Below, piece by piece: positions 1-34,466 of a DNA stretch of 34,466 nucleotides. Where the stretch lies: the NCBI GenBank assembly GCA_003598085.1, contig QZKU01000073.1, positions 1-34,466 of the forward strand, written 5' to 3'. A model generated the notes under the pieces. The model was not told where the DNA came from. It saw only the letters and a program-made list of their open reading frames with translations, and did not search any database. Both the position numbers and the translations under genes were made by a program. Origin of the DNA: Candidatus Abyssobacteria bacterium SURF_5. Its GTDB lineage: Bacteria; Abyssobacteria; SURF-5. How positions within the stretch are numbered: the stretch's first letter is position 1; each line of letters starts with the position of its first letter.

Positions 1-288
1 TCCTCCTCTCTTTGATTTCCCTACAACTACAACCAAAGATTGGAGCACAAAGCTGGCCGCTTTGTCTACTTTTACAGAAATTAGCCTACACTACCCAATC
101 GAAGTCTCTTCGGCTCTGAGGTGTAGACTTGATCCTGCAATTCTTCCTATTATCTGAGGGCAGGGAAAGAGTGGGAGAGGCAACTGGCAGCTCTCAGGCA
201 ACGAAGGAAGAGGCTTGTCAAATGCGTGACCACTCTTGCCTCTGTACAGACCCATTCCGGTTAATGCTATAGCAGAAAGGCAAAATCA

Positions 289-591
289 GTGATAGATCCT
301 GAAAAACTAGTTCCAGGCAAATGTTACTTCCATTTCGCATTTTGTCATCCCAAACTCGACATCCCTAGAATCACGACCCTCATATATGTAGGAAAGAACC
401 TGTTCCCGCAGGAAGCCTCTGAGGATGAATGGTACTTTCAAGATCCTGAGTCCTATCTGGAACATGGCAGTTTCATCAATTTCAAGAAGAAAATAGAACA
501 TGAAAGGCTTCTGCTGACGAAAGATTCTTTAGTAGCAATATACGATCTCAAAGGGTTGATTGATCAACTGAAAGAACTCAAAGAATGCTGA
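289..591 (+). CDS. Small hypothetical protein, first of two tandem paralogs
   Basis: The protein has 100 residues, no signal peptide and no membrane segment, so it is probably cytoplasmic. It starts with GTG (GTG ATA GAT CCT); the same GTG context is conserved in the paralog at 806, which supports the start. The two proteins align over their whole length and share a CYF segment near residue 12, the TLIY segment, the core DEWYFQDPESYLEHGSF, and the tail motif LLxTKDSLV. I do not recognise the family or a catalytic motif. Base composition is clearly AT-richer than the genes after 2340, which suggests acquired DNA. Tandem copies of small soluble proteins next to surface-protein genes are sometimes immunity proteins, but no toxin gene is visible here, so that is only a guess. 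Confidence 0.7.
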   Translation: MIDPEKLVPGKCYFHFAFCHPKLDIPRITTLIYVGKNLFPQEASEDEWYFQDPESYLEHGSFINFKKKIEHERLLLTKDSLVAIYDLKGLIDQLKELKEC

Positions 592-805
592 TCCATGGTA
601 TTCGCTTTGCTCTATGTGGTTGACCGCTGAAAAGTTGTGCTTGCTTAATGAAGAGCCAAGTCCTGCTTCTACCTCATCACCGGTAAGAAATCGATGTCCG
701 AACGTTGTTTCACCGAGGCCGGAACATAGGGGAAACATAGAGGCTTTTGATTCCAAGGTGTCGTATGAAATCATGCGCTTGCTATAACAGAGGGAGACAA
801 AATCA

Positions 806-1123
806 GTGATAGTCCCCGAAAAACTCGTTCAAGGCAACTGCTATTTCCTATTATTTTATTATCATCACAAATCTGACATCCCTATGATCAAAACCCTCAT
901 ATATATCGCCAAGAATATCTATATAAGGGAAGAACCCGCTGAGGATGAATGGTATTTTCAAGACCCTGAATCGTACCTGGAACATGGGAGCTTCTTGCAC
1001 TTCTCAAAGGAAATAGAGCATGAGAAACTCCTGGTGACGAAAGATTCTTTGGTCCCCCTGTTCGATCTTGCCGGACTTATTGAGAAGCTGAGAGAAATTA
1101 AAGAGCGCAATCCGAAATTCTAG
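806..1123 (+). CDS. Small hypothetical protein, second tandem paralog
   Basis: The protein has 105 residues and is homologous along its full length to the gene at 289. Shared features are the DEWYFQDPESYLEHGSF core, the TLIY segment and the TKDSLV motif. It uses the same GTG start, preceded by GGGAGACAAAATCA, while the first copy has AGAAAGGCAAAATCA. A GCTATA element sits about 20 bases before both starts and could be a -10 box, so the duplicated unit includes the leader. The copies have diverged well beyond a recent duplication, for example FAFCHPKL against LFYYHHKS near residue 17. Function is unknown. No signal peptide or transmembrane helix is visible. Confidence 0.7.
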   Translation: MIVPEKLVQGNCYFLLFYYHHKSDIPMIKTLIYIAKNIYIREEPAEDEWYFQDPESYLEHGSFLHFSKEIEHEKLLVTKDSLVPLFDLAGLIEKLREIKERNPKF

Positions 1124-1174
1124 AATCTGCAGGAAGTTGGAGGTGGCGATGTACCTCGAGGGAATGCGACTTAC

Positions 1175-1651
1175 ATGACGCGAATTGACTTGGGATTAAG
1201 AACAACTTTCACGGCCTTACTGGTTTTCTTGTACGTGGTGGCTTGTGGAAAGACAGAATACACTATTCAAGCCATCTCTTTTCCACCTGACAGCCGGCCA
1301 GATGAGCCTGGGTGGAAATATACAATGCTTGTGACTGTGGCATCAAATCAAAGCCCAATCACGAAGCAATCAAAAAAGAAGGTGAAAATAGAAGTCTACG
1401 ACAAGAATGGCACAACTTTCTTAAAAGACGATTCTGTATTCGTCAGCGCTTCAATTGACGCGAATTTCGTTTGGGAAAAATTCGAAGAAATCGAAATAGA
1501 GCTCTTTGAGGTGGGGAATAAATTTTCAGAAGACCCTTACAACGCTCATCTGGTGAAACATGGGCCCAACAGTCTGCTGAAGTTAACATACACTTATGAT
1601 AAAGATGATAAGAAATTCAAAAGGAAACTTAATTCGGAAGCCAATCCCTAA
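1175..1651 (+). CDS. Putative lipoprotein of unknown function
   Basis: The protein has 158 residues. The N-terminus has basic residues (Arg3, Arg9), a hydrophobic stretch at about 11-22 and a lipobox ending VVAC, with Cys24 as the predicted lipidated residue. This points to a membrane-anchored periplasmic or outer-membrane lipoprotein. The mature part is rich in Lys, Asp and Glu and in predicted beta strands, with a KKKVKIEVYDKNG segment and a C-terminal TYTYDKDDKKFKRK segment. The spacing of these strands resembles a small C2-like or immunoglobulin-like sandwich, but that is an impression and not a match. It follows the two paralogous small genes on the same strand, and all three share AT-rich composition. 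Confidence 0.6.
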   Translation: MTRIDLGLRTTFTALLVFLYVVACGKTEYTIQAISFPPDSRPDEPGWKYTMLVTVASNQSPITKQSKKKVKIEVYDKNGTTFLKDDSVFVSASIDANFVWEKFEEIEIELFEVGNKFSEDPYNAHLVKHGPNSLLKLTYTYDKDDKKFKRKLNSEANP

Positions 1652-1721
1652 CGGACTTTTTAGGCAGGCGAGGCGTCTAGGGAAAATCGCCGTATTGCAA
1701 AGTCTTTAAAACCATCCGGCG

Positions 1722-1742
1722 GAACCGCGAATGAACGCGAAT
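1722..1742. repeat. Left arm of 21-bp inverted repeat around the GxxExxY remnant
   Basis: This 21-base stretch (beginning GAACCGCGAATG) is the exact reverse complement of 2136-2156. It contains the ATG at 1731 that would start the GxxExxY protein. Confidence 0.8.
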
Positions 1743-2130
1743 GCAGAGAAGGAATTCTTTTGAAGGAGGAGGTCTACCGGATTGTCGGCGCGGCTATGGA
1801 GGTTTCGAATACTCTGGGATGCGGCTTTCTTGAGGCAGTTTATCAGGAAGTATTAGGATAGAGTTTTCTGATGTCGATATTCCTTTTGAAGCGCAAAAGA
1901 AGATCGTCATTACGTATAAAAACAGGGTATTAAGCAAAGAGTATATAGCTGATTTCATCTGCTTCCAGCAGATCATTGTTGAAATCAAGGCGATCAAGAA
2001 GATAACGGAACTTGAGGAGGCGCAAATAATAAATTATCTTCGAGCCTCCAAACTGCCTGTGGGACTCATTGTCAACTTCGGCGGGACGAAAATGGAATGG
2101 AAACGATACGTCAATACCGGTCTTCATTAG
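1731..2130 (+). pseudogene. Broken GxxExxY family gene (PDDEXK-like fold)
   Basis: Three reading-frame pieces make one recognisable GxxExxY protein. The first starts at ATG 1731 ([10 protein letters not shown]). A second frame from about 1763 reads [14 protein letters not shown] and carries the family signature GCGFLEAVY, then meets TAG at 1859-1861. A third frame continues with DIPFEAQKKIVITY, the catalytic-looking segment EYIADFICFQQIIVEIKA, and ends at TAG 2128-2130. Restoring one base near 1859 would rejoin pieces two and three (LG-IEFS), so this is a single-base loss. A second shift lies near 1760. The family is related to PDDEXK nucleases, with no established role that I know of. The gene is enclosed by a perfect inverted repeat and its start codon lies inside the left arm. 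Confidence 0.75.
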
Positions 2131-2135
2131 CGTGT

Positions 2136-2156
2136 ATTCGCGTTCATTCGCGGTTC
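2136..2156. repeat. Right arm of 21-bp inverted repeat around the GxxExxY remnant
   Basis: This is the exact reverse complement of 1722-1742. It begins five bases after the stop codon at 2130, so the two arms fit tightly around the reading frame. Confidence 0.8.
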
Positions 2157-2339
2157 ACTAATCTTTTATGAAGGAATCATATGGGCATATTTCCTTGCAG
2201 TTACCGGCAGAGCGAGTAGAAATGATTAATGTGCACGATGACGCTCTGTCAAGGGAATGATTAGCACTGTCAAATCGTCAGTTACATCGGAAAATCGAGC
2301 GAAGGAGAATTCGGTCCGCACAACTGGAGGGGGAAGGCA

Positions 2340-5300
2340 ATGTCGCGAGCATTCAAGATCGGCCGAATGAATTCAGCCGCCGCAATGGTTTTCGCGGCAA
2401 TTTCCATGGTGATCCTACTGTCACCGGTCGCATCAGCCGAGACGATCAATTACGGCTATGATGATGCGCAGCGGCTTGTCAGCGCCCAGTACGGCGACGG
2501 AACGGTGGTTGACTATGTGTACGACAACCTGGGCAACCGCTTGCAGAAAGCCACCACGCTTGCAGGCGCTCCGGCCAATAATCCTCCGAACGTAGCCATC
2601 TCCCCCAGTCCTGCAAATGGCGCGACAGGGATATCCACAATTCCCACCTTGAGTTGGACGGGCAGCGGCGATCCCGACACCGGCGACACCGTTTCGTACT
2701 CCGTCTATTTCGGTGATACGGCGAATCCGCCCCTCGCAAGCAGCGGCTCGGAGACAAGCTATACGCCAGGGAAACTGAGTTCTCTCGAGACTTACTATTG
2801 GCAAGTCGTTTCCAGAGACAGTCATAACGTCGAAGCGGCTGGTCCCGTATGGAGCTTCACCACAAAAGATGACCCGGTCGCCGCCTTTTCATTTTCACCG
2901 GTTGCGGGACATTCACCTTTGACGGTGAATTTCATGGATGCCTCAACATCTCAGACCAGCACAATCGTATCGTGGGCCTGGGATTTCGATAACGACGACA
3001 TCATCGACTCGACGACGCAAAATCCGAGCTATATTTATAGTTCATCCGGCACATACACCGTACGCTTGACAGTGACCGACGCGACGGCCGCCACCGGAAC
3101 GGAGACAAAAGCCGCCGCCATCAACGTTTATCTTCGAGGGTCCATATCGGGAACGATTACCGACGCCGATACATTGCAGGGGATAGAGAATGCAGTGGTG
3201 AGCGCGAGCGGGCCGTCCTATGGAAGCACGCATTCTGACGCATCGGGCGTTTATAGCATCACAGGGCTCAAGCAAGGTGATTATTCTGTAAGAGTTTCGT
3301 TGTCGGGATATCTCCGCCACAGCTATCCCGGCGTTGTCCACGTGAATGCGGGGGCCGACACCCCGAACATCGGTATCGCGATCTCATCCGACTCAGATCA
3401 TGATCTCGTTAGTGACTCCACCGACAACTGCCCTCATATTTATAATCCGATGCAGGAGGACATGGATACAGATGATATCGGCGATTTGTGCGATCCCGAT
3501 ATGGATGGGGACGGAGTGGATAACGACCTGGATAATTGTCCGACAATCAGCAATCCTGGTCAGGCCGATGCGGACGGCGACGGCTACGGAGACGACTGCA
3601 CTGTTGTCCATTGTGTGAATTCGAGCGCGGAGCTGCAAGGCGCGCTGACGTTAGCGCAGAATAATGGGAGTAACGACGTTATCAAGCTGGAGCAAGGGAC
3701 GTACTTGATTTCCGGCAATAATGGAGACTACTTCAGATATGCCACAACCGAACCGTGGAGCCTGGTTATACAGGGGGGCTACCTGCCGGGTTGCTCCGCG
3801 AGGGAAGTGAATCCCGCCGATACGGTTCTGGAAGGCGGGATAGACCAGCAGGATGCGGGAGCGGGCGTGTTGTTCCTGCGCGACGGGAATACAACCCTTG
3901 TTTCAACCCATACCAAAATCGTGGTGGATGGTGTTACTGTCCAGAATGGAATCGCCGGCTACAATGCCGGAATCTATGCCTACACCCAGTATGGAACCCT
4001 GTTGTTCACGAACAATATCCTGAAGAACAATACAGGGACTACAGGCGGGGGGCTTTACGCCATTTCCTCATATGGAAAGGTGAAACTTGCAAACAATGTC
4101 ATTAACGATAACACGGCGTGCCATTATGCCGGCGCATATCTGCAATCGAATGGGTGGATAGACCTGACCAACAACACCATAGTAGGCAACACGGCGACCG
4201 GCAACGGCGGCGGAATTTATCTCTATCAGGCCGATGAGGCCGCCACCGCCGAGCTTTACAACAACATCTTCTGGAATAATGCGGCGGGGACGGGTCCGGA
4301 TATATACATCGACAATTGGCGGGGAGGAGCAGCAATCGCTTATTACAATGATTTTAATCCGACGAATGTGCAAGGAGCTTTTGCATCGCAGGGAGACAAT
4401 ATTAACGCAATCCCGCTGTTCGTGGGGGGCGGTGATTATCATCTCAGTTTCGGGTCGCCCTGTATTGACGCCGGCGATCCCTCGGCGCCTTCGCTGCCGC
4501 TCACAGACTTCGAGGGCGAGGGCCGCGCGCTCGGGATAGCTCCCGACATCGGCGCCGACGAGTACTACGTGGAAGGTCCGACATTCTCCGTGAGCGGCCG
4601 AATACTCCTCGATGGAGTGGGCCTCGGCGGGATAACCGTCTCTTTATCCGGAGCGCAAGCGGCTACCGACATTACGAACGCAAATGGCGAATACTTATTC
4701 ACATGGGTTCCCGAGGGCGGTTACACGATCACTCCTTCAGGCCCATATCAGTTCACTCCTCCAGAAAGAGTGGTAACCGTAAGCGGATCGGACCTGACCG
4801 GCCAGGACTTCGCGGCCGCGCTCGTGGACTCTGACGGTGACGGCATTTATGATATCAATGACAATTGTCCGCTGGCGGTGAATCCCGACCAACTGGATTA
4901 CGATGGAGACGGCGTGGGTGATGCCTGTGATAATTGCCTGACAAAGCAGAATCCGGATCAGGCGGACACGGACGGAGACGGCTACGGAGACGCGTGCACC
5001 GATGTGTATTGCGTGTGCACGAGCTTAGAGCTGCAAGATGCGTTATCGGAGGCCCAAGGCAACGGAAAGAACGATGTGATCAAACTGGTGCAGGGGACGT
5101 ACCTTGTTTCTTTGAACAGTAACCAGCACTTCAGTTATGCCGCTACTGAGCCGTGGGGACTCATTATCGAAGGCGGCTACTTGCCTGATTGCTCAGCAAG
5201 AGAAGTAGACCCAACCACTACGATTCTGGATGGCGAAGGCATCCATCAGAGCGATATCGGAGGCGTGCTGCGTATTCGCGATGGTAATACCGCCCCCATC

Positions 5301-6359
5301 TCGGTTCATACGGAAATCACGGTTGACGGTATAACCGTGCAAAATGGAGAGGCCGACTATTATGGAGGCGTCGACATCTATACGGAATATGGAACCATAA
5401 ACTTCATCAATAACATTGTGAAGAGCAACCATGGGACGACGTGCGGTGGAATTCACGCCAATTCATATGCGGGTACCATAACACTGTCAAATAACATCAT
5501 CAGCGATAATACAGAGTATTATTATGGCGCGGTGTACGCGCAGTCCAATGGAACAATAAATTTCCTCCACAACACTGTCACGGGTAATACTGCTGACACG
5601 AATTGTGCCGGGCTGTATCTCTACCAGGCTAATTATGCCGCCTCGGCAGAACTCTACAACAATATTTTTTGGAATAACGCCGCTGGGACGGGCGCGGATA
5701 TCTTCCTCGACAACTGGCGGGGAGGAACGGCAGTCGCTTATTTCAATGATTTTGATCCCGCCAAGGTTTTTGGCGCCTTTGCATCAAGCGGAAACAACAT
5801 CAATGGGAATCCCATATTTGTTCAGCCTGCTTATTGGGTTGCGTCTGAATCGGTCAGTGGCGACTATCATTTATCATGCAATTCGCCATGTATAGACGCT
5901 GGAACAGATGCGGGAATCCCCAGCGACCTGGAGGATGATGCGCGGCCATTCGATGTACCATTGATCGACCACAACGGTCCAGAGCCCGAGTTCGATATGG
6001 GCGCCGATGAATGCGTCGGATTTTCGAACTTGTGTCTCACCCTCCTTCCGGATTCAACCTCCATTCAGCGAGGTGGAACTCTCGGGTATACAGTCACCGT
6101 CGTGAATCCGACGGCATATCCTGTCTCGTTTGATTACTGGACGAATGCGACTCGACCGGACGGACTGATGTATCCTCCGTCAGGACTTCTTCTCGGGCCG
6201 TATCCCGTGAACCTAAATGGGTTGAGTATTCACACGCAGCATGTGAATCATACCATCCCGACTGAGGCGCCTCTTGGAAGATATACCTACAACGCCTTCG
6301 TTGGCGCCTATCCCTCATCCACAAATGAATACCATTTCAACTTTGAGGTGACACCATAA
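2340..6359 (+). CDS. Large secreted protein with YD repeat, PKD, Ca-binding TSP3 and two beta-helix units
   Basis: The protein has 1339 residues with a clear signal peptide at 1-33 ending ASA. After it come one RHS-type YD repeat (about 37-72, with [10 protein letters not shown] and YDNLGNRL), an Ig/fibronectin-like domain (83-175), a PKD domain (about 180-265, WAWDFDND), a carboxypeptidase-regulatory-like domain (268-345), thrombospondin type 3 calcium repeats (350-420, DxDxD with NCP), and a right-handed beta-helix (421-740). A second carboxypeptidase-regulatory-like domain (745-825), TSP3 repeats (829-885) and a second beta-helix (886-1220) follow, then a C-terminal beta domain. The two TSP3-plus-helix units are clearly homologous. 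GGAGGGGGAAGG upstream of ATG 2340 is a strong ribosome site. The protein is probably exported as an adhesin or a glycan-binding surface protein. No catalytic site was identified and no sorting tail is obvious. Confidence 0.85.
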
Positions 6360-6566
6360 GCGCGAGTATTGACTCACTTCCTTAAGGTTGGTTAAATTAC
6401 CGGAACCTATTATCAGATTGGCTGTTCGATGTGGCGCTCTTGATGATGTTGGGGATATGTTCTGCGCTCTTCGCGTCTCCGCGGTGACAAAAGGCTTTCA
6501 CAGTGAAATTACCTTGGACAGCAGTGATAAAAACTCTTCTTGGTCCTTACCTTTGATTTGCGCCCT

Positions 6567-7319
6567 CTATTGACATACCTCCTCGAAAACAGCTTCCAAC
6601 TCCATGAAATCGACTTGCATCTCTTTTTCCAGATCGGCTTCCTCCGCTTCAGGGTATGACAGTCCGAAATGAAGACGTATCGTGATGCCTCTGTCGGCGC
6701 AGTAGTTCCTCAGGGATTCCTTGGTCATGCTCGCGATCAGAAACGCGCCGACCCTGTTACCCCATTCAAAGTGAGGGCCGTCTCCGCCGCTGTCTCCGAT
6801 GAGAATGACCTTCCTGGCGGAAATGTCGTGGGCGTGCATGGCTTTCGCGGTGTTCTTCGGCTTGTCCGATGTATCGAAAAGATCGTACACAAGCGCCGGA
6901 TCGCTCTTCCGCCGGGGATACCGGATGAAGGGGCTGGCGGAGAACGCCGGTATCTGAGGAAGAAGTCCCTTTGAAAAGAGGCGCTGAAAATAGCCCTGCG
7001 GGCCGGTCGTGTTGATCATGAAAAGGATATCCTTGCTGAGGAGCCGTTCGATCAGTTCCGGCACGCCGGCATAGGTCTTGAAGCCCGAATCGATGTAGGC
7101 GTCCATCTGGCCCTCATCGATGGGGGAAGGCATCAGCTCCTGCAGCCTTTCGAGCGCGTCCTGAAACGTGATGCGATTGCTCGTGTACTCTTTGAAGATG
7201 CCTGTCAGCGCAGGCGTCAGGCTCGGGTAATGGAACGAGATGCAGTCGAACGGGCCGCCGGGCGCCAGGCATCCATTCCAGTCCGACGAGACAATAGCCT
7301 TATATTTCCTTGTCCGCAT
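6567..7319 (-). CDS. HAD-superfamily hydrolase in the fluoride-riboswitch operon
   Basis: The protein has 250 residues. Motif I is SSDWNGCLA with nucleophile Asp13, motif II is MINTTG (about 101-106), a Lys-bearing segment YPRRKSD lies near 134-140, and motif IV is ILIGDSGGD with Asp176 and Asp180. These are the haloacid dehalogenase phosphatase motifs. The residue two after the nucleophile is Asn15 where phosphatases usually have Asp, so the general acid may be altered. A helical cap is expected at about 30-85. ATG 7319 has GGGAGGAAA just upstream. The gene starts 32 bases after the antiporter stop on the same strand, so it is probably co-transcribed and under the same riboswitch. The substrate is unknown. 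Subfamily assignment is not possible by eye. Confidence 0.75.
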   Translation of the reverse strand: MRTRKYKAIVSSDWNGCLAPGGPFDCISFHYPSLTPALTGIFKEYTSNRITFQDALERLQELMPSPIDEGQMDAYIDSGFKTYAGVPELIERLLSKDILFMINTTGPQGYFQRLFSKGLLPQIPAFSASPFIRYPRRKSDPALVYDLFDTSDKPKNTAKAMHAHDISARKVILIGDSGGDGPHFEWGNRVGAFLIASMTKESLRNYCADRGITIRLHFGLSYPEAEEADLEKEMQVDFMELEAVFEEVCQ

Positions 7320-7351
7320 TTTCCTCCCGATACAGGGGTTGCCGCGCTGTG

Positions 7352-8557
7352 TCAGCCTTCGTCGCTCAAACCGGTTTCCTGCGGCGCCGGTTCCGCCTGC
7401 CTGACCGGCTCGGGCAGCAGATGGCGGGGCAGAAAGGCCAGTCCCGCAATGAGCGTAGGGACGACCGCGCTCGCGATGACGACGGCGACCAGAAACGAGT
7501 ACTGTTCCTGCGTGACTATATTATGGGAAAACCCGTACAAAGCGGATATCGTTCCGAAAGTCAGGCCGGTGGACATCAGCAGGGTGTAATACCACTGCTC
7601 CTCGCGCTGGCGGCGGAACATTCCGATAACCGGATAGAGCCCGAAGATCTTTGACAGCACCTTTCCCGCCAACAGGAGCAGGAACACGAACGGGGCCGAA
7701 ATGAGGGCCGGCATCGACACAAACGTGCCCGCGCGCAGGAAATAGAAAGGCGTGAGAAATCCGATTGTCAGCGTGCGAAGTCGTCGAATCCAGAGGGCGT
7801 CTCCATTCGAGAACTCGGCGAGAACCATGCCCACGATATAGGCGGGAAGCACCGCCTCGCTGCCGGACCATATGGCCAGCGCGCCCAGACCGAAGAGCAC
7901 CAGCATCACCCATTTCGTCCTGATCGCGGCCGTGCGGTGCGCGTACGTGCGCGTCAGCCAGCGGCTGGTGAACGGCAGGACGGCCAGTACAAAAGCGGTC
8001 ACGCCGACGAAAATGACCGTCTTGTACGTGAACGGAGCGAACAGCAACCCGAGCGCGATGACGGTCCCAAGATCATTGATAAAGCACGCCCCAAGTATTC
8101 CCTTGCCGAATTCGGTCCGATTGAAGCCGGTATCCAGCATCACCGCGTAGACGACCGCCATCGAGGTGGTCGACAGCGCCACGCCGCACAGCAAGCTCGC
8201 CTGCGGATTCCATCCCAGCAGGAAGCGCGCCACCGCCGCGCAGCCGAGAAACGGCGCAAAGAAACCCACCAGCCCGACAACCGTCACCTCCTTCAGCTTC
8301 GTCCGCATCACGTCCGGCTCGAGCTCGGCGCCCGCCAGAAACGTGAGGAGGATTGCGCCCGTTGCGGCCAGAAAACGAAGCCATTCCAGATTCGAACCCA
8401 AAGCGTCGGTCTTCCCGAAATAACCTGCCGCGGCGGCCGCAAGCACGCCCACGCAGATTTCGACCAGGGCGATGGATACGCGAAGATGATAAGCGATAAC
8501 AGCGGACACTATGGCCAGCGCGAGCCAGAGCGCGGCAATGGTAAAGATATGTTCCAC
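7352..8557 (-). CDS. Cation/proton antiporter (CPA2/Kef-type), fluoride-responsive
   Basis: The protein has 401 residues and about 12 hydrophobic helices, in the Na+/H+ exchanger family (PF00999 type). The ion-site region GACFINDLGTV has Asn161-Asp162, the position of the ND/DD pair in CPA2 antiporters, and the helix before it has the LSTTSMAV segment. There is no C-terminal TrkA-N domain, so it is a short antiporter. I chose the GTG at 8557 because GGAGGA lies seven bases upstream. The open frame continues 47 codons further, but those codons run through the upstream fluoride riboswitch and are not expected to be translated. The riboswitch implies induction by fluoride. Export of F- itself or a role in ion balance are both possible. 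Confidence 0.85.
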   Translation of the reverse strand: MEHIFTIAALWLALAIVSAVIAYHLRVSIALVEICVGVLAAAAAGYFGKTDALGSNLEWLRFLAATGAILLTFLAGAELEPDVMRTKLKEVTVVGLVGFFAPFLGCAAVARFLLGWNPQASLLCGVALSTTSMAVVYAVMLDTGFNRTEFGKGILGACFINDLGTVIALGLLFAPFTYKTVIFVGVTAFVLAVLPFTSRWLTRTYAHRTAAIRTKWVMLVLFGLGALAIWSGSEAVLPAYIVGMVLAEFSNGDALWIRRLRTLTIGFLTPFYFLRAGTFVSMPALISAPFVFLLLLAGKVLSKIFGLYPVIGMFRRQREEQWYYTLLMSTGLTFGTISALYGFSHNIVTQEQYSFLVAVVIASAVVPTLIAGLAFLPRHLLPEPVRQAEPAPQETGLSDEG

Positions 8558-8661
8558 GATGAAGTCCTCCTTCAAGACGCATCTCTGGGCCGAAAGGGGG
8601 TGAGAAGAACGCGCCGCCAGACGATGCGCCTCGACAACGTTCTTCAGGCTCAGAGCCTGTC

Positions 8662-8715
8662 CGGTAGGAGTCATCAGCCGGCCCGGGGCGGTTACCAAAG
8701 GGGGACTCCATCCCC
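8662..8715 (-). promoter_or_regulatory. Fluoride riboswitch (crcB motif)
   Basis: Read on the minus strand, the element opens GGGGATGGAGTCCCC (8701-8715), continues through GGTAACCGCC, and closes GGCTGATGACTCCTACCGG. These are the landmarks of the crcB/fluoride aptamer: GATGG in the first stem, AAC-GC, and GCTGATGACTCCTAC at the 3' side. GGGG/CCCC forms P1, and GGAGTC (8704-8709) pairs with GACTCC (8668-8673) as the expected pseudoknot. A 17-bp-spaced promoter lies directly upstream and an antiporter gene directly downstream, a gene class known to be linked to this riboswitch. Between aptamer and gene, CAGGCT-CTG-AGCCTG and a GAAGAACG/CGTTCTTC pair may form the expression platform. Confidence 0.9.
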
Positions 8716-8731
8716 GAAAAATACAGCACCT

Positions 8732-8760
8732 ATTTTACTAGCGCCCACCCCCAAAATCAA
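8732..8760 (-). promoter_or_regulatory. Sigma-70-type promoter of the fluoride operon
   Basis: On the minus strand TTGATT (8760-8755) and TAAAAT (8737-8732) are separated by exactly 17 bases. The predicted transcript start is near 8725, about ten bases before the riboswitch aptamer. Confidence 0.7.
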
Positions 8761-9054
8761 ACGGAATGTCCGGCGCGCTTTGTGAGCACGCCGATTTTCG
8801 GTGGTCGCTGAAAAAAAGGAACAGTGGTAGCCACCGGGTCGCCCCTACGGTGAGCAAATTATCATGCGGGCGTGACTTCCGACGCGAGTGGTCAGTTTAG
8901 GCGCTTCGCTCAATAGAGAAAAAGTCTTGCTTCTTATCGAGTAGACACTTCGAATGTTTCCTTTAGGTCTGGTTTGTATTCCCCGTTGCTCCCCTCTTTC
9001 GATATGAGGAGTGTCACAAGATTCGACCATGGGACTTATTCTTATGCCCCTCAC

Positions 9055-9088
9055 AGAACCATGCGTGAGGTTTTCCCTCACACGGCTC
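9055..9088 (-). ncRNA. Group II intron domain V
   Basis: The 34-nt hairpin reads GAGCCGTG on the minus strand, then TGAGG, a GAAA-type loop, CCTCA, a CG bulge and CATGGTTCT. AGAGCCGTG pairs with CATGGTTCT along its length, including G-T pairs. The AGC catalytic triad is at positions 2-4. This is the classical domain V shape, and it looks intact although the encoded protein is broken. Confidence 0.85.
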
Positions 9089-9103
9089 TTCAGTAGCGCA
9101 TCC

Positions 9104-10033
9104 TCAAGTCGAGGACGGATGATACGACCAGTGATATATCTTGGACTGCGGCAGCGGATTCCACGCGAGAACCCTGCGGAATTTCTGCCAGGTATAGCTC
9201 TTCTTCTGGCTCCGCCGATTCGCCCACTTGAAGGCGAGTCTCAACGTTGTCCAGTAATATTGCTTCAGCGCCCTTCCCGGTTCCCGCTCACTCCATAATA
9301 GCGGTAATGTCCTGTGAGTTTCTGACACAGTGTCTTCCACCATGCCTTCATCTCCACGGCGTTTCGGATGAGCTTCAGCCACGCGCGGCGCGTGGTTCAT
9401 CGCCCTGACGACGCCACAGGCGTGGCTGAGCTTCTTCTTGCTGGTCTTCTTCGCCACCTTGAACTTCCCGTTCCTCGTTTTCCCGCAGTAGTGCGTGAAC
9501 CCAAGAAAGTCGAAGGTTCCCGCTTTCTTTCTTTCCGCCCCTGCCTTCCGGCCAAATTCGATCGTCCTGCTCTTTGTCTCGGATATCTTCGGCCCGAATC
9601 TCGCAAACCGCTCGCGCAGTTCTCCCTCAAACGCTTTCGCTTCGTCCTCGCGCTGAAAGCACACGATGAAGTCATCCGCGTAGCGGGTCAGGTGGGCAAA
9701 CCCCAGCGGCCTCAAACTCTTCTCGTCTTTGGGTATGTACACCCGCTTGACAGGCTGCGGCACATACTGCTTGCCCTTCAGCCTTCCCACCAAATCCTTG
9801 ATATTCTCCGCAAGGCGCTCCTCGTACTGCTTCACCGTCACTCCATCAATGCCGGGAGCCTCGTTCCTCTTCAGCTCCCTGAAGCACTCCACAAGAAAAC
9901 CCTCACTCAGCAGGTGCGCCAATGACGTGATCCTGCACTTCAGGTCTCTTCTGGCCCGCTCGGTTACGGGTTCCAGTTGCGTTTTCACCCATTCCCCGTC
10001 TCTGCGTACGGCAGGTGCTTCCTCTAAAGCCAT
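9104..10033 (-). pseudogene. ltrA: Group II intron reverse transcriptase/maturase, internally deleted and frameshifted
   Basis: The frame is open for 309 residues but the protein is damaged. The N-terminal fingers are present (NEAPGIDGVTVKQYEE, then KRVYIPKDEKSLRPLG). PLGFA then joins directly to HLTRYADDFIVCFQ, so roughly 110-140 residues are missing, including the first catalytic Asp region and the GTPQGG motif; the YADD box survives. The C-terminal maturase part is readable (FKWANRRSQKKSYTW, LPQSKIYH). Between about 9270 and 9385 the family sequence (KLTGHYRYYGVSGN) lies in another frame, so two compensating frameshifts scramble some 35 residues. It cannot be an active reverse transcriptase. 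The open frame hides the damage from gene callers. Confidence 0.85.
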
Positions 10034-10672
10034 CGCGCTACCGCCACCCCCTTCCCTCCGCGGACATTGCCCCGCCTCAGCGGTACTATGAAGTGGTCCG
10101 ACTGCCGAGATGCCATTTGCGATTCCTTGCCTTTCACCGCTTGTCCTCGGATACTCCCCTTCCTAGCGGAGAATATCCCGGCCCCTCCCAAGTTCATACA
10201 AGCTCCTTGTGGTATCATGCATCCGGCCTCTGACCCCGTCGGGCTGCCGAGTCCTTGCCCTTGCGGACCCGCACAGTGCTGCCTTCCAGCACGAATACAC
10301 TGTCGGCCTCCGACACGTAATAAGTTTCGGGGCTTAATACCTTCACTTTCGTTGGAGCCTGATACCTCCCCCTTCCAGCTTCATGCGGTTTGTTGCCTCC
10401 CCGCACGGGGGATTAGGTGCTGGACTGGCGGCTACCCTTTGTCCAGACCAGGCTTTCACTGGTCAGAACTTGTACGCTTCTTGGCACACATTCGTAATTC
10501 GTGGTCCTAGCATTTTGGCTGCCGATGAAGATTTGGGCGCGCGAATGCCGGCCCGTAGGTTGACGTGTCTGCGGAAAACATGGTAGCCTAACTTCATGAT
10601 TTTTCGATGGCAGACGGGCAGGAATAAGGTCTGATTACGGCGGAATCCGCATCCTGAAAGGAAAAAGAAACT

Positions 10673-11128
10673 ATGGAAAAGCAGGCACTCGAACAGCGCG
10701 TGCGCGAGTCGGTCGCTTCGCTCATGAAGCAGGGCTTCAACTGAGCGCAGTCTGTTGTCGGCTCCTGGCAGGAGCTGCTCGGAGTGAAGGATGATTTGAT
10801 ATTAAAGTGCGCGACCGGTTTCGGCGGAGGAGTGGGCGCGCGCGGCTCTCTGTGCGGCGTTATCTCCGGAAGCGTGATGGTCATCGGAATGCAAAAGGGG
10901 CGGGGACGCGAGGACGACATGAGCGTCGCGCTCGAGACCTATCTTCGCTGCAGCCGCCTGATGACCTGGTTCAACGACGAATTCGGGTCCGAGCGGTGCT
11001 CGGATTTGACCGGCGGCGTCGACTTTCGGGATCCCGAACAACTTGCAAAGTATTACGAGTCGGGCCATCAGAAGTGCGTCGAGATGGCCGGCAAAACCGC
11101 GGCCAAACTCGCGGAGCTTCTGGAATAA
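10673..11128 (+). CDS. C-GCAxxG-C-C family protein, probable selenoprotein (Sec24)
   Basis: Translated through the in-frame TGA at 10742-10744, the gene gives 151 residues, the usual length of this putative redox family. ATG 10673 follows GAAAGGAAAAAG. The TGA falls in GFN-U-AQSVVG, exactly where the family has its first conserved Cys (NCAQ). Downstream are the family's ATGFGGGVG block (Cys46), LCGVISG (Cys61, the CGAxxG motif) and further Cys93, Cys109 and Cys135. Sixteen bases after the TGA, GCTCCT-GGC-AGGAGC (10761-10775) forms a perfect hairpin with G in the loop, as a bacterial SECIS requires. Sec forms of this family are known. A plain nonsense mutation is the alternative. A start after the TGA (GTG 10784) would lack the first redox residue. 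Confidence 0.8.
10759..10777 (+). promoter_or_regulatory. SECIS-like hairpin for UGA recoding
   Basis: A six-pair perfect stem (10761-10766 with 10770-10775) is extended by one G-T and one C-G pair. The loop is GGC. The loop begins 22 bases after the TGA, inside the distance known for bacterial SECIS elements, and has G in its first two positions. Confidence 0.7.
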
Positions 11129-11133
11129 ATGTT

Positions 11134-11258
11134 TACTCCGACTGGGTGAGGATGAATTGACGGGGCCCTTCCGGTGAGACGCGTGGACTAAGAGGGAAAT
11201 CCCCCTTAGTCCCCCTTTCGTAAAGGGGGAATCATACTCTGACTGGGTCAGGATGAAT
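11134..11258. repeat. Direct repeats with a strong hairpin between them
   Basis: A 24-base sequence at 11134-11157 (containing GACTGGGTGAGGATG) recurs at 11235-11258 with two mismatches. Between the copies CCCCCTTT-CGT-AAAGGGGG (11211-11229) forms an eight-pair hairpin. The unit starts just after the selenoprotein stop. It looks like a small intergenic repeat element. The rest of 11129-11445 holds no gene, apart from a GC-rich dyad (cccgcgaggcgcggg) near 11270. Confidence 0.6.
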
Positions 11259-11445
11259 CAAAAGGCACGGTCCCGCGAGGCGCGGGATGCCCCTACATCG
11301 GCGGTTATCGGCGGTTCCAAAAGAGAGATTCTTCACTGCCCTTCTGTTTGAAACGTTTCTTCTTCACATCTGCAGATTGAAGATTTCTCTTGTATTGGAC
11401 GGCAATGAGTAAACAACAACGACAAGACTCAACGGAGAACTATTT

Positions 11446-12618
11446 ATGATTCCGGATATTCTGCGAATCGAGATCGCCGGAAATGAGCTGTGGCGTATCA
11501 CCGTGGTTTTCTGTATTCTGCTCGTGTCGTTCGTCGCGGGCAGAATCATCGCATACGCGATGGCGCGCGCCGCAAAGCAGAAAGAGAAGGCGGGCGAGGA
11601 AATCTCGCTCGGGCGACTGATCCTGCGATCGGCATCCGGCCCGACAGTCTTTCTCATTTTCGCGGGCGCACTTGATATCGCTTTCCTCTTTCTGAAAATG
11701 TCGGGGCCGGTAAGGGGCACAGCCGATACGCTCGTTGAACTGTTCGTCTCGATCGGCATCGCCTATTTCCTGTACCGGCTCGTCGACGTCGCTGAGTACT
11801 ACCTCAACCGCTACACCCGGCGCACCGACAGCAATCTCGACAACATGCTCGTGCCGCTCATTCGGAAGACGTTCCGCATCGTCATCATTATCCTGGCCGG
11901 GCTCTATATCGCCGAGAGCGTTTCGGGGAAGCCGATGAGCACCATTATCGCCGGCCTCGGACTCGGCGGGTTGGCGTTTGCGCTGGCCGCACAGGACACG
12001 ATCAAGAACTTCTTCGGCTCGATCATGATTCTGCTGGATAAACCATTTGTGGTCGGCGACCGTGTCGTCGTCGACGGCTTCGACGGACCCGTCGAGGAGG
12101 TCGGATTCCGCTCGACCAAGATTCGGACATTGTCGGGGCACCTGGTGACCGTCCCGAACGAGAAGGTGGTTTCGAGCAACATCGAGAACGTTGGCCGCCG
12201 CCCCTACATCCGGCGCGTTTTCAACGTCACTATCACATACGATACCCCGCCCGACAAGGTCGAGCGCGCCGTCGAGATCATCAAGAAGATCCTCGACAAC
12301 CACGAGGGCATGCTCCCCGATTTCCCGCCCCGCGTTTTCTTCAACGAATTCAATGACGCCTCTCTGAACATCCTCGTTATTTACTGGTACCACCCGCCGG
12401 ATTACTGGAAGTACCTCGAGTTCTGCCAAACCGTCAACATGCGGATTTTCCGGGCGTTCGAGGAAGAGGGAATCGAGTTCGCGTTCCCGACGCAGACGCT
12501 TTACCTGGCCAACGACGACCGGCGCCAGCTTTCGTTTCGATTCCTCGAAGGAAACGCGGAAGCGTCAGACCCGACCGCGAGCAGCGAAACCGGACAGCGC
12601 ATCTTGCGGAAGAATTAG
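11446..12618 (+). CDS. Small-conductance mechanosensitive channel, MscS family
   Basis: The protein has 390 residues. There are about four membrane helices (near 14-35, 62-82, 92-112 and 128-148) before the pore helix. The pore-lining TM3 segment is GLGLGGLAFALAAQDTIKN, with the Gly/Ala packing typical of MscS. Next come the beta domain (DRVVVDGFDGPVEEVG, RTLSGHLVTVPN) and the alpha/beta C-terminal domain ending in the FAFPTQTLYL strand. It acts in the inner membrane as an emergency release valve under hypo-osmotic stress. It has one helix more than E. coli MscS and is closer to the YnaI/YbdG-like subgroup, judged by eye. It stands alone, with hairpin-rich spacers on both sides. Confidence 0.9.
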   Translation: MIPDILRIEIAGNELWRITVVFCILLVSFVAGRIIAYAMARAAKQKEKAGEEISLGRLILRSASGPTVFLIFAGALDIAFLFLKMSGPVRGTADTLVELFVSIGIAYFLYRLVDVAEYYLNRYTRRTDSNLDNMLVPLIRKTFRIVIIILAGLYIAESVSGKPMSTIIAGLGLGGLAFALAAQDTIKNFFGSIMILLDKPFVVGDRVVVDGFDGPVEEVGFRSTKIRTLSGHLVTVPNEKVVSSNIENVGRRPYIRRVFNVTITYDTPPDKVERAVEIIKKILDNHEGMLPDFPPRVFFNEFNDASLNILVIYWYHPPDYWKYLEFCQTVNMRIFRAFEEEGIEFAFPTQTLYLANDDRRQLSFRFLEGNAEASDPTASSETGQRILRKN

Positions 12619-12636
12619 GACCTCTTCTATTTGGAC

Positions 12637-12657
12637 GGGCGGGTTAGAAACCCGCCC
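12637..12657. repeat. Intergenic hairpin after the MscS gene
   Basis: GGGCGGGTT-AGA-AACCCGCCC gives a nine-pair perfect stem. It lacks a T-run on either side, so it is more likely an intergenic repeat than a canonical rho-independent terminator, though it may still protect the mRNA end. Confidence 0.5.
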
Positions 12658-12739
12658 CTAGCCTCGTGCCACTACCTGGATTTCCAGTCCTCATTCCGGC
12701 CGGACAACTTGAAATTCCGATTCCGACTGTGATACGGTA

Positions 12740-13858
12740 ATGCCAAAGGCGGAGATCATTCGCATGAAGCCCGATCGGGGAAAGCGGCAGGACGTCCAGG
12801 TTCCTGATAAGAAGACCATGTCCGTCGACGTCGAGGACAGGAAGCAGCTTGGACGGTTCTGCTGGTTTTTTTTACGGAACGTCCTCAAGGATGAAGAGTG
12901 GCGCACGCGCGCGTGCGCGGCCTGGGGGATTGGTCTGGCCGCCGATCGCCTGCCGCCGGAATGGGCGCAGCCGGCGCTTTCGGCGCTGACTGAAGCGGCC
13001 GCCGACAAGGATGGTTTTGTACGGTTCTGGGTGATCGACGCCATCGGCAAACTGGGCGACGAGTCGCACATCGCCCTCATGCGCTCGGCATTGAACGACA
13101 AGGACGATTATGTCCGGGTGAATGCCGCAAAAGCGCTCGCGCAGCTCGGGCGCCCGGAAGGTTCTCAGCTCCTCATCCACATGCTTTCGCAGACGCCGAG
13201 CATGATCTCCTCGAAGGAACAGGATTCGCGCGGCAGCCGGCGCGTGTGGAAACTGAAGGTCTTCGCGATTGAATGCCTCGGCGAGCTTGGCTCGCTCGCA
13301 GCCATCCCGCAGATCAACCTCATGCTCAGGGAGCCGCAGTGGCCGATCCGCGCCAGCAGCGCGTGGGCCCTGGGTGTCATCGGCGACAAGAAGGCCGTCC
13401 CGAATCTTCGCGGGCTGCTGCACGACCGCGAGAAGCTGGTTCGCGTCAGTGCGGCCGAGGCGCTGGCCAGACTCGGCGAAGAAAGCGGAATGGTGCTGCT
13501 GAAGTCTCTGCTGATTGACGAGAAGAAGATGTTCAAGTACAAGGCGGCCGAATCGCTCGCGAAAGTCGGCTATAAGACCGGGGTGGTGCTTCTTTCGGAA
13601 GCCTTGAAAGATTCCGACACCGCAATTCAAAGCCTGGCGATCTCCGCCCTCGGCAAGCTCGGCGACGTATCCATCATCGATCCCCTGAGCGAGAAACTCG
13701 ATTCCGACAATTGGCAGGTGCGGTCGGATGCCGCCATCGCACTCGGCCGAATCGGCGTAGATCACCCGCTTCCGCTTCTCAAGAAAAAGCTGGAAGACCC
13801 GATGAAAAACGTGCGGGTCTGTTCAGCCGCTGCAATCTTGATGATCCTCGGCAAATGA
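12740..13858 (+). CDS. HEAT-repeat protein (PBS-lyase type)
   Basis: The protein has 372 residues made almost wholly of HEAT-like helical repeats of about 31 residues. Repeat signatures are visible as WVIDAIGKLGDESHI, VNAAKALAQLG, SSAWALGVIGDKKAV, VSAAEALARLGEES, SLAISALGKLGDVSI and SDAAIALGRIGVDH. No catalytic domain or signal peptide is present, so it is probably a cytoplasmic scaffold or binding protein. The start is uncertain: ATG 12740 has a weak ribosome site, and ATG 12764 has GGAG upstream at a workable distance. The neighbours (an MscS channel and a GspE-like ATPase) give no firm clue. Confidence 0.8.
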   Translation: MPKAEIIRMKPDRGKRQDVQVPDKKTMSVDVEDRKQLGRFCWFFLRNVLKDEEWRTRACAAWGIGLAADRLPPEWAQPALSALTEAAADKDGFVRFWVIDAIGKLGDESHIALMRSALNDKDDYVRVNAAKALAQLGRPEGSQLLIHMLSQTPSMISSKEQDSRGSRRVWKLKVFAIECLGELGSLAAIPQINLMLREPQWPIRASSAWALGVIGDKKAVPNLRGLLHDREKLVRVSAAEALARLGEESGMVLLKSLLIDEKKMFKYKAAESLAKVGYKTGVVLLSEALKDSDTAIQSLAISALGKLGDVSIIDPLSEKLDSDNWQVRSDAAIALGRIGVDHPLPLLKKKLEDPMKNVRVCSAAAILMILGK

Positions 13859-13992
13859 TCTTCGGAAGCCTCTCGATAACAAGAATCATTACCCCCCCGA
13901 TCGCTCAAAGAGATCTCTCTCCGAGGCGCAAGAACTCCAAAAACCGCCGGTTGATGCGATGAAACGTACTGCGGCCCAAACAATTGTCGTCT

Positions 13993-14021
13993 TTGACAGC
14001 CCATGTGCTTTATGCTAAAAT
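13993..14021 (+). promoter_or_regulatory. Strong sigma-70-type promoter for the GspE-like gene
   Basis: TTGACA (13993-13998) and TAAAAT (14016-14021) are spaced by 17 bases. The predicted start of transcription is near 14028, giving a leader of about 40 bases before ATG 14069. Confidence 0.75.
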
Positions 14022-14068
14022 AAATCGAATTTGATCGCCGAAAAACCACATAACGCAAAGGATTGCCG

Positions 14069-15322
14069 ATGATCCCTCTCGAAAAGAAACTGGAACTCCC
14101 CGACATTCAGCGAGTGCTCATCCACCGGCTGGTGAATGAGAATGCGGAAATCAGTGAAGTGGTGGACACCGTTATCGAGCAGGGGACTCGTCACAAAGCC
14201 AGTGATATCCATTTCGAGGCCTATCGCGATATCCTGCGAATCCGGTACCGAATCGACGGCTTCTTTCGCGACGTGCTCACACTTCCCGCCGAACATCACG
14301 ACCGCCTGATCGCGCGGCTGAAGGTGATGGCAAACCTGAATGCGCATGAGAAAACAAAGCCGCAGGACGGGCGCATCTCGATGCCGGTCGGAAATAAACG
14401 GATCGATTTCCGCATCAGCATCGTGCCCACGGTGACCGGCGAAAAGGCGGTTGTCAGGGTGTTCGATTCCACCCGCTTCGTCTTCGATCTCGACAAGATC
14501 GGTTTCTATCCGGAAATCCAGAAACGGTTCGAGGAAGTGCTGCTCGGACTGCAGGGCTCCATTATTGTCGCCGGCCCGACGGGCAGCGGGAAAACCACGA
14601 CCCTCTACGCGGCCCTGCAGAAACTGGCCAAAGTGAAGAACGACTGCGCCAGCATCATCACGATCGAGGATCCGGTCGAAGTCAATTTCGGATTGTTTCC
14701 GCAGATGGAAGTCAAGCGTAAGTTCGGGTTGACTTTTTCGGAATGCTTGCGCGCGGTTCTCCGGCAGGACCCGGAGGCAATCATGGTTGGCGAGATTCGC
14801 GACCCGGAAACCTGCGAGATCGCGATGCGCGCCGGCCTGACCGGCCACCTCGTGCTGACCACCGTCCACAGCGGGACTGCCGCCGAAGTGATCACCAGAA
14901 TTCTCGACATGGGGATAGAGCCGTTCATCGTCGCCTCGTCCATAACCGCTGTCCTTGCCCAGCGCCTCGTCCGCCTGATCTGTCCGAAATGCAAGATGGT
15001 CTATGATCCGCCGGAATACATGGTGGACGCGCTGACGAAATGGTTCGGCTCGGGTGGAGTCCGCCTGCTCAAGGGAGCCGGATGCGCCAAATGCAATCAT
15101 ACCGGCTATTACGGCCGGACCCTGATCGCGGAATTGTTGGTGATGGGAGACGGGCTGAGGAGCAGGATCATCACGAAAGCCAGCACCAACGAACTCTATA
15201 AAGTCGCCCGCTCCGATGGAATGGTTTCCCTTTTTGAAGACGGCCTCAGAAAAGTGAAAGACGGCCGAACAGCCGTTGACGAAGTGGTCCGTTCGCTTGG
15301 GACCGATGTCTACATGAAATAA
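14069..15322 (+). CDS. GspE/PulE-type secretion or pilus ATPase, stand-alone
   Basis: The protein has 417 residues. The N2-like segment has ASDIHFEAY and RIRYRIDGFF, and the ATPase domain has Walker A GPTGSGKTT (residues 169-177), the Asp box TIEDPVEVN, Walker B AIMVGEIRDPET and the His box LTTVHSGTA. A tetracysteine zinc motif (CPKC then CAKC) near 308-340 is typical of GspE/PilB. The N1 domain of full-length family members is missing. ATG 14069 is chosen because AAAGGA lies eight bases upstream; a TTG two codons earlier is less likely. It would power type II secretion or type IV pilus assembly, but no other gene of such a machine is in this window. Confidence 0.88.
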   Translation: MIPLEKKLELPDIQRVLIHRLVNENAEISEVVDTVIEQGTRHKASDIHFEAYRDILRIRYRIDGFFRDVLTLPAEHHDRLIARLKVMANLNAHEKTKPQDGRISMPVGNKRIDFRISIVPTVTGEKAVVRVFDSTRFVFDLDKIGFYPEIQKRFEEVLLGLQGSIIVAGPTGSGKTTTLYAALQKLAKVKNDCASIITIEDPVEVNFGLFPQMEVKRKFGLTFSECLRAVLRQDPEAIMVGEIRDPETCEIAMRAGLTGHLVLTTVHSGTAAEVITRILDMGIEPFIVASSITAVLAQRLVRLICPKCKMVYDPPEYMVDALTKWFGSGGVRLLKGAGCAKCNHTGYYGRTLIAELLVMGDGLRSRIITKASTNELYKVARSDGMVSLFEDGLRKVKDGRTAVDEVVRSLGTDVYMK

Positions 15323-15464
15323 GTGGACGCACACCCCGAAATTGGCGAAGGGAAGAGGAATTTCCCCGTTCCCGGACATCATGAGTGGTTTGTATTCCGG
15401 CTGCGTGTTGCGGATGATGATATGACCCGACCCGCGGCCCATTTTTTTCTTGTGAAGCACGGAA

Positions 15465-16280
15465 ATGAACGATCGACCAAAAAAACCAAAGAGTATTGCG
15501 CTCGCCTTCGACGCGCTCGTTGAGCTGGTTTTCCACCTGCGCGGCGAAAACGGCTGCCCCTGGGACAAAAAACAGACCCTGCGCAGCATGATACAATACA
15601 TACAGGAAGAACTTGCGGAGCTGATCGAAGCCGTCGAGAAAGACGATCTTGGGAATATGGCGGAGGAATGGGGAGACACGTTCTTCAACTTCCTCATGTT
15701 CGCCGCTATAGCCGAGGACGGCGGCGTTTTTGAAATCGAAAAGGCGCTTCGCTCGATTGAAGCCAAGATGATCAGGCGCCATCCCCACGTCTTCGGCGAC
15801 AGCAACGCCAGCGCGGTCGAAGAAGTAATGGCGCAGTGGAACAGCATCAAAGCTGAGGAAAAGAAAAACAACTCCGCATCTCTTATGGATTCGATTCCTC
15901 AGTCTTACTCCGCCCTCAAACGGGCGCATCACGTCCAGAAAAAAGCCGCCGAAGTCGGTTTCGATTGGCCGGACGCTCGAGGAATCCTCGAAAAAATCAA
16001 AGAGGAGATCTGCGAGCTTCAAAAGGCGCTCGAGAAACGAAATGAGGCCGAAACCAGCGAGGAGCTGGGGGATCTGCTGTTCTCCTGCGTCAATCTGGCA
16101 AGGTTTATCGGACAGGATTCCGAAGCCGTTTTGAGCGCTACCATTGACAAGTTCATCGAGCGGTTCAAGTATGTAGAGAAGGAACTCGAGCAAGCCGGCA
16201 AGTCGGCCGCCGAGGCTTCGCTGCAGGAAATGGATGAGCTGTGGGAAAAGGCAAAGAAGCGCAACAGGAGTGAAAAGTGA
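15465..16280 (+). CDS. mazG: MazG nucleoside triphosphate pyrophosphohydrolase
   Basis: The protein has 271 residues and two MazG folds. The first has the family start segment [14 protein letters not shown], then [14 protein letters not shown] and [13 protein letters not shown]. The second has [14 protein letters not shown] and [17 protein letters not shown]. These EExxE and ExxD sets bind Mg2+ in the all-alpha NTP pyrophosphatases, which turn NTPs or dNTPs into NMPs and pyrophosphate and clear damaged nucleotides. The length is usual for the tandem-domain form. Its stop overlaps the next start in a GTGA arrangement, so it is translationally coupled to the threonine aldolase gene. Confidence 0.93.
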
Positions 16281-17305
16281 TAGACCTGCGGAGCGACACC
16301 GTCACAAAACCCTCGGCCGCGATGCGGGAAGCGATGGCAGCGGCCGAAGTCGGCGATGATGTCTTTGGAGAGGATCCGACCGTAAACCGGTTGCAGGAGC
16401 ACGCGGCGCGTTTGCTGGGCAAGGAGGCCGCGCTTTTTGTTGCCTCCGGGACAATGGCGAACCAAACGTCGCTGCTTGCGCACACCCGTCCGGGTGACGA
16501 GATCGTCCTCGAACGCGGCTCGCACATCCTCAACCATGAGGCCGGCGCGCTTGGAGCGCTGGCCGGAGTGCAGACCTTCGTCCTCGACGGCAATCGGGGC
16601 GTCATAGAACCATCGCAGATCGAACAGGCAATCAGGTTCAATGATGTCCATTTTCCGCCGACGCGACTGGTGTGGATCGAGAACACCCATAATCGCGGCG
16701 GCGGAGCCGTGTTTCCCCTCGAGACGATGAGGGGGATTCGGGAGATTGCCGACGCTTATGGCCTGGCTTTGCACATGGACGGCGCCCGCCTGTTCAATGC
16801 GTGTGCGGCGAGTGACGTTCCGCCCGACGAGTACGCAAAGCAGGTTGACTCGCTGTCCTTCTGCCTGTCCAAGGGGTTGGGCGCTCCGGTTGGCTCCATA
16901 ATTGCCGGCAGCGCCGAATTCATGAAGCGAGTGCACCGCTACCGCAAAATGCTGGGCGGCGGTATGCGTCAGGTCGGCATCCTGGCGGCCGCGGGCCTGT
17001 ACGCGCTCGAGCATAACGTGCAGAGACTGGCAGAGGATCACCGGAACGCCCGGCGGCTGGCGGAAGCGCTGGCCGCGATGGACGGCGTGACCGTTACGAA
17101 TGAGCCGGTCGAAACGAACCTTGTTTTCATCGATATCTCGCGAACAAACAAGAACGCACTCGAGGTGATGAACGAGGCGCGGGAGTTGGGCCTTTTGTTT
17201 CTGCCCGAAAGCTTTACCGAGCTGCGGGCCGTTACCCATCTCGACGTCTCAGCGGATGACATCGAGCAGGCGATCGAGATTTTCCGCGGCATCTTCTGCG
17301 GCTAG
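16277..17305 (+). CDS. ltaE: Low-specificity L-threonine aldolase
   Basis: The protein has 342 residues and starts [13 protein letters not shown], the family signature. It contains [11 protein letters not shown], the PLP-pocket segments SGTMANQ and ENTHNRGGG, the Asp of HMDGARLFN, and the Schiff-base lysine Lys199 in [13 protein letters not shown]. This fold-type I PLP enzyme splits L-threonine or allo-threonine to glycine and acetaldehyde. The GTG start overlaps the mazG stop. It lies upstream of a Crp-type regulator and the oxidoreductase genes, so a link between amino-acid breakdown and 2-oxoacid oxidation is possible but not shown. Confidence 0.93.
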
Positions 17306-17331
17306 CGAGTGCAGGCAAGGAGACCTGAGGA

Positions 17332-18036
17332 ATGGATCGAAGAGATATCGATCTTCTGAAAAAGATTGATGTGTTCGGGGAATTGGACGAACAGCGCCTG
17401 CAAAAGATCGCGCCGCTGGTCTCGCTCCACCGCTTCATGGAGAAGCAGGTCATCTACATGCCCTCGGACCCGCGGGCGCGGCTGTACGCGATTGTCAGCG
17501 GAAAAGTAAAGCTGGCGGAGGTCTCGCCCGAAGGCAAGGAGCTGGTGCTGTGCGTTCTGGGGAAGGGCGACGTTTTCGGCGAGCTTTGCCTTTTCGATAA
17601 AGGCCCCCACAGCACGCTCGCAACCGCAATAGAAGATTCGGAAGTGGTAACCATCAAATGTTCGGACCTCGCCAATTTCATGGCGGAGGACGCCGCCCTC
17701 GTGAAGGCGCTCGGGAAACATGTAGGCGAAAAAATCCGGCTTCTCGAACAGAAACTCTCGGAACTGGTGTTCAAAGACGTGTCTCAGCGGCTGGCAGGCC
17801 TGCTGCTTGACCTGGCGCATGATTACGGCCACAAACTCCCGTCGGGCGAACAGGTGATCGAGATGAAGATCACCCATCAGGACCTGGCCGGCCTGATCGG
17901 CTCGACCCGCGAGACCACGACTACGACTCTGAATTTGTTCAGGGAGAAGGGCCTCATCGATTTCCGCAGGCGCGAGATCGTCGTGCGCGATTTGGATGGC
18001 CTCGAGGAGGCCGCCGATCGCCACTCGAAAAGATAA
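17332..18036 (+). CDS. Crp/Fnr family transcriptional regulator
   Basis: The protein has 234 residues. The cyclic-nucleotide-binding-like domain covers about 15-115 (GKVKLAEVSPEGKE, GDVFGELCLFD), a dimerisation helix about 118-150, and the winged-helix domain about 150-225 with the recognition helix in THQDLAGLIGSTRETTTTTL. No N-terminal Cys cluster is present, so it is not an Fe-S Fnr-type oxygen sensor. The phosphate-binding cassette lacks the usual Arg-Ser/Thr pair after GELCLFD, so cAMP binding is doubtful. AAGGAG stands before ATG 17332. It sits 24 bases upstream of the ferredoxin gene and may control the oxidoreductase operon. Confidence 0.9.
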   Translation: MDRRDIDLLKKIDVFGELDEQRLQKIAPLVSLHRFMEKQVIYMPSDPRARLYAIVSGKVKLAEVSPEGKELVLCVLGKGDVFGELCLFDKGPHSTLATAIEDSEVVTIKCSDLANFMAEDAALVKALGKHVGEKIRLLEQKLSELVFKDVSQRLAGLLLDLAHDYGHKLPSGEQVIEMKITHQDLAGLIGSTRETTTTTLNLFREKGLIDFRRREIVVRDLDGLEEAADRHSKR

Positions 18037-18060
18037 GGGAGGAAGTTGTAAAATAGGAGT

Positions 18061-18303
18061 ATGAAAAAGCACGAGAAACCGTTTATCTGGGTAAACAAGA
18101 AGTGGTGCAAGCGGTGCGGCCTCTGCAAAGAATTCTGTCCAAAAGAGGTGTTTGAATTCGATAAGGACGGATACCCGGAACCGAAAAATATCAACCATTG
18201 CGTGCGTTGCGGGCTGTGCGTGATCCAATGCCCGGATTACGCGATCGTTGACGATGAGGAAACCAAGCGGAAACTCATCGAGGAATATATCCTGCGAGAA
18301 TAG
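18061..18303 (+). CDS. korD: 2-oxoacid:ferredoxin oxidoreductase delta subunit (2x4Fe-4S)
   Basis: The protein has 80 residues with two CxxCxxCxxxCP clusters: CKRCGLCKEFCPKEVF and CVRCGLCVIQCPDYAI. These bind two 4Fe-4S centres. The length and start (FIWVNKKWCKRC) match the small delta subunit that carries electrons from the TPP enzyme to ferredoxin. It is followed by the alpha, beta and gamma genes in the order D-A-B-C seen for 2-oxoglutarate:ferredoxin oxidoreductases. The substrate could also be a branched-chain 2-oxoacid. Confidence 0.9.
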   Translation: MKKHEKPFIWVNKKWCKRCGLCKEFCPKEVFEFDKDGYPEPKNINHCVRCGLCVIQCPDYAIVDDEETKRKLIEEYILRE

Positions 18304-18391
18304 CCTGTCCTCGGTCCATTCGAAAAAACGGGAATAAAGGAATAAACGAGCGTCGTTTCGCTTTTTTTCCGGCGCACAAACTGAAAAAAGT

Positions 18392-19549
18392 ATGCGAACA
18401 AAAAAATCAATCAAAACCAATGGAACTGCACGACTCTTGCAGGGAAATGAGGCCTGCGTCCATGGAGCGCTCCTGGCAGGGGTCAGATTCTTCGCAGGCT
18501 ACCCGATCACGCCCTCAACCGAAATCGCCGAGCTGCTGGCGCACGAGTTGCCGCGTGTCGGCGGCGTCTTCGTGCAGATGGAAGACGAAATCGCCGGCAT
18601 GGGCGCCGTGATCGGCGCGTCCCTTGCGGGAGCAAAGGCGATGACCGCGACCTCCGGGCCGGGCTTCTCCTTAAAGCAGGAAAATTTGGGATATGCCTCG
18701 TTCACCGAGGTTCCGTGCGTCATAGTGAACGTGATGCGAGGCGGCCCGAGCACCGGCCTTCCCACTGCGGTCGGCCAGGGCGATATCATGCAAGCGCGCT
18801 GGGGAACCCACGGCGACCATCCGATAATCGCGCTGGCGCCGTGGTCGGTAAATGAAACCTTGAGGCTGACGATTCAGGCCTTCAATTTCTCCGAGAAATA
18901 CCGGACGCCGGTCATCCTGCTGCTCGATGAAGTGATCGGCCACATGCGCGAAAAAGTGAACATGCCGAAAAAGAGCGCGATCGAAGTGGTGGAGCGCAAG
19001 CGGCCGGATGTTCCCGCCCATGCGTATCAGCCGTACGAAATGACGGCCGACCTGGTGCCGCCGTTCGCCGATTTCGGCAGCGGCTACCGCTATCACGTGA
19101 CCGGGCTGGCGCATGACCAGTGGGGTTTCCCGACGACCCGGCCCGATGAAGTCAAATCGCTCGTTTCGCGGCTGAGGGATAAGATTGAGAACAACCGCGC
19201 GGACATCTGCCTGAGCGAAGAATATCGGTGTGAGGACGCAGAGCATATTCTGGTTGCCGTCGGGAGCGCGGCGCGCTCCGCGCGCGAGGCGGTCGAGCAG
19301 GCGCGTAAGAAGGGGATCAAGGTAGGCCTGATCCGCCCGCTGACGGTCTGGCCCTTCCCGCGGCGACTGGTGCTGCATTATGCCCCGCTGGCGCGGCGGT
19401 TCGTGGTCGTCGAATTGAATCTCGGGCAGATTGTGCTCGAAGTCGAGCGGCTCGTGGCCGGCAAAGCGAAGGTGGAATCGCTCACCCGCTATGACGGCGA
19501 GTTGATCACGCCCGCGGAGATCATCAGCAGGCTCGTAGAGGAGGAATAG
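18392..19549 (+). CDS. korA: 2-oxoacid:ferredoxin oxidoreductase alpha subunit
   Basis: The protein has 385 residues. The N-terminal pyrimidine-binding domain has LQGNEACVHGALLAG, the signature GYPITPSTEIAE, ATSGPGFSLKQENLG and MRGGPSTGLPTAVGQGD. The middle segment TPVILLLDEVIGHMRE and the C-terminal transketolase-C-like domain (VGSAARSAREAV, GLIRPLTVWPFP) complete the subunit. With KorB it forms the TPP core that oxidatively decarboxylates 2-oxoglutarate (or a related 2-oxoacid) to the acyl-CoA while reducing ferredoxin, a reaction of anaerobic carbon metabolism. It begins 88 bases after korD, the longest gap inside this set. Confidence 0.92.
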   Translation: MRTKKSIKTNGTARLLQGNEACVHGALLAGVRFFAGYPITPSTEIAELLAHELPRVGGVFVQMEDEIAGMGAVIGASLAGAKAMTATSGPGFSLKQENLGYASFTEVPCVIVNVMRGGPSTGLPTAVGQGDIMQARWGTHGDHPIIALAPWSVNETLRLTIQAFNFSEKYRTPVILLLDEVIGHMREKVNMPKKSAIEVVERKRPDVPAHAYQPYEMTADLVPPFADFGSGYRYHVTGLAHDQWGFPTTRPDEVKSLVSRLRDKIENNRADICLSEEYRCEDAEHILVAVGSAARSAREAVEQARKKGIKVGLIRPLTVWPFPRRLVLHYAPLARRFVVVELNLGQIVLEVERLVAGKAKVESLTRYDGELITPAEIISRLVEEE

Positions 19550-19558
19550 AAAGAAGCA

Positions 19559-20416
19559 ATGTCTGTCATTCATGAATACATCCGGTCAACCAAAAAGTTT
19601 CCGCATCTGTGGTGCCCCGGCTGCGGCTACGGCGTTGGCCTCTCCGCACTGGTGCGCGCGATCGATTCGCTCGGGTACTCGCGCAACGACGTGATCCTGA
19701 TCTCCGGCATCGGCTGCGCGGCGCGCGCGCCGGTCTATGTGGATTTCAACACGCTGCACACGACGCACGGACGCGCGCTTTCATTCGCGACGGGGATCAA
19801 GCTGGTCAAGCCGCATTTGCACGTCATCGTGATCATGGGTGACGGCGACGCCCTCGCCATCGGCGGCAATCATTTCATCCACTCCTGCCGGCGCAACATC
19901 GATCTGACCGCAATCGTCTTCAATAACCGCATCTACGGGATGACCGGCGGGCAATGTTCTCCGACCACTCCGAAAGGCGATCGCGCTACCACCGCTCCAT
20001 ACGATAATTTCGATACCTCCTTCGACATCTGCAATCTGGCGGTCGGCGCCGGCGCGTCTTTTGTCGCGCGAGGCACGACCTATTACGCCAAGCAGACCGA
20101 GCGATTCATCAAGATGGCGCTCGCGCACAAGGGATTTTCCGTCGTCGAAGTCATCAGCCAGTGCCCGACCATTTACGGGAGGCTGAACAAGATGGGCGGG
20201 CCCGTTGAAATGCTCAAATGGCAGCGCGATAACGCGATTCCGCTCGAGAAAGTGCGCCAGCGTTGGTCCGACAGCACCGATCCGGCCGGCGATCTCGGAG
20301 GAAAAATACTCACCGGCATCTTCGTCAACCGCGAAACATCCGAATTCGTAAGCGAGTATTACGCGATGGTTGCCAGGCTGAACGGCAGCCGCAAGAATGG
20401 GGAGGCGAAGACGTGA
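19559..20416 (+). CDS. korB: 2-oxoacid:ferredoxin oxidoreductase beta subunit
   Basis: The protein has 285 residues. CPGCGYGVG near residue 20 is the usual N-terminal motif. TPP binding is shown by IMGDGDALAIGG followed by IVFNNRIYGMTGGQ (GDG to NN motif). The segment GCAARAPVYVDFNTLHTTHGRA is typical of the KorB group. The family's conserved Cys in ISQCPTIYG is also present. GAGGAATAGAAAGAAGCA precedes ATG 19559, and the gene starts ten bases after korA ends. Its stop overlaps the gamma-subunit start (GTGA). Confidence 0.93.
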   Translation: MSVIHEYIRSTKKFPHLWCPGCGYGVGLSALVRAIDSLGYSRNDVILISGIGCAARAPVYVDFNTLHTTHGRALSFATGIKLVKPHLHVIVIMGDGDALAIGGNHFIHSCRRNIDLTAIVFNNRIYGMTGGQCSPTTPKGDRATTAPYDNFDTSFDICNLAVGAGASFVARGTTYYAKQTERFIKMALAHKGFSVVEVISQCPTIYGRLNKMGGPVEMLKWQRDNAIPLEKVRQRWSDSTDPAGDLGGKILTGIFVNRETSEFVSEYYAMVARLNGSRKNGEAKT

Positions 20417-20967
20417 AAAAGGAGTGCAGGCTCTGCGGGTTCGGCGGGCAGGGAATCATCCTCGCGGGCATCATTTTGGCCGAGACCGCCGCCATCCACG
20501 AAGGCAAACACGTCGTGCAGGTGCAGGATTATGGCCCGGCCGCGCGCGGGGACTCGAGCAAAACCGATGTCATCATCAGCACCGAACCTATCATCTACCC
20601 GAAATGCACGCGGCTCGATCTCCTGGTGGCTCTTTCGCAGAAAGGATTTGAAGAAAACGCCGGATCTGTGAGAAAGGGCGGCACGATCATTATCGACACC
20701 GACAACGTGCATCCCGCTAAGAGGGCGGGCATCATCCGCTTTCCGATGACCCGAATTGCGCGCGAGCAGGCGGGAACAGCAATCAGCGTCAATATGGTCG
20801 CACTCGGAATCATTACGGCGGTCACCGAGTTGGTGGAACTGCAAAACATCGAAAAAACTGTGCTTGACCGGGTGCCGCCGCACACGAAGGAGCAGAACCG
20901 GGCGGCTTTGATGGCCGGATATAACATTGCGCAGGAGCAGCGCAGAGCCAGGAAAAATGTCGGATGA
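20413..20967 (+). CDS. korC: 2-oxoacid:ferredoxin oxidoreductase gamma subunit
   Basis: The protein has 184 residues with the gamma-domain signature RLCGFGGQGIILAG, then QVQDYGPAARGDSSKTDVIIS and the segment DNVHPAKRAG. I place the start at GTG 20413, because GGGGAGG lies just upstream and the GTGA overlap with korB is the usual coupling. The much longer open frame before it is antisense-free read-through of korB in another frame. The subunit probably binds CoA in the complex. Confidence 0.92.
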   Translation: MKKECRLCGFGGQGIILAGIILAETAAIHEGKHVVQVQDYGPAARGDSSKTDVIISTEPIIYPKCTRLDLLVALSQKGFEENAGSVRKGGTIIIDTDNVHPAKRAGIIRFPMTRIAREQAGTAISVNMVALGIITAVTELVELQNIEKTVLDRVPPHTKEQNRAALMAGYNIAQEQRRARKNVG

Positions 20968-21610
20968 CGGAAAAATGAAGCGCCCGCCGCAGAATACGTA
21001 TGAAGATGCGCGCAAGGTGGCGTGGGAAGTCCTGGAAAAGAAGGACCCTGCCGCAATAGCAGCGGATGGATTGCTCGAACATGATGGCGCGAGCGGACTG
21101 CTCTATATCCCTTTCCTGAGCGATCGCTATGCGGTGGATCTGTCTGCCCGAAAAGTGATGTTTGAGAATGGACTGGAAGTATATCCCTTCCTCTCCGTTC
21201 TGCTCCTGCATTACCTCATGGGAGTCAATGAACGCCCGCTGGCCGGCGAGTGGATCACGTTTCGTCAATTTGAGGGTGGCGATGCCTATTTCGGTTCATT
21301 CACCGATCGGACCCTCGTGCCGCTGAAGAATGCTTTTGGACAAAAGCCGGACCTGCTCGAACAGGCGGCCCGGCCGCTCGGCGCGGAGAGGTTGGATTTC
21401 GGCGACGTCGGCTTGCGCGTGCCCGTCTTCCCGAAACTGCCGCTTGCGGTTGTCTTGTGGACGGCGGACTCAGAGTTTCCACCCGAGGTGAATGTACTTT
21501 TTGATAAGACCGCAAATACGATCCTGCGAACGGAAGATCTTGCCATTTGCGGCGCCCTCACCGTGAGCAAACTGCGCAAGAACGCGGAAAAGCTCCTGAA
21601 AACGCCATAG
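20957..21610 (+). CDS. DUF3786 domain protein
   Basis: The protein has 217 residues and looks like DUF3786: YEDARKVAWEVLEKKDP, LLYIPFLSDRYAVDL, the LLLHYLMG helix, GEWITFRQFEGGDAYF and a C-terminal VNVLFDKTANTILRTEDL. ATG 20957 has AGGA five bases upstream and overlaps korC by 11 bases, so it is coupled to the oxidoreductase operon. No signal peptide or metal motif is visible. Members of the family occur mostly in anaerobes, and the function is not established as far as I know. Confidence 0.75.
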   Translation: MSDDGKMKRPPQNTYEDARKVAWEVLEKKDPAAIAADGLLEHDGASGLLYIPFLSDRYAVDLSARKVMFENGLEVYPFLSVLLLHYLMGVNERPLAGEWITFRQFEGGDAYFGSFTDRTLVPLKNAFGQKPDLLEQAARPLGAERLDFGDVGLRVPVFPKLPLAVVLWTADSEFPPEVNVLFDKTANTILRTEDLAICGALTVSKLRKNAEKLLKTP

Positions 21611-21655
21611 CTTTCCGCGAAAGATCAACAACAACTGAAATGATGGAGAACTCAG

Positions 21656-21880
21656 ATGACGCACGAACAAGTCCAGAAATTCGGACAGTCTTCCGGAAAA
21701 GAAACGATCGAGAACAAAACACTTGAAGCTGAACTGCGGGCCCGCGCAAAAGACAATCGAATCACCTGCCCCCAGATGTTCGCTATCGCTGAAAAACTGG
21801 GACTTCCCAAAAAAGAAGTCGGCGATGCGGCCACTCAATTGAAAATCAAAATATCAAATTGCCAGCTCGGCTGCTTCTGA
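21656..21880 (+). CDS. Small conserved protein ending in CxxGCF
   Basis: The protein has 74 residues. An N-terminal charged helix leads into a helix-turn-helix-like stretch (RITCPQMFAIAEKLG, then KKEVGDAATQLKIK) and the protein ends SNCQLGCF. The Cys at about 53 and the terminal C-x3-C pair could bind a metal or cluster. I recall similar short proteins in anaerobic bacteria, but no assigned function. GGAG precedes ATG 21656. It follows the DUF3786 gene by 45 bases and may close the operon. Confidence 0.65.
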   Translation: MTHEQVQKFGQSSGKETIENKTLEAELRARAKDNRITCPQMFAIAEKLGLPKKEVGDAATQLKIKISNCQLGCF

Positions 21881-22332
21881 AGAGATTCACCGCGCACGGA
21901 TAAGAAGTTTGTCCTTGGCGGCCCGGGGTCTTTACAGCGCGGCAAGGCCTCGATCAGAGCAAAAGAGCATGGATCACGAATGGTTCGAATCTCGGCTGAA
22001 TCACATGAATCAAAACATTCCCGATGCATTCGCTGACTAGCCAGGCGCCTCGCGTAGGAAGTCCCGCGTTTCGCAAGATTCTTTTTGAGCCCGTCGAAGG
22101 ATCATTCCCGCGAAACTTGTTCTGAACTTATCGAAGAAGGGGGAATCCAGCTTCTGACAATGAGTTACGCAAAAGTCAGCATGAAAATCAAGGCAAAATT
22201 TCAAGAGGAGTGTAGATGCCTTGGTGGTTCGCTTTTTTTCAAAGATCGTTCGGACCCTCATTTAAAAGAACCTCTCCCGCTATGGGAAGAGCGATGTCCA
22301 GTTTGCTCCAAACGATGCCCCTCATTTTTTTC
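21881..22332. other. Intergenic region without a recognised gene
   Basis: No coding sequence is convincing here. The stretch has degenerate dispersed-repeat fragments (gagcccgtcgaaggatc near 22088 and ttctgaacttatcgaag near 22121) of a kind common between bacterial genes. A GGTTCGAATCTC near 21983 recalls a tRNA T-arm, but no cloverleaf can be drawn around it. Confidence 0.5.
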
Positions 22333-22361
22333 TTGACAAAAGGGGGCAACGGGAGCATAAT
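22333..22361 (+). promoter_or_regulatory. Promoter of fur
   Basis: TTGACA (22333-22338) and CATAAT (22356-22361) are 17 bases apart. A Fur-box-like dyad covers the predicted transcription start directly downstream. Confidence 0.75.
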
Positions 22362-22363
22362 AG

Positions 22364-22379
22364 TTGAGATTGAGTCTCA
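22364..22379 (+). promoter_or_regulatory. Fur box-like operator at the fur promoter
   Basis: TTGAGATTGAGTCTCA contains the inverted repeat TGAGA-5-TCTCA, close to known Fur/PerR-type boxes. It lies just after the -10 box, where a bound repressor would block transcription, so autoregulation of fur is likely. Confidence 0.65.
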
Positions 22380-22420
22380 TTAATTGCGAGAAAACCGGGG
22401 CTTTTCCGGGGTCGGCAGCC

Positions 22421-22846
22421 ATGGGCAACGAATATGAAATGTTCAAACAATTCCTCCTGAAACAGAATCTTAAGTTCACGCCGCAAAGAAAATCGATTCT
22501 CGATGCCGTGTTCGCGACACATCATCATTTCGATGCGGATCAGATGGTGCTGATCCTGAAGGAGCGGGGGAACGAAATCTCGCGTGCAAGTGTGTATCGG
22601 ACACTGGATTTGCTGATCAAGAGCGGGCTCGTTAACGCGCTCGAGCTGGGAAACTCTAAGAAGACTTACGAGCATGTGGTGGGTCATAAGCATCACGATC
22701 ACCTGATCTGCGTCGAGTGCGGGCGGACGATCGAGTTTGACGACAGCTTTATTGAGATGCTGCAGGAGAAAGTGTGCGATCGGCTGAAGTTTCTCGCGGA
22801 GCATCATAGTCTGCGGATATTCGGCAAATGCGAGCGCTGCAGATGA
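22421..22846 (+). CDS. fur: Ferric uptake regulator, Fur family
   Basis: The protein has 141 residues. The winged helix is at about 10-80 (KFTPQRKSILDAVF, ISRASVYRTLDLLIKSGLV). The metal-sensing part has HVVGHKHHDHLICVECGRTIEFDD, with the HHDH cluster and the CxxC zinc site, and the second CxxC pair is in GKCERC at the end. ATG 22421 gives the normal family N-terminus; the frame stays open upstream through the Fur box, which rules out longer starts. With the feo genes next door it is more likely Fur than PerR or Zur. It represses iron-uptake genes when Fe2+ is plentiful. Confidence 0.9.
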   Translation: MGNEYEMFKQFLLKQNLKFTPQRKSILDAVFATHHHFDADQMVLILKERGNEISRASVYRTLDLLIKSGLVNALELGNSKKTYEHVVGHKHHDHLICVECGRTIEFDDSFIEMLQEKVCDRLKFLAEHHSLRIFGKCERCR

Positions 22847-22863
22847 TTTCAGTTTTACCGTGA

Positions 22864-22879
22864 TTGAGATGGAGTCGCA
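22864..22879 (+). promoter_or_regulatory. Second, weaker Fur box-like site before feoB
   Basis: TTGAGATGGAGTCGCA matches the site at 22364 in 14 of 16 positions. It lies after fur and about 190 bases before feoB. No good promoter was found beside it, so its role is tentative. Confidence 0.35.
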
Positions 22880-23071
22880 ATTGCAGATGCGTGCAGCCGA
22901 GACAGGAGTAAGAACCAAGGAAATTTCAGCATGTCATAGACAAATGAGCCTGCGCCCGAACAAAAATAAAATCATTCGCTCCAATTACGGCCATTGGCCA
23001 TCCTGCTTATTCCCGGCCTTCGGGGGAAAATCGACGGCAGGATACACTGAATCGATAGAGGCAAAACGCAA

Positions 23072-25048
23072 ATGCAGCACGAGCAGCACGACAAAGCGCT
23101 ACTGGATTCCGCAAAAGAACCGCTCATCCTGCTGGTTGGCAACCCGAACGTCGGGAAGAGCGTTATCTTTTCGCTTCTTACCGGAAAATATGTAACCGTC
23201 TCCAATTATCCCGGCACCACCGTCGAGATCAGCAAAGGCTCTAGCAGTTTCGATGGTGGAGCGCATCGGGTAATCGACACGCCGGGGGCGAACAGTCTGA
23301 TCCCTCGAAGCGAAGACGAGAAGGTGACCCGCGACGTGCTTTTGTCGCGCAACTCAGCGACCGTCATTCAGGTGGCGGACTCGAAGAATCTTCGGCGCTC
23401 GCTCATTTTAACCTCTCAACTGGCGGAAATGGGTATTCCGACAGTGGTTGCGCTTAATATGGCCGACGAAGCCAAGAGCGCGGGCATTGACATCGACGGC
23501 GGCAAACTTTCCGCCGTTCTCGGCGTGCCCGTTGTGGAGACGGTTGCCACCGAAAGGCGCGGCATAAACAAGCTCATTTCCGCCCTCGGGTCGGCGCGGC
23601 CATCGACGTTCAGGGTTTCCTTTCATCCGCGAATTCAGGCGGCCATCGAGAAGGTTGCGGCCGTTCTTCCGCCCGCGCCGGTCGCTCGCGAATCGATTGC
23701 GGTGATGATAGTGGCTGGCGACCTGAGCCTGGAAGAATGGCTGCATGATAGATGTTCGGCGGAGCAGCTTGCAGAAATCGAGAGGATCGTCGCCGAAACG
23801 CAAACGCACTTCCGCGACCCCCTGCCCTACCTGATCGGCAAGCAACGGGTCGACCAGATCGATGAGATGCTGCACGGTATTTTAACTGACGACGAGCGCG
23901 CGCGCTGGTCGTGGCTGAAGTATGTCGGCGACCTCTCGCAACACCCGGTCTGGGGGCTGCCTGTCCTGGCGTTTGTGCTTTATCTGCTCTATGTTTTCGT
24001 TGGCCAGTTCGGAGCGGGAACTGCGGTTGATTTTATCGAATCCACCGTTTTCGGAGAATATGTCAATCCGGCCGCCGTCAAACTGGTAGATAGACTGCCC
24101 AGCCAATTCGTCCGGGACCTGTTGGTGGGAGAGTTTGGGCTGATCACCGTCGGGCTTACGTATGCCATAGCGATCGTCTTGCCGATTGTGGGATTCTTTT
24201 TCCTTGCTTTCGGAATTTTGGAAGACAGCGGCTACCTGCCCCGGCTGACCATCATGGCCAACCGGATGTTCAAGGTGATGGGGATGAACGGCAAAGCGGT
24301 CCTTCCGATGGTGCTGGGACTGGGATGTGACACAATGGCGACGCTGACCACGCGCATCCTCGACACGAAAAAGGAGCGCATTATCGCGACGTTTCTCCTT
24401 GCGCTTGCCATCCCGTGTTCGGCTCAGCTCGGCGTGATCCTGGGAATTCTGGGGCAGATATCGCTCAGCGCGTTCATCGTGTTCACCTCGATCATCGTCC
24501 TGCAGTTGCTGGTGGCTGGATTTCTGGCGGGCAAACTGGTGCCGGGCCAGCGGTCGGATTTCATCATTGAGATTCCTCCGTTCAGGCTGCCGAAGCTCTC
24601 GAACGTGGCGCTGAAGACGCTGTCGAGGGTCGAGTGGTTTCTGAAGGAGGCCGTACCGCTGTTTCTTCTCGGCACCTTCGTTCTGTTTATTGCCGATCGG
24701 GTCGGCACGCTGAATGCAATCGTGAAGATGGTCGAGCCCGTGGTCGTGAATTTCCTTTCGCTGCCGGCGGAGACGACGATTGCATTTGTCATGGGATTTC
24801 TGCGCCGCGATTACGGAGCGGCGGGTTTATATCGGCTGTACGAAGAGGGCGGTCTTGATCCGATTCAGGTTATCGTCAGCCTGGTTGTAATAACGCTGTT
24901 CGTGCCGTGCATCGCCAATTTCTTCGTCATTATCAAGGAGCACGGGCTGCGAAAAGCCTTGATTATGATGGCCATCATTTTCCCACTCGCGGTGGCGATG
25001 GGCGGAATTGTAAATTTTATTCTGAGAGCGGTTGGTTATTCCGGATAG
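23072..25048 (+). CDS. feoB: Ferrous iron transporter FeoB
   Basis: The protein has 658 residues. The GTPase domain has G1 GNPNVGKS (23-30), a G2 region YPGTTVE, G3 DTPG, and G4 LNMADE in place of NxxD. A helical GDI-like region runs to about 275. The membrane part follows with two Gate regions: LEDSGYLPRLTIMANRMF and LPMVLGLGCDTMATLTTR, then IPCSAQLGVILGILG, and later the GFLRRDYGAAGLYRL segment. It moves Fe2+ across the inner membrane, and Fe2+ suits an anaerobe. It is shorter than E. coli FeoB, and the FeoA partner appears only as a domain of the regulator downstream. Confidence 0.93.
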   Translation: MQHEQHDKALLDSAKEPLILLVGNPNVGKSVIFSLLTGKYVTVSNYPGTTVEISKGSSSFDGGAHRVIDTPGANSLIPRSEDEKVTRDVLLSRNSATVIQVADSKNLRRSLILTSQLAEMGIPTVVALNMADEAKSAGIDIDGGKLSAVLGVPVVETVATERRGINKLISALGSARPSTFRVSFHPRIQAAIEKVAAVLPPAPVARESIAVMIVAGDLSLEEWLHDRCSAEQLAEIERIVAETQTHFRDPLPYLIGKQRVDQIDEMLHGILTDDERARWSWLKYVGDLSQHPVWGLPVLAFVLYLLYVFVGQFGAGTAVDFIESTVFGEYVNPAAVKLVDRLPSQFVRDLLVGEFGLITVGLTYAIAIVLPIVGFFFLAFGILEDSGYLPRLTIMANRMFKVMGMNGKAVLPMVLGLGCDTMATLTTRILDTKKERIIATFLLALAIPCSAQLGVILGILGQISLSAFIVFTSIIVLQLLVAGFLAGKLVPGQRSDFIIEIPPFRLPKLSNVALKTLSRVEWFLKEAVPLFLLGTFVLFIADRVGTLNAIVKMVEPVVVNFLSLPAETTIAFVMGFLRRDYGAAGLYRLYEEGGLDPIQVIVSLVVITLFVPCIANFFVIIKEHGLRKALIMMAIIFPLAVAMGGIVNFILRAVGYSG

Positions 25049-25073
25049 GCGATTCATGGAAGGTATTCAGGGC

Positions 25074-25262
25074 ATGAAAACCACAATTCAAACGATACAG
25101 TGCCCGTTGTGCGGCATGCATTTTGAGCCCGATGAAGAGAAAAAGTGTAAAGGCTGCCCGATTCAGAAAAACTGCGGGCTCGTCTGTTGCCCCAACTGCG
25201 GGTATCAAATGCCGAAGGAATCGAGGCTGGCCGAATGGGTGAGGCGCCTGCTGAAAGGATAA
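25074..25262 (+). CDS. Small Cys-rich zinc-ribbon protein linked to feoB
   Basis: The protein has 62 residues and nine cysteines: CPLC, then CKGC, then C, then CCPNC further on (IQCPLCGMHFEP, KKCKGCPIQKNCGLVCCPNCGY). The last ribbon is followed by a short basic helix (EWVRRLLKG). Such Cys-rich partners are often found between feoB and an iron regulator, and this one may bind iron, an Fe-S cluster or zinc. ATG 25074 is chosen because homologous sequence begins close to the first CPLC. ATG 25056 and a GTG at 25032 overlapping feoB are possible. Confidence 0.75.
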   Translation: MKTTIQTIQCPLCGMHFEPDEEKKCKGCPIQKNCGLVCCPNCGYQMPKESRLAEWVRRLLKG

Positions 25263-25271
25263 AGGAGCGAT

Positions 25272-26012
25272 ATGGGCTTGAACGACCGAAGAATGCGCTG
25301 GCGCGGCGGCAGGCGGATGACGAACGGAGGTCCGCCTCCCGTCGATTACGCGAAAACCGATGTCGATGAATTGCTCGAACTGATCTATACCTTGAAGGAA
25401 TCCGGGAAGGAAGGCCTTATCACCGTCGAGGAGCTCAGACGGAAACATAACGGCGATCCGGCCATAGATAAGCTGCTGGAGGAAATGGGGTCGCTGGGCC
25501 TGATCAAGATCAGCGGCGAGAAAATCGGGTTCTCTGAGAGGGGAGAAACCGAAGCCGAGAAATTGATTCGCGCTCATCGCCTGGCAGAACGGCTGCTGAC
25601 CGATGTTCTTCTCGTGCAGAAGGACCAGGTGGTGGAAAGCCAGGCATGCGCAATGGAGCATATCCTGAACCCCGCAGTTGTTGACAATATCTGCACCATA
25701 CTCGGTCATCCGCGAACCTGCCCACACGGTCATGCAATCCCGCCGGGTCGGTGTTGCAGCGACAGGAAACGGGCCGCGGCGCCCGCAGTTCTCTCGCTCG
25801 ATGAGCTCCGCAGCGGCGAATCGGGAAAGATACTGTACGTTGAGACCCAGGACCACGCTCGCCTCGACAAGCTGACTACCTTCGGCATACTCCCCGGAAC
25901 CACGGTCAAGGTCCACCAGCGCCAGCCCTCCCTCGTCATCTTCGTCGGCCAGACCCAACTGGCGCTCGACCTCGAAATCGCCCGCAACGTCCACGTCGTG
26001 AAAATGACCTAG
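25272..26012 (+). CDS. DtxR/MntR-type iron regulator fused to FeoA domain
   Basis: The protein has 246 residues. The N-terminal half (about 27-90) is a winged helix (LLELIYTLKESGKEGLITVEEL, EMGSLGLIKISGEKIGFSERG). The dimerisation and metal-binding domain (about 95-165) has AHRLAERLLTDVL, ACAMEHILN and CPHGHAIPPGRCC, the DtxR-family ligands. The C-terminal part (about 170-246) is a FeoA/SH3-like domain (LRSGESGKILYVE, FGILPGTTVKVHQ, LDLEIARNVHV). GGAG precedes ATG 25272. It follows feoB and the small Cys protein closely and probably senses Fe2+ or Mn2+ to control them. The first 25 residues are basic and unlike the family. Confidence 0.9.
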   Translation: MGLNDRRMRWRGGRRMTNGGPPPVDYAKTDVDELLELIYTLKESGKEGLITVEELRRKHNGDPAIDKLLEEMGSLGLIKISGEKIGFSERGETEAEKLIRAHRLAERLLTDVLLVQKDQVVESQACAMEHILNPAVVDNICTILGHPRTCPHGHAIPPGRCCSDRKRAAAPAVLSLDELRSGESGKILYVETQDHARLDKLTTFGILPGTTVKVHQRQPSLVIFVGQTQLALDLEIARNVHVVKMT

Positions 26013-26030
26013 TGTGCGGAAATGTGGGGG

Positions 26031-26047
26031 GAAATATGGGGACAGAC
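26031..26047. repeat. Left arm of 17-bp inverted repeat around a transposase remnant
   Basis: GAAATATGGGGACAGAC is the exact reverse complement of 26349-26365. The arm can also fold locally (AAATATGG with CCATATTT, 26032-26056), as is typical of REP/IS200-like ends. Confidence 0.75.
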
Positions 26048-26123
26048 TCCATATTTATATTTGTAAGCCTCTGTCGCTCAAAGTTTTAGCTTTACATATC
26101 GAGATGATTTAGTCAATATCTAT

Positions 26124-26336
26124 TTGACTTTTAAGCAATTGCTGGTCCAATGGTGCGAAATGCTTTCTGAGCCTGGCGACGACGCCAAGACGGAAGTAAT
26201 CCGCGCCGCCACCCGCACAGGAAGACCATTGGGAAGCGAACCATTTGACGAGATAGTAGAGCGCATGATCGGTCGAATAGTGAGGCCGAAAAGGGCGGGG
26301 CGCCCTGGTAAGAAAAAGCGTATGAAGGAGTTGTAG
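26124..26336 (+). pseudogene. C-terminal remnant of a REP-associated (IS200-like) transposase
   Basis: Only 70 residues remain. The tail RTGRPLGSEPFDEIVE, followed by a basic RPKRAGRPGKKK segment, is the usual C-terminus of REP-associated tyrosine transposases. The catalytic HUH domain and the active tyrosine are missing. The fragment lies between 17-bp inverted arms (26031-26047 and 26349-26365), so a full element probably inserted here and then lost its 5' part. Confidence 0.7.
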
Positions 26337-26344
26337 ATACAAAC

Positions 26345-27400
26345 ATGGTGTCTGTCCCCATATTTCGCAAAAAGATTTTGATCCTCATTCTGGTGGTCGT
26401 GGCCATCATTTTGGTTGCGGCGAGTCTCGGCGGGAGTCGGGGAAATCATCGGTATGAGCAGCAGGCTGAGATCATGGGAACTGTTTTTACCATAACAATA
26501 GAAGGCCCCGGCGATCACAAGATGGCGGCGGAAGCTGCGTTTGACGAGATACGGCGTATCGATCGGCTGCTGAGCACGTACAAGCCGGACAGTGAAATAT
26601 CGAAGGTCAACCGGCTGGCGGCGCACGAGCCGGTTGCGGTGGGCCAGGATTTTCTGAATGTCCTTACCGCCTCCCGGATATATTTCGATATGACCGGCGG
26701 CGCCTTTGACCCTTCCATCAAGCCGCTCATGGATGTTTGGAAAGAGGCAAAGCGAGAGAATCGTACGCCGGCGGAAACCGATCTGCGGAGAGCGGCAGAC
26801 CTTGCAAATCTTTCTAATGTGACCGTCGATCGGAGTTCTCAAACGGTCCGCTTTCTCAAGGAGGGCATGGCGCTCGATTTTGGCGGGATTGCCAAGGGAT
26901 ACGCCGCCGATCGCGCGATTGAGATTCTTAAGACGCACGGGATCGAGCGCGCAATACTCGATGCCGGCGGCAATTTCTATGCACTGGGGACGCCCTTGAA
27001 GAAACCTCATTGGGAGGCGGGCGTGCGCCATCCGCTGGTGCATGAGCGGGTCATCATCCGATTCCCGGTCTCTGACGCAGGGGTGGCCACATCAGGAAGC
27101 TATGAGCGGTTCTTCGAGATCGGCGGCAAAAAATATTCGCACATCATCAATCCCGAGACAGGGCAGCCGGTTGAGGGCATGCTGAGCGCGACGGTGGTTG
27201 CCGAAGATGCGCTGTCCGCCGATGCACTGTCGACTTCCGTTTTTGTTCTTGGACAACAGGACGGCATGCGCCTGATAGAAGAGTTGGAAGGGGTCCTGGG
27301 CATTCTTATTTGGCATGAGCCCGGCTCCTCTGAAGATTTCAAAATCTCGGTCTCCTCCGGCCTGAAGGACAAGCTGGAACTGCTGATTCCCGCCGAGTAA
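26345..27400 (+). CDS. apbE: ApbE-like FAD:protein FMN transferase
   Basis: The protein has 351 residues. A membrane anchor lies at about 8-26. The ApbE domain follows: EIMGTVFTITIEGPG, IDRLLSTYKPDSEISKVN, GGAFDPSIKPLMDVW, ALDFGGIAKGYAADRA, ILDAGGNFYALG, the SGSYERFF segment, HIINPETGQP and AEDALSADALSTSVFVLG, which include the Mg2+ and FAD sites. It attaches FMN by a phosphoester bond to Ser/Thr of RNF or NQR subunits and other flavoproteins outside the cytoplasm. The first codons come from the repeat arm at 26349, so the N-terminus may be remodelled. TTG or GTG codons inside the anchor are the other possible starts. Confidence 0.88.
   Translation: MVSVPIFRKKILILILVVVAIILVAASLGGSRGNHRYEQQAEIMGTVFTITIEGPGDHKMAAEAAFDEIRRIDRLLSTYKPDSEISKVNRLAAHEPVAVGQDFLNVLTASRIYFDMTGGAFDPSIKPLMDVWKEAKRENRTPAETDLRRAADLANLSNVTVDRSSQTVRFLKEGMALDFGGIAKGYAADRAIEILKTHGIERAILDAGGNFYALGTPLKKPHWEAGVRHPLVHERVIIRFPVSDAGVATSGSYERFFEIGGKKYSHIINPETGQPVEGMLSATVVAEDALSADALSTSVFVLGQQDGMRLIEELEGVLGILIWHEPGSSEDFKISVSSGLKDKLELLIPAE
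26349..26365. repeat. Right arm of 17-bp inverted repeat, overlapping the ApbE start
   Basis: GTCTGTCCCCATATTTC is the exact reverse complement of 26031-26047. It lies within codons 2-7 of the predicted apbE reading frame. Confidence 0.75.
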
Positions 27401-27868
27401 AGCGGCAAAAAATCCCCGTGAGGGCGAATTAGCGCCGTTTTCGGACGCGATGAATCGCACCCCTATAAGAAATATGGCAGTAATGTCGAGGCCGATTTGC
27501 AAACGTCATCGACGTGAATCCGTAAATGCTCAGTCCGCCGCATTGGGAGAGTAGGACTTTCTGACGATTGATTCGACTGATTTTGCGATAGGGGCAGAGA
27601 CACCGTCCGAATTAAGCGCTGGCACTTGCTTCGGGGACAGGCACCATTCTATCCCGCGAGGCGCGCACTCAGCGAAGATGGATTCCCGTTTTCACGGGAA
27701 TGACAAAAAAGCCTGACCCAGTCCCCATCGCGACCGTTGGACAGATTGACAGACACCATTCCACGAATTCAAAAAGACGTGAATTCCGTAAATGGTGTCA
27801 GTCCCCGCCGCATTGGGACAGTCTCCATCGCAACGGTCGGACACATTCGCTGTCTCTGGTTTTGGTGA
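27401..27868. repeat. Field of degenerate palindromic repeats
   Basis: No gene is convincing. 27511-27551 and 27776-27821 are related copies (GACGTGAATCCGTAAATG and GACGTGAATTCCGTAAATG, both running into CCGCCGCATTGGGA-type or CCCGCCGCATTGGGA-type sequence). A third match pairs 27717-27745 with 27817-27845 (CCATCGCGACCGTTGGACA and CCATCGCAACGGTCGGACA). 27752-27770 can fold on 27781-27799 with 15 of 19 pairs. The motifs resemble ends of REP-associated transposon elements, as at 26031-26365. Confidence 0.55.
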
Positions 27869-27897
27869 TTGACACAGGTTTCGGTTGTGGATATGAT
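27869..27897 (+). promoter_or_regulatory. Promoter directly abutting the dehydrogenase start
   Basis: TTGACA (27869-27874) and TATGAT (27892-27897) have a 17-base spacer. The expected transcription start is about 27904, the A of the ATG, so the mRNA may be leaderless. Confidence 0.7.
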
Positions 27898-27903
27898 AGG
27901 CGT

Positions 27904-28932
27904 ATGCGGGTTGCAGTTTATTACAACAATCACGATGTCCGCATTGAGGAGCGGCCTGTTCCCGCCGTCGGGACTGGCGAGGCGCTCGTGCGCATCGAGG
28001 CCAGCGGCATCTGCGGCAGCGACGTGATGGAATGGTACCGCATCAAGAAGGCGCCGCTGGTGCTCGGCCACGAGATTGCAGGCGAGATAGTCGAGCTTGG
28101 CCCGGGCGTGAACCATTACAAGACGGGCGACAGGATTTGCGCTTCCCATCATGTCCCGTGCAACACCTGCATCTATTGCCTCACCGGCCGCCACACGGTT
28201 TGCGACACGATTCGCTCGACCAATTTCGATCCGGGCGGCTTCGCCGAGTTCGTCAGGCTCCCTGCGATCAATGTGGACCGCGGCGTGTATCCTTTGCCGG
28301 CGGAGCTGACATATGAGGAAGCGACCTTTATCGAGCCGGTGGCATGTGTGCTTCGGGCGCAGCGGATGGCGCGGCTGCAGCCGGGACAGAGCGTGCTGGT
28401 TGTCGGCAGTGGAATGACCGGCCTGCTCCACATCAATTTGGCGCGTGCGTGTGGCGCCGGAAGAGTCATTGCGACCGACGTTCAGCCGTACCGGCTGGAT
28501 GCGGCGCGGCGCTTCGGGGCTGACGCCGCGCTTGACTCGCATGAGAACGTGCCGGCGCGCGTGCGCGAGCTTAACGGCGGCCGCGGCGCAGACGTGGTTT
28601 TCGTCTGTACCGGCGCAATGAGGGCGATCGAGCAGGCGCTCGATTCGGTCGACCGCGGCGGAACGGTTCTCTTTTTCGCGCCGACCGATCCGGGCGTGAA
28701 ACTGCCGATCGATGTGACCGAGCTTTTCTTCCGCAACGGAGTCACGCTCACGTCTTCATATGCAGGCAGTCCGGCCGACCATGTGGCCGCCGTCGAACTG
28801 CTGCGGGCGCGGGCGCTGAATGTGAAGGACATGATCACGCACCGCCTTGGACTCGGAGAGACGGGCGTCGGGTTCCGCCTCGTGGCCGAGGCGCGCGATT
28901 CGATTAAAGTTATCATCGAGCCGCAAAAATAG
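27904..28932 (+). CDS. Zinc-dependent medium-chain alcohol/polyol dehydrogenase
   Basis: The protein has 342 residues and starts MRVAVYYNNHDVRIEE, the normal family beginning. Catalytic zinc ligands are Cys37 (GICGSD), His56 and Glu57 (LGHE). The structural zinc loop has Cys86, Cys89, Cys92 and Cys100. The Rossmann fold shows VVGSGMTGLLHI (about 163-174) and an ATDVQPYRL strand end with acidic Asp, which fits NAD+. The family includes sorbitol, threonine and related sugar-alcohol dehydrogenases. The substrate cannot be read from sequence. A 33-base gap (with AAGGAGG) leads to the aldolase gene, so the two are very likely one operon, and a polyol or deoxy-sugar phosphate pathway is plausible. 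Confidence 0.9.
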   Translation: MRVAVYYNNHDVRIEERPVPAVGTGEALVRIEASGICGSDVMEWYRIKKAPLVLGHEIAGEIVELGPGVNHYKTGDRICASHHVPCNTCIYCLTGRHTVCDTIRSTNFDPGGFAEFVRLPAINVDRGVYPLPAELTYEEATFIEPVACVLRAQRMARLQPGQSVLVVGSGMTGLLHINLARACGAGRVIATDVQPYRLDAARRFGADAALDSHENVPARVRELNGGRGADVVFVCTGAMRAIEQALDSVDRGGTVLFFAPTDPGVKLPIDVTELFFRNGVTLTSSYAGSPADHVAAVELLRARALNVKDMITHRLGLGETGVGFRLVAEARDSIKVIIEPQK

Positions 28933-28971
28933 GAGTGGGGCTTCACCCATTTACAGAAGGAGGGAATGGAC

Positions 28972-29805
28972 ATGGACTGGGGACTGCAAAACAGGCTTTC
29001 TCGCATAATCAAACCGAAAACGGGGCGCACGGTGATGCTGGCGGTCGATCACGGATATTTTCAGGGGCCGACCACCGGGCTCCAGCAGCCGGGAAAAACG
29101 ATCAAGCCGCTCATCCCGTATGCGGATTCGCTGATGCTGACGCGCGGAGTGCTGCGCGCATGCATTGATCCCGGCACGGATATCCCCATCGTCCTGCGCG
29201 TGTCCGGCGGAACGAGCATCCTGAAGGAACTCTCGAATGAAGGCCTGACGACATCCGTTGAGGAAGCGATCCGGCTGAATGTTTCCGCCATCACGCTCTC
29301 GATTTTCGTTGGCGGCGAATACGAGCGCCAGACGCTGCTCGCGCTCGGCAAGCTGGTGGACGAAGGCAACAAGTACGGCATTCCCGTGCTCGCGGTAACG
29401 GCGGTTGGCCGCGAGATGGCGCGCGATGCCCGCTATCTCGGTCTTGCCTGCCGCATTGCCGCCGAGATCGGCGCGCATTTCGTGAAGACCTACTATTGCG
29501 ATGACTTCGAGAAAATGGTTGAAGGGTGTCCGGTGCCGCTGGTGATCGCGGGCGGGAAGAAGCTGCCGGAGCGCGAGGCGCTCGAGATGGCGTACAATGC
29601 CGTCAGCCGCGGCGCATCCGGCGTCGATATGGGCCGTAACATCTTCCAGTCCGACAGCCCGGTCGGCATGATCAAGGCGGTCCGCGCCATCATTCACAAG
29701 AAGGCGACGGTAGACGAAGCCTTCGGCATCTATGAGTCGGAGAAAACAAAAAAGAGCGGAGTCGTCATTCAGGAGTCGGCGCTGCAACTCGGGGAAAAAG
29801 TGTAG
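28972..29805 (+). CDS. lsrF: LsrF-like class I aldolase/thiolase (DhnA family)
   Basis: The protein has 277 residues and closely resembles E. coli LsrF: DWGLQNRLSRI, MLAVDHGYFQGPTTGL, LTRGVLR, KTYY with the Schiff-base lysine Lys172, VIAGGKKLPEREALEM and GASGVDMGRNIFQSD. LsrF moves an acetyl group from phospho-AI-2 product (3-hydroxy-5-phosphonooxypentane-2,4-dione) to CoA. ATG 28972 is chosen over 28966 because AAGGAGG ends eight bases before it and only two before 28966. No other lsr gene is in the window and the neighbour is a sugar-type dehydrogenase, so a related sugar-phosphate aldolase role is as likely as AI-2 processing. Confidence 0.88.
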   Translation: MDWGLQNRLSRIIKPKTGRTVMLAVDHGYFQGPTTGLQQPGKTIKPLIPYADSLMLTRGVLRACIDPGTDIPIVLRVSGGTSILKELSNEGLTTSVEEAIRLNVSAITLSIFVGGEYERQTLLALGKLVDEGNKYGIPVLAVTAVGREMARDARYLGLACRIAAEIGAHFVKTYYCDDFEKMVEGCPVPLVIAGGKKLPEREALEMAYNAVSRGASGVDMGRNIFQSDSPVGMIKAVRAIIHKKATVDEAFGIYESEKTKKSGVVIQESALQLGEKV

Positions 29806-29823
29806 CCGGTTTTTTTCCGGTAG

Positions 29824-29837
29824 GTGCGAATTCGCAC
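29824..29837. repeat. 14-bp perfect palindrome
   Basis: GTGCGAATTCGCAC is a perfect palindrome just after the aldolase gene. It may be part of a dispersed intergenic repeat; no protein site is assigned. Confidence 0.4.
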
Positions 29838-29899
29838 GGGCTCAAATGAGCCAGGCTGAAACACTGAACCTCTGGAAGAGAACTTAGCACATAACGTTC

Positions 29900-29934
29900 A
29901 AGGGAGACGCCAAAGCGTCTCCCTTATTATTTTG
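29900..29934 (+). terminator. Rho-independent terminator of the dehydrogenase-aldolase operon
   Basis: AAGGGAGACGC, loop CAAA, GCGTCTCCCTT make an 11-pair perfect stem, then ATTATTTTG. It ends the plus-strand operon before the converging membrane-protein gene. The minus side has no T-run. Confidence 0.9.
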
Positions 29935-29961
29935 AGGCGACCGGCGCGGTTCGCTTTGTCT

Positions 29962-31005
29962 TTATCTCTCGAACAAGCCCCTGATTATCCCAGCGATAAC
30001 CAGCACAATAAAGAAGGCACAGAAGGCGCCGTTGAGTAAGAGTCCCAGGACGGCGGATTCCCTTCTGGCATCCGTCTGGCTTACACCCACCAATCCGAAA
30101 AGGAGCCCGACGAAGGGCAGGGCTATGCCTGTACAGCAGGAAAGAACAAAAAGGGAGGAAAACTGGCTGTCCTGTCCAACCCTGTGTGAAACAATGCCAA
30201 TGCCGGCGATCGCCATTGCCAGCATGAATATCGCGATCGATGCGATTCCTTCCAGCGAATGCCGCTTCCGCTCCTGTATCTCCTGAGGCGCGCCCACCTG
30301 CTCAAGTTTCAGAAATAACACCGTAATCACTGTCAGAAAAAATGGGGTAGTAATAGCGCTGATTGGGTAGAACACTGCGGCTCTCATGAACTCGCTTGGT
30401 TTCAGAAATATGACGAGAACAACGGGTATGATCAACGGAATGAAAATGAGCAACGAAAGAATCAGGCCAAAGACGAAGATTTCCACCCATCTTCCATCAA
30501 CCAGGGATTTACTGTAATAGAGAGCATCCCATCCTCTCTTGTCTCGCAGGATTACCGCCTGCATGGTGAAAAGAAGAGCGACATAAAAGTAAATGCCGGG
30601 AAGAACAAGCGCAAGAAGGCCGCCAAGAATGACGAACCCGGCAAGCAACTCAACCACGGCCGCCCTTGGCCAGTACGCGAAACCGCTTTTGACGGCGCCC
30701 AGATAGCCGATCCCGTTGTCATTAAAGGCGCCTTCAACCACGACGGTAAAGGCCATCATTACGGGCAGAAACGCGATCTCATTCAAGGCCGTCTCCCCGT
30801 ACCAAATCAGAAATTTCAAGATAAAAGAATCGGGCGCTTCAAAGAGCTTCGTCTTATAGAGAAAATAGCTCGCCACTTGTAATGGAATGAGTATTGTCAC
30901 CGAGAGGGAAAACAAAATCAGGAACCTGCTCTTGAAAATGTCCCAGCCGGTCCGCAGGACTTTCCCGTAAAAATCATCAGGAATTATGTTTTCAGCAGTT
31001 TCCAT
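29962..31005 (-). CDS. Polytopic membrane protein of unknown function
   Basis: The protein has 347 residues and about eight hydrophobic helices: near 24-46 (FLILFSLSVTILIPLQVAS), 77-97, 112-135 (AVVELLAGFVILGGLLALVL), 136-153, 175-205, 214-235, 258-278 and 318-342. Charged loops carry ILRDKRGWDALYYSKSL, a pattern also seen in DUF975 or glycerophosphodiester-phosphodiesterase-type membrane domains, which is only a resemblance. ATG 31005 was taken; a TTG one codon earlier is possible. It stands by itself between the plus-strand terminator and ligA. Confidence 0.75.
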   Translation of the reverse strand: METAENIIPDDFYGKVLRTGWDIFKSRFLILFSLSVTILIPLQVASYFLYKTKLFEAPDSFILKFLIWYGETALNEIAFLPVMMAFTVVVEGAFNDNGIGYLGAVKSGFAYWPRAAVVELLAGFVILGGLLALVLPGIYFYVALLFTMQAVILRDKRGWDALYYSKSLVDGRWVEIFVFGLILSLLIFIPLIIPVVLVIFLKPSEFMRAAVFYPISAITTPFFLTVITVLFLKLEQVGAPQEIQERKRHSLEGIASIAIFMLAMAIAGIGIVSHRVGQDSQFSSLFVLSCCTGIALPFVGLLFGLVGVSQTDARRESAVLGLLLNGAFCAFFIVLVIAGIIRGLFER

Positions 31006-31074
31006 CAAATTGTGTTCAAGCTTCAGGAATCCTGATTGGTTTCTGACAGATGAGCACTAGAGCAACAGGGCGAT

Positions 31075-33093
<2,019 letters not shown>

Positions 33094-33179
33094 TTACAGG
33101 GTGGTCTGCCTTTTGTTCGGAAGAAGAGGAGGCTGTGCCCGTCTCTATCAGTTTGTGCGGTCATCCGCCCTGTGCGCAA

Positions 33180-33470
33180 TCACCAGCCGGAATATTTGAC
33201 GTCGAACCCGTCGAACTCGCCGGTATATGGCTCGTCCTTGATCTTGAGATCGGTCACGCGCGCGCCTGGCGGGCCGTGTCGCGCCCACGCAATGAGCTGG
33301 TTGAGGGCCTCTCTGGGGCCTTCCGCCACGATCTCGACGGCTCCATCGGGACGATTCATCACCCAGCCGGTCAGGCCGAGCCTGGTCGCCTGCTGGTTCG
33401 TTGTATAACGGAAGAAGACGCCCTGCACGCGTCCTTCCACGATCAGCCGCACTCGCGCGTTACTGCTCAT
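33180..33470 (-). CDS. acyP: Acylphosphatase
   Basis: The protein has 96 residues with the family signatures VEGRVQGVFFRYTTNQQA (catalytic Arg in VFFR) and GLTGWVMNRPDGAVEIVAEG, with the catalytic Asn in the V-M-N-R-P strand. It hydrolyses acyl phosphates such as acetyl phosphate or 1,3-bisphosphoglycerate. The start codon overlaps the end of the BON-domain gene by 11 bases, so the two are probably coupled. Confidence 0.92.
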   Translation of the reverse strand: MSSNARVRLIVEGRVQGVFFRYTTNQQATRLGLTGWVMNRPDGAVEIVAEGPREALNQLIAWARHGPPGARVTDLKIKDEPYTGEFDGFDVKYSGW

Positions 33471-34284
33471 TTGGCGCCTGCCTTACGCGGATTTCATTGA
33501 CGACGCCGCCGACGCCCCAGCAGCCCTCGGCGATCTTTTGGACCAGGTCCTTCTCGGCTCCGCTGTGCACCAATCCGGTAAGCGTGACTATTCCGTTGTG
33601 ACTGCCGATCTCGATTTCGGTCGAGTCGATGTTCCTGTTCACCATCAGAGCGGCTCGCACCTGCGTCACGAGGGTTTTATCATCGACCTTTGGCGGCACC
33701 GCCCCATTTTCTTTGCCGGAAAGCTGTATGTCGTTCTGGACGGCGACCACGCCTTCGACGTCGTCGGCTATCTTTCGCGCAAGCTCATACTCGGCTACGG
33801 AATCGACTGAACCGGCCAAAACGACGTGCCCGCGCAACGAACTCACTTTGATGTCGCGCGCGCGCACGTTCTCATTCAGAAGGAGCGCGGTCTTGACCGA
33901 CGCTTCGATTGTGAGATCATCGAGCTTTTCACCGAGCGTCCGTTCATTGTCCACCGGTTTCGCCGCAATCAGCTTGTTGACCAGCAGGTTATTGTGGACC
34001 TCATTAACGCCGCGAATGCTTCGGGTAATTTCCTCAGCGAGCTGCCGCTGAATAGTCGTGCCGACCGAGCCGTCCAGCAGTATCTCTCCCTCGGTTACCG
34101 AAACATCGATTTCCGCTGTCTTCAATTGCCTGTTTAATGCGAGCGCCGTTTTCACCGATGCGCTCAGGCGGGCATTATCGACAATAACCTTGATGTCCTT
34201 TCGCGCATAAAATTTCGAATAGGAAAAAAAAGCGACAGCGATCGCAGCAAAGGCAAAAAGGAGGAAGAAGATTTTTCGGATCAT
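33460..34284 (-). CDS. Membrane-anchored protein with three BON domains
   Basis: The protein has 274 residues. A membrane anchor or uncleaved signal lies at about 5-25 (RKIFFLLFAFAAIAVAFF). Three BON domains follow at about 35-95, 110-180 and 190-260, each with the pattern of a helix, a short TVxEGEILLDGSV-like strand pair and a V-N-E/V-Q-N end (VNEVHNNLLV, VVAVQNDIQLSG, VGGVVNEIRVRQ). BON domains bind phospholipids or link proteins to the outer membrane, as in OsmY or periplasmic OsmY-like proteins. ATG 34284 fits the anchor. The open frame runs up to 34335, but I see no better ribosome site there. Confidence 0.8.
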   Translation of the reverse strand: MIRKIFFLLFAFAAIAVAFFSYSKFYARKDIKVIVDNARLSASVKTALALNRQLKTAEIDVSVTEGEILLDGSVGTTIQRQLAEEITRSIRGVNEVHNNLLVNKLIAAKPVDNERTLGEKLDDLTIEASVKTALLLNENVRARDIKVSSLRGHVVLAGSVDSVAEYELARKIADDVEGVVAVQNDIQLSGKENGAVPPKVDDKTLVTQVRAALMVNRNIDSTEIEIGSHNGIVTLTGLVHSGAEKDLVQKIAEGCWGVGGVVNEIRVRQAPNEQ

Positions 34285-34453
34285 TTTATTCAAAAGGAAG
34301 AGCAACCGGTTAACCCCATTCACAGAGTCTAGCAAAAGGGCTTACGGTATGTCAACGGAATCTTGACGCGGGCAGCGATTCCGCAACCCGACATTCGGAA
34401 GTGAGTGAAAGGGCACAAAGACAGGGTTTTTATGGTGAAAGAGGAATAGAGCA

Positions 34454-34466
34454 ATGTCGCAGAGGG
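34454..34466 (+). other. Possible start of a plus-strand gene cut by the window end
   Basis: ATG at 34454 follows AGAGGAATAGAGCA, a plausible ribosome site. Only four codons are inside the window, so this is weak. Confidence 0.25.

Follow-up and report, generated by a model that had tools for sequence, protein, structure and literature searches.

Does the TGA codon that interrupts a short reading frame in the draft genome of Candidatus Abyssobacteria bacterium SURF_5 end a gene, or is it read as selenocysteine (Sec)? The window analysed here is a stretch of 34,466 nucleotides, contig C73 of that 5.1 Mb genome (G000), which is assembled in 145 contigs. A first-pass annotation, made from the sequence alone, had proposed a selenoprotein gene hidden by an in-frame TGA at codon 24. 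Our comparisons indicate that this is almost certainly a selenoprotein gene, of the C_GCAxxG_C_C family, in which TGA24 is read as Sec. This reading is drawn from the position of the TGA on an invariant Cys, its conservation, a hairpin that fits a Sec insertion (SECIS) element, the presence of the sel machinery, the use of TGA as a normal stop and the fact that Sec members of this family are already known. Standard gene callers would lose the first 23 residues together with the key Sec, or overlook the gene altogether.

The gene and its start

The frame is open from the ATG at 10673 to the TAA at 11126–11128, and TGA24 is its sole internal stop; translated with Sec at this codon, it gives a protein of 151 residues (Table 1). 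The first-pass annotation had pointed to a good ATG with GAAAGGA upstream and to intact family sequence beyond the TGA, and both descriptions hold. The AGGA of this motif lies 10 nt before the ATG, and a purine-rich, Shine-Dalgarno-like sequence also precedes the ATG in the two orthologs described below (G001 and G002). A sigma-70 promoter scan found nothing, an Rfam search of positions 10500–11300 returned nothing meaningful, no signal peptide is apparent by eye in the 151-residue product, and inspection by eye of other TGA-interrupted frames across the window gave no second candidate.

Translation could instead begin after the TGA, for example at the GTG at 10784, in which case the product would have 114 residues and one arm of the hairpin described below would be a mere ribosome-binding site. 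The ORF listing does contain this 114-residue frame, and an AGGAG (10769–10773) is found 10 nt before the GTG. However, the GTG is not conserved, codon 38 being TCA in G001 and TTG in G002. The short form would also be without the first invariant Cys of the family, and it would leave residues 1–23 unexplained, although this stretch is conserved at the protein level. We consider a start downstream of the TGA very unlikely.

Table 1. Features of the selenoprotein locus, in window coordinates
Feature	Position	Strand	Basis
Probable Shine-Dalgarno sequence, GAAAGGA	10656..10662	+	Read in the sequence; the orthologs too have a purine-rich stretch with AGG ahead of this ATG
Predicted C_GCAxxG_C_C family selenoprotein gene	10673..11128	+	Translation with TGA as U; PF09719; TIGR01909; orthologs (77%/73%) with the same TGA
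UGA codon 24, predicted to be read as Sec	10742..10744	+	Cys-invariant column (34 homologs); TGA in G001 and G002
SECIS-like hairpin, 8 pairs, GGC loop (UGGCA if U-A open)	10759..10777	+	Pairs kept in 3 genomes
Codon of Cys61, second invariant Cys, CGVISG motif	10853..10855	+	34-sequence alignment
Codon of Cys109, third invariant Cys	10997..10999	+	34-sequence alignment
Codon of Cys135, fourth invariant Cys	11075..11077	+	34-sequence alignment

Family membership

With Cys substituted for U, residues 22–149 match PF09719 with an E-value of 5.5e-27 (94.6 bits against a cut-off of 27), and TIGR01909 is matched at 77.3 bits against a curated cut-off of 47.4. The window protein resembles the 'C-GCAxxG-C-C family (seleno)protein' of these two entries in its whole-length match, its size and its four invariant Cys; the host lineage is what differs. 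Across 34 aligned homologs, the invariant positions are 24 (Sec or Cys), 61, 109 and 135. The column at position 24 holds only Cys or TGA, in agreement with the earlier placement of TGA24 at the first conserved Cys of the family.

Two further models, the HUGP/GUXX-star fusion selenoprotein (NF045501) and the DVU_1555 family (NF045669), are matched in part by the window protein and a paralog, with E-values of about 1e-15 to 1e-21. The scores of the two proteins are 57–67 bits against a cut-off of 325 for NF045501 and 64–76 bits against 103 for NF045669. As the window protein itself scores far under both curated cut-offs (57.4 and 67.4 bits, respectively), we assigned it to neither family. A plasmid search returned distant Bacteroides/Phocaeicola homologs only.

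Two reviews (PMC9312934 and PMC13188914) include Sec forms among the members of PF09719, and neither states a Sec motif for them. The first-pass annotation was therefore right that Sec variants of this family are known, and it is well supported that the window gene joins a family already known to include selenoproteins rather than representing a new kind.

Conservation of the TGA codon

A search for orthologs among 41 genomes identified full-length copies in two genomes of the same family but of other genera, 77% (G001) and 73% (G002) identical to the window protein, and both keep TGA24. For the whole gene, dS is about 1.4–2.2 and dN about 0.15–0.19; synonymous sites are near saturation, with few amino-acid changes on either side of the TGA, and dN stays far under dS in codons 1–23 as well as in codons 37–151. 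The conservation of the TGA across these relatives is, on this comparison, not due to chance; a functionless stop would not be expected to outlast such divergence in three genera.

These data bear directly on the suggestion that an ordinary Cys gene has gained a stop, through decay into a pseudogene or through a sequencing or assembly error. A single error or mutation would be enough, since either Cys codon, TGC or TGT, becomes TGA by one base change, and the window does come from a draft assembly. But the same TGA occurs in three genomes that belong to different genera and were assembled separately, and purifying selection acts on both sides of it, so the window gene is not a pseudogene, and an error of this kind is extremely improbable. 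The first-pass annotation had named random substitutions after the TGA in close relatives as the sign of a pseudogene, and these were not found.

Beyond the three genomes, TGA appears at the same alignment column in three genomes of other, unrelated families. A tree of the family needs three Sec changes, at least two of which are forced by well-supported branches; this suggests that Sec arose at least twice independently in the family, with the caution that several branches of the tree are long. One of the two orthologous genomes, G001, is titled Candidatus Poribacteria and yet falls into one family with Candidatus Abyssobacteria SURF_17; its title may be a misclassification.

The SECIS-like hairpin

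A perfect hairpin, GCTCCT-GGC-AGGAGC (10761–10775), starts exactly 16 nt past TGA24, where the first-pass annotation had located it, with the place and loop expected of a bacterial SECIS element (bSECIS). With its GGC loop, 8 bp stem, distance of 22 nt from the UGA and predicted energy of -10.9 kcal/mol, it fits the constraints of the bSECIS model with which we compared it (PMC13188914); the loop, GGC or, with the U-A pair open, UGGCA, lies 21–22 nt after the UGA. All eight pairs are kept in the three genomes. The one variable pair is T-A instead of C-G in G002, where both changes are synonymous (TCC to TCT and CAG to CAA). Between the window gene and G001, codons 30–35 are without any change; in codons 38–151, 47 of the 91 conserved residues show a synonymous difference.

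Hairpins of comparable quality turn up at 3.6–4.8% of the codon positions of neighbouring genes; when the same peptide is recoded synonymously, 10–14% of the recodings contain one. As stand-alone evidence, the hairpin was set aside as too common by chance (about 4–14% of cases). The covariation involves one pair across three sequences and is not statistically strong: 171 of 500 shuffles reach as much. In predictions for the isolated 44-nt RNA of the window, the hairpin (-11.4 kcal/mol) is less stable than an alternative fold (-16.2 kcal/mol); the alternative is favoured in the window copy alone, and the hairpin is the dominant predicted fold in both orthologs.

Selenocysteine machinery and genetic code

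The genome carries selA, selB, selC and selD, whose absence the first-pass annotation had said would speak against its reading. Contig C41 has selA (588 bits) next to selB (381 bits), selD scores over its cut-off, and selC, a tRNA-Sec with the anticodon TCA, was found in this genome and in both of the genomes that carry the orthologs.

In all three genomes selD itself holds one in-frame TGA (L026, L027 and L028), in the context SGG-U-ACK, and a strong SECIS-like hairpin has a GGUC-type loop (GTC/GTT) 33 nt after this TGA. SelD and the window protein are unrelated, but their genes share an in-frame TGA and a SECIS-like loop starting with G in the same three genomes, and selD is thus an internal control for UGA recoding in the lineage.

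Reassignment of UGA to another amino acid, or readthrough without Sec, would also account for a frame that stays open across TGA24, but it is exceedingly unlikely. Among the 18 window genes, five end normally with TGA and the others have none inside, and 70 TGG codons were counted, so the code is not reassigned; the genome also has tRNA-Sec (TCA) and selAB, and TGA24 falls on an invariant Cys.

Proposed mechanism and significance

In the selenoprotein reading, the ribosome would start at ATG 10673, and SelB carrying Sec-tRNA-Sec would bind the hairpin past UGA24, so that Sec would be inserted there in place of the first invariant Cys of the family. Given four invariant Cys positions and what is generally known of selenoproteins, we infer a Sec–Cys redox role: Sec24 probably pairs in a selenenylsulfide with one of the remaining three invariant Cys, and the product, in what is probably an anaerobe, would then work as a thiol/selenol oxidoreductase. 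A redox function is likewise putative for the C_GCAxxG_C_C family as a whole.

With this gene, Sec use extends to a candidate lineage from the deep subsurface, in the description of which selenium is not mentioned (PMC6121073). Within an uncharacterised family of redox type, the gene singles out the first Cys as the reactive residue. The understanding of Sec decoding is left unchanged.

A second, two-domain gene

On contig C44 of the same genome (about 27527–28483, minus strand; L076:2022–2993), a further gene encodes a 324-residue protein with two C_GCAxxG_C_C domains. In domain 1 a TGA takes the place of the first Cys, domain 2 is all-Cys, and the gene with its TGA is conserved in the same three genomes. 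The loop of a SECIS-like hairpin lies about 35–36 nt after the TGA, the hairpin being weak in the G000 copy. This gene likely encodes a second selenoprotein of the family. We would only tentatively propose that the lineage makes use of two C_GCAxxG_C_C selenoproteins, the single-domain one of the window and this two-domain one, the latter combining a Sec domain 1 and a Cys domain 2 in an undescribed architecture. If this is true, the Cys domain 2 of the two-domain form may be the redox partner of its Sec domain 1.

Structure and gene neighbourhood

The AlphaFold model of the window protein is all-helical, with a mean pLDDT of 94.7 and residue 24 at the start of a helix, and the product is thus confidently modelled as a small all-helical protein. 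Searches of the PDB by sequence and by fold, and of a viral fold library, gave no convincing match, so no function was transferred from structure. The gene neighbourhood offers no functional hint or evident operon; only a downstream MscS gene is common, and it is shared with G002 alone.

Several repeats were observed in the window. Just 3' of the gene, positions 11134–11183 and 11235–11284 form an imperfect intergenic direct repeat of 50 nt (74%), with the inverted repeat CCCCCTTTCGTAAAGGGGG between the two copies. Elsewhere, the adjacent stretches at 278–584 and 795–1104 are repeated about 520 nt apart with about 75% identity. Positions 2340–6359 encode a 1339-residue protein of the PKD/carboxypeptidase-regulatory/thrombospondin type 3 kind, with an internal repeat spaced 1398 nt, which is probably a surface or secreted protein.
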